In this document: positions 1-64,000 of the stretch, in pieces
Numbering within the stretch: position 1 is the stretch's first letter
Layout: each line of letters opens with the position of its first letter
Assembly (NCBI GenBank): GCA_951640165.1
Contig: OX621258.1
Coordinates: forward strand, 6,471,501 to 6,535,500
Length of the DNA stretch: 64,000 bases
Reading direction: 5' to 3'
Source of the DNA: Pseudoips prasinana
Taxonomy: Eukaryota; Arthropoda; Insecta; Lepidoptera; Nolidae
The notes under the pieces: generated by a model
What the model saw: only the letters and a program-made list of their open reading frames with translations
Databases searched by the model: none
What the model was told of the DNA's origin: nothing
Program-made: the position numbers and the translations under genes

Positions 1-504
1 GTAGGCTGTTGATTCGATATAAATTAATATGTCATTTAAAGTTTGTCAATTTTTATCCCCAAGGGTGTAAGTTAACTATAGGGAATAGCGGACAAAAGTT
101 AGTATGGAAATATCTAAGGTCTATGTGAATGTTTAATAAGTTTGGGTTAAGAGGAAAAATATTAGAGATATTCTGATGGAACAGATACAACATTGACGGA
201 GTTTTATAACAAAATGTGGGGATAAAGTCGTGGGCACAGCTAGTAATTAATAATTTATTGTTCAGTATTTAATATACAAATTAATTGAATGGAGAGCTGT
301 ATTAGGGTTTTTATAAATAACAAACAATACCGTTACGCTGGAATAGTCATTCATTGCCTCCTGTACCAAATTAAAGCTGTGACATTTAGGAATATCGATA
401 TTTATATAATTATACATATACACACACATATATACGTTTGAATATATAAATATATATATATATAGATAACAAATTTTAAAAATTCTTAATTGTCACAGTT
501 TTAA
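1..504. other. Unassigned AT-rich sequence
   Basis: No coding potential or recognised repeat is seen. A short AT-rich low-complexity patch of alternating TA/CA steps lies near 405-465. The satellite array begins just to the right. Confidence 0.5.
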
Positions 505-2490
505 TTAAGTACCGGAAGCAATTATTGACTGTACTGCAGAACGGTATTGTTTTTCGTGCAAAAAGAAAATTAAAATAACTTATCAGCATGCGTCGTTGTT
601 TCTAATTTGCGACCCTTTTTATAAAACATGTATTTTCAGATATGATATCTTTTTCTGACATGCTTTTCTGCTCCATATTGACAGAACTATTTCTTTAAAG
701 TATCCAACTGTATTCACAACTTACGTCTTAACTTTAAATACCATAAAAGATGACGGCATGCGGGCAAATTGTTATTTTATTGCAATGTTCTTGAAGTCAT
801 CACTTTCTGAATTTTCATTAACCCTTGATTTTTTTTTGTGTCAGAAAAGATGCAGAACTATTTTTTGAAGGTATCAAAATGTGTGCTTGGGTTCTTAGTG
901 AACCAGAAAATAAATATAACTTATCAGCATGCGTCGATGTTTCTAATTTGCGACCCTTTTTCTAAAACATGTATTTTTCAGATATGATACCTTTTTCTGA
1001 CATGCTTTTCTGCTCCATATTGACAGAACTATTTCTCTAAAGTATTAAGCTGTATTCAGAAAGAACGTTTCATTTTTCAATACTATAAAAGATGACAGCA
1101 TGCGGGCAAATTTTTATTTTATTGCAATGTTCTTGAAGTCGTCACTTTCTGAATTTTCATTAACTCTTGATTTTTTTTTGTGTCTGAAAAGATGCAGAAC
1201 TATTTCTTAAAGGTAACAGAATGTGTGCTTGGGTTCTTACTGAACCAGAATATAAATATAACTTATCAGCATGCGTCGATGTTTCTAATTTGCGACCCTT
1301 TTTCTAAAACATGTATTTTTCAGATATGATATTTTTTTCTGACATGCTTTTCTGCTCCATATTGACAGAACTATTTCTCTAAAGTATTTAGCTGTATTCA
1401 CAAAGTACGTTTCATTTTTCAATACTTTAAAAGATGACAGCATGCGGGCAAGTTTTTATTTTATTGCAATGTTCTTGAAGTCGTCACTTTCTTAATTTTC
1501 ATTAACTCTTGATTTTTTTTTGTGTCGGAAAAGATGCAGAACTATTTCTTAAAGGTATCAGAATGTGTGCTTGGGTCCTTAGTGAATCAGAAAATAAATA
1601 TAACTTATCAGCATGCCAATTGTTCCTAATGTATGACCTCATTTTAAAAAAACCTGTCTTTTTCTGATATAGATTGTTTTTTCTGACATGCGTTTTTGAC
1701 CCAGGTAAACTGAACTTTTTGTCACAACTATTTCGCTGTATGCCCAAAGTTTGTCTTAACTTTAAATACTAAAGACCTTGTCAGCATGTGTGGAACTTTG
1801 TGTTTTATTGCAATGTTCTTGAAGTCGTGATTTTCTGAATTTCAAATAAATCTTCAAATATTTTTTTTGTCATAATAGTTGCAGAACTATTTCTTAAATG
1901 TATCAGAATGTGTGCTTGGGTCCTTAGTTAACCAGAAAATAAATATTACTCATCAGCATGCGTCATTACTTCTTAGTTACAATCGACTTTCTTAAACATG
2001 TCGCCTTATCCTGTTTTACTTGTAATTTTTCGGGAAGTTTACATATAACGAGTGATAGGCTATTGGTTTTCTAGGAAAATATGTCAGAACTATCGTTAAA
2101 AATTATCAGGAACTCTAGAACTCATCGAAATATGATAAAAAATAAAAAAATTAGGTAAAATTTTTGGAAATGATCTGCTACGGGAAATTGGCATATCTAT
2201 CACTTGCTTTAATTATTTTCTTAGGGAAATCGGCCAGAACTATTGATAAAAAGTATCAGGAACTCCAGAACTCATTGGTATGCATCGAGAACTCTAATTT
2301 TTTTGTAAGTTTTTTGAAAATGATCTGTTACGGGAAGTTAGCAGATCATTTTTTTGATTGACTTTTTCTGACTAAAAATGCCAGAACTATTTTTAAATAG
2401 TATCAGGAACTGTAGAACTCACCTGCATGCGACGAGAACTCTCATTTATTTTTGATCTGCTGACAAATGATCTGCCAAGTTCATGGACAT
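505..2490. repeat. Satellite array, 171-bp monomer in 342-bp dimers
   Basis: The motif CAGAACTATT recurs at about 682, 853, 1024, 1195, 1366 and 1537, which is exactly 171 bp apart each time. Alternate monomers are more alike than neighbours: the block starting CTTATCAGCATGCG recurs at 579, 920, 1262, 1604 and 1949, spacing 341-345 bp. The basic unit is therefore a 342-bp dimer of two diverged 171-bp halves. At both edges the array decays to copies spaced about 147-150 bp (near 535, and at 2085, 2235, 2382) that keep the CAGAACTAT and GCATGCG landmarks. I see no open frame that respects the repeat, so this is satellite DNA and not a repeated gene. Confidence 0.9.
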
Positions 2491-3170
2491 GTTAAACACG
2501 CTAGCGCTAGACCAAACAGTAGGTATTTCAGTCAGTAATCTTTATTCCGGATGTCGAATATTATCACCAATGTTATTATATTTCAGACATTTACCATTAT
2601 TTTGACAATTATTTCGCGCGACAAATATTTATCCTTAAGACACACCAAATGGCTTGTTCTCAAATGTTTATTTGTGCGGTGGAATATGCAATTTGACATT
2701 TTCTAAAAATGTGTGTCACGCAGGAAGTCGAAGAGTTCTTAGCAGAGATATAAAACAAGAAAAAAATTCTTCAGGACGATATCTACGCCACCCACGGGAT
2801 GAGATGTGGTCTTGATTCTTATCTTCACCGTCCAGCAAATACTACACAACGTCTAATAACTCTAGGCTATTTAATTAGCTATTTCTTCTGTTTACTCGAT
2901 AAGCATTGCAAGTGAAATAAACTGTATCCGTGGGATCCAATTTATCTATCCGGCCAAAGCATTAGTTGCGAAACTTTTCAAATACCCCGTTCAAAGCAAC
3001 ACGTAATTTTATTGTACAAAGTAACGCGCTGTTGAAACCACCTGTCGCATTTAATAGAAAATTATGGCATTGAAAAATCTGTTGTTTTTTTAAATCGAGA
3101 AATAAATTGTATCGGAATTATTTAGTTAACGAAGATAGATTTGTTTAGATTTATGAAGTAAGAATGTATG
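2491..3170. other. Unassigned sequence with a small repeat fragment
   Basis: No gene is seen. A fragment near 2775-2825 (CGATATCTACGCC and GGGATGAGATG) matches the 3' part of interspersed repeat X, found more completely at 4884-5125 and 50933-51142. Confidence 0.45.
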
Positions 3171-3530
3171 GATGACGCAGCGGTAAGCAGGTACCTCTGC
3201 CAAATCTGCGCGAATAACGTGTTGTGATTTCGACTCGACTAATTGTATACGAGGACTCCTGTTCGCATCAATGGCAGGAAAATCTGTGTCCCGCTCCGTG
3301 GCTTTACGCTACACAACGCTAATCTACTTTTAAGAAAGCGCTTAAGATCTTGTTGATTGCGCTCTTCATTAAATCGCGCGAGTATTCTTAACTACGCACT
3401 TAACATTATTTCGCAGACATTGGTGTGGGTTACACGTTTACTACGCTCTTTATCAGTCTGTTTAAAATTATGTATTAATGTGTAACTGTTGGATGTCCCA
3501 ATAAAACAAAATAAAATAAAATTATAGGAT
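3170..3530 (+). repeat. Possible tRNA-derived SINE
   Basis: The stretch starts with an A-box-like GCAGCGGTAAGC and, about 60 nt later, a B-box-like GATTTCGACTC. It ends in AATAAAACAAAATAAAATAAAA. This is the layout of a degenerate tRNA-headed SINE, but the boxes are imperfect and I found no second copy in the window. Confidence 0.35.
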
Positions 3531-3540
3531 AGTAGACTAT

Positions 3541-3914
3541 TTCAATGGTAAATTATAATTTTAATTATTTTTATTCTTTGATTTAATAATAGCATCATGA
3601 AAACTGACAATATTTTTTGCGCCTTACACTATGCATTCACCGTATTTTTTCCATCCCATTATACTTATTTGACATTATTTTGCTACTTTTGATATAATTT
3701 TGTTACTTTTGACATTATTTTACTGTTTAATTTAATGAATTGTTATTTTAATGCAATGCAATGCGTGGTCATAATGTATATACACATTGTTTTTACTTGA
3801 CAGATCCTACCAATAAACATTTATCATTATTTCTAAATAAATATGACTGCGACTAATCGTGATTCCCTTATTTGCGAACAAAATATGTATAAGAAGAGTA
3901 ATTTTATCTTGTCA
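3541..3914. other. Unassigned AT-rich sequence with a short internal repeat
   Basis: Around 3660-3725 the phrase TTTGACATTATTTT and close variants recur about three times. No gene is seen. Confidence 0.4.
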
Positions 3915-4150
3915 GCCGAATTAAGTCCACTGCTCCCCAAAGGATTTCCACAATGGGGTTGTGTCCATCATTTGGATAAATATGCCATTATCGCTTGGCA
4001 GACGGGTTGGCGATCACAGTATGATGGTCATAGTACATAGAGAGCAGTCTCTCTGCATGGTCTGTGGTAGATATTCTCTCTGGACGTTACGCGCCCCCCG
4101 AGATGAGATAGGGTGGCGGCTATGCCGTCAACCACACAGCAAATTAACGA
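3915..4150 (+). repeat. Interspersed repeat X, copy 1
   Basis: It shares with 4884-5125, 18256-18510 (reverse), 19093-19325 and 50933-51142 the ordered landmarks: GTCCACTG, a CCATAATCGC-like block, GACGGGTTGGCGATC, ATGGTCATAGT, TCTCTGGTAGGTATTC-like, GGGATGAGATGG and TGCCGTCACCACACAG. No protein is encoded. The parent element is not identified. Confidence 0.7.
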
Positions 4151-4159
4151 AGAGTAATT

Positions 4160-4880
4160 TATCAATTCTAAATTTAATGTTTAGGAATGATTCCTACCTT
4201 AGTTTATTTGTAAGTTCGGTAATACGACGGTCAGTTCAGTTGTTAAGAAATAAAATCATTATATTTTACTGACCTGTGAAGATGTGTGACCTATTTACTT
4301 TCCATCTCTCTTCTTATTTTTGTTTCGAGTGGTGATTTGTTTGGGTATTTGGGTTTTACCCACAGCAATACTTACACAATTCGGGCCAATATCAACGGTA
4401 ACCAACAGAAACACATTTCAAGACCTCACGATCTCACAAATAACGATTTTGAAGAACATGGATCCAGAAAAAAAACAGCATTACAGCCTTTAATAATTAT
4501 TACTACAAGAATTTCAATAACTTCGGTATCGGTCTTTGGATGCAATCAAACTTCGGTTTAAGAAAGGACGGTTAAGTTTATTAGTTAAATATTTGATGTA
4601 TTTAACGACTCGTCCAATGACGATATTTATTAATGGAATTGAAAAGAAGGAAGTTATCAGTTCCACGGTTTGTTTTTTAGGGTTTGCGTGCTGCTACGAT
4701 ATCGCCGTTGCTATCGAATTCTTATTGGATAAAAAATATGTTAAAATCTTTTGCATCAACCAAAGAACTGAAATTTTTGAACACTTTAATTTCTTTTTAA
4801 GGCCTCTTAAAAGGCTATTTTATTTCTGGAAAGTTTAGTTAAGTTTCAAATATTAAGACAGGGTGTATTTCAATGGCATA
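4160..4880 (+). other. Unassigned stretch with coding-like patches
   Basis: Three overlapping short open frames run through 4286-4838. One continues from an ATG at about 4458 (Met-Asp-Pro-Glu followed by a Tyr/Asn-rich run). The frames do not join into one protein and I do not recognise a family. A polyadenylation-like AATAAAATC near 4250 followed by a start codon downstream would fit a decayed LTR-type element. That is only a guess. Confidence 0.25.
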
Positions 4881-4883
4881 TCA

Positions 4884-5125
4884 TCATGTCAGCCAAAGTA
4901 CGTCCACTGAAGCCCCCCAAAAGAATGGCCCCCATTCTTTTGGGAGGCTTTTACATGCCATAATCGCCAAGCTTGGCAGACGGGTTGGCGATCGCAGTTT
5001 GATGGTCATAGTTGACAGAAAAACGCTGCTGCCCATTCTCTGGTAGGTATTCCCTCGGTGGATTTCTACGCCCCCCACGGGATGAGATGGGGTGATGATA
5101 TTCTACGCCGTCACATTCATATAAG
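4884..5125 (+). repeat. Interspersed repeat X, copy 2
   Basis: Same landmarks as copy 1, more complete: ATCATGTCAGCCAAAG, GTCCACTG, GACGGGTTGGCGATCGCAG, CTGGTAGGTATTCCCTCGG, and a 3' part ending GGGGTGATGATATTCTACGC. No coding capacity. Confidence 0.75.
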
Positions 5126-5129
5126 ATCG

Positions 5130-5925
5130 TTTTGATGGGCTAACGTTAAAGTGTACAGTAGCAATACTAACAAAGAGTAAGTACTACTTTTTCATGACAG
5201 CCCTACTTTTATATCTGAGGAATAGTCATCTGGCCACGCCCACAGCAGGCTATGACGAATGACGTCACAAATTCCTTACTATTATCGTATCATACCAGCA
5301 GATGTAATGATAATGTTTTCGAGACGCTTTATACGCTGGATTTGCTGAAAATTTGTGATTTTTGTTTTGATCCGTTACTGTTATGGATGTCCGTATCGAT
5401 ACGTTTTGTAATCGATTATCTTTCGATTATCGAATCGATATCGATTATTCTGGGTCGTTATTAAACAAGATAATACTTGTAAGAAAAACATACGTATACT
5501 TGTGGAAATTATTTGAGAATCGTTTATTTATTTGTAATAAGTACGAAATTCGTTCCGTAATTTTTGCGTGAAAGAGTAACAAATATTCATAGCTACAACT
5601 ATACATTAATAGATCCATACTCACAAATTATCGCATTTATACTTTAGTAAAGAAAAAAAGATTTATTCCCAACATGCACCGATAATACTTAACCTAGTTT
5701 ACATCAAAAACAATATAACTAATTATATTTAGCCTACATAGGAGTTATTCTTTATAATAATAAGAATAAAGAATAAATACATAGGAGTTAATTTGGAAGC
5801 ATGCAACATTATCAGTAGCTAGGAAAGGCGTCTACCTCAGCAAATGTTACAGTAAATAATTACTGTAACGCTGATCTTCCGATAGGGCTAAAAAGACGAC
5901 GAATACGACTGCGTGATACTAGTAG
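5130..5925. other. Unassigned sequence with a Helitron-like scrap
   Basis: Around 5390-5450 there is a run rich in ATCGAT/CGATTA. From about 5545 to 5650 the phrase TTTTTGCGTGAAAGAGTAAC and TACTCACAAATTATCGCATTTAT mark a reverse fragment of Helitron-like family C. No gene is seen. Confidence 0.5.
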
Positions 5926-5929
5926 GATG

Positions 5930-6360
5930 TGTTATTCGGACATATAAGCTATATTACTACAAAGTTTCATCAAAATCCTTTCAGTAGTTTTTGCGTGAAA
6001 GAGTAACAAACATCCATACATCAATACATCCATACCCACAAACTCTCGCCGTTATAACCAGATGAACCCCGCGGTTTTACCCGCGTTAAATTTTATAAAT
6101 TATCACAGCTCCTCCCCCGTAGGGTACTATTATTGATTAAGCCCGTAGGTGATAGCGTGATAATATGTAGCCTATATTTTGACCCGACCTCTTCGTAATA
6201 TTCATGCAAAATTTGAAGCAAATCCATCCAGTACTTTTTGAGTTTAGCCCGGACATGCATACAGACAAACAGACAAAAATTCTAAAAACTGTATTTTTGG
6301 CTTCGATATCGATTGTAGATCAAGCCCGAAGTATCCTTTAAAAAAATATTCAATGTACAT
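5930..6360 (-). mobile_element. Two fused Helitron-like fragments (families C and A), reverse
   Basis: 5930-6060 carries the reverse of family C (GAAAGAGTAACAAACATCC). It runs into the reverse of family A from about 6065 (GCGGTTTTACCCGCG, then ATCACAGCTCCTCCCCCGTAGG, then GAGTTTAGCCCGGACAT). The family A part runs up to the palindrome at 6359-6617, which holds its last bases. These are short non-autonomous elements without ORFs. Family assignment rests on comparison with the other copies in this window. Confidence 0.7.
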
Positions 6361-6617
6361 CGGAACTGACGTGTTAGAGCAACAGCAGAATTGTAAACGA
6401 CACCGAAAATGGGAATAAAGGTTTAGTTTTGTATTTATATATATGTATGCAATAAAATCGTAGGAAAGTTTGACTTTCCTACGATTTTATTGCATACATA
6501 TATTACATAGATATTAGTAGGAAGTAGGATTAGTAACATAAATACAAAACTAAACCTTTATTCCCATTTTCGGTGTCGTTTACAATTCTGCTGTTGCTCT
6601 AACACGTCAGTTCCGAT
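6359..6617. repeat. 259-nt near-perfect palindrome
   Basis: The outer arms 6359-6438 and 6538-6617 are perfect 80-bp inverted copies. The inner arms 6439-6469 and 6473-6503 are perfect 31-bp inverted copies with a TTG loop. The only asymmetry is a 34-nt insert (6504-6537) on the right side. The inner arm carries the 5' end of Helitron-like family A (AAAATCGTAGGAAAGT), so the fold-back sits at that element's terminus. Confidence 0.93.
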
Positions 6618-6897
6618 ATAAAATGCCTGTTCCATAAAAAGGAATCTAAAGTAAATAAATAGCACAGGTTTATAAAGCGAGCTGTTATATTTTACCATAA
6701 ATCAACGCGCACGAGTTTTATACACCTGTCTGGGCGGAATTCTCGTGCACTTTTGATATTAACCATAACAGAATTTGGTTAAAAATAGGATTTGTGATAC
6801 GGCGAATGGCGTCAGATTTAGTTTCACGAAAAAATACCAGAGAAATAGAGTTATCCATACTATATACATATAGAACCTCGTTGATTTTGAGTTTTTT
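6618..6897. other. No gene seen
   Basis: AT-rich spacer between the palindrome and a MITE. A 130-codon reverse frame crosses this stretch and the MITE, but it is not protein-like. Confidence 0.4.
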
Positions 6898-7056
6898 GAA
6901 GTTATACTTCTTTTGGCGCGATGGAGAAAAATGATGAGAGTGAATTTTTACGATGCGCGCGCACACCGACACCAAAAAATTTAACAGCATGAAGTTAGTT
7001 CTAGGTGGTATGACAGTGAATTTTTGTTCAAGTTGTATATTAAGAAGTATAACTTC
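6898..7056. mobile_element. Short MITE-like element with 15-bp inverted ends
   Basis: The ends GAAGTTATACTTCTT (6898-6912) and its exact reverse complement (7042-7056) enclose about 130 bp of non-coding sequence. The ends fit a small non-autonomous DNA transposon. No clear target duplication was found. Confidence 0.5.
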
Positions 7057-7107
7057 TAACGCGTGTACATAAGTACACACAAGTTTTTTTTTTATATGAT
7101 AGCGAGG

Positions 7108-7232
7108 CAAATTAGCAATGAGTCACTTGATAGTAAGTGATCACCACAGCCCATGGACACTCGTATCTAACACCAGAGGGCCTTTAAGAAAGGAATAGGT
7201 TGAATAGGTTGCCATGTCACACCGGATCGGAA
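7108..7232 (+). repeat. Interspersed repeat E fragment
   Basis: The phrases GAGTCACTTGATAGTAAGTG, GATCACCACAGCCCATGGAC and CACTCG match repeat E, seen more fully at 37825-38095 and 59405-59645 and as a scrap at 31940-31990. Non-coding. Confidence 0.6.
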
Positions 7233-7273
7233 ATACCTCTGCAGTTAAATAATTCAACAGAGTGACAAATGTT

Positions 7274-7326
7274 CTTCACAGAAAATTCCCAAAATAGAAA
7301 AGTTATTTTGGGAATTTTCTGTGAAG
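7274..7326. repeat. Perfect 23-bp hairpin
   Basis: Arms 7274-7296 and 7304-7326 are exact reverse complements with a 7-nt loop. A near copy of the right arm recurs in direct orientation at about 7390-7411, so the hairpin is one part of a small local triplication. Confidence 0.85.
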
Positions 7327-7590
7327 AGCTTGACTCGGGATTGGAACCTTGGACCTCATTATGGTCCTGGGTTCAAAATCCGAAAAGTGATTTTGGAATT
7401 TTCTGTTAAGAACATTTGTAAGTTTAAGACCGAAGCCTGTGAATTGGCGATATCACACCCCCGAACACGTAAAGCCGTCGGTCCTGTACCTGACCTGTTT
7501 CCGGTTGTGTCTCTAGTTGTCCCACCGGATCATGAATGTAATGGAATATTGAGACTGTCCACCGTAGCCGTAATTCCTCCAGTTCCATTA
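7321..7590 (+). mobile_element. Degenerate tRNA-headed SINE
   Basis: A head-like part with GGTCCTGGGTTCAAAATCC (B-box region) is followed by the body landmarks CGGTCCTGTACCTGACC, TTTCCGGTTGTGTCTC and CCGGATCATGA. The same body follows the better preserved tRNA head at 24197-24505. An insert of about 50 nt separates head and body here. Confidence 0.65.
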
Positions 7591-8795
7591 TAATAACACG
7601 CATATAACGCTATTAACATTTTAATGTTTGAAAGGGGTTTATCTGGTGGAATTCTGAACGTAACAGTCGATATCATATTTGTAGTAACAAAGCCAATGGA
7701 TGCAGGGGAACTCGTAAATTAATCAGTGGGTATAGTTGTATGTGAGTTAATGGCAAAGCGCTTTCCTCGGTATAATAGAGGGTGTTGTGTCGATCCCCAC
7801 CGGACGATTAAATTTGAAGGAAAACAATAAAGACTGTAAACATGTTAATTGGAAAATCACTAAACTAAACATCTTTATATCAAGCGTAATTTCGCATGAC
7901 TTTCGGTGTAAATAAATAATAATATGTACAATGAAAACGTAAACAACATAGTAAATAAGCGTAGTTTGTGTATTTTATATTTCAAATAGCTTTGTTTTGG
8001 AAAGATACACCCATACGTATTTTTATTATTAGAGTAATATCATAATAATAGAACAGTTAAGTCTTCATTACGTCGTAAACTTCGAGTCCGAAGACGACGG
8101 TGCGGTGACGGAGCAGTTAAAAATGAAAGGAAGAAATATATTTTTTTCATAACATATACGGAAAATACATTACACCCCCATGTAGAACGCGTTGTGTTCA
8201 AGAGCTTACCGTAACATGGGAAACGAACATCCTTAAAGATCATCGTTAAAGAGTGAGAGGGGTATACCAGCAAAATCCCTCTACAATCTATTAAAAGACT
8301 TAGGGTTATCAAGAACTTCCGTAAGTTCTATATTAGAACGAGTATCCAAAGCGGATTTGATAGTTTAGTTTTGTGTTATGTTTTAAAACTGTTTAATAAC
8401 TTTTCAATTATTCTTTACAGAATGAGATATTTACGGCGCAGAAGTTGACTCACTGGCTAAGTAATCTCATGATGAAACCCATGAGTTATGTTTACCCACA
8501 GAAATCTGTGTTTTTACCAATCCATGTATCTACCACTGTGGCCCAGTTTTTATTTTGGGCCAAATTTTCTCATCACTTGTAACACTTTTAGAACCAAGGA
8601 ACTCATATTAGACCTCCTATCGCTATGCTTTTGTTTCATTATACCCTTAGGAGTAGTTACTAGCCATTACTGCCATTTTCTCATACAAACGTATTCCTGA
8701 TTTTAGTTCTTGAATTTTAATACTCGACCAATATACCTTTTTCTTTGTTTATTGTGGCATTGTATTTATTTTTACAATAAAAACGAACTTACATT
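7591..8795. other. No gene seen
   Basis: Unassigned AT-rich sequence. Open frames on either strand are short, rich in Phe/Leu/Ser and not protein-like. Phrases near 7735-7820 (a GGTATAATAGAGGG patch and CGATCCCCACC) resemble a worn tRNA-like SINE head, but the evidence is thin. Confidence 0.4.
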
Positions 8796-8799
8796 AAAA

Positions 8800-9076
8800 A
8801 TCGCGGGGGATTTCACTCGCGTTTAACTATATAAATAGCATATATGTAATTTGGATATATAAGCTATATTACTAAAATTTTTCATCAAAATCTGCAGAAG
8901 CAAACATCTACATATGTATAAATCTATACTCACAAACTTTCCCATTTATAATATTAGTAGGATATTACTACAAGGTTTCACAAAATCCGTTCCGTAGTTT
9001 CTGCGTGAAAGAGTAACAAACATCCATACATCCATAATTCCATATTCACAAACTTACGCATTTATAATATTAGTAA
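8800..9076 (-). mobile_element. Helitron-like family C, two reverse partial copies
   Basis: ATCGCGGGGGATTTCACTCG is the reversed 3' hairpin region of a copy. Then come GGATATATAAGCTATATTAC and CTCACAAACTTTCCC. A second partial copy follows from about 8960 (GAAAGAGTAACAAACATCC, ending CTTACGCATTTATAATATTAG). Non-autonomous; no ORF. Confidence 0.7.
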
Positions 9077-9177
9077 CATAGGCTGTCTTCCTGGTCGAAT
9101 TTTGCCAGACTTAATATAGACTTCGACGCATCAACAACTGCGATATCGCTGATGAATTTGCAATAGAACAGATATAA

Positions 9178-9585
9178 TATAATATCCTGGGAGATTATTT
9201 ACACACGGCCATCTGATCCCAAACTAAGCAGAACTTGTACTATGGAAACCAGATAACTGATATACTACTTATACTTACTACTTTTCTTTTCTAAATACAT
9301 ACAATTAATAGATAATTACACCCAGAGTCAGGACAAACAGACACGTTCATGCATACAGTCACAGTCCTGGGTTGGAATCGTTTGACTAATCCCCATGCAC
9401 GTCATAGATTATTTAGAATATTTTGCGTAAATATTAAGACAATTATAAAAAAATGAGTACGCTTAAATATGTTTATGTCTCATTTGTCCCGGAAGTTATA
9501 CCGATAACAAACTGTGCTACAAATCGCACCCAGGACCTGCGGCGTAAAAGGCAAGCGTTTACCAACCAAGCCAACCGGCCCGTTT
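9178..9585 (-). mobile_element. SINE-1, full length but interrupted, reverse
   Basis: From the 3' side it reads AATATCCTGGGAG, CACACGGCCATCTGATCCC, ACTATGGAAACCAGATAAC and ACCCAGAGTCAGGACAAAC. About 130 nt of extra or strongly diverged sequence follows. The tRNA-like head then appears in reverse: CACCCAGGACCTGCGGCG, then TTTACCAACCAAGCC, AACCGGCCCG. SINE-1 is a tRNA-headed SINE with at least eight copies in the window. Confidence 0.75.
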
Positions 9586-9944
9586 ATAAACGCAAATTTC
9601 TATCTCATTAGCAAAGTACGTAAAAGTATTTCAGATATTTAACTTTTATGTTGCATTTGTTTTTAATTAAAAATAAAAAAAAATAATTACACGCATTCCG
9701 TAGTGCAAAAACAACATGTTTGTCCATTAAAATATTTTTTTTATGTGTTAATATAAAATTTATCTACGCACATGATTAACAAAATATTACAGGGTGTACT
9801 AACTAGCTGGGCAGGCGTCATAAAAGAGAATCAAATCAAATAAAAAATTCTGAAGCTCCAAGTGATTGTTACACTGTACTTGTATCATATATAGTACCTA
9901 TTTGTTATTTTGGGTACTGTTGGTGTTAATAATTGTTGGCGAAC
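9586..9944. other. No gene seen
   Basis: AT-rich spacer with several A/T homopolymer tracts. Confidence 0.4.
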
Positions 9945-10245
9945 CAAATAAATAAATACATGGAAAGAATTAGATGGACAGAGAAACAGTAGATGAGAAG
10001 GTATCTGTAATTAACAACTTGAAGAACAGATAGGGAAATCTTTTGGGGCACATGGCACTCTCATAAAAACATCAAGGAATAAGAAATCTGAGCAAACTAA
10101 CAATAACTTACATGGATCAAATATAAGAGAAAGTTTATGTCAAGTCATATCAAGAAGTCATCAAGCGCTTGGCGAAGATTGAGAGGAATAGAGAAAGCTC
10201 CACCTACAAGAACATAACTCTTGAGTTGGATAATGATGACCAACG
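9945..10245 (+). pseudogene. LINE reverse transcriptase C-terminal remnant
   Basis: Frame-shifting translation gives pieces typical of the extreme C-terminus of insect non-LTR reverse transcriptases. There is an ERIRWTEKQ-like start, then a stretch near TYMDQIKEKVYVKSYQEV (about 10107-10160), then KRLAKIERNREKAPPTRT. Several stops and frame changes break it. It resembles the fragment at 23716-23955. What is seen is sequence-level similarity only; the LINE clade is not certain. Confidence 0.55.
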
Positions 10246-10254
10246 AATGGCTCT

Positions 10255-10450
10255 TTGTCTTCTTCATCATGGTTGTCCCAGTGTCAGATTTGTTCAAGCC
10301 GCTCAATAAACCACTGACACTGGCGTAGGTATACACTGTTGTCTAATGATAACAACCCAGACCGACATTTCCACGCGCCCTTTCTAATCAAACCACTATG
10401 GCAGTCACCCACCACCAAACTGATCGCTTGTTTTACATTATCGATTACTT
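10255..10450 (-). mobile_element. 5S-rRNA-headed SINE, reverse
   Basis: Reverse landmarks are AACAACCCAGACCGAC, CACGCGCCC, AAACCACTATGGC and AGTCACCCACC. They match the 5S-derived head and body seen at 51145-51390. The left part (about 10255-10325) holds the inverted phrase CCAGTGTCAG / CTGACACTGG. Confidence 0.55.
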
Positions 10451-11018
10451 ATATACTAGCGAAAGCAACTGGCTATGATTTTCATTTATATTTAGTTTAT
10501 TTCTCCCAGGTTTATCTCTTTCCGGCGTTACACTCATTCCCATTATTTCATGAGAGAGTCGTATGTCCGTCGCAAATCGCTAGTCTCCATAGGATATTAT
10601 TTATCTCTTTCGCGGTATTCTGAAGGGTTTTTGTTACTCCCAAATGTATAGGGGCGATAAAAGTAGAACATTTAATAGCTATGAAGTTTTTCTGTTACTG
10701 GCTTTTATCGTAAGAAACGGTTAAAAATAACGCCGTTTGAACAACATTTTCATTAATGTAACAACTTCTTTTCTAAAATTATCATCACCTCGCCGTTTTT
10801 CCAGTTCCAAGTTAAATGCTTTATCGTATGACGCATCTAATTGTTTATATTTTTGTCTGCGTTGTTGCTTTTGTGTGACCGCTGCTGGGATTTATTAGTC
10901 CGCTATTTTAAATGTTTTTTTTTTTATTTTATTTTCCCGGCTAACATCTTAAGCTTGTTCTGAACTTAAATAAAGTACTTTATGTGTAACATCTTTCCTC
11001 TCCGTTGCTAGTGATTTT
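10450..11018. other. No gene seen
   Basis: Unassigned AT-rich sequence with a T-rich tract near 10910-10935. Confidence 0.4.
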
Positions 11019-11230
11019 GGAAAAGGCACGGAAATCTTTTACAAGTAACCTGGGAAGCGCCCATGCGCACGCTATTTGGATTGATCAATGAGTGCGCGTG
11101 GTGCAGGCGAGATGGCTGTGATATGGTGACAACTGACAACCCATTTTGCATAAGGTTGGTACCACGAAGTATTGTCAGCCAATATGTGTGCGTGTGTGTA
11201 TGCGATGATATATTTGACCAATTACATTAT
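11019..11230 (+). repeat. Interspersed repeat G, copy 1
   Basis: It aligns over about 200 bp with 20136-20345: AGTGATTTTGGAAA, ACGGAAAT, a middle with a GCGCGxGGTG core, CCCATTTTG, GGTACCACGA and GTATTGT. Non-coding. The family is not identified. Confidence 0.6.
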
Positions 11231-11317
11231 GAATAAGTTTACATAGGATTATTCCGCAAGAATTCCTTGTTTGCGGAATGGTGCTATGTAAATCTTGTTC
11301 AAATCGGTCGTTTAAAA

Positions 11318-11375
11318 AAATAAAAATAAAATATTCACGTAGACTTAAAAAAAAGCGCTTGTAAATAGTCAGAAT
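11318..11375. repeat. Short repeat shared with 33400-33445
   Basis: ATTCACGTAGACTT, then an A-run, then AGCGCTTGTAAATAGTCAGA recurs at 33402-33443. It is about 42 bp, and resembles the 3' end of some larger repeat. Confidence 0.55.
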
Positions 11376-11511
11376 ATGTTTGTAGTAATAGATCATTATT
11401 TCTATGTGTTAGAAATTGAATTTGTCTGTATGTGACACACATTGATCATTAAACTGCCACGATTATTGCTTTTGAAGAAGCTAGAATAAGAATAATAAAT
11501 TAGGCTTCACA

Positions 11512-11800
11512 GCAACATCTTAACGAGGCTCTCGCTGCATACCCAGTGTTGCAGAAGGAGGTAATTATGGGAACGGTACGCATCGTGAGTAGGTTCCTCA
11601 ATCTATCGCCCTGTCTATCGGCGGCCAAGGGCGTATGACACCGCCGCAGGAAGAGCTCTGTTTGACTTCTTTATTTATATATTATTATTTTCTAAATATA
11701 TTTATGTATAAAAAATAGTAAGTAAATATGTAAAAAAATAAGAAAATAAATTGATGACGTGAAATAATAAAATTACGGATCGATATCAAAAAAAAAAAAA
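11512..11800 (+). mobile_element. 3' end of a REL-endonuclease LINE, truncated copy
   Basis: TTATGGGAACGG, then CGTAT/CGCATC, AGGTTCCTxA, a CGGCGGCC core, GGGCGTAT, CCGCCGC and GAGCTCTGTTT match the 3' UTR of the longer LINE fragment at 34621-35560. The copy ends in an A-run near 11789-11800 and is 5'-truncated, as expected after target-primed reverse transcription. Confidence 0.7.
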
Positions 11801-11820
11801 CATAGTTCATAATTTAAAGA

Positions 11821-12063
11821 TTAAGGGCGGCTTGCACCATAACACTAAATACTATTTAAATTAAAATTCACGTTTAAGTCATTGCAACGCCTTGCACCAT
11901 GCTAAATAAGTCGCTGTCAAAGTTAAATACCCATGAATAGCTATTTAGCGCCGCTAAATGCGTTCAGCAAAAATTTACATTTATTTTGAAAGGTTATGTT
12001 TCCATGACATGGAGGATTCAATTTACGCACACTTTCGCAAAATTTCGTGCAAGCTGCCCTTAA
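11821..12063. mobile_element. TTAA-flanked MITE
   Basis: The element 11825-12059 begins GGGCGGCTTGCAC and ends GTGCAAGCTGCCC (12 of 13 bases inverted-complementary). It is flanked on both sides by TTAA (11821-11824 and 12060-12063). TTAA target duplication is the hallmark of piggyBac-type insertion. The 235-bp interior is non-coding. Confidence 0.8.
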
Positions 12064-12624
12064 ATTAATACAAGCAAATGTTTAGAGTAATTAAATCAGA
12101 ACTATGTCCAAATAAGTATTAAAACCTATCAGTTAAACTATTATCAGGTCGTCCGAAGTACAGTTGTCAGGGAGATATTAAGCGCCATCAGATGTGATAG
12201 AATATAGATCCTAGCCATTTTCAACATAAGAAAACTTGAGAGGTGTCAAGGGACACCCGGATGGAACGAAGTTATTTCTTATTATTTATTATGTACAAAA
12301 AACCTGTATACACTCAACAAAAATAATCGTCGCGACACCACACTGTTCAATGCGAAATAGAAATGAAAATATCTGGCTTGCTTTCTATAAGAGAGAGAGA
12401 GAGACAGACAGAGAAACATGCGCACGCCGCACAGCTGCAAAAAGTGTCGTGACAAGTTTTCGTAAGATTTTTTTCCGTCTAGCCCCCTTTCACAACGCGC
12501 GATAAGGAACTTCGTTCCAATAAGAGATTTTCAAGATGTTTGTCGTTAACTTAGAGCAGTTCGATCAAATGAATATTTTTCAAGAATTCTCTGTTTGAGA
12601 TAACACTTTCTATGAACAACTATA
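12064..12624. other. No gene seen
   Basis: Unassigned sequence with a short GA/GACA-rich simple repeat at about 12388-12415. Confidence 0.4.
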
Positions 12625-12809
12625 GGTTTGTGTGGTGCAGTGGTTAACTGTTGGGACGCCATTTTCACGAATACGTGACAAGCAACCTCGTACGCCAAAG
12701 TCATAAATATGTGACAAATAATATTGAATCTCTTAGAATTCTGTCCTTTTGCTTCAGCGGCCCCCTGAGCTGTGGCCCGAACCCCAAAAGGGTGGCCTCG
12801 GGTATTAGT

Positions 12810-13112
12810 CGTTTAATTTAAGCTACTGGTTAAGAGCCTTCTGCGCTAGCCAAATGCTCATTGCCTTTAATTCTTTAATTTTAATATTGTACAACTAAAT
12901 TTCAAAATAATAGATTAGTAACTTGTTATTTATTTTAGGATTTAAGAAAATATATCTGATAAAACAGACCGCACGGACTGACTAATTACTTTTTTGTAAT
13001 TTTTATACTGTATTCGACTATGTTTATGTACTGTATTGTGAACTTGACAAGTACAAGTGTATGTTAATACCCAAGTGCTGAATACATTTCATTATTTAAT
13101 TTCATTTCATTG
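12810..13112 (+). mobile_element. LINE-type 3' UTR repeat H, copy 1
   Basis: Shared by three places (also 26385-26615 and 39095-39350): AGCCTTCTGCGCTAGCCAA, TTCTTTAATTTTAATAT, AGTAACTTGTTATTTATTT, GTTTATGTACTG, GACAAGTACAAGTGTATG, AAGTGCTGAATA. The end is TTTCATTATTTAATTTCATT, a short variable 3' repeat typical of LINEs without poly(A). Confidence 0.7.
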
Positions 13113-13169
13113 AGCACCATAGCACGAAAAATACACAATAGATAAGAAGGCATACTTAATAATCATACG

Positions 13170-13275
13170 AATTTTCACTGAATTAGAGAAACGGCGATGC
13201 ATTTTTCCTACACGGTGTCATCGTGTTCCGGGTTCGATTCTCGCACAGGACAAATGTTTGACCTATAGATAGTGC
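13170..13275 (+). mobile_element. tRNA-like SINE head fragment
   Basis: CGTGTTCCGGGTTCGATTC is a clear B-box region followed by CGCACAGGACAAATG, as in the other tRNA-headed SINEs here. The A box is poorly preserved and the body is missing. Confidence 0.45.
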
Positions 13276-13299
13276 GTCCGCCATTTTAATATATGTGAA

Positions 13300-13680
13300 G
13301 TTTTTATAGAAACCGGCTAAAATAGAGTAGGACTCACACACGAAGGGTTCCATAGGTACTTCCTTTCCAGTTTATTTTATTTTTATTATTATATTATTCG
13401 GAAATGGCTATAAGCACACTGTGAAAATGTCTACCTTAAGTTCATGAGATACAGCCAATTTGTGGAAACTAGCTAAAATAGAGTTGGACTCACACACGAA
13501 GGGCTCCGTAGGTACTTCCTTTCCAGTTTATTTTATTTTTATTATTATATTATTCGGAAATGGCTATAAGCACTCTGTGAAAATGACTACCTTGATTTCA
13601 TGAGATACAGCCAGTTAAAAGACAGACATACGAAGGGACGGATACCAGAAGCATAGTATTAAGGTTCCCTTTTAGGACCG
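13300..13680 (+). repeat. Repeat I with an internal 155-bp direct duplication
   Basis: Two adjacent copies, about 13303-13456 and 13459-13613, share AAAATAGAGTxGGACTCACA, CACACGAAGGG, TAGGTACTTCCTTTCCAG, TTATTATTATATTATTCGG and GAGATACAGCCA. The whole ends in GACAGACATACGAAGG and a GGTTCCCTTTTAGGACC tail. Related copies are at 28200-28600, 48658-48720 and 59886-60175. Confidence 0.75.
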
Positions 13681-13802
13681 GAATTCCAAAAAGAAAGAAA
13701 ATTAAATAATAAATGCTATTAACTTTGCCGTCAAATATTCCATATCTACAGGCTTTCAGAACTAAAGTTAAGAGTAGAGATGCCCCAAATCAAAATATAA
13801 TA

Positions 13803-13942
13803 AAAATATAATTATGTATTTACAAAAGAAAAATAGTATATGTAGTATATCAGTTATCTGGTTTCCATAGTACAAGCTCCGCTTAGTTTGGGATCAGATG
13901 GCCGTGTGTGAATAATGTCCCAGGATATTATTATTATAACAT
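13803..13942 (+). mobile_element. SINE-1, 3' half, forward
   Basis: Reads TATGTATTTACAAAAGAAAA, GTAGTATATCAGTTATCTGG, CTTAGTTTGGGATCAGATGG, CCGTGTGTGAATAATGTCCC, then a TTATTATTAT tail. The tRNA head is absent, so this is a 5'-truncated copy. Confidence 0.8.
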
Positions 13943-14144
13943 AGTAGGTAACGTGAGTTTACCTAAATTATGTTGTACACACGGCGGTACCATAATGTAT
14001 GGTTTATATATTCAATGTATTATTATTATTATGTATCCACAATAGCGGTGCCCCGCGGTTAACACAAACACAACACAAAAAACAATTAAACAGTAACTTA
14101 TTAGTTATTCGGCCAATGCGTAATATTGTAATATACGACTCTCA

Positions 14145-14268
14145 CTAGCCGTGCTCCGCGTTTTTACCCGCATTAAACTTTATAAATTATCCTAGCCGTT
14201 TAGACGTGAAGAACTAACAAACATATACACTCAACACTCACAAACTTTCGCCTTTATAATATTAGTGG
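14145..14268 (-). mobile_element. Helitron-like family B, reverse, partial
   Basis: Starts at the reversed 3' end CTAGCCGTGCTCCGCG and runs through ACGTGAAGAACTAACAAACA and CTTTCGCCTTTATAATATTA. It abuts a family A copy in the same orientation. No ORF. Confidence 0.7.
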
Positions 14269-14270
14269 GA

Positions 14271-14544
14271 CTAGCTGTGCCCCACGGTTTTAACTGCGCT
14301 AAATTATCACAGATCCTCCCCCGTAGGTGATAGCGTGATAATATGTAGCCTATATGTTGACCCGACCTCTTAGTAATATACATGCAAATTTTCGAGTTTA
14401 GCCCGGACATACAAACAGACAAAAATTCTAAAAATTAAATTTTTTGCTTCGATATAAATTGTAGATCACGCCCAAATATCTTTTTTAAAAAATATTTAAA
14501 TACAGTTTTGAATTTCCTACGATTTTATTTTACATATGTATAGA
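14271..14544 (-). mobile_element. Helitron-like family A, reverse
   Basis: From the reversed 3' end CTAGCTGTGCCCC through CTCCCCCGTAGGTGATAGCG, ACCCGACCTCTTAGTAATA and AGTTTAGCCCGGACATAC to the reversed 5' end ATGTATAGA. It is flanked by A (left) and T (right), the A/T insertion context typical of Helitrons. Confidence 0.8.
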
Positions 14545-14559
14545 TATATATGCCTCAAT

Positions 14560-16218
14560 TTATGTAAAAGGATCATTTTTGAGACAAAATAAACATTTTT
14601 TATATTTATTATTTTATATATTTAATTTTGCTTTTAATTATAGTTACATTTTATTCTTTTTACAATGTAAACTTTTATTTAATAGATATACACTTGTAGT
14701 GGTTTATGATGTGTGGTGTTTGATAAGCTTTTTAATAGTGCAAAAAGTTAGGGATTCCTTGATGTTTTTTGGAGCTTATTTCACAACTGCACGCCATCAT
14801 ACATGAGGATCTTTTCCCGTAGTTTGTTCTGGGCTTTGGTAAATTTTGTTTCTAATTTATTTTTTTACGTCTTTAACGTGCACTTGGTATAGATGAATTC
14901 CACAATCGAGCAACTTGTATAGAAACTAAAGTTTACTGCCTTCACACGATCCTTGCACACCTCTATTCGTTTGTTTACTGCATTTAATAACAGTACATCT
15001 CAAAACAGTCTATACCATAGCGAATATATTACAATTGTACCGAATGTTAAGTCCACGATTTATGCGTAGAGAGATGCTCATTAAAGATTTATTTACGAAT
15101 TTTTGGCAGAAAAAACGTAATTTTTCGTAAATCCAAATAATTTTTACGATGTTTTTCTTTGAATTTACGTCATTTGTTTACAATTGTTTTTAAACCTGCC
15201 TATAAATATTGTGTCAAAATATTTGTGGTAATTTGCAAATAATGGTTCATAACAGACAGATATCCGAAACGTATACAATCTTAATGTACATAGCACTTTC
15301 GATTAAAAATCGTAGACAGAGACAGACATAGCTGTATGATTCATCATAAATCAGTCAAAATGTAAAAAAGTTACTTTTAAATTACTGTACCAGTTTTAAT
15401 AATCCTATAAATAAAATATGAAGGTCTATTTCTTAATTTAAAGCAGTTTTTATTTAATTTATCACAAACACAACACAAAATCACAATGCGCGAATTCCAC
15501 AAAAAGTAATAGATAAAAAGATCAATTGTCAATTTTCGCGCGCGTTGATCAACGACAATCGAGTATTTTTTTTATATATTATGTTGCAGCCTCAACCACG
15601 GTCAATGGTGAGCGTGCTCATTCAGCCTACGTTCGGCGTCGTACTAAAACTCGGGAAGACAAAATTAAAAATGTTTATTTTAGTTTAGTCGATCCGTGGG
15701 CGGAATGGAGTGTGAATTAAAGATTTATTATTTACACTCACTAAGATACTGTAATTATGGCACACATCTTTAGGATATGGATAGGATTTTAGTTTGTTGA
15801 CTGCTTTTTTAAAGTAATGTTTTTTTTATTCATCTGTCATATGCAGCGTAGTAAATATTATTATTTATTTTTTTATACGAACATAAATGCTATTTTGCTC
15901 TGACATTACCTGACCCTAAATGAGAAGAATGACCTAAATTGTAAAGTCTAGAATTTTACTATAAAACTGTTATATAACTCATATGATATTAATATTTATT
16001 TTGGTGTCATTGCATGTTGATGTGTTAGATATTGTCCAGGTTCATGGGCAAATTCAGTCCTTAAGTTACGTCCAAAATCTATGTTACGCCTCGCATATTA
16101 AATTACGCAGCAAACATTCCAGTAGCAATATTAAAGCGATGGCGAAGTGCCATATATTCGCCATTTTAAAGGACATACGTATAAGGGACCAGTAAATTAG
16201 TCCGTGAACAGACACGTG
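14560..16218. other. No gene seen
   Basis: Unassigned AT-rich sequence. Short frames such as 14579-14806 and 15983-16195 are hydrophobic or low complexity and have no recognisable family. A CG-rich patch (GCGCGCGTTGATCAACG) lies at about 15537-15553. Confidence 0.4.
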
Positions 16219-16335
16219 ACACTTTATTAATCATCATCACGCCCACCGCTGGACAACGGCCTCCGTCAAAGATCTCCACAATTGCCGCACTCCCGGTATC
16301 CGCATACGGCGGTTTGCTTTATTATTTTTTATCTT
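16219..16335 (-). pseudogene. RTE-like LINE C-terminal fragment, reverse
   Basis: On the minus strand a piece reads like QLWRSLTEAVVQRWA followed by a stop. It corresponds to the same region of the longer fragment at 51395-51735. GTTGTCCAGCGG-type sequence follows in the 3' UTR. Heavily truncated. Confidence 0.6.
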
Positions 16336-16344
16336 TGAATTAAA

Positions 16345-16397
16345 AAATAAATATCCCAAACTAAGCAGAGTGAAACCAGATAACTGACATACTACAT
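16345..16397 (-). mobile_element. SINE-1, 3' part, split by an insertion
   Basis: ATCCCAAACTAAGCAGAG and AACCAGATAACTGACATAC are the reversed SINE-1 body. The SINE resumes at about 16869, so the element at 16398-16861 has inserted into it. Confidence 0.75.
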
Positions 16398-16861
16398 GTA
16401 GTATATTTATAACGTAGGTAGGTTGCAGAATATTATCAAAAATGTATATGAGGGTGTTTGGAAATAAATCAGCATTGAACCAACTAACGTGTGTTTCACT
16501 ACATGGTGACAGCGGTGCGTCGTTTTTATAAGTTTTTAAGCTGTAAAACGAACTAGAACTGTAAAATGGATTCATTGACTTGCAGTGGTGCATTGAAATT
16601 ATATTTTAATATGGAACACGCGGGTCCTCCAGTGGAATTATTACTAGACGGTGGTCCGGCACGTTCTGAGGCGTGGCGAAAATGGCGGAAGCAGTTTGAA
16701 GTGTTTCTCAAAGCCTCTGGAGTGAGCAACGAGCCTAAAGAAGTTCAGGCTGGTTTGTTGGTGAATCTAATTGGGTCGGCCGGTCTACACTACCTTCACG
16801 TTTAATGAAGGTGAAAGTGAGGATAATATTCTACAACCTACCTACGTTGTAAATATACTAC
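16398..16861 (+). mobile_element. 464-bp inverted-repeat element carrying a retrotransposon gag fragment
   Basis: Inverted ends of 40 bp (16398-16437 and 16822-16861) differ at two bases. A 7-bp duplication ACTACAT flanks the element (16391-16397 and 16862-16868), and SINE-1 sequence continues on both sides. The interior is not typical MITE filler. It has a polyadenylation-like GGAAATAAATC, a candidate LTR end followed by a primer-binding-like TGGTGACAGCGG (about 16504), and then an ATG-initiated gag-like reading frame. This looks like a DNA transposon that captured the LTR/gag junction of an LTR retrotransposon. The inverted ends and duplication are seen; the capture is inferred. Confidence 0.75.
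16566..16829 (+). pseudogene. Truncated gag-like fragment of an LTR retrotransposon
   Basis: The frame opens at 16566 and reads 79 codons to a stop at 16803. The central part (WRKWRKQFEVFLKASG, then KEVQAGLLVNLIG) matches the usual start of gag capsid regions in insect Gypsy-like elements: Trp-rich helix, FL.ASG, then LL..IG. After a one-base frame change near the stop the reading continues as TFTFNEGESED, which is the expected continuation. The gag is therefore both frameshifted and cut off by the right inverted repeat. It keeps only an N-terminal part and cannot make a full structural protein. Confidence 0.6.
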
Positions 16862-17040
16862 ACTACATAATAATATACTACTTTTTCTTTTGTAAATACA
16901 TACTTATATAACTAATTCCACCCAGACTTAGGACAAACAGATTTGTTCATGCACACCATATCTATCCTGGGTGCGAATTGAACCAACGACTTTCAGCGTG
17001 AAAGGCAAGCATTTACCAACCACGCCAGCCGGCCTGTCAA
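16862..17040 (-). mobile_element. SINE-1, 5' part, reverse
   Basis: Resumes with CTTTTGTAAATACATAC, CACCCAGACTTAGGACAAAC, then the reversed tRNA head CCTGGGTGCGAATTGAACC, TTTACCAACCACGCC, AGCCGGCC. Together with 16345-16397 it makes one SINE-1 copy interrupted by the 464-bp element. Confidence 0.8.
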
Positions 17041-17376
17041 TTAACAATTAAATGCCGGTTAAAAAATAAACGATTGCCGGTCTTGTGCTCTCCGCATACA
17101 GCGGTTAACTTTATTATTCTTTGAATAAACATATTAAAAAACAATTTGGCTCCGAAAACGCATGTTCACTAAATTATTTATATACTTACACGTATTAAAA
17201 ATGACGCTGCTGTTTCCTCTTACATTATGTATGACATTAAAATATATGTTTTTAATGACTACCAGTGCGGTCGACTGGGATTTCGTCGGGAGGATTAATG
17301 GAGAAATTAATCGGTTGCGAAGGAGATATGCAACTCGAATATAGCTTCTGGGCGTCTGAATATGATAAATTGGAAC
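17041..17376. other. No gene seen
   Basis: Unassigned. A GCCGGTCTTGTGCTCTCCGC phrase near 17075-17095 resembles part of the RTE-like 3' region. Confidence 0.35.
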
Positions 17377-17700
17377 AGCTGGACGTTACCTAACATAATT
17401 TTGAAGACGGCGCATAAATACAAGAAAATGCGTTGTGTGGTTTTGTAAAATCACGATGCAAATGAAACTTTTGTCATTTACGGCGTCAAAATCTGTCGGA
17501 TATTTACGCATTCTTTTTGGTTTTTTCACTCATTGACCGGTTCATTTGACTCACTAGCTGTATCATTGTCCATGACGACCGAATAAACAGCAACATTTAT
17601 ATCAATACACTGATCAAAACAAAAATACCGTGGGGCATTTACACAAATGCGTGAAAACGTAAATGCTACTCGGTTAGCTGAGCGAGCGATATTGCGACAT
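17377..17700 (-). pseudogene. Coding-like fragment of unknown origin, reverse
   Basis: A minus-strand ATG at about 17573 opens MDNDTASESNEPVNE and then stops. With a one-base shift the reading continues as KKPKRMRKYPTDFDAVNDK and then an uncharged stretch. The acidic start plus a basic patch resembles the N-terminus of some transposon-encoded DNA-binding proteins, but I do not recognise the family. Confidence 0.25.
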
Positions 17701-17757
17701 GCGATAGATGGACGAAAAAAATTGTAGTGATGTAAAAAAAGTTTCACTTTAAAATAA

Positions 17758-17938
17758 TCCTACTAATATTATAAATACGAAAGTTTGTGAGTATGGATGA
17801 ATGGACATTTGTTATTCTTTCACGAACTATAGAAAGGATTTTGATGAAACTTTGTAGTAATATAGCTAACATATCCGAATAACACATGGGTTATAATTTA
17901 TCAAATTAAACGCGGGTAACACCGCGGGGCTCAGCTAG
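17758..17938 (+). mobile_element. Helitron-like family C, complete copy
   Basis: Starts TCCTACTAATATTATAAATA after an A and runs through GAAAGTTTGTGAGTATGGAT and AGGATTTTGATGAAACTTTG. It ends in the hairpin CGCGGGTAACACCGCGG followed by CTAG before a T. The 3' hairpin a few bases before CTAG, and A/T flanks, are Helitron hallmarks. It is 181 bp and non-autonomous. Confidence 0.85.
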
Positions 17939-18033
17939 TATAAAATAATGATTTAGTATGCAGGGTATAAACAATTGTACCACGAAAGAGGAGAGCGGGA
18001 ATTCTGTTCATACGTAGCTAGATGTAGAGTCAT

Positions 18034-18131
18034 GACTCTCTTTAGCGTTCGACCAATGGAATCACAGAAGTGCATACGACTCTATGATTGCGAGCTTGGG
18101 GATTGGTCGGACGCCACAGAGACATGAGTCT
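18034..18131. repeat. Imperfect inverted-repeat element
   Basis: CATGACTCTCTTTAGCG-TTCGACCAAT on the left is inverted as ATTGGTCGGACGCCACAGAG-ACATGAG on the right, with several mismatches. It may be the core of a small MITE. The ends are not resolved. Confidence 0.35.
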
Positions 18132-18255
18132 TAGTGGTCATGCTTGATACACTGGATCTCTTTTAGTGGTGGCTATCTTATTACCTCAGCGCGCACGTGT
18201 TTCCAGTTTGATCTGAGTCTGGATGTGATTTGTATCTGTTAACTTTACCACCCCA

Positions 18256-18510
18256 CTTTTGCTATGTGGTGACGGCGCGGGAATATCAGATAGGATATCA
18301 TCACCCCATCTCATCCCGTCAGGTGCGTGGAAGTCTACCCGAGGAAGTGTCAGCCAGAGGAAGGGCAGCAGCGTCTCTCTGAGTACTATTACCATCATAC
18401 TGCGATCGTCAACCCGTCTGCCAAGCGTGGCGATTATAGCATATCCCTTCAAGATGATTCTTGGGAGAGGCTTGTGTCCAGCAGTGGACTTTTTACAGCT
18501 TTTATGATGA
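18256..18510 (-). repeat. Interspersed repeat X, copy 3, reverse
   Basis: Reversed landmarks are TATGTGGTGACGGCG, ATCACCCCATCTCATCCCG, ACTGCGATCGTCAACCCGTC, TTGGGAGAGGCTTGTGTCC and AGCAGTGGAC. The 3' end AGCAGTGGAC corresponds to GTCCACTGCT of forward copies. The repeat therefore includes a CTGGAC-type segment that is missing from copies 1 and 2. Confidence 0.75.
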
Positions 18511-18589
18511 ACTTTACCACACATCGACTTAAAATCGAAGCTCCTTTTTTCTCGGTCTATATCTATCTCTCGTCTCTATAGTCATATGA

Positions 18590-18725
18590 CATAGCATCAT
18601 GACTGTTATCGGATGACTTGGCGCCCTCCAAAGCATGGACAAAACTACATAGGGAGTCACCCATCTCTAGTACAACCGCGAACTAGGTTGGTTGACCTCG
18701 ACCGTTCACCGGGGAACGCAACTGG
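18590..18725 (-). mobile_element. 5S-rRNA-headed SINE fragment, reverse
   Basis: GGAGTCACCCATCTCTAGTA followed by CGCGAACTAGGTTGG and TTGACCTCG is the reverse of a 5S-like internal promoter region (compare GGTCAGTACATAGATGGG and TGACCGCC at 51205-51240). GGCGCCCTCCAAAGCATGG is the start of the body. Confidence 0.6.
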
Positions 18726-19092
18726 TTATTATTGCATAATAACAAAAGCGCATAGCATATTTTAGGACTGCCCACACATATGGTTACCACAATATAACTT
18801 TATTGTTGTCCAGAAATATATGACGGCGTCAAAAGGCCTTTCCAAAGGACGTTTAATATTGGAACAATAATATATCGAGGTTACTGTAAACTATTGTGGT
18901 AACTTCGTATTATGTTGACGTTCAAAATATACGAAACGGTTTTAAAACGAATATTCCATTGTGATTATACCATACTTTTGATTAATGGGAATCTTATTGC
19001 TGTCTCGCAACTTTAATTAGAAACTCAATATTATTTGTAATACAGGTCAATACATAATATTCTAAATTTAGAAACAGTAGTAATAATCAGTA

Positions 19093-19325
19093 TCGCAGTT
19101 TGATGGTCATAGTTCACAGAAAAACGCTGCCCGTTCTCTGGTAGGTATTCTCTCGGTCGATTTATACGCTCAATTTTTGTATCCTAAACTGTTAAAACGA
19201 ACGCATGTACATGCAGGTACTTTTTAGAGAGAAATAAACGATCATTTTATTTATTTATTATTTTATACATCACCCCCTATGGGATGAGATGGGGTGATGA
19301 TATTCTATGCCGTCACCACACAGTT
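19093..19325 (+). repeat. Interspersed repeat X, copy 4, interrupted
   Basis: The left part (GATGGTCATAGTTCACAG to TCTCTCGGTCGATTTATACG) ends near 19169 and the right part (CTATGGGATGAGATGGGG to GCCGTCACCACACAG) begins near 19272. About 100 bp of AT-rich sequence with TTTATTTATTTATTATTT separates them and seems to be an insertion. Confidence 0.7.
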
Positions 19326-19546
19326 ATGATATTAATAGTTGCTGAAATATAAAAATGACAATTTTGTTCCGGCAGCTTCGTCTACGTAAAAATGTCTACT
19401 AGAAAATTGGGCAATTTTGACTTTAGGTAATTATTAGCTAAGTACTAGACTACTAAATTAGTAGTAAATAAGTTGCAATAAGTTGTAATTAGTAAAATAA
19501 TATTCCTTATTTCGCATCCAAATTTATCTCAAATATAAAAAATACA

Positions 19547-19729
19547 TCACACTAATACTATAAAGCTGAAAGTTTGTGAGCGTGAGTGTGTATGTTTCTT
19601 GCATCTTCACGTCTAAACGGCTGGAGCGATTTTAATAAAATTTGTTATGGAGTTAGGTGACACCCTGGATTAACAAGTAGGCTATAATTTATAAAGTTTA
19701 ACGCAAGTAAAACCGCAGAGCACATCTAG
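19547..19729 (+). mobile_element. Helitron-like family B, complete copy
   Basis: Starts TCACACTAATACTATAAAG. It runs through GAAAGTTTGTGAGCGTGAG, TCTTCACGTCTAAACGG and GACACCCTGGATTAACA, and ends in an ACGCAAGTAAAACCGCAG hairpin remnant and CTAG before T. It is 183 bp and non-coding. Family B shares only its 3' end with families A and C. Confidence 0.8.
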
Positions 19730-19734
19730 TAATT

Positions 19735-20135
19735 TATAAAGGAAATCGATAGGAACAATTGTAACAAAACAATGTTGTTTTCAAACGATAAATAAAAGCA
19801 ACACTTACCGCATTTTCGCACATTGCCACAGTTTATCACAATTTTATGTGTTTAACCTTACTGTCAGTAAATATAATAAAACGTTAGTTCCGATTCATCT
19901 GCACTGTGGTCGCGTTTGAATTCTACTGTTGTTAGTACATAAAATATGGGTAGATCAAACATTCGATAAGATACGATAAAAATATTGAGTATATTTTAAT
20001 TATCAGAGTGCACTCAAATTGTTGTTTACCCTTATTATTGGCTCCAACTCTGGCAAACACTGTAAATATTATACGGTTGTTTTAATGTAAAATACAGTGA
20101 AGTTTTTGTTCTTTCAGTTGCTGGATATTTTCAAT
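19735..20135. other. No gene seen
   Basis: Unassigned AT-rich spacer. Confidence 0.4.
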
Positions 20136-20345
20136 GAGAGTGATTTTGGAAATGGGACGGAAATGTGTTACAGGAAACCGAGGATTTGAATTGCCCAATG
20201 AACGCGCGCGGTGGCGCAGATATTATGGCTGTCAGATGGTGGCAACCCATTTTGTGTAAGCTGGGTACCACGACGTATTGTAGGCCAAAGTAGTATATGC
20301 GAAGATATTATATATTCGACCACATATGATATGTACATTGAGCTA
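20136..20345 (+). repeat. Interspersed repeat G, copy 2
   Basis: Aligns with 11019-11230. Landmarks are AGTGATTTTGGAAATGGG, CCCAATGAACGCGCGCGG, CAACCCATTTTGTG, GGGTACCACGACGTATTG and TATATTCGACCA. Confidence 0.6.
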
Positions 20346-21057
20346 AAAACTTTTTTATTAAAACAAAGGACCAAGTGGTTCACCTGATGGTTTCTGAAGG
20401 AAACTATGTTATATTACGTTAGACCCTGAAGAATATTGATATGCTTGCATTTCTTTCTCACGTTATTTTTGTGGAGAGGATAGTGTGTGTTAGCAAAGGT
20501 TAAATAAATATTGATGAATAACTTAAGAATTTTCTGTTCTTGTTGGGGGTAAACTTTTTTTTCTTTGAGACAAGCATATTTACTAATTATATAGATCTTA
20601 GCTTCGCCTTTTAACGACTTGAAAAGAAAAACGTCATCAATTAAAGTCAATGTAATTTTGATTTGTATGTATGTTTCGTTCGATTTGCTACGTACATAGT
20701 GAACCGATTATCGATTTTTTTATTCGATTGGGAATTTTATATTGGCTTTTGGAATGGCCCCATATGATTAGTTTAAGTCAGTTTTATGTAATTAGAATAC
20801 AATCTTTACTAGAAAGAGGTGTAATTCACAATTAGATTAGTCATGTGAAATACAGAATTAGCGCCATATCTGACGCTTTATCTCGGGTATTTTTACAACC
20901 TCGATATAATATGTTCAACATAATACATTAATTTTACAGAATTATTGATACCTAGGTGATATCATCCATTGGAAACAGTGGCGCATCAAAATAAACAATT
21001 AAAGTATTGAATAATAAACATACCGTGAAATTGATGTTCTCCTTCTTTATGAAGTAC
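20346..21057. other. No gene seen
   Basis: Unassigned AT-rich sequence. Confidence 0.4.
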
Positions 21058-21605
21058 TAGCTGGTGCCCGCGACTTCGTCCGCGACATTTTAGAATGATG
21101 ACCAATTTAACTACATACTTCTGGATTAATCTAAATAATATAACTTTAAAATTTTAAGAAAATCTAATTTAAAAATACCCCAACTAAGAAAGATACTAAA
21201 GACTACTTTGCTACTGTTATTTAAAAAAAGGACCCGATCTTCAACCCAACCAAACCAAAAAATCAAAGATGTATTCTAGATTAGGTTGCGACCACGGCAT
21301 TGATAGGTCTAATATCACATTTTGTGACGTAATCATAGCGCGATCTAAAACGATGATTACGTCATCTTCTAACAAAAATATTAACTTGTAAAGCGGTAAA
21401 ATTAAGATGTGTGCATATTTTTCGGTGAGATTTAGGCGATCATCTATTGATTCAGTTTTGAACTACCTTTTATTTAAGAATTTATTTATTTTAACCGATA
21501 TGCCAAAAAAGTTCCGCGAACTAAAACGATATTAACGCCATCTAGTTACAAAATTGTGAACTTGTAGATCAGTAAGTTAAGATGATATTTTTTGGCACTA
21601 TTTCT
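21058..21605 (-). mobile_element. Probable Helitron-like element, reverse, edges unclear
   Basis: Begins ACTAGCTGGTGCCCGCGACTT and CGTCCGCG, a reversed CTAG end with a GC-rich subterminal part; compare 32329-32545 and 52957-53030. Inside, two related blocks (about 21352-21430 and 21523-21600) share AAAACGAT, TTACGTCATCT/TAACGCCATCT, ACTTGTA and TTAAGATG, an imperfect direct duplication. Confidence 0.45.
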
Positions 21606-22074
21606 ACTTATGCATACTAGCGATAGAATTGTATTTTTGTTTAATATTATTAAAGTAATAAAACATGTGCAGTGAAAGAATGAAAAATAATATGTTTTAC
21701 ATATAATATTTTTTCCAACATCACCATAGAAACCAATAAACATAGATATAAAAACCTCACGGATGTACAGACGCCAGCACATCCAGCTACCCTAATCTGT
21801 GAAATTCTTTTATAGATTTTCAACTTTATCATATAAGCATAAGGTTCACTTTCGATTGGGGAAATTTGACAGATCAGTCTGTCTGTACAATATCTAGAAT
21901 TGAAATCCACTGGAAATGACTCCTTAACAAATATATCTTGCTATTCCTTGAAAATTAATGTCAAAGTACATTCAACAAGCCAATAAAATATCTAAATAAT
22001 AATGCATCAAGAGTCACTTAGGACGTCCGATGTTGCCAACTAAATAATAAATAAATGATAGGCCGGAAAACATT
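21606..22074. other. No gene seen
   Basis: Unassigned AT-rich sequence. Confidence 0.4.
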
Positions 22075-22320
22075 ATGGTTTTATTAATTTTTAAACTCTC
22101 CACTCATTTTTTAAACTTCTTAACGATAGCAGGAAGTGAAGCGATGTCACAATATGCCAGCGATCAAAAGAGTTTTGATATAAAAATAAAATTGGACAAG
22201 AGTCAAGTAGAAAAGTCCGAAATTATAATTGTCTTTGGCCGTGACTTTGTACCGGAGAAAAGTAATAATTTAAGAAACAGTGATATATTATGTACAAGAA
22301 TTGTTCACGCAGACACTTAA
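22075..22320 (+). other. Open frame of unknown status (81 codons)
   Basis: After a hydrophobic start, residues from about Gly22 on (MSQYASDQKSFDIKIKLDKS and then a VEKSEIIIVFGRDF stretch) look more protein-like than the neighbouring frames. A CGATAGCAG possible splice acceptor lies just before. I do not recognise a family and there is no partner exon, so this may be chance or a decayed element gene. Confidence 0.2.
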
Positions 22321-22822
22321 TCAGATTCACGTAATTTTGCCAACATATTTTATTTTTGTGTACATTATTATTATTAAAAACAATCTCTACAGCAATAATT
22401 GAATTTTGAAGCAATTCCAATTTCAAAAAAGGGCAAGCTTAGTAAGAATTGAAAAAAGATAAAACGTTGGAATGAGGTAGCGTTGTCTATGGGAATGCAG
22501 CGTTGTAATAAATTGTCATTTTGACGCATTCATACGTTCTACCAGTCAAAATGCTCATTTTTAATGACGAGCGATTCATTAGCATTGTACATGTACCTAT
22601 ACTATGTAGACTACTGAATATGAATGGAGATTCAATTTTGAATTGTTTCAAAATTTTACTATTTTGATACAAGACTGAGGGTAGATTATGATTATGAAGT
22701 AAAACTTCTATACGCTTACGCTTGACTTCGGGAGTAAACCGGTGAATGCGTGATGAGAGCGTTACAAGAAGTGTGATCGGACGCGGCGAATAGAAATGAG
22801 GGTTATAAGTTAGTGAAGATAG
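22321..22822. other. No gene seen
   Basis: Unassigned. The 133-codon minus-strand frame here runs into the minisatellite and is not a credible protein. Confidence 0.4.
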
Positions 22823-23320
22823 AAAGAGAGATAGGCAAGAGATAGATGCGAGCACTAATTTTCTTTCTTTCTTAAGAGAGACAGGCAAGAGATAGGTGCG
22901 AGCACTAATTTTCTTTCTTTCTTAAGAGATAGGCAAGAGATAGGTGCGAGCACAAATTTTCTTTCTTTCTTAAGAGAGATAGGCAAGAGATAGGTGCGAG
23001 CACTAATTTTCTTTCTTTCTTAAGAGAGATAGGCAAGAGATAGGTGCGAGCACTAATTTTCTTTCTTTCTTAAGAGAGATAGGCAAGAGATAGGTGCGAA
23101 CACTAATTTTCTTTCTTTCTTAAGAGAGATAGGCAAGAGATAGGTGCGAGCACTAATTTTCTTTCTTTCTTAAGAGAGACAGGCAAGAGATAGGTGCGAG
23201 CACTAATTTTCTTTCTTTCTTAAGAGAGATAGGCAAGAGATAGGTGCGAGCACTAATTTTCTTTCTTTCTTAAGAGAGATAGGCAAGAGATAGGTGTGAG
23301 CACTAATTTTCTTTCTTTCT
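22823..23320. repeat. Minisatellite, ten copies of a 50-bp unit
   Basis: Units start at 22823, 22873, 22923, 22971, 23021, 23071, 23121, 23171, 23221 and 23271. The third is 48 bp, the others 50. Each unit holds AGAGATAGGCAAGAGATAGG, GCGAGCACTAATTTT and CTTTCTTTC. Copies differ at only one or a few bases (ATAGG/ACAGG, GCGAG/GCGAA/GTGAG), so the array is young or homogenised. The unit is half purine-rich and half pyrimidine-rich on the same strand. Confidence 0.95.
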
Positions 23321-23472
23321 CTCATAGCCAGTTATCTTTCGTATATCTAAGTTTTACTTCAGTCATGTGGACTAATAAGTACACTAGTCTTTTTTTAAGA
23401 GAGTGATCCACATTCCCACGTGCAACCTTATTTGTTTTCATAAGCCCATTAGTTATCTTTTAGGTACTTGTA

Positions 23473-23671
23473 TCTAATAACATTAATATTATAAAGGCGA
23501 AAATTTGTGAGTGTGTGACTGTGCGAGTGTGTATGTTTGTTACTTCTTCACGTCTAAATGGCTGGAGGAAATTTAATGAATTTTGGTATGGAGTTAGCTG
23601 ACACCCTGGATTAACACATAGGCTATAATTTATAAAATTTTAACGCGGATAAACCCGCGGGGCACACCTAG
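23473..23671 (+). mobile_element. Helitron-like family B, complete copy
   Basis: Starts TCTAATAACATTAATATTAT. It has GTGTGTATGTTTGTTACTTC, TTCACGTCTAAATGGCTGG and GACACCCTGGATTAACA, and ends in CGCGGATAAACCCGCGG and CTAG before T. It is 199 bp. Confidence 0.85.
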
Positions 23672-23715
23672 TTTTTAATAAAACAACAGGAATAAGCTTG
23701 TTAAAACTTCTATTT

Positions 23716-24180
23716 GGAACATTGAGAGATCGAGATAGGTTGAAAGAAGTTTTTGAGATGTGGTGCTGGTATCGAATCGAAAGAGTCCCCTGGACTTAAA
23801 AAGTGACAAATGACCAAGTCTAAAATACAGTGCTAAAAGAACGACAAATACTAAAGCACATAGAGAGTAGACGAGGAAAAAATATTGATGAGACGTTTAA
23901 TTCAACACGAACAGTTCATCACTAACATTATAGAAGGAATAATTGAGGCGAGATTCCACAGTTACGTGGGATGAAGTTTCGTTGTTGAGACCGAACCGTA
24001 CAGGATAGTAAAGATTCTAGGGTGTGAGATGATCTCCCAGTCAATGGCAAGAGTTGCGATGGAAGCAAGCGGCCGTGGACACCCAAATTGAATAATAATT
24101 CAGAACACAGACGATTATATAGGCGGTAGAACATACGCAAAGAGGCAAGATCTCCTTAGACTTAGGGGTCCATTAAGTCA
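23716..24180 (+). pseudogene. LINE reverse transcriptase C-terminal remnant
   Basis: Shifting frames give FEMWCWYRIERVPWT, then KVTNDQV, VLKERQILKHIESRRGK and (about 23905-23945) a phrase near ITNIIEGIIEA. These are the order and spacing of the C-terminal tail found in many insect endonuclease/reverse-transcriptase LINEs (FEMWCYRRMLRI.WT then a KHI..RRGK block). Several stops are present. The 3' part after 23950 is not clearly LINE. Confidence 0.6.
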
Positions 24181-24196
24181 GTAGGCCTGTTTGATT

Positions 24197-24505
24197 GCCT
24201 CCTTGGTCTAGCGGTAGCGTGTTCAACCGCAGATAATGAGGTCCTGGGTTCAAATCCCGGGTCGGGGCAAAAAGTGATTATAGCCCTGTGCCTCGGAGAG
24301 CACGTAAAGCCCTCGGTCCTGTACCTGAACTCTTTCCGGTCGTGTCGCTAGGCGTCCCATCGGATCATGAGAGTTATGGAATAGAAAGTGCCCCTGTGTT
24401 TGAGCACACACTTATGCACTATAATATGTCCTGCGCAATTGGCTAGTCTCCATTAAGACTGGCCGCCATGGCCGAAATTCGGTCGGGAGGACATCATCAG
24501 GCCTG
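24197..24505 (+). mobile_element. tRNA-headed SINE, full copy
   Basis: The head has an A box (TGGTCTAGCGGTAGCG) and a B box (GGGTTCAAATCCCGGG) in tRNA spacing. The body runs TGCCTCGGAGAGCACGTAAAG, GGTCCTGTACC, GTCCCATCGGATCATGAGAG, AAAGTGCCCCTGTG, TATGTCCTGCGCA. The body is nearly the same as that of the 5S-headed copy at 35809-36065. It is a SINE and not a tRNA gene, because the head continues into the body and does not form a proper tRNA 3' end. Confidence 0.85.
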
Positions 24506-24818
24506 TAAGTCAAGAGGGCAAGCTTGTAAGCTAGTGTTCCCACCTTAATGCCTATAATTCAACCTATCTACTCGAAATAAAACCTAGGTGGCTATAATTA
24601 TTCATTTCCGGTTATACCTACGCACGTTTACAGCCATCGTAAATTTCAAACACATTTGAAGTACATTTTTAATAGAGTCATTGATTCACAATCTCACCGT
24701 GATTCACACAAATATTTTTAGCTTGTCTCCACCTAGAATATATACGAATATATAACACTAGATACTTTAATTTTAGTTCGCATATATACACACAGTAACG
24801 TCACATTCTGTATTCAAA
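24506..24818. other. No gene seen
   Basis: Unassigned spacer before two Helitron-like elements. Confidence 0.4.
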
Positions 24819-25142
24819 TCTATACATATAATAAAATCGTAGGAAAGTCAAAACTGTACATTGAATATTTTTTTAAATGATACTCGTGGCGTGATCTACT
24901 ATCGATACCTACCGAAGCCAAAAATATAGTTTTTAGAATTTTTGTCTGTGTGTCTGTTTGTCTGTATGTATGTCCGGGCTAAACTCAAAAAGTACTGCAT
25001 GCATTTACTTCAAATTTTGCATGAATATTACTAAGAGGTCGGGTCAACATATAGGCTACATATTATCACGCTATCACCTACGGTGGAGGGGCTGAGTTAA
25101 TTTATAAAATTTAACGCGGGTAAAACCGCGTTGCACAGCTAG
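24819..25142 (+). mobile_element. Helitron-like family A, complete copy 1
   Basis: Starts TCTATACATATAATAAAAT after A and has GTCTGTTTGTCTGTATGTAT, GTCCGGGCTAAACTC and TATTATCACGCTATCACC. It ends in the hairpin CGCGGGTAAAACCGCG, then CTAG before T. It is 324 bp with no ORF, so it is mobilised by a partner element. TC start, CTAG end, 3' hairpin and A/T insertion are Helitron features. Confidence 0.88.
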
Positions 25143-25431
25143 TTATTAATATAATTAAATGAAGTTGTGTGTGAATTGATAATGAGTTTTTTATGATGAT
25201 ACAGGATTTTAGTGTCGCATCGTAGGGCAAGGTTCTCCTATAGCAGCAAGAGAAAATAGGACCATATCCCACCACGCCAGCGTAGTGCGGTTTAGTAGAC
25301 TTCACATGCCACCAAGAACATTTTTGGAGAACTCTCAGGCATGCAGGAAACCACGACGTTTTCCTTCACCGTTTTAAATATGAGATAATTAATTTTGTGC
25401 GTACACATATGATTTTGGAAAGTCAGTGTTA
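25143..25431. other. Spacer between two family A elements
   Basis: About 290 bp. A stretch at 25250-25300 (CACCACGCCAGCGTAGTGCG, then GGTTTAGTAGACTTCACATG) is more GC-rich than its surroundings. No gene is seen. Confidence 0.4.
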
Positions 25432-25769
25432 TCTATACATATAATAAAATCGTAGGAAAGTCAAAACTGTACATTGAATATTTTTAGAATTTTGATACTT
25501 GGAACATTGGATACTTGGGGCGTGATCTATAATCGTAGTCGAAGCCAAAAATATAGTTTTTAGAATTTTAGTCTGTGTGTCTGTTTGTCTGTATGTATGT
25601 CCGGGCTAAACTCAAAAAGTACTGCATGGATTTACTTCAAATTTTGCATGAATATTACTAAGAGCTCGGGTCAACATATACGCTTCATATTATCACGATA
25701 TCACCTACGGGGGAGGAGCTATGATAATTTATAAAATTTAACACGGGTAAAACCGCGGGGCACAGCTAG
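25432..25769 (+). mobile_element. Helitron-like family A, complete copy 2
   Basis: Same start, hairpin and CTAG end as the copy at 24819-25142, with A/T flanks. It is 338 bp. The extra length is a small duplication near 25488-25515 (TTTTGATACTTGGAACATTG and a second GATACTTGG). Confidence 0.88.
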
Positions 25770-26384
25770 TACGTCATATGGCAGCAAACTGTTCAAGATT
25801 GGTTCTAGCAAAAGGCTGGCTCAAGATTGGGGGTACATCAGCGCGCCGAGGTATATGCCTAGGAACTCGTAGATATTAAGATTGTAACAAGGTTGGGCAG
25901 TCGTATCCATTAGGGAGTACTTAAAAGAGAAATGTCATGTGGAGTTGTCGTCGTACCATCAGGCTATCCATTTTAAAGTACTGCAGTTCGTCTGTGTATG
26001 TTGGAAGTTGCTTATGGAGAATATTTATCCGCAATTGATACTATAATAAGGTGTCCAGACTACGCTGGAGTATTGTAACTTGCTTCGTATATACGCGTTG
26101 TAAATAGCTATTTTAGTAGCTGAATTGCGTACCTTTGGTTTGAAATCGAGACAAATGACTCCACACTCCAAGGGTCTAATAGGCTATCTGGTTCAAACAT
26201 AAATAATATAAAATCTGTGCAAAACATAATCGTCCACCTAGGTAGCTAGAGAAAGCCGCAGGCTAGCTAGGGTAGGTTCCTCAGCGGCAAGGATCGCTTT
26301 GGCCCATTAACGCGTAATCGGTGATCCCGTGCATGTGATCACACCCTCATTTAGAATTTCGTCTATTTGCTTTAGTCTTCCATT
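25770..26384. other. No gene seen
   Basis: Unassigned sequence. A patch at 26255-26330 is more GC-rich but encodes nothing obvious. Confidence 0.4.
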
Positions 26385-26615
26385 CTTTAATTTTAATATA
26401 GTAGAACTAAATTTCAACATAATAGATTAGTAACTTGTTATTTATTTAAGGATTTCAGAAAATATATGCGATAAAACAAACCGCTCGGACGGACTAATTA
26501 ATTTTTTTTGTAACTTTTATACTATCCACTATGTTTATGTACTGCATTGTGACCTTGACAAGTACAAGTGTATGTTAATACGCAAGTGCTGAATAAATTT
26601 CATTTCATTTCATAA
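26385..26615 (+). mobile_element. LINE-type 3' UTR repeat H, copy 2
   Basis: Matches copy 1 from TTCTTTAATTTTAATATAG through AGTAACTTGTTATTTATTTA and GACAAGTACAAGTGTATG to AAGTGCTGAATAAATTTCAT. It ends with a TTTCATTTCAT repeat. Confidence 0.7.
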
Positions 26616-26827
26616 GAAAACGTTAAAGTGGGTGCTGTGTTTTTAAAAAAAATAACTGAACTGTTTCATTAGTCGCCACGCCCAACGTGTACTGGGGAGA
26701 TGGAAAATTCAAGGACAGTTCATAAGAGTTCAATAAGTCAGATAGATGTTTTGACACATTCTAATTTTAAATATTTATAAAATTCGTTCCTTTTCTATTA
26801 GCATCACTCAGGATATTTACGAAGTAA

Positions 26828-26875
26828 CTTTGAGATGACATATTTCATTATTTTATGAAATATGACATCTCAAAG
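26828..26875. repeat. 21-bp hairpin, one mismatch
   Basis: Arms 26828-26848 and 26855-26875 (CTTTGAGATG then ACATATTTCAT) are inverted copies with a single mismatch and a 6-nt loop. Confidence 0.75.
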
Positions 26876-26975
26876 CTTTAATTTATATATAGCTATTTTT
26901 TTAATGGAATCTTCCAAAAATACCTAGACGTTTATAATTTTTCCGAACTTATTTATTACTGTCCGTAGTAACATA

Positions 26976-27164
26976 TCCTAGTAATATTATAAATGCGAAA
27001 GTTTGTGTGAATGTATAGATGTGTGGAAGTTTGTTCCTCTTTCACGCAAAAACTACCAAACGGATTTTTATGACATTTTGTACTTATATAGCTTATATAT
27101 CCGATTAACACATAGGCTAGAATTTATATACTTTAACGCGGGTAAAACCGCAGGGCACAGCAAG
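26976..27164 (+). mobile_element. Helitron-like family C, complete copy
   Basis: Starts TCCTAGTAATATTATAAAT and has CTCTTTCACGCAAAAACTAC. It ends in CGCGGGTAAAACCGCAGGGC with the terminal CTAG mutated to CAAG. Confidence 0.8.
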
Positions 27165-27578
27165 TATACTAAGAACGAGTAGTTTGTATCACTATTTTTA
27201 AGAAGTCTCAAATGACAGTTTAATAATAAACCTGCCACTTTAAGTTAATTACGTTTTTGTATAATCTGTGCATCAAAGGAGCTTCTTTTATAAGTTTGCT
27301 GGCGACCACATCCTGTTACTCTCGTATTAATTTAGAAACTATCATAACTTTCTTCGAATTTCACAGGAAGAGTTCGTGTCGAATAAAAATCCTTACAATT
27401 TCCTTTAAGTGATAGAGTAGTTAAGGCGAAACCCGTTATTATTAACCGAACTATGTCCACAACATTATTCTTATCAAAATTAGAGCCTGCAATTAAAGTT
27501 TATTTAATTAAGCACATTATAATCAGCTTACTAAGTACATATTTACAAAACCACAAAATAAGTCGGTTGTATCGTATA

Positions 27579-27811
27579 ATCAATATTATGAATGCAAAAG
27601 TTTGTGGGTATTGATGTATGTTTATCTTTCAAGCAAAAACTACGGAATGGATTTTGATGAATGAATTAATTAATCTCTTTATTTGCTAGAATATAGGTTT
27701 ACAAATTGTTGATATAAATGAGTGAGGTTCCACCATATTCGACATTTACGTCGTGCAAATATTCGTTTAGTTAAAATAAATTTAACGCGGATGATACCGC
27801 GGGCACAGTTA
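27579..27811 (+). mobile_element. Helitron-like family C with an internal insertion
   Basis: Starts near ATCAATATTATGAATGC, keeps TTTCAAGCAAAAACTACGG, and ends with TTTAACGCGGATGATACCGC and GGGCACAG. About 110 bp of unrelated AT-rich sequence (roughly 27658-27770) sits in the middle. Confidence 0.65.
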
Positions 27812-28199
27812 ATATTAAATATACGAATAAAATACTGTTTAAAAAGTGATAATTAGATGACGGTTATTTTTCGTTTTTCTAAATTATATATTTTTTAATT
27901 TGTGTCTCGTAAAAGAAATGAGTTTCAGATCAGAAAGGAGTTTTATGTAGCATTGAACCAAAACCGAATCATGCGGAGAGAAATGTATAAACCCGCTAGT
28001 TAAAGTATCGCCTTAACAAACTTCAAAGACTTTATTTCAGTCTAATAATAAAGGAAGGAACGAAGGAAGCTTTAATTTGGCTCGGCTTGTAAAGGAAATG
28101 ATCGTTTGTCTTCGCCAACATACTAGTGTAGGTACAGGTGTCGGTCTATTTCCAGTTCAGTTGTTTGGAGAAAGTTTTAGAAGAAACAATATTCAAGAT

Positions 28200-28600
28200 G
28201 TTTAGGCAAGCTACAAGCATGATATTTTCTCAGTAACCGACTTGAAAAGACGGAGGGATGCAGTTTGACAGTATGTTTCCCTTTGTTTTTATGTTTGAAA
28301 ATTTATATGTTGCTTGAAAACCGATTTTAAATGCTTCGATAGGAAGTGCTTTTGGTACCAAATTAATATAGGATCATTCCGTAAACATACTAAACATTCC
28401 ATATCGTATAAGAAGAGCATTATCAAAATCGTGGTTCACACAAGTGGTTCACAGAATACATCTATTTACCAAGTTTCAACAGTATAGTTCCTATAGTTTT
28501 GGAAAAAAGTGACTGTGACATACATACGAACATGCCAGACATGACGAATCCGTAAGGGTTCCGTTTTATTTTGCCATTTGGCTACGGAACCCTAAAAACC
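28200..28600 (+). repeat. Repeat I relative
   Basis: The 3' half (ACCAAGTTTCAACAGTATAG, then GTGACATACATACG, then GGTTCCGTTTTATTTTGCC and GGCTACGGAACCCTAAAAA) matches the GGATACGGAATCCTAAAAA end of the copy at 59886-60175. The 5' half is diverged. Confidence 0.6.
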
Positions 28601-28629
28601 AGCACTAGCAGGCAGCAGTTACCAAGCCA

Positions 28630-28720
28630 AGTCTTTAATTAGACTCACAACGAACAACGGATTTCCATTTGTAACGATTTTTGCGCATCTCTTTGCTTCG
28701 TTTACTCCCATTATACTCTT
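28630..28720. repeat. Repeat F fragment
   Basis: ACAACGGATTTCCATTTGT, CACGATTTTTGCGCATCTC-like and TTCGTTTACTCCC match the copy at 50325-50480 (ACAACGGATTTCCATTTGTC and ACACCTCTTTTGTCTCGTTT). Non-coding. Confidence 0.55.
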
Positions 28721-29059
28721 CATACATGCAGTCGTTAGCAATGATATTATTGTTTCCTTTGACTTTAATCAAGATGAATTTTTGTTGGCAACATCTAGAG
28801 ATTCCAGCAACAATTTCGTAATAAACAAAAGCAGCATGGAAATAGAAAAATCAACCAAAAGACACCAGGTGTATCTCGTCCGCGTATCTCTCCATGCACA
28901 AAGACATTTAGCAAAGTCCCGTGGTCAGAGCGTCACGAGTTTCGTCACAAAACAGCTATTTATGTAAGCTGTGTAAATCCAGGAGATTTACGAATAGATT
29001 CCCAAGAGATATTAGAGTAGGTAGACTTGTTTTTGTGAATGAAATTATGTATTTATAGA

Positions 29060-29150
29060 GCTCATAGATAATTCACCGGTCCTGAAGTGATCAGCAAGGT
29101 AAAACACCTAGGTACGCGGTCAGAGTATTGATACCCATCTTTCAAAACTA
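29060..29150 (+). mobile_element. 5S-rRNA-headed SINE fragment
   Basis: ATTCACCGGTCCTGAAGTGA, GCAAGGTAAAACACCTAGGT and ACGCGGTCAGAGTATTGAT correspond to the 5S-like head at 51165-51235 (ACCGGTCCGTAACCGATC, GAGGTTAAGTAACTAGG, GCGGTCAGTACATAGATGG). Confidence 0.5.
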
Positions 29151-29700
29151 ATTGCCAGTTGCATGACACTTACACAGCTGGAAGCCGTCGTGAAAGTAAG
29201 TTTATAAGTTTATTTCCAATAAAATATCAATACATAATTAAGCGTGGTCTAGTCCTCGCACTAGGATTCCCTGTGTTGCTAGGGCTAGGTCCTTCCAATT
29301 GTGGTTAAACTAAGATGAACAAGTTATTATTCTTATAATATCTTAAATTATTATGAAAATTATATCTAAGCATGCATTATAAAACAATAAACAAAATCAA
29401 AAATGAAGGAGATTTAACCAGGTTATGTTTGTAAGTTGTGTATGTCTGTAAGAATTTGTATTGAATAATTTGTAGTGTATTGTGGATTTAATTATGTTTA
29501 TGTTACTATCCGTTATGTTTATTGTGATAGTAGTTCTTCGGTCGATTGGTAATTAAGAGAATTTAGCCAGATTGAAGTTACTTGTTTACATTTGTGAGTT
29601 GATAAATATATAATATAATATAGTAACCTAGCATCAATCGATAAATAATTCACTTCTTTTTATCAACAATAATTACAACGCCCGCATTAGGTAATTGATT
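29150..29700. other. No gene seen
   Basis: Unassigned AT-rich sequence. Confidence 0.4.
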
Positions 29701-29704
29701 CCCT

Positions 29705-29875
29705 GTGTCTGGTGTACTTTACAAACATATAATAGACGGACACAAATTACATCCAGACTCAGAAAAACTATTTATGGGTCACACAAATAGATGTCCGGCG
29801 CGGGACTCGAACCCGCGAAACGAAGTTGCGAGGCGACTGTCTAAGCCGCTGCGCCACACGTGCAGCCTCCCCAAA
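29705..29875 (-). mobile_element. tRNA-headed SINE, reverse
   Basis: On the minus strand the head reads GTGGCGCAGCGGCTTAGAC (A box) and CGGGTTCGAGTCCCGCG (B box), followed by CCGGACATCTATTTGTGTGA and AGTCTGGATGTAATTTGTG. The head is unusually well preserved and forms a convincing T-arm. The downstream sequence marks it as a SINE. Confidence 0.75.
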
Positions 29876-30285
29876 ATCATCGTATGGGGATATGCTATAA
29901 TCGCCACGCTTGATGAATATGACATCAGGAGCGTAGTTGGTCAGCACTTTCATGCGCCCACATATGACTGCAATAGTCAATCTTTGTTTTAAGCATGCGA
30001 GCACAGCGGCTGCACACCAGAGGACACCGTTTCCGTAATTGTACTGTTTTGCCGAAGATGGTTGGGCTTTTAGCGCTCTAAAAGCCAGTTGGGCTCCTCC
30101 AGTTGGTGTCCTGGTGTGCCTATCGGTACGCCTATCGTCTAACTCAGCTCATCTCCCATTCTCAAAGTCAGAAAGCCTCTGGTGTACAAGGCGTTTCCAT
30201 TCAGGCCGTTTTTGTGCCTGGATTTCCCATCTATGCCACACGTTTTCATGTGTCGCTTTTGCACATCCTTAAAACGAAGAATTAG
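29868..30285. other. Repeat X scrap and unassigned GC-richer sequence
   Basis: 29875-29915 (TCGTATGGGGATATGCTATA, ATCGCCACGC) matches part of repeat X. 30010-30120 contains CACACCAGAGGACACC and GGTGTCCTGGTGTG as an imperfect inverted pair. No gene is assigned. Confidence 0.35.
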
Positions 30286-30717
30286 GGATTTGAGGTTGAG
30301 TTGAAAAAACTACCGCAAGACCACCGAAGCAGTCAATACGAACTTTACAATGGGTATCATATATCACAATCCGGACCATCATGAATATTATCATCATAGA
30401 AAACACAATAACATATAACTAGATCATATAAACGACGGAATAAAATTAACGAGGCCATAAACCTCGCCGAATGGTCCGCAACTGAGTGCTGAATCAAATT
30501 AGCTTGGCATTTCTTTTGTTGTATATTTATAGGCGATCTCGTAAACAATATGATGTCCATTTTACGATAATAGTTGTTGGGCAAACTCCCTACTAGTTGG
30601 TTGATGATGGTGGCAACTGACAGGGTCATATCGTGACCTTAGTCGGATATGAGCCAGTTAGTTCTTAGGCTGATTAAGAGTCATGGTATAAAGCTGTAGA
30701 TGCACAGACGAATTTTG
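30286..30717. other. No gene seen
   Basis: Unassigned. The 90-codon minus frame is not protein-like. Confidence 0.4.
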
Positions 30718-30905
30718 CCAAATAATATCCTGGGACACTATTCACACACGGCCATCTGATCCCATACTAAGCAGAGCTTGAGCTATGGAATACAGATAAT
30801 TATATCTGACATACTACATATACTACTTTTATTTTGTATAACTACATACTTATATAGACAATTACATCCAGACTCAGGACAAATAGTAGAAAGTACATGG
30901 CTTGT
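30718..30905 (-). mobile_element. SINE-1, 3' part, reverse
   Basis: ATAATATCCTGGGACACTATT, CACACGGCCATCTGATCCC, then the body to ATCCAGACTCAGGACAAATAG. The tRNA head is missing. Confidence 0.8.
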
Positions 30906-31019
30906 ACAGTAACATGGCTTAACCCTTTCCTGGGCAGTGGTCATATAGTTGCCACCATATTTTCAACTCTATTCACTTGTAATAAAGTTCAAAACCAATA
31001 AATTAAAAATATACCTACT

Positions 31020-31112
31020 GCCTTATAAAGGGTTAACGACTGTTGCCTAATGGCTACAACCGGGACTAATAACTTAACGGGCCCTCCGAAGCACGGAGAC
31101 TCAGAAATTAAA
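31020..31112 (-). mobile_element. 5S-SINE body fragment, reverse
   Basis: GACTGTTGCCTAATGGCTAC, AACCGGGACTAATAACTTAA and CGGGCCCTCCGAAGCACGG match the reverse of 51255-51335. Confidence 0.6.
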
Positions 31113-31724
31113 TTAAACGAGTAAAATAAACTTGTAGTATTATTTGCTACTGTCTAGTGAAGCAATGAAAGGCTCCTTATCTAACTGTAAACATCAAGAA
31201 AGCAATACTACTCACTCGCCATAGTCAAGTGCAACATAACAAACAACAAAACTTTTCACAATTTCTCGAAATAAACTTAGGTATAACCTATCTACTGCGT
31301 TGTTTTATAGATCCTAAAGATTAGTGCGTATTTCAGTATCGTGGGAGTCTAACTGCGAATATGATAATAGCTTTGTAATAAAGAGCATGAGTAGGATGAA
31401 GTTATTGTATTGGTGTATTAATAGACAGCATTTGGAACTAGTATAAACCCCCAAAAAAATTACATGATTGTAGTATTAAGAGTTCACCTTCTCTACTCTC
31501 GAAAAATATTATTGACCAGCGTATTCTTCTACGAAGTCTTATATTAGGTACTACATTCGCAATCCACTTTTACATTTATGGAATTACCCCTTCTGCTGCC
31601 ACCTGCTAAAACATCAAGTAGCTCCAGTACTACGCAGTGTCCCATAACAAAGTACTACATAGACCATTGCTGATCTTTTGTAACAAAACTCCTTAGATTT
31701 GTAGCAAAGGCATTAGGGGCATAA
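31113..31724. other. No gene seen
   Basis: Unassigned AT-rich sequence. Confidence 0.4.
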
Positions 31725-31880
31725 GATAATAATATCCTAGGATATTATTTACACACGGCCACCGGGCTCAAACTCAGCTGATCTACATCTCAGACTCAGG
31801 TCAAACAGACATATTTATGCACACAAATGTTTGTCCTGGGTGGGTATCGAACCAAACACGCCAACCGGCCCGTCAAAATG
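31725..31880 (-). mobile_element. SINE-1, internally deleted, reverse
   Basis: The 3' end (ATAATATCCTAGGATATT, CACACGGCCACC) joins directly to the 5' region (CAGACTCAGGTCAAACAGAC, GTCCTGGGTGGGTATCGAACC, ACGCCAACCGGCCCGTC). The middle of the body is lost. Confidence 0.75.
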
Positions 31881-31939
31881 GATAAGCTGCAAACTACTGT
31901 GGCTGTGGTGCAAAAGACATTTTTCTATCGCCATTTTTT

Positions 31940-32328
31940 ATTATAGCATGGTCACCTGATAGGATGTGATCACCACAGCCCATGGATACTTACTTGAGAA
32001 ATATAAAGAATAGAAAAGTTGTGCAATAAATATGCACGACATTTGATGTTTTTAGATTTGTTTTACTACTAAATTCGTCCACAATTTGCCAACAAATAAA
32101 TAGGTGGTTTTAATGTAGTATAATTTTATTTATTAAATAGGTGGTTTTATAGCCAATTGTAGCACAAACCTTAAGATTACTTTTAAAATTTTTACAAACG
32201 TCTTGCAAATCTATTGCCCAACTTTTCTTTATAGTATTATTCAATGTTGCCAATTTTGGTACGAAAAAATAAATGAATTCCCCAGCCTTCAGACTGCACT
32301 CAATTGCGTATTTAAATATTTTATACGA
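31940..32328. other. Repeat E scrap, then unassigned
   Basis: 31945-31990 (GGTCACCTGATAGGATGTGA, TCACCACAGCCCATGGATAC) is a fragment of repeat E. A phrase AATAGGTGGTTTTA occurs twice (about 32098 and 32139). No gene is seen. Confidence 0.45.
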
Positions 32329-32545
32329 TACTAGCTGACCCGTGCCCACTTCGTTAGGCGCTAAACATTTTTACTTATGATGAAATTATGTGTGTAGTGG
32401 TGTTCGGATTATTATTCCCAAATAACGTCGCTTCCTATTCGTAAAAAATATTTCAAAATCAGTTCAGCAGATCAGCAGATAATCCTTTCAACACAACAAA
32501 CTCATAATACTTCTTTACCTCTTTATAATATTTGTATAGATAAAA
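32329..32545 (-). mobile_element. Helitron-like element, reverse
   Basis: Begins ATACTAGCTGACCCGTGCC then CACTTCGTTAGGCGC, the reversed CTAG end with a GC-rich subterminal block. It runs through AAAATCAGTTCAGCAGATC and ends near TTTATAATATTTGTATAGAT. Comparable starts are at 21058 and 52957. Confidence 0.55.
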
Positions 32546-33804
32546 CTATTGCCAGCACCTTCAAACAAGGTGCATCGGTCAGTTCGTGAGATTACCTAAT
32601 ATTCCAAAATATTTAAAATCAATTTATCCCTTACATTTGGTGTTAATTCACCAAAAGAAACAGGAAAATTTGTTTATCCCATATTAGACTTCATTAAAAA
32701 AAATTAAAGCTTGTTCTGAATATTCAATCTCACAAGATGACCGTAGCACATTTTAAACACGTATACTCTTATCTAAAGACTGGCTCTTAAAGGCCCACAA
32801 TACAATACGTTTATTAACAAGATCAAGTTCGACGACTCCAGACAGTTCTGCCAATAATAATGTTCTGTACTAGTTTCATGCGGAACACTTAATTTTCTCA
32901 TCCGGCCTCCACTCATTCACATGGGTCGCTATTTTTGTGGAACTATAAATCATTTGGAATTTATCTTACGTCAACGACATTTTTAGTTTTACGCACTTTT
33001 AGTAGTAACTAATGATTCTTTACAAAATGTATTCTGCTGTAACATTATCAAATACGCCAATATTAGACTTTCCATTTGAGCTCATCATGGCCATGGGAAC
33101 GAAGAGTCGAGAGCTTGCTGTCGTTTATAAGTTTAATGTTTTGCAGTATCCATCATTAAAATACTTATGTATGTATTTTGTGTGTGTTGTACCCCAATGG
33201 CTGATTTCTATTGATGTCCTGTTCCCTAAGTTTCTAATTAAATATATTATTTTTATAAAAAAAAATATATTTAAATAGAAACATGTGTCACACAGTAATT
33301 TTAATACGACCCTACAAGTAAATTAAAGCTCGCTATCCATATTGGTTTAGCGAAGGAAAGTGAAACGCAATAATTAAATAAAATAAAATAAATATGGTTT
33401 TTATTCACGTAGACTTTAAAAAAGCGCTTGTAAATAGTCAGAAGAAATTCTGCGATAAACATAGCATTAAGGATTTTTTTGAATATAAATATAATAATTA
33501 GGTAGTATGTAATAGTTGTACCAAATATTTTAATTAAACTACTTATGTAAATCATTTTTTTGCATGTCAGTACGACAAAATATATGGAATTTACTTTAAG
33601 ACTCTCCATCCATCTATCTGTAACCATATTTTTGCGAATTAAATACATTTGAATTTGAAAAAAAAGAGTAACGTAATGATTCGGTACATATGAGAATACA
33701 GTAGTCCGGATTGCGTACTAAAGTTAAATAATTACAGGCTATTTTGAACTTTATTACATAACTACTAGAGTAGATATTTAGTTGCTATTTTATAGCGTTA
33801 AGCT
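32546..33804. other. No gene seen
   Basis: Unassigned AT-rich sequence, except for a 42-bp repeat at 33402-33443 shared with 11325-11368. Frames such as 33012-33278 are not protein-like. Confidence 0.4.
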
Positions 33805-33982
33805 TGACTCACGCTAGACCGTGTCGGGTCCGAGCCGAGTGTCTCGTGTCGTGTGTTGCTCGGGCGTCACTCGGTTGCCGCTCGGTATAACGTGAGTGTG
33901 TTCATACAAAATATATGTAATATTAGTTGACCATGCTACGGCCGACACTCGGCTCGGACCCGACACGGTCTAGCGTGAGTCA
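33805..33982. mobile_element. 178-bp MITE with perfect 39-bp inverted ends
   Basis: Arms 33805-33843 (TGACTCACGCTAGACCGTG, then TCGGGTCCGAGCCGAGTGTC) and 33944-33982 are exact inverted copies. The interior is GC-rich on the left and AT-rich on the right, with shorter echoes of the arm (CTCGGGCGTCACTCGGTT, CTCGG). No ORF. Perfect arms point to a recent insertion or strong pairing constraint. Confidence 0.9.
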
Positions 33983-34124
33983 TCCTTTATTCGCAATGCA
34001 AAGCGTCAATCGTAGCCATTTTATTTAAGTGTATTGACCAAGTGTATTTCCTATAAGAAGTACTTATAAATTAGTTAAGTATATTTTTTATATTTCACCG
34101 CACGCAATATGGAAATAATACCCT

Positions 34125-34328
34125 TTAATTTAAATAAGATAGAGTAAATTGTTGATTGACATAGACTCTTTGACCACTCGACTGGGGAAGCACCTTCATC
34201 TTACAGTATACCGCTACTGAGGGGGGTATAGTCAGCATAGCGTGACCGACGCCTTGAGTGTTGTAAGCGTCATTAGCTACAGTATCCATTTCATGACCAT
34301 CTGTTTGAATTACTTCGGTAACATACAT
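34125..34328 (-). CDS. Uncharacterised small open frame, possible first coding exon
   Basis: Minus-strand frame of 67 codons from an ATG at 34328, with an in-frame stop 9 nt upstream, so the ATG is the natural start. The first 43 residues (MYVTEVIQTDGHEMDTVAND, then AYNTQGVGHAMLTIPPS) have a balanced composition unlike the nearby chance frames. A good donor (ATACT then GTAAGA) occurs after VAVY near 34201. I recognise no family, and no following exon could be placed. Confidence 0.25.
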   Translation of the reverse strand: MYVTEVIQTDGHEMDTVANDAYNTQGVGHAMLTIPPSVAVYCKMKVLPQSSGQRVYVNQQFTLSYLN

Positions 34329-34485
34329 TATTGTTGTTTAAATACAACAATTATATTTACTTACCTATATTGACTCACGCCTGTTTCCCGGAGAGGAAGA
34401 GACGCTTGCTAGAAACCTTCCTTATATCTATTGTTTTTATGTAAAGTGAAATATGAGTAAACAAATGAATCAGATAAGAACTCAC

Positions 34486-34516
34486 CTCTTCGATGGACGA
34501 TGACATCAGCCCGGAA
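34486..34516 (-). CDS. Candidate 31-nt micro-exon
   Basis: Minus strand: a strong acceptor (TTCTTGTTACAG) and a strong donor (GTGAGT) enclose 31 nt. If entered in phase 2 it reads (x)SGLMSSSIEE with no stop and exits in phase 0. Phase 2 is what exon D of the PHLDB-like gene at 60219 leaves behind. It is also what the ATG exon candidate at 37254-37300 leaves. Either link is speculative: such short exons can arise by chance. Confidence 0.25.
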
Positions 34517-34620
34517 CTGTAACAAGAAGAGCACATGTTATTATACGTCATCCTGTCACTTGTATGTATTAAGGGAAATGTTTAAGTAACAGATGGAAAT
34601 CGTACAATAATAATAATAAG

Positions 34621-35560
34621 GTGCTTCATGGTTGGTTCCACCAGGCCCTACATGGTGCTCATGTGGACCTACAAGCGTCTGTGGCTTGGCTACGTTTTGG
34701 TGACCTATTTGGGGAAACTGAAGGTTATGAAGTTGTCAAGACGAGGAACTATCGGAAGCACATCTTCAAGGACGGTACCATCGACATTTGTCGGGCATGT
34801 CACCGTCCCGGAGAGTCTATCAGACACATTGTTTCCGGTTGTTCCTATCTTGCCAACGGCGAGTACTTGCACAGGCATAATAAGTTGCCAGGATTATCCA
34901 CCAGCAGCTTGCTCTTCGGTATGGTCTTGTAGACTCCGAAGTGCCGTATTACAAGTACGTACCGGAACCAGTTCTAAAAAACGGTTGTGCCAAGCTCTAC
35001 TGGGACCGCTCTATCATTACGGACAGGACTATTGTTGCCAATAAGCCTGATATCGTTTTGGTAGACCGGTTGGAGCTCCGGGCATTCATTGTTGATATCA
35101 CTGTCCCATTTGACGATAACCTCGTAAAAGCCGAGAATGACAAGTTGTCAAAGTATTAAGATTTGGCTTACGAGGTTACCGCCATGTGGGATGTGAACTC
35201 AACAATAATTGTCCCAATAGTCGTCTCCGTAAACGGTCTCATAACAAAGAGCCTCGACCAATATCTTAAGAGGCTCTCACTAGATCACTGGGTCAATAAT
35301 ACAGAAGGAATACAGAAATATAACTACAAACTAACTACCGGATACAAAAGGCGGCAATTATGGGAACGGCACGTATCCTGAGGAGGTTCCTGACTCTGTC
35401 GCCCTGACCACCGGCGGCCTAGGGCGTATACCCCGCCGCCGGGGGAGCTCTGTTTTTACGTATTTATTTGTGTATTATTGTTTTATATATCGATTTTATA
35501 AGAATAAATATGTATTAAATATGAAAATAAATAAATAAGTTAGAATAATAATAATAATTA
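34621..35560 (+). pseudogene. C-terminal half of a REL-endonuclease LINE (R2/R4-like), broken
   Basis: The reading frame contains a CCHC zinc knuckle (CRACHRPGESIRHIVSGC, CX2CX8HX4C, about 34789-34842). It is followed, after a frame change near 34900-34940, by the restriction-like endonuclease core (KPDIVLVDR, then AFIVDITVPFDDN, about 35044-35117). The order CCHC then PD...D is what the R2/R4-type non-LTR retrotransposons have downstream of the reverse transcriptase. In-frame TAA at about 35157 replaces an expected Leu codon after LSKY, and the frame then resumes (DLAYEVTAMWD). The 3' UTR (AGGAGGTTCCTGACTCTGTC, GGCGGCCTAGGGCGTATAC, GGGGAGCTCTG) is shared with 11512-11800. The reverse transcriptase part is missing, so this is a dead 5'-truncated copy. 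Confidence 0.8.
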
Positions 35561-35571
35561 AATCTGGGGAC

Positions 35572-35802
35572 GATGTCACACAGATCATCCTAGCCCCAAA
35601 TTAAGCAAGCTTGTACTATGGGTACCAGGCGACGATATACATATCTACTTATATAGATAGATAAATACTTATATACATAGAAAACATCCATGACTCAGAA
35701 ACAAATATTCGTGCTCATCACACAAACTGCACTTACCGGGATTTGAACCCAGGACTACCAGCTACGTAGACAGGAGCACTACCAACTAGGCTACGGTGAC
35801 CG
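35572..35802 (-). mobile_element. SINE-2 (tRNA-headed), reverse
   Basis: Minus-strand head: GTAGCCTAGTTGGTAGTGCT (A box) and GGGTTCAAATCCCGG (B box). It is followed by TGTGTGATGAGCACGAATAT and a worn body whose 3' end resembles SINE-1 (CTAGCCCCAAATTAAGC). Other copies are at 39571-39795 and 55935-56425. Confidence 0.75.
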
Positions 35803-35808
35803 TCAATT

Positions 35809-36065
35809 ATAATGTCCTCCTAGCCGAATTTCAGTCTCAATGGAGTCTAGCCATCTGCGCAGAACATATAATAGTGCACAAGTGTGTGCGAAAACACAGG
35901 GGCACTTTCTATTCCATCACTGTCATGATCCGATGGGACGACTAGTGACACGACGGACCGACAGCTTAACGTGACCTCCGAAGCACAGAGACGCTCAGAA
36001 ATTAAACCACTTTGGCGGTCACCCATCTATGGACTGGCCGCATCCTAGTTGCTTAACCTCGCCAA
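35809..36065 (-). mobile_element. 5S-rRNA-headed SINE, reverse, near full length
   Basis: Minus strand: the head (GAGGTTAAGCAACTAGG, then GGCCAGTCCATAGATGGG and TGACCGCCAAAGTGG) resembles the 5S rRNA internal promoter region. It runs into TCTGTGCTTCGGAGGTCACG and then the same body as the tRNA-headed SINE at 24197 (GTCCCATCGGATCATGACAG, AAAGTGCCCCTGTG). It ends AGGAGGACATTAT. Confidence 0.8.
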
Positions 36066-36826
36066 TCACTTAAAGACGATGAGAGCATCTACTTACTCTC
36101 TTTCCCCGAAACCAAACTTCGTTGTCGAACGACATTGAAACGAAATGTCGGAGTTGACCCTACTCTGTTTAATTCTCGGAAACGCACATGAAATTTGGAT
36201 TCATAGACCATTCTCGTGAACGATTTCGTTGAACAATATTCTTATATTTATTTTGTTAAACGGCTGGAGCTCTCGCACTCTTCAATTTCCCGGTGGAGCA
36301 GTAAAAGGCTCCTACACTAGCAGTAAACGTAAAATAGACAGTTATATGTATTACGAAATTCATTATTTCCCTGCTTATGCAAATCAAACTATTAATAGTT
36401 ATGTAGAACTATGTACATTGTACAAACACAGACGTAGCTAGTTATCAGACAAGAATGTCCGTCTACCTACGCAAAATATACGTCTTATCTTTCTTACATA
36501 TTGCCTAGGCATGCAAACATGCAAACATTCTATCTCAGGACAAGCAGAAATACAAAACTGCCCATCGTGCTCTGGACAAAACACATCATAACTGCGACTC
36601 CGTAAAATCGGAACTACAGATTGATTTTACACCTCTGACTCAGAATTCGACTCCAAAGCTAAAACGAAACGCATTAGTCGCGGCCCGAGAGTTCAAGATT
36701 CGTTTCTCCTAGTTGAAAGTTGAGTATCATTACGTATTATCAGGCACATATTGAAAAATATTGAAACAAGAGACGTTGCTGCCCATTAGCAACGTGTCTT
36801 TGTGAACTGCGACCATCATTTAATCC
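36066..36826. other. No gene seen
   Basis: Unassigned. The short frame 36229-36441 has no recognisable family. Confidence 0.4.
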
Positions 36827-36970
36827 ATCCAAAGGTTGTCTGGAAGAGATCGCTTAAGGCGATAAAACCGCCCATTGATCCTTATGTTCTTTATATTATA
36901 TCCAATGTATTTTCTTTCCGTCTGAGTGTGTACAATAAGGAGTATTCTACCTATCTATCTATCTAATGCG
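36827..36970 (+). mobile_element. 3' end of a Jockey-like LINE
   Basis: GGTTGTCTGGAAGAGATCGC, GCGATAAAACCGCCCATTG, TGTACAATAAGGAGT and a terminal CTAT repeat match the 3' end of the longer LINE at 56846-57690. Only the tail is present. Confidence 0.75.
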
Positions 36971-37253
36971 TTTCGTAGGTTTGGTAGGCAATTATCTTGG
37001 AATGAAAATCTAACAGGATATGAACCAGCATTATCTGGGTAAATTCAGTAAAATCGACGACTTAATGTAACTGTTGACAGTCGAGTAATTGCAAAGTGCT
37101 ACCGACAAATGGCGTCAAATTATCTACTTCAAAGAATGTGTTAGGAAGAGAATCATTAATCTATTCACCATTCCTTAGTTTGAAAATCAAAGCGGCCTTT
37201 AAACAGTGCAGATTAAAATCCTATTATATTCAATAACTAGTCTATAAACTTAC

Positions 37254-37300
37254 CAACAAATTAGCGAACATGTTTTCCCTTCTTTCTTCGGTTTCGACAT
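37254..37300 (-). CDS. Candidate first coding exon (47 nt)
   Basis: Minus strand: an ATG in good context (AAAAATGTCG) followed by MSKPKKEGKTCSLIC, then a strong donor (TTGTTG then GTAAGTT). Spliced to the 31-nt candidate exon at 34486-34516 it gives a 26-codon open reading frame. No homology is recognised and no further exon was found, so treat this as a hypothesis. Confidence 0.2.
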
Positions 37301-37559
37301 TTTTATCATTTAACATAAAAAACACAGATCACTTAAACCATATTGGAAGTACCAAAACAGACAAGTCTCACTTTCTCACATTTGTCACTGTCTTATTACA
37401 TCTGTGCTTATACACATGTGGTTAGATCATAATAATAGAAAGACGGTGGATGACTTTGTACTCAACAACCTTAATACGTAGGCGCTGAGGGCGAATTTTG
37501 TAGCGTAAGAGTATCCACTGACGTAAAGTGAATTGCATCTACTCACATCAGGATAGATT

Positions 37560-37805
37560 ATATGATTTCGGCCATGGCGGTCAGTCTCAAGGGGGACTAG
37601 CCATCTTCGCGGGACATATTATAGTGCACCGGGGGTTACTGCCTCAATCGCCGGATATCGTAATTGGCGTTCAAAAAGATGTAGTTTAAAAATGACTTAA
37701 TCCGAATGATTAAGTCAATCGTCTTCCATGAGCACATGTGACGTCGTAAATTATCCGAAATCGATTTTCAACGTTGAAGCCGATTGGACGAATGATTTAG
37801 TAATG
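37560..37805. repeat. SINE body end followed by a MITE relative
   Basis: 37560-37630 (TTCGGCCATGGCGGTCAGTC, GGGGGACTAGCCATC, GGGACATATTATAGTGCAC) is the reversed 3' end of the shared SINE body. 37655-37805 is related to the MITE at 49843-50020: CATGAGCACATGTGACGTC and TCAACGTTGAAGCCGATT occur in the same direction, but TGGCGTTCAAAAAGA and AAAAATGACTTAATC match its reverse. The copy is rearranged. Confidence 0.6.
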
Positions 37806-37824
37806 TTTAACCCTTTTTTATATC

Positions 37825-38095
37825 AGAGGGGGAACTAGCAAGTGGGTCATCTGGTGGTAAGTGATCACCGCCGCTCATTGACACTTGCAACACCAGAGGA
37901 GTCGCGGGTGCGTTGCCTTTAAGAGTCAGGAACCAAGTGTTGTTGACCCTTCTCCCCAATGAGCTCTGGCAACTTTACTCACACGCAGAACCGCAAATTA
38001 AAATTATTATTAATACTTTTAATTATTAATACAATAAATTAAAATTTATAATGTTATTATTAAGGAATGTCTTCCTTAAGCCTACCTACATTCAT
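37825..38095 (+). repeat. Interspersed repeat E, full copy
   Basis: GCAAGTGGGTCATCTGGTGG, TAAGTGATCACCGCCGCTC, GTCGCGGGTGCGTTGCC, GAGCTCTGGCAACTTTACTC and TTATTATTAAGGAATGTCTT. The copy at 59405-59645 has the same order. Confidence 0.75.
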
Positions 38096-38523
38096 CTATT
38101 TACGTCGATCACAATCACATTGACCGACGAATTAAGCGCTAGCCCCGCTGCGTGTGGGTAAACCCTGGCGCGCTTCCTATAGTTATTCTATTTATTTTTA
38201 TATTTTTATTAATTATTCTACACCGTGTTTAGGAAACCAATCTTCGTGAGTTATTCCTACCCTTGATCTTTTTCCGGTTTTGGTTCCTAAAACGAGACGA
38301 GTATTAATTACTCATATGAATTAACGCGACAGACGTAGAGCGCCATTTGTCATCTGTTTAACTAAATAAGAGTCGTCATTAACTTAATTAACATGCTAAT
38401 TTATTGCCCGTAAGGTTAATTCGAAACGCTCACTTAAAATAGTGAATGATGGGTTTCTTAACAGACAAAAATCTTTATACGTCAAGGGGCTAATATTCCA
38501 AACTAAAAGGTAAAACGAAGTCA
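38096..38523. other. No gene seen
   Basis: Unassigned AT-rich sequence. Confidence 0.4.
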
Positions 38524-38824
38524 TCTATACATATAATAAAAACGTAGGAAAGTCAAAACTGTACATTGAATATTTTTTAAACGGATACTTGGGGCGTGAT
38601 CTACAATCAATATCGAAGCCAAAAATATAGTTTGTAGATTTTTTTTCTGTTTGTCTGTATGTATGTCCCGGCTAACTCAAAAAGTACTGCATGGATTTGC
38701 TTCAAATTTTGCATCAATATTACTAAGAGGTCGGGTCAACAAGTAGGATACACTATCATCTAAGGGGGAGGAGCTGTGGTAATTTACAAAGTATAACGCG
38801 GGTAAAACCGCGGGGTACAGCTAT
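38524..38824 (+). mobile_element. Helitron-like family A, complete copy 3
   Basis: Starts TCTATACATATAATAAAAA after A and ends in CGCGGGTAAAACCGCGG, with the terminal CTAG changed to CTAT. It is 301 bp. Confidence 0.82.
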
Positions 38825-39094
38825 TTACATACAAAGAAAGTCTATCCAAATGTCAATCTCTCAACATATTTAAAAATAAAATAAAATGATTTGATTTTGT
38901 ATTATTCACCATTATTTATTACCCGGAAATTTGTAGTTTAAATATTTTCTTTTTAAAAAACAGAACGAACATAGTAAGTATAATACGAATTTTGAACGAT
39001 TATTTTCTAATGTAATTTCCCGATTACAAGGCAGGCTTTTGGAACGGTTACTAATCGTGGTGGAAAACAGTTTTCCCTAAAAAATTATTCGCTT

Positions 39095-39350
39095 AAATTA
39101 AGCTACTGGTTGAGAGCCTTCTGCGCTAGCCAACTGCTCGTTGTCTTCAATTCTTTAATTTTAATATATAAGAACTAAATTTAAAATTTATAGCTTAGTA
39201 ACTTGTTAATTATTTAAAGGTTTAAAAAATATATGTGTTAAAACAGACTACTGTATAATTTCGACTATGTTTATGTACTGCATTGTGAGCTTGGCCAGTA
39301 CAAGTATATGTTAATACCCAAGTGCTGCATACATTTCATTATTATTTCAT
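39095..39350 (+). mobile_element. LINE-type 3' UTR repeat H, copy 3
   Basis: Matches copy 1 from TAAGCTACTGGTTGAGAGCC and TTCTGCGCTAGCCAACTGC through GTACTGCATTGTGAGCTTGG to AAGTGCTGCATACATTTC. A deletion removes the middle segment around the ACGGACTGACTAATTA part. Confidence 0.7.
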
Positions 39351-39570
39351 TATCATAAGTTATTGTCTCTTCAAATCCTTCGCCTAAAGAGTAATCACAT
39401 CTTATCAAAGACCTTATCAAAAATGTTCCACACCTCTCTAGCTGGTGACAGTTTTAAACTGGACTATTAATACACATTTCCGTTGGCGGAAGTTGTGGTT
39501 TAACGTAGTCTAGATAACTCTGAATTATATTTTGTACTTCTAAAATGAAGTGGTTAACATGAAAATGTCT

Positions 39571-39795
39571 GACTGGTCCAGTGGTTAGTGACCCTGACTG
39601 CTAACCCAGGTCATGAGTTCGAGTCCCGCACTGGACAATTTTTTGTGTGATGAGCATGATTATTTGTTCCGTGTATATGTAACATATTTAGAAATATATA
39701 ACTAGGTATGTTTCTCAGTAGTCTGGTTGCCATAGAACAGGCTCTGCCTAGTTTGGGATTAGATGGCAGTGTGTTAATTTCCCCAAGATGTTTAT
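39571..39795 (+). mobile_element. SINE-2 (tRNA-headed), forward
   Basis: Head: GACTGGTCCAGTGGTTAGTG and GAGTTCGAGTCCCGCAC. It is followed by TGTGTGATGAGCATGATTAT and a body whose end (TAGTCTGGTTGCCATAG, TTTGGGATTAGATGGCAGTG) is shared with SINE-1. SINE-1 and SINE-2 therefore differ in the head and share the 3' part. Confidence 0.75.
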
Positions 39796-41582
39796 TTATT
39801 TGTAATTTAAATAGACTTTCCTGTTTATTATGGTAAATACATATAACATTACAAACAAAACAAGGCTTGAATTTTATGGAATTTAATTTCATAGTTTGCC
39901 GAAGCACATTATTGAAATGTCTATACTATTATTTCATATCCTTTACAATATCCAGATGCTAGAGCGAGATAGGTGTACACTAAAGTCTTAGCCTTTACCT
40001 AGCCATCTGATTTAATAAACTGTATTCCAATTGTATCCAATGCAGACGCAAATACTAAGGCATTAAACTTATATGATGAGTTCACCCCCCTTATTATACC
40101 GAAGTCAAAGAAAGTCTTTAACCATTGAAATACGTAAAAGACAGCTTATCTGTTAAAATAATTGCACTAAAGCATCGATTTTGTCACGCACTATTTGAGT
40201 TAATTAAATAAATTTCTAGAGAAATCAATGATACAGGTTACTAGTTATATTATTCTCGTATTTCTAAAATAATAATAAAACAAATACACCATTACTGTAA
40301 AAGGAATTGGTTTTACACGCGTAGATCGAGTTAGTCACGCACTATTCGAATTAATAAAGATTAGGTACTAATTATATTTACAGATAAAAGATAACTTATC
40401 TGTAAAAATAATTGTTCTTATAGATCGAGTTTGACACGCACTCAAATAAAATCTTACTAATTATTTGATTCGAGTATTATTCAAACAACTTAATTAAAAT
40501 AATTTTAAAACAAATTTAGCTGAAAATTTAAATAGCACTATTTTATTTTACAACTGTCACACACTTTATCTAAGTACATACGAATTATGAAATTTCACTT
40601 TGTTAAGTTCACAAAATTAGCGTATATTTTAATTCACTTTTCCTCGTCGCATCCGTCTGTCACTGTTCAGTGTCGATCTCCTAAACAGTTTTATATTTCT
40701 GTTATTACACTGTCGCAATAGGTAGCGAGCGAAAACATCTGTTGAATTCAATTGAGCTAGGAAGTTTATAATATGCATTGACACAGTGGACATACAGGAT
40801 GATCATTTTTTGGTTTGCTAATTAATTTGATTATTTTAAGATACATTTTAAAATTGAGATCACGAACAGGATTTGATCCCGCATTCTCTGGGTATTTTGA
40901 TGTTTTGTTTGATTTCCACAGTAATCAAAATTAATATCGAAAAAATCGCATAATATCCCTACATAAAAATAAGATAAGCGTTTTGATAAACTCCTTCTTT
41001 TTAAATTAGCTATTAAAAATTGTTTTGATAGGGATTTTTTAAGGTTGAGTTTCTTCTCTCCATAAAGTGAATAGGTATTGACTTGTTCCTTACAAAATAA
41101 GAAATAATAGAGAGAAAGCATTACACAGACAGAGGAAAAGACGGAAACGTCAAGTTAATAAAGCAACTAATCAGTCCAAACAAGGTTTATGTTGATTGCC
41201 GTGACGGCTGCTTATAAATAAAACCGTTCTCAGATCGTCTTCTGTTCTATTTCAGTAAAATTGTAACTTTATTTCAGTAGAATAGACACAGTCGCTTTAA
41301 CTATATGGTGTTTCCTGTGTCCCATCATTTATATTAGAGAACCGAAATAGTATGTGTTATTATAGTTAATTTAATTGGGGATATAAAAATCTGATGTCTT
41401 CTAATTTTGGTCCAGCTAAGAGACACCTAGCAATGGCCACCAATAAGCAATTGGACAGATATCATGAAAAAAAAAATCTAGTTTGGGCAGAATGTTGCAT
41501 GAAAGACAAAAGTTGCAAAAGCTTCTTAACGTGTGTGCCTCCACTTTCAGGCGAGCGGTGTAAGATATATGTAGCTCAAACT
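39796..41582. other. No gene seen
   Basis: Long AT-rich unassigned stretch. A tRNA-like B-box scrap (AGGATTTGATCCCGCA) lies near 40869 on the minus strand. The phrases GTTTTGTCACGCACTATT / GAGTTAGTCACGCACTATT / GAGTTTGACACGCACT recur at about 40180, 40328 and 40428, hinting at an old tandem duplication of about 125 bp. The frame 41394-41606 is not recognisable. Confidence 0.4.
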
Positions 41583-42065
41583 GTAGCGACTAGAGATGTA
41601 AAATGACTGACCAGTCACAATTGTCATAAACCTTAAATGACCGGTCATTTACTGTCAAATTCAGTCAATTTGACTCAAATATTATTGTCTATTCTCGACT
41701 ACCACCCAATTATTTATTTATTTAAGTACCCAATTTATATGCAAGTTTAAATGAAGCAACGTTTTATTTTCTATTATATCATGAAAGGCGATGCGACGTG
41801 CCTTATTGCCTTAAATGCACGCACGATTAGAAATGTAAAATGATTAACACTATATAATAATACTTTAAGTCATAAAAACCACTTTTTTGTTTCAATTTAG
41901 AAGTTGTAGACTTTTATTAACGACAAAAACTTAAAAGGTACTACAATATAACTACAATCAAATTGACTGGAAATGACCATTTTTGACAGTTAATGACCAT
42001 TTTTGACCGTAAATGACAGTCAGTCTAATTCAGTCACTTTAGTCATTTTCAATACTAGTGGCGAC
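41583..42065. mobile_element. 467-bp hAT-like MITE
   Basis: Element 41591-42057 starts TAGAGATGTAAAATGACT, and its right end (AGTCATTTTCAATACTA) is the near inverse. It is flanked by 8-bp sequences GTAGCGAC (41583-41590) and GTGGCGAC (42058-42065), a target duplication with one change, as expected for hAT insertions. Just inside each end lie clusters of TGACC/GTCAT/AGTCA motifs in both orientations, which look like transposase-binding repeats. There is no ORF, so it is non-autonomous. Confidence 0.75.
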
Positions 42066-43680
42066 ACAGTGCTTGCTTGCCTATCCCATTCGTCCCTCCT
42101 GCCACCAATACAGGTTTGTAGGCAAGTATCCGATATGGATACTAAACCTACAAAGCTATATAGACAGAGTATCTATCCACTATCAATCAGATTTCACCAA
42201 ACCCAAACTTTCTAGAGCACTTTTTATCAAAAATCTATCTGAAATACCTTTACATATAAAATTCAAAGCAATACCTAATCAAACTTCTTACTCTGTTTTA
42301 TTTTGCAAACAAATCAAAAATTGCAATATCTGTCTAAATATTCGATAATATTGATTGATACACAGGATAGAATTGAGGATAGGGGATAGAGGATAGTTTA
42401 TTTTTTAATCCTATTTTTTATCCTATGATTAGTATGGCCTAATTATATATATCTCAAAAGATTAGTTATTTATTTATTTTATTTTAATTATTTACAAAAA
42501 TTATATTTCTCAAGTGGTGGTGACCGTCCTTGTGAGTCTGAGCACAGTGGAAAATATCTAACATATATATTAGTTATATTTACCATTTAAATGATAATTT
42601 CAGATTATTTATCTGAAGCAAGATTAAAAGAAGATAGTTAAATACCAAAAAAAACTTAACCGCATGTGAATAAGGTTCTTTATAAGATATCTTCAATGTA
42701 TTTTTAGCTTGGACGAGAGTATCGTAAGGTTATCGAATGGCCGGGATTTATAGTTATCGAATGATATATTAAATTGGCTGGGTCGTTAAGATAATAATTA
42801 ATTTAATACCCATATCTACTTATCGTATGGGCAGTCGTAAGTTCTAGTGTCAGAGTTGTCTAAGTCTAGTAGCCGAGAAGCCCTTTGACATGACAGCACT
42901 TTTTTGGCCTGACTTAGGATCGTATTTGCTGTTGTTTTTCACCTTACCGCTAGACCAACGAGGTAGTCAATAATTATATCAACGACCACAAATAATGTAT
43001 TCCGCTACTAGAAAAGTAGATTCGTTTAGGTTAGATCTGCGACCATACAACGTACGAGCCGAGAGAGCGAAACGAGCGTGCCTCAGCAGCAGCAGACGAG
43101 CGCCAGAAACGAATCAATTCTTTATCGCTAAAGGATTAATTTATTCAGTAATAAAGAGCTCATGTTCTTATTTAAAATAATGCCGTGAATCACCGCTTAA
43201 CCATGGCTCAGCTAAATCCCGCTCAACCACTTGAACCCCGCTCAACTATTTCTTTATTTACAACCCTACTTAAGGGTTTCTCAGCTAAGTAACGTCATTT
43301 TATTTTACTCTGTCAACATTTCTGGGACTGGTATTGAGCTTTACCAAAATTAATCGACTAAATCGATGATGTATCAATACTTTACGTTTTTTTCTCTATG
43401 GTAGCCATGGAACGATAGATCTGTGATCCTAAAAGTGCATTTTAAAAAGCCTTTGATTTTGTTTGATGGATTTTTCAAGTTTATGATAATGGATCCTACT
43501 GAAATCCTTCGGTATATATTTTAAAACTTAATAAACCAAAAACTTCCATAAAACCTCAATTACCAAACAAACGTCAAACAAAACGTCAGCTGATGCAAAT
43601 AGAAACCGCCATCTTCATTTATTTAACCTAGGTAAACAAGGTAGGTAGGTTTTATAACCTAGGGGCCGACGCGGTTTAAA
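42066..43680. other. No gene seen
   Basis: Unassigned. 42361-42430 has a small GGATAGA/ATCCTATTTTTTATCC inverted patch. The frames at 42003-42348 and 42995-43180 have no recognisable family. The stretch next to the transposon (43190-43270) repeats CTCAACCACTT / CTCAACTATTT-like phrases. Confidence 0.35.
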
Positions 43681-44407
43681 TTTTAACATGACTTAACCGG
43701 TGGTCAAAGTTAAATCGTGCTTTTAAATGAAAAGGAAACGGGCGAAACTGGGCTTGAACGTACACAAATGAATTATTTATTAATAATTTTTATTTATTTT
43801 TTTTATTTTCAATCATTTATTACCAAGGCATTTTAATATGGGATAAAAAAAATAATATTTAATCAAAATAATACTGACTTTCTTTACTTTCACTTTTTAA
43901 CAATGTTGCCAAATGAAATAAGGATTTATTTAATAATCGATTTTAATCGATAAATTGTATTATTATAAAAATAGAAAAACAAGATAATAAAAAAGTAACA
44001 GTATTACTTCTTTATATTAGGTTTTAAAAACTTTTAAAATAAGAACTTAATTATATTATCTAAAATCATCTCTAAGAACATCTTAAAAAGATTTGATTAA
44101 CGGTTCGATTTGAAAATCGATTAATATACTTTTTTATTATACAGGCAACAAAGTAAAACTCGTGTCAATATGACATCGAACGCCAAACAAACAAAAACCG
44201 TTCGCTTTCGCTTTGAACTTGCGATAGTGGATACTGTATTTTGTTGTTTTCGTGTGCTTTTATATTATTTTGCGACTTTGGCTACGTATATAGGATTCTG
44301 ACGGTTATTACTTTGACGGACGACCCACGCATTTCTTACAACGGACTTTGTTATCTTGCCTACTCGACTTACCTCAGACCGCTTACCGGATTTGGAAGCA
44401 ACATACA

Positions 44408-44533
44408 ATGAGTGATCAACGTCTTCATTGTATCAACTGCGGCATCTGGCAGGGTAATCCTTCCATAGGGTTACGACCAATAGAAGAGGAAAACATTATT
44501 TCAGTTATACAGCAATGGGTTGCACCTCAAGTG
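44408..44533 (+). CDS. Transposase exon 1
   Basis: 42 codons from an ATG at 44408 (ACAATGAGTG context), ending QWVAPQV before GTGGTAAGTA. It encodes the first Cys pair (HCINC) and the helical half of zinc module 1. About 100-200 nt of T-rich, short-frame sequence upstream is likely 5' UTR. Confidence 0.8.
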
Positions 44534-47500
44534 GTAAGTAGTTTATTTAATTATATCTTAATATAATATGATCGATATTTTAAGTACAGTCCAGCAAAGA
44601 TACCTTTAAAATAATATCTAATTGGCATATTATTGAAGTAAGGTTCAATAATATGCCAATTAGATAATATTCCTACATAATATCACTATAATGCCTTTGA
44701 TTTATTTAAATTCCAAGTAAGATTTACGGTTCGATTGTCACTATTAAAGGCATTTATTTAGAAGAAAATAAGTACTGAAGATAGTTCTTTTTATATAACT
44801 AACTTAAATAATTAAGCAATTTAATGAAACAATAGTACTATTGAGTGACCTGGTATGAAAGTATTAATATATAACCTCAGCGTCACCATGACGTCAGTAA
44901 GAAGTAATATGCAATTCTGAATGATACAGTTTTCTCACTGTTTTTATTTTGTGCAACAAATATGTACAATGTTCTGAGTCATAATTCTGTAATTATTATT
45001 TGTGGAAACTGTAAATAACTAACTAACATTGTTGTAGGTCAACAGATCTCATCACATTTGTCAAGGATGCAGGGATTTAGTCGTGAATACCGTGAGCACA
45101 GAGGAGCAACTTTCATCGCCAATGTCTGGACATCGCCAAGTGTGTGTGAACTGTGGACGTTCAGTGTTGCGGGCAAGATCTCATTTATTGCACACTGACA
45201 CTGAACGAGAAAGAAGGATTTATACAGTCATTTCTGAATGGATATTGCCTCGGACTGTAAGTTTTTATTAGGTTTAGTTTTTTTGTATTTTATACTACTA
45301 CAGGGTAATCTATGTATACTACTATGTCTGTTTATTTTTCACACTAATTTCTGAAATACCTGTCAGATTTGAGAATCATTTTTGTATATTATTGTCACAT
45401 TCATAAGGAAGATTATACGGAGAGGGAACAAATGGGATATGCGCTTACAAAGGTACGGGCAAAAGCTAGTGTAATATAATTAGGCAACATATAAAAACAC
45501 AAATCACATTGCAGCCTGTATTTCACGAAGGTGTAGATTAGAAGAGATACACGTTTTACAGTGCTGTTTTTATGGTCAGGTATTACCTTTTTTTAAAAAA
45601 AGACTTATTATAAAATATTTTTTCCAGATTTCAAGAGCTCGTGCTCTCATATGTCATAGTTGCTGGGTGAGAGCTGATAGAAATGCCCATCATTTTTTGG
45701 CTGGGCCATCTGGATCTTCAGCATCAGTAGATGTAACAAGTGAACATGATGAATCAACTTCGCAGTCTAGTTCACAGACTACTTTGCACTCTACTTCACT
45801 GTTTACTACTGACGTAGCTGTGTCACAAGCCACTGCACAAGATATATCACAGACTACTCCTCAAAATACATCACAAGGTACGTCACAGGGTACTCCACAG
45901 TTTACCCCCAGGTCAAGTACAACTATAATATTACCTGATTATGTAAGAGCAGTAGAAACTGAATCACATTGTTTTATTGAAGGTTGCCGAAGGCAAGAGA
46001 GGAATAGAGTTCCTGTCACAACCAGGAAAATGTTGTTAGATCTTTATAAATTCTACATCCCAAAAAACAATAGATTATGCAATCATCATATTAATATTCA
46101 GTCTTGGGATTTTCTCACTGGGGTTTTAGAAAACTATGTTAATGTGTTTACAGCATTGCACATTCAAGACATGCTAGAATTAAAGAGTCACTCAAATACT
46201 GGTCTTGATTTTATTAATATCCAAAATATGGAAGATCGTTTGGTTCACCATTGGTTAGGCTTTACTAAAGAACAGTGTCAAAGGATTTTAAATGAAGTGC
46301 CACAATTACTGTTAAAGTCATCAGGCCCCATTGGGTTGACAGCATACTTGATAAAGTTGAGAACCGGTGATTCCAATGAAAGAATATCTGCGCTATTTAA
46401 CATTCCAAAAAGAACACTTGATGGTTATGTTTCTGAAGCTCGACACTTGATGTATGATTATTTTGTACCTAGGCATTTAGGGCTTAACCATATAAATCGC
46501 CAGGAAAATGTTGACAGAACCTTGTTAATACCTCAAGGTTTATTTGGAAGCCATAACGGGGAAAATAAACCTGTAATAATAATCGATGGTATATATTGCT
46601 ATATTGATAAAAGTTCAAATTATTTGTACCAAAAAAGAACTCACAGTTTACACAAGTATAATAACTTAGTAAAACCATTTATACTTGTATGTACAGATGG
46701 TCATATTGTTGATGTAATGGGCCCCTATCCTGCTACCACGTCGGATGCAGAAATCATTAATAATGAGTTTCGTGATGCTAATTCGATGTTACGACAGTAT
46801 TTACAAGCTGGTGATGCATTCATTTTGGATAGGGGCTTCAGAGATGCCTTGCCTTTATTAAATGAATGTGGTTATAGAACTTACGTACCACCAACATTGC
46901 CGCAGGGTGAATGGCAGCATTCCACATTAGAAGCTAATAAATCGAGGGCAGTCACCATATGCAGATGGGTTGTTGAAGTTGTGAACGGAAGGTTTAAAAG
47001 GGATTTTAAATTATTTAGACAAGAATATTTTAATACTGCTTCAAAACATTCAATGACTGATTTTGAGGTGGCTGCCTCACTATTAAATGCTTTTCACCCT
47101 CCCATTACAAATCGTGTTGATGCTGGGGATATTTTACAAATAATCAATGAGAATATGAACAGAGAAAATGATTTAGGCTATTATGTCATTCAAAATAATA
47201 TAAACCGACGTAGGGCTGATTTTACAAGAATTCATGTGCAAAATGATAATTTAAATGATTTTCCCCAGCTCACACATAGTGATTTAATAAAAGTATCTTT
47301 AGGTATTTACCAAATTAAACAGGCTAGGTCATATTATGGAGAACACATACGACAAGATGGTAGATATGAAATAGAAGTGTGTCGAGATACGGACAGCAAC
47401 CTACTAAGAGAACTGTCGATTGCCACTCATTCTTGCTGGCTATTGAGAGGTCGAATAAAATCAAGACATATAAGTTCAAAAACATATTTTACCTACATTT

Positions 47501-47700
47501 TAGTTGACAGTTCTCTTAATGGAAGAGAGGCCATAAAACAATATTATTGTAATTGCTTGGTAGGAAAACGGACTGTAGGTTGCTGTTGTCACATAATGTC
47601 CATAATATGGTACCTAGGCTGGGCAAGGCATCAACAGGATGTAACACCACCTGCACAGTTTTTAGACGATATTTTAATTGTATATGATGAAGTGGATTAA
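44408..47700 (+). CDS. Three-exon transposase: zinc modules, DDE_Tnp_4-like core, SWIM finger (805 aa)
   Basis: Join 44408-44533, 45038-45256 and 45628-47700; both introns are phase 0 with GTAAGT donors and AG acceptors. Residues 8-53, 78-127 and 230-269 are three successive Cys/His pair modules (C-x2-C...C-x2-C twice, then C-x4-C...C-x2-H). A helix-turn-helix-like segment (ERISALFNIPKRTLDGYVSE) follows. The catalytic core has Asp435 (VIIIDGIYCYI), Asp516 (AFILDRGFRD) and Glu565 (CRWVVEVVNGRFK), the D-D-E layout of DDE_Tnp_4 proteins (IS5/Harbinger/ISL2EU-like). The C-terminus has a SWIM-type finger, Cys756-x-Cys758-x9-Cys768-x-His770. Between the first and third modules runs a Ser/Thr/Gln-rich linker. 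No stop or frameshift breaks the frame, so it is probably a functional or recently active transposase. The superfamily assignment is from motifs alone. Confidence 0.88.
44534..45037 (+). other. Transposase intron 1, with a perfect hairpin
   Basis: 504-nt phase 0 intron (GTAAGT...TTGTTGTAG). It contains a perfect 23-bp hairpin at 44615-44666. Confidence 0.75.
44615..44666. repeat. Perfect 23-bp hairpin in the transposase intron
   Basis: Arms 44615-44637 and 44644-44666 are exact reverse complements (core CTAATTGGCATATTATTGAA) with a 6-nt loop GTAAGG. Confidence 0.9.
45038..45256 (+). CDS. Transposase exon 2
   Basis: 73 codons, from VNRSHHICQGC to SEWILPRT before a GTAAGT donor. It supplies the second Cys pair of module 1 (CQGC) and the first half of module 2 (CVNC plus helix). 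The exon therefore straddles two repeated modules. Confidence 0.82.
45257..45627 (+). other. Transposase intron 2
   Basis: 371-nt phase 0 intron from GTAAGT to TTTTTTCCAG. No further exon is seen inside. Confidence 0.75.
45628..47700 (+). CDS. Transposase exon 3
   Basis: 690 codons plus TAA. It begins ISRARALICHSCWVRADRN, the second half of zinc module 2. It then carries the Ser/Gln/Thr-rich linker, zinc module 3, the helix-turn-helix, the DDE core and the SWIM finger, and ends DEVD. An internal Met (ATG at 45667) would also open the frame but would lose two zinc modules, so the spliced start is preferred. Confidence 0.85.
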   Translation: MSRARALICHSCWVRADRNAHHFLAGPSGSSASVDVTSEHDESTSQSSSQTTLHSTSLFTTDVAVSQATAQDISQTTPQNTSQGTSQGTPQFTPRSSTTIILPDYVRAVETESHCFIEGCRRQERNRVPVTTRKMLLDLYKFYIPKNNRLCNHHINIQSWDFLTGVLENYVNVFTALHIQDMLELKSHSNTGLDFINIQNMEDRLVHHWLGFTKEQCQRILNEVPQLLLKSSGPIGLTAYLIKLRTGDSNERISALFNIPKRTLDGYVSEARHLMYDYFVPRHLGLNHINRQENVDRTLLIPQGLFGSHNGENKPVIIIDGIYCYIDKSSNYLYQKRTHSLHKYNNLVKPFILVCTDGHIVDVMGPYPATTSDAEIINNEFRDANSMLRQYLQAGDAFILDRGFRDALPLLNECGYRTYVPPTLPQGEWQHSTLEANKSRAVTICRWVVEVVNGRFKRDFKLFRQEYFNTASKHSMTDFEVAASLLNAFHPPITNRVDAGDILQIINENMNRENDLGYYVIQNNINRRRADFTRIHVQNDNLNDFPQLTHSDLIKVSLGIYQIKQARSYYGEHIRQDGRYEIEVCRDTDSNLLRELSIATHSCWLLRGRIKSRHISSKTYFTYILVDSSLNGREAIKQYYCNCLVGKRTVGCCCHIMSIIWYLGWARHQQDVTPPAQFLDDILIVYDEVD

Positions 47701-48174
47701 TAAATAAATAAAAGAGAAATGTGATTTTTATTCCTGCTTACCCTTTTTTATAATAAGATTGCAAATATTTAACATTTACAATCCAGTTAGGCGACGCCGG
47801 CGCTTTGAAAACCACACACAATGTGTTCATGCTCTAAAATACATTCTGATAAAATCTAGTCTACAATAAAGTCTAAATAATAATCTAAATAGACCATAAG
47901 AGCACTGACAGCTTGGAAGAATAACTTATAAAGAAGCAAAAAAGGTTAGTTTTGTGTAAACTAATAATACCCTATATTTTTTTTCTCCCATATTGCAATT
48001 CTATAAATATTTTTTTATTTTAAATAGTAATAATATTGAAATGATATAATGTAATAATCGTTGCTGTACGGTGAAGCCCAACTTTGTATGAACATTCGCC
48101 CGTCTCCTTTTGCTAGATATAAGCGGACGGTTTATAATTTAAGTAGCGTGTTAAAATAAGGCGATCAGTGGTTA

Positions 48175-48989
<815 letters not shown>

Positions 48990-49842
48990 TATCTAATAAT
49001 TAAAATGATTTTATACATACATACAAGACATCAAAATCACTTAGTTTTATGTCTCTTTTATTAGAAGAGTCTTTTTTGGTTTTCTTTAAAATACTTTTTG
49101 TTCATAAGTTTTGTTTTTATAATATGTAGTTTGTTTGTAATCCATCACTAATATCACTTTCCCAAATGTTTGCTGTGAGACAATTTATAATTGAGTTAAG
49201 CTCGTCTCTGTTCGATGTATCTATCCTTCTTTTTAGCTTTTATATACATTTCTGTATGCAATTAATAAAAATATCCGTTATAAATAACAAATCTCATACT
49301 AAAATAAAGAAGGCAGAATTGATAAATAGATATTGGAGTAATCACGAACGGTGAGAGCTATCAAGACCTTACGTAACGATTTTGAGCAAAGGTCAACCAT
49401 TTTCGAGTAATATTGTAAATTTTATATTTTTTCTATATTTATAATTTTATAAATTAACTGCGGTATGCAGTTTTGAACATATAAAAATAAAACCTATGTA
49501 TGCATTATTTTTCAAATAACATTATATTCAGTTTGTATTGAACCGCATTTTTGCCTCCTCGAGAGCGGAATGAAGGACTTAAATGTTTTTTACTTGACTT
49601 AAATATCTTGGCCTCAAAATGTTTTATCGCGTATTGGAAACATAACTAAATCAATAATATATAACGCCATCTCTGAGACATTTCAGTTGTGACTACACTC
49701 CTAAACGGTCAAACCAATTTTGGTGAAACTTTTTGTGTGTTCGAGTGGACCCGTCGATAGCCCTCCTATTTGGAATCCTCAGATGGCGCTACAATGGGGT
49801 TTTAGGTTTTTCAACCCGATTTTTTTCTATTTTTAGAACAGG
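48990..49842. other. No gene seen
   Basis: Unassigned. 49670-49760 has the phrase AAACGGTCAAACCAATTTTG and CTCAGATGGCGCTACAATGG, a repeat-like piece without a second copy here. Confidence 0.4.
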
Positions 49843-50020
49843 GGCTCTACCGGCTAAATCGCCGAACATCGATTCCCATGAGCACATGTGACGTCATAAA
49901 TGGTCCGGAATCGATTGTCAACGTTGAAGCCGATTTAACGATTGATTAAGTCATTTTTAACCTTTATTAATTTGAACGCCATTCACGAAAACGATGTTCA
50001 GCGACTTAGCCGGTAGAGCC
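49843..50020. mobile_element. 178-bp MITE with 29-bp inverted ends
   Basis: Left arm 49843-49871 (GGCTCTACCGGCTAAATCG, CCGAACATCG) and right arm 49992-50020 are inverted with two mismatches. The interior is non-coding and contains CACATGTGACGTCATAAATG. A rearranged relative lies at 37655-37805. Confidence 0.85.
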
Positions 50021-50324
50021 AAGACCACATCTGTCTACACAGCTTGGTTTTCTTAATTCAAAATAAAAAACAAACAAAACAGCAGGGAAAACGAATAGTA
50101 GGCTAGTGAATCATTTTCCACTTTCTACGTACGTGTAAAATCTCTGTGGGTATAAGTATCAAGTACTCAACGTAGTATCGGCCGATATCGCAGACCTATT
50201 GACACAGATAGCAAATAGGCAACCGGGTGACGACGCGACGCTATCTAGAGTGCTTATACAGATCTATATTTGTACTACTAATGGAGGAGGAATTCCGAAG
50301 AATATATTTTTTCTTATCCATACA
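50021..50324. other. No gene seen
   Basis: Unassigned spacer. Confidence 0.4.
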
Positions 50325-50480
50325 TACATACATAGACTCATGCCTGTTTCCCAAAAGAGTAGGCAGTGACAACGGATTTCCATTTGTCACGATCTTTGCA
50401 CACCTCTTTTGTCTCGTTTAGGGTACTTCTGACGTGGCCTTTCTTGAGAACGTCTCCGATTTGGTCACGTATACTTCTTT
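50325..50480 (+). repeat. Repeat F, best copy
   Basis: ACATAGACTCATGCCTGTTT, CCCAAAAGAGTAGGCAGTGA, CAACGGATTTCCATTTGTC and ACACCTCTTTTGTCTCG. Fragments occur at 28630-28720 and 34372-34432. The parent is unknown. Confidence 0.6.
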
Positions 50481-50520
50481 TATCAATCTTCATTCATTCA
50501 TCCTTTATATAATAATACAA

Positions 50521-50775
50521 TATCCTGCGACATTATTTTACAAACGGCCATCTGATCCCAAACTAAGTAGAGCTTGTACTATGGAAACCAGATAACTGAT
50601 ATACTACATATACAACCTTTTTTGTAAAAACATATTTATATGGATAATGACATCCAGATTCAGGACAAACAGGCATGATTATGGAAACAAATATCTATCT
50701 GTCCTGAGTGTGAATTGAACCCACCACCTGCGGCGTGAAAGGTAAGTATTTACCAAACACGCCAACCGGCCCGTT
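50521..50775 (-). mobile_element. SINE-1, nearly complete, reverse
   Basis: TATCCTGCGACATTATTTTA, CAAACGGCCATCTGATCCC, ACATCCAGATTCAGGACAAA, GTCCTGAGTGTGAATTGAACC, then the reversed head CACCTGCGGCGTGAAAGG and ACGCCAACCGGCCCGTTG. Confidence 0.85.
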
Positions 50776-50932
50776 GACGTGTTTGGTAAATTTGTGTTGA
50801 TATAATTGACGGACATAAAGTACATCCAGATTCAAAACATTTTTTTTGTGGCTTGTCGACTGTTTTTACTACTGCGACACACGTGTAGTCAAATGTTTAA
50901 TATTTAATTAATTAATTAATTAAATATCATCA

Positions 50933-51142
50933 TCATCATGATGTCAGCCAAAGTACGTCCACTGCTGGACAAAAGCCTCGGCAAAGAATGGGGGAAACGC
51001 CATAATCGCTTGGTAGACGGGTTGGCGATCGCAGATCGATAGTCATAGTTCACAGAAAAACGCTGCTGCCCGTTCTCTGGTAGGTATTCCCTCGGACGAT
51101 ATCTACGCCCCCACGGGATATTCTATGCCGTCACCACACAGC
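50933..51142 (+). repeat. Interspersed repeat X, copy 5
   Basis: ATGATGTCAGCCAAAGTACG, GTCCACTGCTGGACAAAAGCC, GACGGGTTGGCGATCGCAG, TCTCTGGTAGGTATTCCCTC, and a 3' end ATGCCGTCACCACACAGC. A small deletion removes the GATGAGATGGGGTGATG segment. Confidence 0.75.
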
Positions 51143-51144
51143 AA

Positions 51145-51390
51145 ATTAAGGCGCTCATAGCGAGATGCTCTCACCGGTCCGTAACCGATCGGCGAGGTTA
51201 AGTAACTAGGCTCGCGGTCAGTACATAGATGGGTGACCGCCAAAGTGGTTTTAATTTCTGAGCATCTCTGTGCTTCGGAGGGCACGTTAAGCTGTCGGTC
51301 CCGGTTGTAGTCATTAGGCAACGGTCGTTAAGCCATTTCAGAGGCCTACTGGGCGGCTTGAACAACTCTGATACTAGGGTAACCACTGCC
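51145..51390 (+). mobile_element. 5S-rRNA-headed SINE, best copy
   Basis: The head reads CACCGGTCCGTAACCGATCG, GCGAGGTTAAGTAACTAGGC, CGCGGTCAGTACATAGATGG and GTGACCGCC. It resembles 5S rRNA around the internal control region (the GTTAAGCAACG, GGTCAGTACTTGGATGGG and TGACCGCC blocks of animal 5S). A body beginning TCTGTGCTTCGGAGGGCACG follows. This fits a SINE3-type element and not a 5S gene, because the rRNA 5' end and terminator are absent. Confidence 0.75.
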
Positions 51391-51394
51391 CATA

Positions 51395-51735
51395 CAATAA
51401 GTCATCATATCAGCCGAAAGACGTCCACTGCTGGACAAAGGCCTCCCCCAAAGATCTCCACAATTGCCGGTCTTGCGTTAATCGCATCCAGCAGTTTCCA
51501 GCGACCCGCAAAATATCATCAGTCCATCTTGTAGGGGCCTGCCCACGCGGCGTCTTCCGGTTCGTGGTTGCCACTCGAGAACCTTTCTGCCCCAACGGCC
51601 GTCGGTTCTACGAGCTATGTGCCCCACCCACTGCCACTTCAGTTTTGCAATTCTTCGAACTATATCGGTGACTTTGGTTCGCCTGCGGATTTCGACATTT
51701 CTGATTCGATCCCGCAGGGAAACTCCGTGCACACA
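51395..51735 (-). pseudogene. RTE-like LINE C-terminus, broken
   Basis: Minus strand: VSLRDRIRNVEIRRRTKVT, then AKLKWQWVGHIARRTDGRW and GRKVLEWQPRTGRRRVGR. After a frameshift it continues PTRWTDDILRVAGNCW, DRQLWRSLGEAFVQQWTSFG and a stop. This is the well known C-terminal tail of insect endonuclease/reverse-transcriptase (RTE-like) LINEs. The 3' sequence CTTTGTCCAGCAGTGGACG follows. The polymerase is missing. Shorter relatives are at 16219-16335 and 63283-63468. Confidence 0.8.
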
Positions 51736-52270
51736 TAATAAGTAAGTAACAACAAATTAAGACCTATATTTATCTAAATGACCAAGCGCCGAGCTAGTGT
51801 AGGTAAATGATATCACTATCACTTTAGATTTAAAAGCATGATGTCACAGAAAATTTAAACAATTAATACAAATTGGGGAGCGGTTCGCAATTGTTATTTA
51901 TGATGTTTGATACACGCAAATGAGTTCATGGACTCAAATCTATGGTAAAAAAGTAGCCAAATTGGACAGTAGGTGACAATTAGAATGGGGGATCAGATAG
52001 ATATCGAATGTATTAAAGATAGCAGATATAACAAAGCATTCAAATAAAAAAACAAAAATTAAAAATTTTAACTATAAAAAATATCAAGTATTATTTCAAC
52101 AAATTAGCTATTTATTTAAACTATTACTGTCATAAATTATAATTCTATATGATCAAATCTAATAACCTATTTGTACTATAGAATAGTAGTATTTATATTT
52201 ATGTATTTGTATTTATATATATATACTAGTTTTCTTTTATACTTGTTTCTTAAATAAGACTAGTACCTTA
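51736..52270. other. No gene seen
   Basis: Unassigned AT-rich sequence. Confidence 0.4.
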
Positions 52271-52434
52271 ACTAAACTTTTCTTTTGTAAACACATACTT
52301 ATATAGACAATAACACCCAAACTCAGGACAAACAGGCATGTTCATGCACTCAACTATCTATCCTGGGTGGGAATCGAACTGACCACCTGCGGCATGAAAG
52401 CCAAGAATCTACCAACTACGCCATCTGGCCGATC
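52271..52434 (-). mobile_element. SINE-1, 5' part, reverse
   Basis: CTTTTGTAAACACATAC, CACCCAAACTCAGGACAAAC, then the reversed head ATCCTGGGTGGGAATCGAAC, TCTACCAACTACGCC, ATCTGGCC. The 3' half is absent. Confidence 0.8.
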
Positions 52435-52956
52435 AAGTCATATTTAATTAGTTAACTTCGTTAATTAATTTGTAGCATGTCTTAATAATCATCGTCATAT
52501 CAACCGACAGACAAAAAAAAACAAAGTCAGTCCGTACTCCTATTGACTTCATACTAAATAAAAAAAAATACTTTATTTTGTATAAATTCCCTGCTTTTTA
52601 TTTATTTTCTAAATAAATGAGCAACTACTGTTATGTCAACACACACACCAACATATCTGTTTTGCCCCCCACAATAACACTGAATCAATAACACTTTTTG
52701 GTCTTTATAACATGTATGGTCCACAATAAGATATCACACACTTTTATAGGCAACCTAGTCACAGTTGTTTAGCACACGGTGTTCATTACAACGTACGTAC
52801 AGACGGAATGTCACGACAACACTAGCTTATCTAATCTATTGATTGGATTTGATTTATACTACGCTCGTGTGGTTGCGAAACTTTATACGACGTTGTGTTT
52901 ATAATCATTGATACACTCGGTTTATTCATTGGTCTCATATATATATATATTATACT
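52435..52956. other. No gene seen
   Basis: Unassigned. 52800-52930 (GCTTATCTAATCTATTGATT, GGTTGCGAAACTTTATACGA) resembles 56655-56740, so an old repeat is shared by the two places. Confidence 0.4.
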
Positions 52957-53030
52957 AGTGGCCCGGTACGTGCTTCGCTACGTATAAGGCATAGTAATAA
53001 AAAATTATTATTAAGTTCATTTATTCAAAC
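52957..53030 (-). mobile_element. Helitron-like end fragment, reverse
   Basis: ACTAGTGGCCCGGTACGTGC and TTCGCTACGTATAAGG match the start at 55412 (ACTAGCGGCCCGGTACGTGC). It is a reversed CTAG end. The rest of the element is not clear. Confidence 0.5.
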
Positions 53031-53461
53031 AAAAAATATTTTAAATTGCTAAAAGATGTTGATTTTACACCTTTACAAGACTTTTTTAAAATTATTTCTA
53101 CGGTCCATTTTTTCTTACTTGGCTTATTTGGTAAACAAACACTACTCGGCACGAAAATCACTAGTTTCGTCATCAATCACGCACTTTTAGTTAGGTATGA
53201 ACATCTTGATTGTTGGAAGAAACACATACTATATAAATAACACCAAAAACTGCTTCAAATTAACCATCCAAACACATTAATTCTCTTAAAATCAAAAAAA
53301 TATCAGAATCCATTTTCACAGATTAATAATTATATTGGCAATTTGACATTTCAAAATGCTAATTTGTCTTCGGAACTTAGAGAAGGGAAAAGTGAATGAA
53401 TGATTCTGACCAGTGTGAACTGTATAATTTTAATGTAAAAAACTGAATAATAAAGCAGAAT

Positions 53462-53570
<109 letters not shown>

Positions 53571-53714
53571 CTCAAGTTATATGTGTGTATGATAAGGTAA
53601 GGCATTATTTTTAAAACCTAAAGTTTTTGTTGTAACTGGTCGTAGACTAAAAGTATTATTTGACAAGTGAAATTTTTTGACTTGACGGGATACGTCCTGT
53701 CATTCGTCTCGTCG

Positions 53715-54977
53715 CCTTGTTTTATGTTGTACGTTACGGGTGCTCTACTGCTCTCTGTGTGTGTTTGAAGTGTAACGATTTGGCTTTCTACTGGACTCTG
53801 CTGATTCTTTCTGTGATTTGGACGGTTTTATTCTTTAGACTGACGACCTTTGGCTATTCTTCAAAGACATCGATATTGCATACGACTGTGATTTTAGTGC
53901 AATTGTTTTGTTTAAACAAGGTAAGTAAATTAATCTTTTTTAATGTTATTTATTCATATTGGGAATTCTATAAACAATCCTGAATAACAATAATAATTGG
54001 ATATCGGGTCAACGCCACCAAATTTGTCTCGGTAAATAACAGCGCAATTGAGACGTGAGCTCTTATTTTGTTTAGTTCGCTTGAAACACGGTTAATGTAA
54101 ACACATTTCACAATGCCGTAATGTGGTTTCAAAAGTTGCAAAAATAGTTATTTAACCTTTGTCTTTTCATTTCTAAGTGACAGTTGTAATTGATTGCTTT
54201 TCTCGTTTTTTATGACGAATGATCGTATGTATAAGATAATATTTTGAAGATAAGTGACTTTATTACTAGGTGCCATGTTCCTAATTAGATAATATACTTA
54301 AGCTATGCAAGCATTATGGTTTGTGGATAAATAATTAAAGAAAATCGTGTTATCGAACATTTATTAGCTCAAGATGAAAATAAAATAATGGAATTATCTG
54401 CATTACAGGTTTGAAAAAAATTTGAGTACAGTGGTACCTGGGTCGGTTATAGTACTAGACAATGCACCGTACCACTCCAGACTTGCAGAACGAGTGCCAA
54501 ACATGAGTTGGCGGAAGGCAGATATACAAGCGTGGCTACAGGAGTAACATATCAATTTTGAAGAGAATGAGGTAAAAGCGCAACTTTTATCTAAATTTAA
54601 CAAAAATCTATGTAATACAAAGTTGTGGATCAAATGGCGGCCCGCAAAAATGTTATCGTTTTACGCCTTCCGCCCTATCATTGCGAATTAAACCCAATTG
54701 AACTGATATGGGCGCAGTTAAAATCTTATGTTGGCAAAAATAACAAAACTTTTAAAATGGCTGAAGTCAAGGAGTTACTAAAAGAAGGCTTAAGCCAAAT
54801 TGGTACGATGTCTTGGAATAATTGTATAAACCATATAAAAAAGAAGAGGATAAAATGATGCAGCTTGACGGACTTTTAGATGCTGCAACAGATGCACCTA
54901 CCCAGGGTTTCATTATACACCTGTCAGAATCGGAAGACTCCAGAAGTGAAGATACATGTAGTGAATCACATGAATAA
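53715..54977 (+). pseudogene. Tc1/mariner-like transposase remnant, with a possible 5' exon
   Basis: From 54409 (after the acceptor-like TCTGCATTACAG) the frame reads PGSVIVLDNAPYHSRL, then SWRKADIQAWLQE and a TAA at 54545-54547. It resumes HINFEENEVKAQLLSKF. After a frame change come KNVIVLRLPPYHCELNPIEL and IWAQLKSYVGKNNKTFKMAE. A last frame change near 54838 opens an acidic tail ending SEDTCSESHE and a stop at about 54975. The DNAPYHS Asp (54458) and NPIE Glu (54700) are the second and third catalytic residues of the DDE_3 family with its typical long insert. The first Asp and the N-terminal DNA-binding part are missing. 53715-53920 ends in a strong donor (AACAAG then GTAAGT) and may be its 5' exon. 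Confidence 0.75.
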
Positions 54978-54999
54978 ATAAATTAAAAATAGTTTTGTT

Positions 55000-55254
55000 T
55001 TATTTTTTATATAGGCCAACGATATATTTCAGGAATTATTTCTGTGATTAAAATAATGTGTGATATTCTGGCAGCTTACTACAAAATTATCAACGCTAAT
55101 TTATTCCCAGGGCCAGAACTAAAATTTTATTTGTCAGGAAATCCTACATTACTAATATCATTCGTTTACAGCTGTATGAGTTCGTTCAGTCCTTCATTCG
55201 ATAATTTCCCAACTCTATCAATTGTCTTTGGTTACCAGTACGCCATATTTGTGT
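55000..55254. other. No gene seen
   Basis: Unassigned spacer. Confidence 0.4.
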
Positions 55255-55618
55255 ACTAAATAAGACAAGTAAAGAAAAATAGATTGTACGTACAAACCTT
55301 CCCTGGACTTTCACGAATAATTCAAGACCAAAATTAGCCAAATCAGTAAAGGCGTTGTTGAGTTATAACATTACAACGAAAAGTGGCATTGATTTTTATA
55401 TATATAGAAGACTAGCGGCCCGGTACGTGCTTCGCTACGCTTTTAAGTATTAGTACAAATTTACAATTTTTCAAGACTTTTTTAAATTTTCTCTACGTAC
55501 AAACCTTCCCTGGACTTTCACTAATAATTCAAGACCAAAATTAGCCAAATCGGTAAAGGCGTTGTTGAGTTATAACATTACAACGAAAAGTGGTATTGAT
55601 TTTTATATATGTAGATAA
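55255..55618. repeat. Direct duplication of about 118 bp around a Helitron-like end
   Basis: The blocks 55288-55405 and 55492-55612 are nearly identical (CGTACAAACCTTCCCTGGAC, AATTCAAGACCAAAATTAGC, GGCGTTGTTGAGTTATAAC, AACGAAAAGTGG). Between them lies ACTAGCGGCCCGGTACGTGC and TTCGCTACG, the reversed end also seen at 52957. Confidence 0.8.
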
Positions 55619-55921
55619 TCAAATCATATAATAAAATCGTAGGAAAGTCAAAACTGTACATTGAATATTTTTTTTAAAGGATACTTGGGGCGTGAACTAC
55701 AATCGATATCGAAGCCAAAAATATAGTTTTCAGAATTTTTGTCTGTATGTATGTCCGAGCTAAACTCAAAAAGTACTGCATGGATTTACTTCAAATTTTG
55801 CATGAATATTACTCGGGTCGGGTCAACATATAGGCTACATATTATCACGCTATCACCTACGGGGGAGGAGCTGTGATAATTTATAAAATTTAGCGCGGGT
55901 AAAACCGCGGGGTACAGCTAG
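55619..55921 (+). mobile_element. Helitron-like family A, complete copy 4
   Basis: Starts TCAAATCATATAATAAAAT. It has TCTGTATGTATGTCCGAGC and CTACGGGGGAGGAGCTGTG, and ends in CGCGGGTAAAACCGCGG and CTAG before T. It is 303 bp. Confidence 0.85.
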
Positions 55922-55934
55922 TAATAATTATGAT

Positions 55935-56425
55935 TGGCATGTTGGTCTTGGTTAGTGGCCCCGATTGCTAAACCAGAGGTCGTGGGTTTGATGTCCACCA
56001 CGGACGAATCTTAGTGCGACGAGCACGATTATTAGTTGTGTATCTTTTTTTTGGTAAGGCAGGGGGTAAAAATTGTCTGCGCGTGGGTATGTCGGACTCG
56101 CACCGACTAAACCTAACCTGCCGGGGACTTCTCTTGGCACCTGATTGGGGAACGCGGGTATGCTGCCCCGGTGCCCCCCTTTTGTGCGTTGTTCCCGATA
56201 GTCGGGACACGTACCCTGGGAGGAGTCTAGATTGCCCTCCACTATTGCCGACTCCTGCCAGTCCGGCACAAACAGATTGCTGTCTTCCTGGAGCTACTTT
56301 CACGTGGAGGCAGTAGAGGATACTTCTCTTACTGCCACCGCAGAGGTCGGGGGTTTGATCCCCATCCAGAACGAATCTTTGTGTGATGAGCATGATTATT
56401 TGTTCAGTGTCTGGATGTAAATAAT
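55935..56425 (+). mobile_element. Two SINE-2 copies around a GC-rich insert
   Basis: 55935-56045 has a SINE-2 head (TTGGTTAGTGGCCCCGATTG, GAGGTCGTGGGTTTGATG, GACGAGCACGATTATTAGTT). 56335-56425 has another head part (GAGGTCGGGGGTTTGATCC, GTGTGATGAGCATGATTATT). Between them, 56046-56330 is GC-rich (about half G+C) and has open frames on both strands, none recognisable. It may be a captured or inserted piece of another repeat. Confidence 0.65.
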
Positions 56426-56545
56426 AATATCCTGGGACATTATTCACACGGCCATCTGATCCCAGACTAAGCAGAGCTTGTACTATGTGAACTAGATATC
56501 TGATATACTACATATACTACTTTTCTTTACAAAATATATGCTTAT
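56426..56545 (-). mobile_element. SINE-1, 3' part, reverse
   Basis: ATAATATCCTGGGACATTAT, CACACGGCCATCTGATCCC and CATATACTACTTTTCTTTAC. It is joined directly to the SINE-2 copy on its left. Confidence 0.75.
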
Positions 56546-56845
56546 GTGACTTCACTTCAAAACCACTTTATTGTTTAACTAACTCAAACACTTAGTACAC
56601 GGTACTTTAACTCAGTATAAAGTTAGTACGCATGCGCGGCATGGGCGGCGCAAGAACACTGCCTTATCTTATCAGCCGTTAATTCGACTTGATTCATACT
56701 AGGTAAGTGGTCTTGCGAAACTTTTTATAAGACTGTGTTCTTAATATATAAGCCACAGTATATAGGTTTTTATAGTAGTTAAACTGTGAAATGAACCACA
56801 TGTAACAAGAAAATGAACGTTGCATGTCGCCATAAAACAACACTA
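56546..56845. other. No gene seen
   Basis: Unassigned. 56655-56740 shares phrases with 52800-52930. Confidence 0.35.
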
Positions 56846-57294
56846 TTATAATCTATCTTGATCTTACCGAGGCCCAGCTTGATAAACTTGAGCGTCTCCA
56901 GAACGTCTGTATAAGATTCGTATTTGGTCTACGCAAATATGATCATGTCACGGAATTTCGTAACAAGCTCAAGTGGCTGCCCATTCGCTTTCGCCGGAAT
57001 GCTCATATTCTGTCACTTCTATACAATGTTTTGTTTACTCCTTCTACTCCCTCTTATCTTAAAGATCGCTTTTCTTTCCTTTATGAGTCACATTCGAGGT
57101 TACTAAGATCAGCGCAAAATCTTCGATTAAAAATGCCAGAGCATTCCTCAATATTTTTTGACAAATCGTTTGCTGTGCAAGGTGCTCGTCTGTGGAATGC
57201 ACTGCCATTAGTAATTCGTCAAGCAAAATCACTACGACAGTTTCGGAATCTTGTGAAAGAACACTACTTGTCTCTTCAACAAAGTACAAATTGA
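56846..57294 (+). pseudogene. Jockey-like LINE reverse transcriptase, C-terminal fragment
   Basis: One open frame of about 149 codons: LERLQNVCIRFVFGLRKYDH, EFRNKLKWLPIRFRRNAHIL, LLYNVLFTPSTPSYLKDRF, ARLWNALPLVIRQAKSLRQF and FRNLVKEHYLSLQQ, then a stop at 57292. The LQN..IRF.FGLR, WLPI..RR and LWN.LP..IR blocks are characteristic of the C-terminus of insect Jockey/CR1-type reverse transcriptases. The copy is 5'-truncated but has no internal stop, so it is a fairly recent insertion. The polymerase and endonuclease domains are missing. Confidence 0.82.
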
Positions 57295-57690
57295 TTACTT
57301 TTAATTGGTCTAGAACTTCAGCATTAAAAATAGCTCTTGTGTACATTATGGTTATAATTTTCAAGCATGTATATATATTTTATTTATATATGTATATATT
57401 TATATGTATGTGTATATAGTATAGATGTTATGTAATATGTAAGTTAAGTATAAGTTTGCAGCGTATTAAGTTCATTGTTTTTGTCATGGTACCAGTGCGT
57501 ACCATGTCATCATTTTTGTACACTGACAACTACCGCAACTATTTTGTTCTATATTCCAATCCCTGCCTAGGTTGTCTGGAAGAGATCACATTTAGTGATA
57601 AGGCCGCCAATTGTACATTTCTGTAATGCATCCTTGTTCCTTATATTATATTTTACTTGGTGTACAATAAAGAGTTATCTATCAATCTAT
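57295..57690 (+). mobile_element. 3' UTR and tail of the Jockey-like LINE
   Basis: GGTTGTCTGGAAGAGATCAC, GTGATAAGGCCGCCAATTG, GGTGTACAATAAAGAG, then a TATC/TCTATC tail. The same tail stands alone at 36827-36970. Confidence 0.78.
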
Positions 57691-57949
57691 CTATTTTGCC
57701 TTTATTTCAAGGGCTCCTCACATAGTCCTCACTAAGTAGAACAAGTATTAATAGTAGCTAGACCATCACAAGCCTCTAGTACACAGTAGTTGTTTTATAA
57801 TATTGAGCATTAAATTTATTATTATATATTAGCCTCAAAATTATACATTTTCCAGATAACACTTATCGTCTTCGTTAAACCAAAATAGTTTAACAAAGGC
57901 TTTTGATGATACTTCATTCAATTAAAACCGTAATAGGCCCATAAATTCA
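57691..57949. other. No gene seen
   Basis: Unassigned AT-rich spacer. Confidence 0.4.
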
Positions 57950-58425
57950 GCATAAAGTTTCGTACCTGGGTCGTTCTTCCTATTTATTTACAATAATTTG
58001 TCCTTCTTAGTAACAAGCATCCCTTAAGAATATTTTTTTTTATGTCCTATGATGATTTAATAGGTCCTTATTCCTTAATAGGTCCTGATTTAATCGGTCT
58101 CCTACCGAGGAGACGCTAAAGTTGTCACTCTCAGGTTGTGGTTGAAAATCAGTTTTCCGCTGGTGCTGCTTTATGCAATGCCACGGTACCCAAACTGAAC
58201 CGCACCCTATTTTTGTTCCGAAGCGGCGCACTATGTAAGATGCGCTTATTATTGATGACATATAGTTATAAGAATAGTCATATTATATTTGTTAGTACAG
58301 TTTTAAGAAGTAGTTAATAAGTTCACCACAATTTGTTTAATACGCTGTGTTCTAATATTTATAAGCGCCGATGTTCTGAGCAAAAATAAATAATATTTTC
58401 TTTCTTTCTTTTTCTTCTTTTCTAT
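57950..58425 (+). mobile_element. Probable LINE 3' end with a TTTC tail
   Basis: GGAGACGCTAAAGTTGTCAC, TAAGCGCCGATGTTCTGAGC, AAAATAAATAATATT and a TTTCTTTCTTTC tail look like the 3' end of a Jockey-like LINE. The upstream frame is decayed, and the LINE could not be confirmed from protein. Confidence 0.45.
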
Positions 58426-58559
58426 CGATATGTCCTTATGCTATAGTTATGGTTAAACAGGTATTATACTTACGAACTAACAAAATGGCGTAAGAGTGCC
58501 ATGTTTACCTACAAAGCTATTACTCATTCATAATTTTGAGAGCTAGCTCTCGTCTTATT

Positions 58560-58700
58560 TCGTTTATTGGTATTATAACTGGTTACCTTAGTGCCTGTGT
58601 TGTTCAAGTCACCCAATTTGCCTCTGACATGGCTTAACTTCTGTTATCTAACGAGTACAGCAGGGACCCGCAGATTAACGTACCTTCCACGAAGACGCGC
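58560..58700 (-). mobile_element. 5S-SINE body fragment, reverse
   Basis: GGTTACCTTAGTGCCTGTGT, TTCAAGTCACCCAATTTGCC, TGACATGGCTTAAC, GCAGATTAACGTACCTTCC and ACGCGCAGAAATTAC match the reverse of 51240-51385 with many substitutions. Confidence 0.5.
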
Positions 58701-59055
58701 AGAAATTACGCCCATTTTAAGTTTTTTTTTTTAACTTGACGCGTGCAGTTAGCCTCTCGGCTTTTACTGCTTCACCGGACAGTAGGGGTGAGCGTGGGCT
58801 CTAACCGCCTAGCAAAATAAAACAACAAACTAAGTACCCGGGCCGGAGGGCGAACCTCGAACCTCGGCTCTGGGCGGATACTAGCGGGAAGAGGGCGAGA
58901 GATCGTGGATTTTATGGATGTTTTGTGCAACTGTCGCTCTACGTTACGCTCTACGTGACGCGGGCCTCGCTTCCGGTTTAGGCCCGGAGCGGGCATTTCA
59001 TCGGATCGAATGTAAACTAAGCCCATTTTACGCTCGGCCATAGAATTATATATTG
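58701..59055. other. Unassigned GC-richer sequence
   Basis: 58780-59030 is clearly more GC-rich than its surroundings (GGGCGGATACTAGCGGGAAG, CGTGACGCGGGCCTCGC). The 114-codon reverse frame there is Arg/Pro-rich and not a recognisable protein. It is probably a repeat without a second copy in the window. Confidence 0.4.
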
Positions 59056-59333
59056 ACGGGCCGGTATGCGTGGTTGGTAGATAAATAAATAAATAATATC
59101 CTGGGATATTATTCACACACGGTCATCTGAACCCAAACTAAGCAGAGCTTGTACTATGGAAACCAGATAACTGATATACTACTTTTCTTTTGTAAATACA
59201 TAATTATATAGATAATTACACCCAGACTCAGGGCAAATAGACATGTTAATGCACACAAATATCTGTCCTGGGTGGGAATCGAACCCACGACATTCGGCAT
59301 GTAAAACAAGCATCTACCAACCACGCCAACATG
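59056..59333 (-). mobile_element. SINE-1, complete, reverse, with a forward head scrap
   Basis: The forward head fragment GACGGGCCGGTATGCGTGG and TTGGTAGA (59056-59083) is followed by a full reversed copy (59093-59333): ATATCCTGGGATATTATTC, CACACGGTCATCTGAACCC, ACACCCAGACTCAGGGC, GTCCTGGGTGGGAATCGAACC and ACCAACCACGCC. This is the best full-length SINE-1 in the window. Confidence 0.85.
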
Positions 59334-59404
59334 CGCGATACTTGCCCTTCACGCCGCAAGTCGTCGTTTCGATGTTTGTGTGCATGATAATATGAGTTTT
59401 CTTT

Positions 59405-59645
59405 TTATATAAGAGGGCGTAAATGAGCAAGTTGGTCACCCCTGATGGTAATTGATCACCTCCATGGACACTCGCAATATCAAGTAGTCGCGGGTGCATA
59501 GCTGACCTTGAAAAGAGTCCGTAAACAATTGTTGCTGACCCTCCCTCCCCCACCCCTATGAGCTCTGGCCACCTTACTCACACTCAGAAACGCAACATTA
59601 AAGTATTAAAGTTATTATTAAGGAATGTCTTCTGTAAGGTGGAGG
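59405..59645 (+). repeat. Interspersed repeat E, copy
   Basis: GAGCAAGTTGGTCACCCCTG, ATGGTAATTGATCACC, AGTCGCGGGTGCATAGC, GAGCTCTGGCCACCTTACTC, TTATTATTAAGGAATGTCTT. It matches 37825-38095. Confidence 0.72.
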
Positions 59646-59706
59646 TACTTCCCCAGTCGGGCTGCTCTTTGAGCGAATGAACGCTGTGCCCTACCTCTAC
59701 TAAAAC

Positions 59707-59775
59707 TATGTCCTGAGTCTGGGTGGAATTATCATAATAACTTATAATGATAATTCCACCCAGACTCAGGACATA
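59707..59775. repeat. Fold-back of a SINE-1 segment (29-bp arms)
   Basis: Arms 59707-59735 and 59747-59775 are exact inverted copies with an 11-nt loop. The arm (GTCCTGAGTCTGGGTGGAAT) is part of the SINE-1 body, so a SINE piece has been duplicated head to head. SINE-1 sequence continues to about 59835. Confidence 0.88.
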
Positions 59776-59885
59776 CTTATAATTTATAAGTATGTATTGA
59801 CCAAAATAAAAGTAGTATATGAAGTATATCAAGTGAAACGTATGAGGTGTGGTTTGTAATCTTCCTGGTGATATTCGTCACTATA

Positions 59886-60175
59886 TACAAAAAAAACCGG
59901 CCAAGTGCAAGTGGGACTCGCGTACGGAGGGTTCCGTACCATTATCTATAAAAACGAGCAAAAAATTCATGTTTGTTGTATGGGAACCCCTTTAAATATT
60001 TAATTTATTTTGTTTTTTTAGTATTTGAGGTAATAGCGGCAACAGAAATACATCATCTGTGAAAATTTCAACAGTCTCATGAGATACAACCTGGTGACAG
60101 ACGGACAGACAGACAGCGAAGTCTTAGTAATAGGGTCCAGTTTTACCCTTTGGATACGGAATCCTAAAAACTTAC
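59886..60175 (+). repeat. Repeat I, full copy
   Basis: ACCGGCCAAGTGCAAGTGGG, ACTCGCGTACGGAGGGTTCC, AATTTCAACAGTCTCATGAG, GATACAACCTGGTGACAGAC, then GGATACGGAATCCTAAAAAC. It lies in the downstream intron or 3' flank of the PHLDB-like gene. Relatives are at 13300, 28200 and 48658. Confidence 0.72.
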
Positions 60176-60218
60176 ATATAAGTATAAGTAAAAAAGCTTT
60201 GTTGCAAAAACTACTCAC

Positions 60219-60462
60219 CTTTCTTCATAGACGCTACTATTCGCCATGAAGCTGTCGTCTATAAGACTGGAGTCTTCCGTCAAACTCCTGTCCACGGTCC
60301 TGTCGAAGCTCGTATCATCACGCCGGTGCAGCTCGGGGGGCAAGCTGTGGTACTGAGCCTCTTTGTCCTTGTACTTCTGGTCCCACAGTTTCTTGGTCTC
60401 GTCTTGGACACGACGTTTCAGCTCTGATATCTTTTCGCGTTCATCTTCTATTACTTGGCATC
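60219..60462 (-). CDS. PHLDB-like exon D
   Basis: 244 nt between TCTATACAG and GAAAG/GTGAGT, leaving in phase 2. It encodes CQVIEDEREKISELKRRVQD followed by KKLWDQKYKDKEAQYHSLPP and a Ser/Asp-rich linker (TEDSSLIDDSFMANSSVYEE). The next exon is not identified with confidence. Confidence 0.82.
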
Positions 60463-63400
60463 CTGTATAGAAAATATACTTTGCTATACAAACCAGTTTA
60501 TAAGAAAATTGTATTTAAAAGAAATCTCTACTGATGTTACTATCCTCCTTTCCACAGCAAAAAAAAAAAATTCACCAATCGTGGTTTTGTATTCCTCTAA
60601 TTCTAAAATCCAAACGTAACTAGTGTTATGGCCTGTAACCAAAACCGAAACTGAATTTCGGTTTCGGTCACAGTTTCGGCCGAAACAAAGGGTCAAGTTT
60701 TCGAGGGAAAAAAATACACTCAATCATAACCAGTCAGTATTTACTATCAAAATGACACATCGTAGGTCGCATCTGAGCATCTAACATGTCCGCAGCCGAA
60801 ACTGTTTTTTTGCCGAATATAGGTTGAAAACCAAAGATCGGTCGGAGAGTACCTAATTCCTCTTCCAAACAGAACTGATTTCAATTTATTTTCAGTAATC
60901 AAGCAACAAAAGAGTATCATGTTCCCCTAGCTTTTGCTGAGGTAAGCATCTTTTCCTCGTTTGTAAGATAATGTTAAGCAACATTATCTGTCAAGCATTC
61001 TTCCAATGTATGCATGCTTCGTAATTAACAGCAATGCAAACTAAGTTAAGTATTTGTATTATCTGTGCTTGTTCAGAATAAATCTTTTTTCTAGGGTCAT
61101 AAATTAGGCAGCAGTTGTAAGTTTATTCACAAAAGTGTAGTAGTCGGGTATACAAGATATTACGTATTACGTACGGAAAATGAGGAATACGTTTCTATGA
61201 GAAAATGGCACCTAGTAACGGCTATTACTGTGCTCTTCGACTTCTCCTTCCTGTCCACAACATATTTCTCCCTATGGAAGAATTGTGAGTCTCGGGTTAG
61301 GGAATTGATCGCGCCCCTTACCGATTATAATACGGCCGTCCCGAGCGGGGTAAAGCGACAGGAAAACCATCGGGAGAGATCCAAGCCTAAATAAAGATAA
61401 TTATACTGTACCTCGTTCTTCCAACATTTCCAATCTCTTCCGTTCAACCTCCATCAGGCTATCCAACGTTCTCTTCCCCAACGAGTTCATATCCGTATCA
61501 CTGGGTAATATAGGAGCATCAATTGTCACCTTCGATATCCTATCTATATCATCTTGGGACGGAATTTTACTAACATCAGCTATTTTCTGAAATTCTTTGC
61601 TATTCGGCTCATCTCCACAACTTTTCCGATGCAAAATCTTTGCGGATTGAGCGGTTTCTATAAAATTTTCTTGTTTTTCTGGAGTTTCGAATGTAACTTT
61701 GATTTTCTGTTCCTGTTCATCTTCTTCTTTAATATCAGCTTCTTTTTTGTCTGGAGACATTGATTTGGCTTTTACATACTTATTTTCTGCGTTAACAGTT
61801 TTTGCATTTTTGATATATCTATTTTTTGAGTTATTTTCTTTGTCCTCGTCTTTGATGCTGTTTTCCCGAGATTTTTTGCCGAAGGAGTCTTTCTTCATTA
61901 TTTTACCTAACGCAGCAAAAGTGGGGATTTTGGATGAGGAGTTACTCTTGACAGGTCCAGTTGGTTTGTCTTTCTTCTTGGAATGCCTTAGACTGTTGAA
62001 TTTGTCTAGACTTACATCTACTTCTATATTATCATTATAGAAAAAGTTTTCGTTTAAGCTTTGTGACATTATGTCGACTTTTTCGGGGGATTTTGGTTTC
62101 TTGCTTTTTCTTTTCAATGAGTCGAAATTTCGTTCCCAAAATCCTTTCTTTTCTTTGGAAGAAGTCGATGATTTTGACGGACTTTCACTATACCTTTCTT
62201 CTGTGTCAATAATGTCGGATATTATTCTTCTTTCAATATCTACTGTCATAGATTGAGACATTTGGTCTATAGAATTGAATTTGTCCTTCATTTGTTTTGT
62301 ATGGTCTTCAAAGTTTTTAATATCAATTTCATCACTATCTGAACTTTGTGGAGAGTAACCAAATTCGCCCGATTTTGCTCTTGTTTGGTCTGTATAGAAA
62401 GCACTGTCAGGTGATTGTGTTCGTTCTACATCATTGAGCTTTGCTACTATAGGTTTTAACTCCTTTTCTATAGATTGAACTTTCCCAGTCAGTTCTTCAA
62501 CTAAGTTCAATAGTCTCACATATTCCGCGTGAAGGACTTTGGTTTCATCTAAAGCAGAGGTTAAATTGTTATTAGCTTCAGATTTTAGGGTGAGTATTCT
62601 AGTTTTTTGGGCCTCAATCTTTTTGGTTAGTAGAATGATTTCGTTTTGGATGTCTTCTCTATTCGATAACCTGTAAGTAAAATAAAGAATATATAAGCAA
62701 AAATTGAATTGATTTACAGCCTTAGTGAAGACTTTCTAATAATTCCGAAATTAGTAAAATATTATCATCTAAATTGGTAAATTTATATTTTGCAGGAATT
62801 TTTGTGTATTAAATAAATTAATCAAGTTATTTGGCTTTTACTTGAGAATAACAGTTGCCATATTGTAGTTGGATGTGGTTTGATATTAAATAATTATTAA
62901 TATGCCTGTGAGACAACACAAATCTTTCTTTATCCAGTAACAATATTTTACAACTTACAATTCAGACTCCTCCTCCAAATGTTGGAACTCCAAGTCCTCA
63001 AAGATCTTTGTCTCATTGTCCAAAATGTCCTGTGCGTTCTGCAGCTCTTCGAGTGTCGCAGCGTTATTTTTCAGGTCTTTCTCTATCCTGGATATGGGAA
63101 AAGTGTAGTTATAAATACATTCTTATGATACAAACCCAAGTACAACCAAAGCATACAGTATCAACTTGATTCTACCCTCAAATGATAAATGATAACTCGA
63201 TGACAGTTAGTGAACAAATTAAATTGTTTAAAAGATATAGACAAAGATAAAGACTTTATGTGAAGGGCAGAGTAGTTTATTTAGATCATCATATTAGACG
63301 AAAGACGTCCACTACTCAAAGGCCCCCGAACTATTTGCACAATTGTTTGTCTTTCGCTACCTAGGTCAAGCGGCTTTCACAAGATCATTGGTTCATCTTG

Positions 63401-63701
63401 ATGGGGCCTGCCCACGCTGCGTGTGCTATGTGCCCCGCCCACTGCCACTTCAGCTTAGCATACTACCAGACAATAATAAGCATATAAGATCAACCTCTCA
63501 CCTCTCAACTTTAAGCGTAGCGATCTCCACTCGATCTCTCATCTCGTTCTGTCTCCCCTCTTGCGTCTCCTTCAACTGCTTGATCTCTTGCTCGATCTTT
63601 TTGGCGGAGTCTTGCAAGTTCACTTTTTTCTTTTGCTCTATATTAAGGATCGCTATTTCGGAGTCGTATTCCCCTTTGATGAGAGCTTTCTCCATTTCCA
63701 G
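60219..63701 (-). CDS. PHLDB/LL5-type coiled-coil protein, partial (four internal exons)
   Basis: Exons in transcript order: 63701-63502, 63087-62959, 62670-61412, 60462-60219 (200 + 129 + 1259 + 244 nt), about 610 codons that splice in one open frame with GT/AG sites. The coiled-coil part has LEMEKALIKGEYDSEIAIL, then IFEDLEFQHLEEESEL, a hallmark of PHLDB1/2 (LL5) proteins, and then SNREDIQNEIILLTKKIEA. A Ser/Lys/Glu-rich disordered insert of about 260 residues follows, then SLMEVERKRLEMLEERG and IEDEREKISELKRRVQDETK. Vertebrate LL5 proteins bind PIP3 through a C-terminal PH domain and organise cortical microtubule capture and basement-membrane adhesion. The start lies past the right edge. 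The PH-domain exons were not found to the left, so they are either far away behind a long intron or missed. Confidence 0.8.
60463..61411 (-). other. PHLDB-like intron between exons C and D
   Basis: 949-nt intron. It contains a fold-back patch near 60620-60690 (AACCGAAACTG, ATTTCGGTTTCGG, CAGTTTCGGCCGAAAC), which looks like one end of a hAT-type MITE. The forward frame 61197-61394 is not recognisable. Confidence 0.6.
61412..62670 (-). CDS. PHLDB-like exon C (large, mostly disordered)
   Basis: 1259 nt between TTACTTACAG and ACGAG/GTACAG. The first 80 or so codons continue the coiled coil. Then comes a long low-complexity region with runs such as SPSKSSTSSKEKKG and KKPKSPEK, probably a phosphorylated linker. 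The last part returns to a charged helix (MEVERKRLEMLEERG). This insert is larger than I would expect for a PHLDB linker. Confidence 0.82.
62959..63087 (-). CDS. PHLDB-like exon B
   Basis: 129 nt between CATATCCAG and GAATT/GTAAGT. It encodes the diagnostic block LDNETKIFEDLEFQHLEEE. Confidence 0.85.
63283..63468 (-). pseudogene. RTE-like LINE fragment in a PHLDB intron
   Basis: ATATTAGACGAAAGACGTCC, CTACTCAAAGGCCCCCG, ATCTTGATGGGGCCTGCCC, ACGCTGCGTG and GCTATGTGCCCCGCCCACTG match the reverse of 51400-51660, with an internal deletion. It lies in the intron between exons A and B, in the same (minus) orientation as the gene. Confidence 0.7.
63502..63701 (-). CDS. PHLDB-like exon A
   Basis: 200 nt, entered in phase 0 after a TACTTTCAG acceptor and left in phase 2 at GAGAG/GTGAGA. 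It encodes a continuous coiled coil (Glu/Lys/Gln-rich, no Pro). Confidence 0.8.
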
Positions 63702-64000
63702 CTGAAAGTAAGATATAAAATGTATTTCCAAGGTAAGATGTCAGTTCCTATTTACGAAAGTAACTTCTTTATTTATTATCCACAGTCACATTAAAGACTT
63801 TTTTTTATAGTTGCAATATTTAACATTTTCATGTAATCGAGTACGATACCCCCTTCTTTTATCAACCCCGTTTAAACCCAAGATATTTCTTTTTCTGAGT
63901 AATATTCCGGCTAATTTCGTATGAGAATAATTTGAAAAGACTACGGTGAATATGGGTTAGAAGCCCGCAGAAGACATTGTCATTGCCCTTACTCCTAGAC
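63702..64000 (-). other. PHLDB-like intron at the window edge
   Basis: AT-rich sequence upstream (in gene sense) of exon A. No further exon is seen before the window ends. Confidence 0.5.

Follow-up and report, generated by a model that had tools for sequence, protein, structure and literature searches.

What kind of transposon does the spliced transposase gene found in this window, the 64,000-nucleotide stretch of DNA under analysis, belong to? The initial annotation had seen in 44408..47700 a DNA transposon gene combining zinc modules, a DDE_Tnp_4-like core and a SWIM finger, and had suggested that it may stand for an unusual or undescribed lineage and that it looked capable of activity. 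That span is the coding region, and the whole element is larger (Table 1). The DNA transposon, the core and the zinc-binding motifs were recognised correctly, but the lineage is a known one: we put at about 93% the probability that this is an autonomous Spy element of the PHIS superfamily (DDE_Tnp_4/IS5-like), a placement that relies on published descriptions of the group. It is a new Spy family, and a known kind of transposon.

The gene model was confirmed in all its parts: three exons, start codon, introns with GT..AG borders, 805 codons and a TAA stop codon. Every proposed ligand is present in the translation, i.e. C8/C11/C50/C53 and C78/C81/C124/C127, forming two C2-C2 modules both of which are interrupted by introns, C230/C235/C266/H269, forming a C2CH module whose spacing we take to be THAP-like, and C756/C758/C768/H770 of the CxC-x9-CxH finger; the same holds for D435, D516 and E565. 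In an alignment of the window protein with 44 homologs, where counts refer to the rows covering each position, D435 and D516 are invariant in 45/45 rows and E565 in 44/44. The covered zinc ligands are likewise invariant (78/81 in 17/17 rows, 124/127 in 26/26, 230/235 in 37/37, 266/269 in 39/39), as are those of the finger (756/758 in 42/42, 768/770 in 41/41); C8, C11, C50 and C53 fell outside the filter used for this listing, which required over 15 rows and over 85% agreement. A Pfam search of the window protein supported the expected domains in part: DDE_Tnp_4 scored above its cut-off (E=3.2e-11), but HTH_Tnp_4 remained below (E=7e-4), and neither SWIM nor THAP gave any match at E<=10. HTH_Tnp_4 was matched at E<=1 in 23 of 27 family members. 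The confident structural model of exon 3 adopts an RNase H-like integrase/transposase fold, in agreement with the DDE reading. With Foldseek alone, neither of two models matched a PDB entry at E<=0.001, solved structures searched by sequence yielded nothing meaningful, and NCBIfam gave weak IS5/IS4 matches only, all below cut-offs.

Table 1. Features of the element and of its transposase gene (positions in the window)
Feature	Position	Strand	Remarks
Complete element, very probably Spy, 4374 bp	43734..48107	+	ends fixed by other genomic copies
5' half of target site, AAA	43731..43733	+	AAA in 22/22 copies, mixed bases beyond
Left terminal inverted repeat, GGAAACGGGCGAA	43734..43746	+	12/13 bases match right end
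Exon 1	44408..44533	+	codons 1-42; start codon and first part of zinc module 1
Exon 2	45038..45256	+	codons 43-115; remainder of module 1, start of module 2
Exon 3	45628..47700	+	codons 116-805 and stop
Third module, C-x4-C-x30-C-x2-H	45970..46089	+	residues 230-269; model: short strand, helix, short strands
Helix-turn-helix, weak HTH_Tnp_4 match	46348..46458	+	residues 356-392; Pfam
DDE_Tnp_4 catalytic domain	46582..47088	+	residues 434-602; Pfam, alignment, predicted structure
Catalytic triad, D435	46585-46587	+	alignment, model
Catalytic triad, D516	46828-46830	+	alignment, model
Catalytic triad, E565	46975-46977	+	alignment, model
SWIM-like finger, CxC-x9-CxH	47548..47592	+	residues 756-770
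Right terminal inverted repeat, GGAGACGGGCGAA (minus-strand reading)	48095..48107	-	copy ends
3' half of target site, TTT	48108..48110	+	TTT in 22/22 copies with both ends read

The ends of the element were fixed only by its other copies in the genome. Taken alone, the window gave no such answer: the ends were absent among the 25 pairs listed of 194 in an ungapped inverted-repeat search, and a gapped local alignment, scoring 50 versus 37 for the best of 60 shuffles, covered the ends but overran both sides. Near 42818/51402 there is an inverted pair (73% over 75 nt), which was rejected as a candidate for the ends, since it lies outside the ends shared by the copies. The search of the host genome (1.13 Gb in 56 contigs) revealed, besides the window, 28 loci at which 444 to 690 of the 690 residues of exon 3 align with 96-99% protein identity, together with shorter pieces; at the DNA level these 28 copies are 98-99.7% identical to the window, apart from one at 95.5%. 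In 20/28 of them 48110, the last base of TTT, is exactly where homology with the window ends, and the 22 copies in which both ends were read, the window included, start with GGAAACGGGCGAA and end with its near inverse. The terminal inverted repeats (TIRs) of the window copy, 13 bp long and identical at 12/13 positions, are followed by gapped subterminal similarity. It is from these shared ends, and from the target junctions of the copies, that the limits given in Table 1 follow. Short non-autonomous copies were looked for through the right end alone. The element contains one gene and no further ORF of at least 110 amino acids, although an ORF scan does not strictly rule out a spliced gene made of tiny exons. 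Intron 1 carries a near-perfect hairpin (window 44610-44671; 28-nt arms, 96% complementary), through which the alignments of many copies run.

AAA precedes and TTT follows the element in 22/22 copies with both ends read, and the bases beyond are mixed across the copies, so that a target-site duplication is absent; TTT is likewise present wherever a right end was located, in 27 distinct copies counting the window. The count of 22 omits seven of the 28 other loci: in L013 and L026 the left pieces (L050 and L062) lack the end, for L022, L023 and L025 no left piece was taken, and L029 and L035 yielded no right end. According to PMC4482050, the groups of PHIS are defined by the composition of their target sites, and an AAATTT target used without duplication distinguishes Spy from every other group; Spy is also said there to carry a single transposase. 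Spy elements have been described from nine insect orders, with lengths of 1165-5910 bp and in most cases AAA and TTT flanks; their hosts include Helicoverpa zea, Lymantria (dispar) and Colletes gigas (cgSpy) (PMC11304231). The flanks without duplication, the single gene and the TIRs of our element are these published marks, and thus argue against an undescribed lineage; its DDE domain combined with a DNA-binding part, its length and its host, most likely a lepidopteran insect judging from the relatives of the transposase, also agree with the descriptions (PMC11304231, PMC4482050). Some observations speak against the Spy reading. The five Spy elements for which this is reported have a solitary ORF of about 700 amino acids (PMC11304231), whereas ours has three exons and 805 codons. 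A paralogous empty site for the copy L021, a repeat in L023, aligns gap-free across the junction (94% over 132 bases, 42 of them to the right of the junction), in keeping with the lack of duplication, but it reads ATATTT instead of AAATTT, one base differing inside the target, and a second empty site, in tandem repeats at L019, aligns across its junction with gaps only.

ISL2EU, reported as the sister group of Spy (PMC11304231), has a DDE core of the same superfamily and a C2CH module ahead of the core, which in ISL2EU is a THAP domain (PMC4482050). However, ISL2EU duplicates AT (target A|AT|T), whereas the left flank here is AAA in 22/22 copies, and it has a second ORF, YqaJ, of which there is no trace among ORFs of at least 110 amino acids in the element, smaller ones lying outside the domain search. 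PIF/Harbinger elements share a related DDE core and an HTH (PMC4482050), but their TWA duplication contrasts with the AAA and TTT flanks of 22/22 copies, and their second, Myb/SANT ORF has no counterpart of at least 110 amino acids, again with smaller ORFs outside the domain search. A Mutator-like element might have been suggested by the finger, since MULE transposases often have SWIM fingers (PMC6446971); the flanks refute it, because in 22/22 copies nothing is duplicated beyond AAA/TTT, let alone the 8-11 bp of MULEs, and in Pfam the core is assigned to DDE_Tnp_4 rather than to any MULE family, which leaves this explanation a practically negligible probability. PMC8697882, on DDE_Tnp_4 genes of a crab, is of no help here.

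Another possibility is that we are dealing with a separate lepidopteran PHIS lineage, characterised by zinc modules and a SWIM-like finger, whose AAATTT target was acquired separately from that of Spy. This architecture is indeed unmentioned in the main texts of PMC4482050 and PMC11304231. However, as the groups are defined by target site and AAATTT without duplication is given for Spy only (PMC4482050), and as Spy is known from Helicoverpa zea (PMC11304231), the very species from which two of our homologs (P0033 and P0045) come, we regard such a convergence as improbable. Further relatives of the transposase in the host genome (L063-L066) are about 59-65%, 51-53% and 48-49% identical to it, some of them having near-identical copies; the DDE_Tnp_4 search of the genome scored 150 places of 1797 candidates. 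Two of these families, whose identity to the window protein is about 48-53%, have AAA/TTT flanks and related termini in 2/2 copies each, and the transposase clade, as far as sampled, therefore behaves as Spy.

The open frame, the splice sites and the conserved catalytic residues would also be expected of a host gene domesticated from a transposase. At the family level this explanation is refuted by copy number and neutral drift, and we consider it very improbable: near-identical copies whose ends are complete number in the dozens, and 15 of the 28 others could not be shown to be intact, as they have stops, gaps or insertions, or, in L022, L023 and L025, an aligned stretch without exon 1. Changes found in a single copy comprise 118 nonsynonymous and 36 synonymous substitutions, a ratio close to the neutral expectation of 3.1, from which we conclude that copies, once inserted, evolve by drift and do not serve as host genes. 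The other 13 of the 28 copies have a complete open frame with start codon and splice sites. With copies about 99% identical, this proportion of open frames and the neutral ratio of changes, the Spy family was recently active in the host genome.

The claim that the element is capable of activity thus holds for the family in the recent past, but it is doubtful for the window copy. The latter has seven private bases in the coding sequence and six private residues, four of which occupy positions where a different residue is common to 40 or more of up to 44 homologs. One of these four, I437, lies two residues past the first catalytic Asp, at a position occupied by Thr in 43/44 homologs; the window copy's residue 507 recurs in two homologs. 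Judging from these substitutions, the window copy is probably impaired despite its open frame, which by itself does not make it a good candidate for activity.

As to its surroundings, the window contains tandem arrays at 564-1964 (4.1 copies of a 342-bp unit) and 22824-23320 (10 copies of a 50-bp unit), and a Lys/Ser-rich open frame of 444 amino acids on the minus strand (61401-62735), perhaps an exon of a host gene, whose one weak Pfam match (Rx_N, E=0.007) is below cut-off. A 55-nt repeat (AATTTATAAAATTTAACGCGGG...) is dispersed over the window, with ten members at an identity of at least 60%, including 17895-17949, 25099-25153, 25726-25780, 48946-49000 and 55878-55932; one member lies about 0.8 kb to the right of the Spy element.

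The part of this Spy family that might be new is the zinc/SWIM architecture of its transposase, in which the number of zinc-binding modules is what stands out. Homologs were gathered in three sets (44; the best 120 of 197; the best 120 of 416), the latter two of which scored only candidates sharing most words. By pattern search in 127 proteins, two C2-C2 modules were found in 15 (window included), four in 5, one in 9 and none in 98, many of these 98 being entries from short contigs in which the first exons may be absent. The C2CH module is present in 86/127 proteins, the LDRGFRD motif in 117/127 and the SWIM-like finger motif in 97/127; of the other 30, 20 are without finger, and 10 are without the LDRGFRD anchor word and hence unscored. 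In Pfam, SWIM is weakly matched in 3/27 family members (best E=0.023, 14.7 bits versus a cut-off of 19.6), and several homologs carry the UniProt name ‘SWIM-type domain-containing’. The C2CH module has the order strand-helix-strand in the model, but THAP gave no match in the 27 members (E<=1) or in four excised modules (E<=10), and the zinc modules go unrecognised by Pfam, with weak NOB1, DZR_2, CxC6 and GAGA matches that are all below cut-offs. Among the matches listed, where many rows are unnamed, the named homologs include Vanessa, Maniola, Bicyclus, Helicoverpa, Spodoptera, Parnassius, Melitaea, Ostrinia, Bombyx and Cydia, genera which we take to be all Lepidoptera; none of the proteins listed is named Spy. 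No related sequence was detected in scans of collections of genome contigs and viral contigs.

In the main text of PMC4482050, ‘SWIM’ and ‘zinc finger’ have 0 occurrences and ‘THAP’ has 1, about ISL2EU; none of the three terms occurs in the main text of PMC11304231. A literature search over titles and starts of abstracts found none that links Spy with zinc modules or with a SWIM finger, the founding description of Spy being outside the scope of this search as of the term counts. We may thus tentatively propose, at rather less than even odds, that lepidopteran Spy transposases constitute a subgroup with an undescribed composite DNA-binding apparatus (a variable number of C2-C2 modules, 2 to 4, C2CH, HTH and a C-terminal SWIM-like finger), in which the gain or loss of modules may adapt the enzyme to terminal repeats as these diverge.

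A possible sequence of events is as follows. The single spliced gene would give a transposase whose N-terminal zinc modules, C2CH module and HTH would bind the terminal repeats, the SWIM-like finger also having a putative role in transposition. The RNase H-like D435/D516/E565 site would then excise the element, and presumed blunt strand transfer would insert it into the middle of AAATTT; such a blunt insertion would leave AAA and TTT on either side, with nothing duplicated.

Few DDE transposons insert without target duplication, as Spy does. Use as a tool for gene transfer has been proposed for one Spy element (PMC11304231). The Spy family described here has well-established boundaries and was active recently; many of its copies are intact, most of its transposase is covered by a confident fold, and its array of zinc modules and SWIM-like finger are concrete candidate parts for the recognition of the ends.
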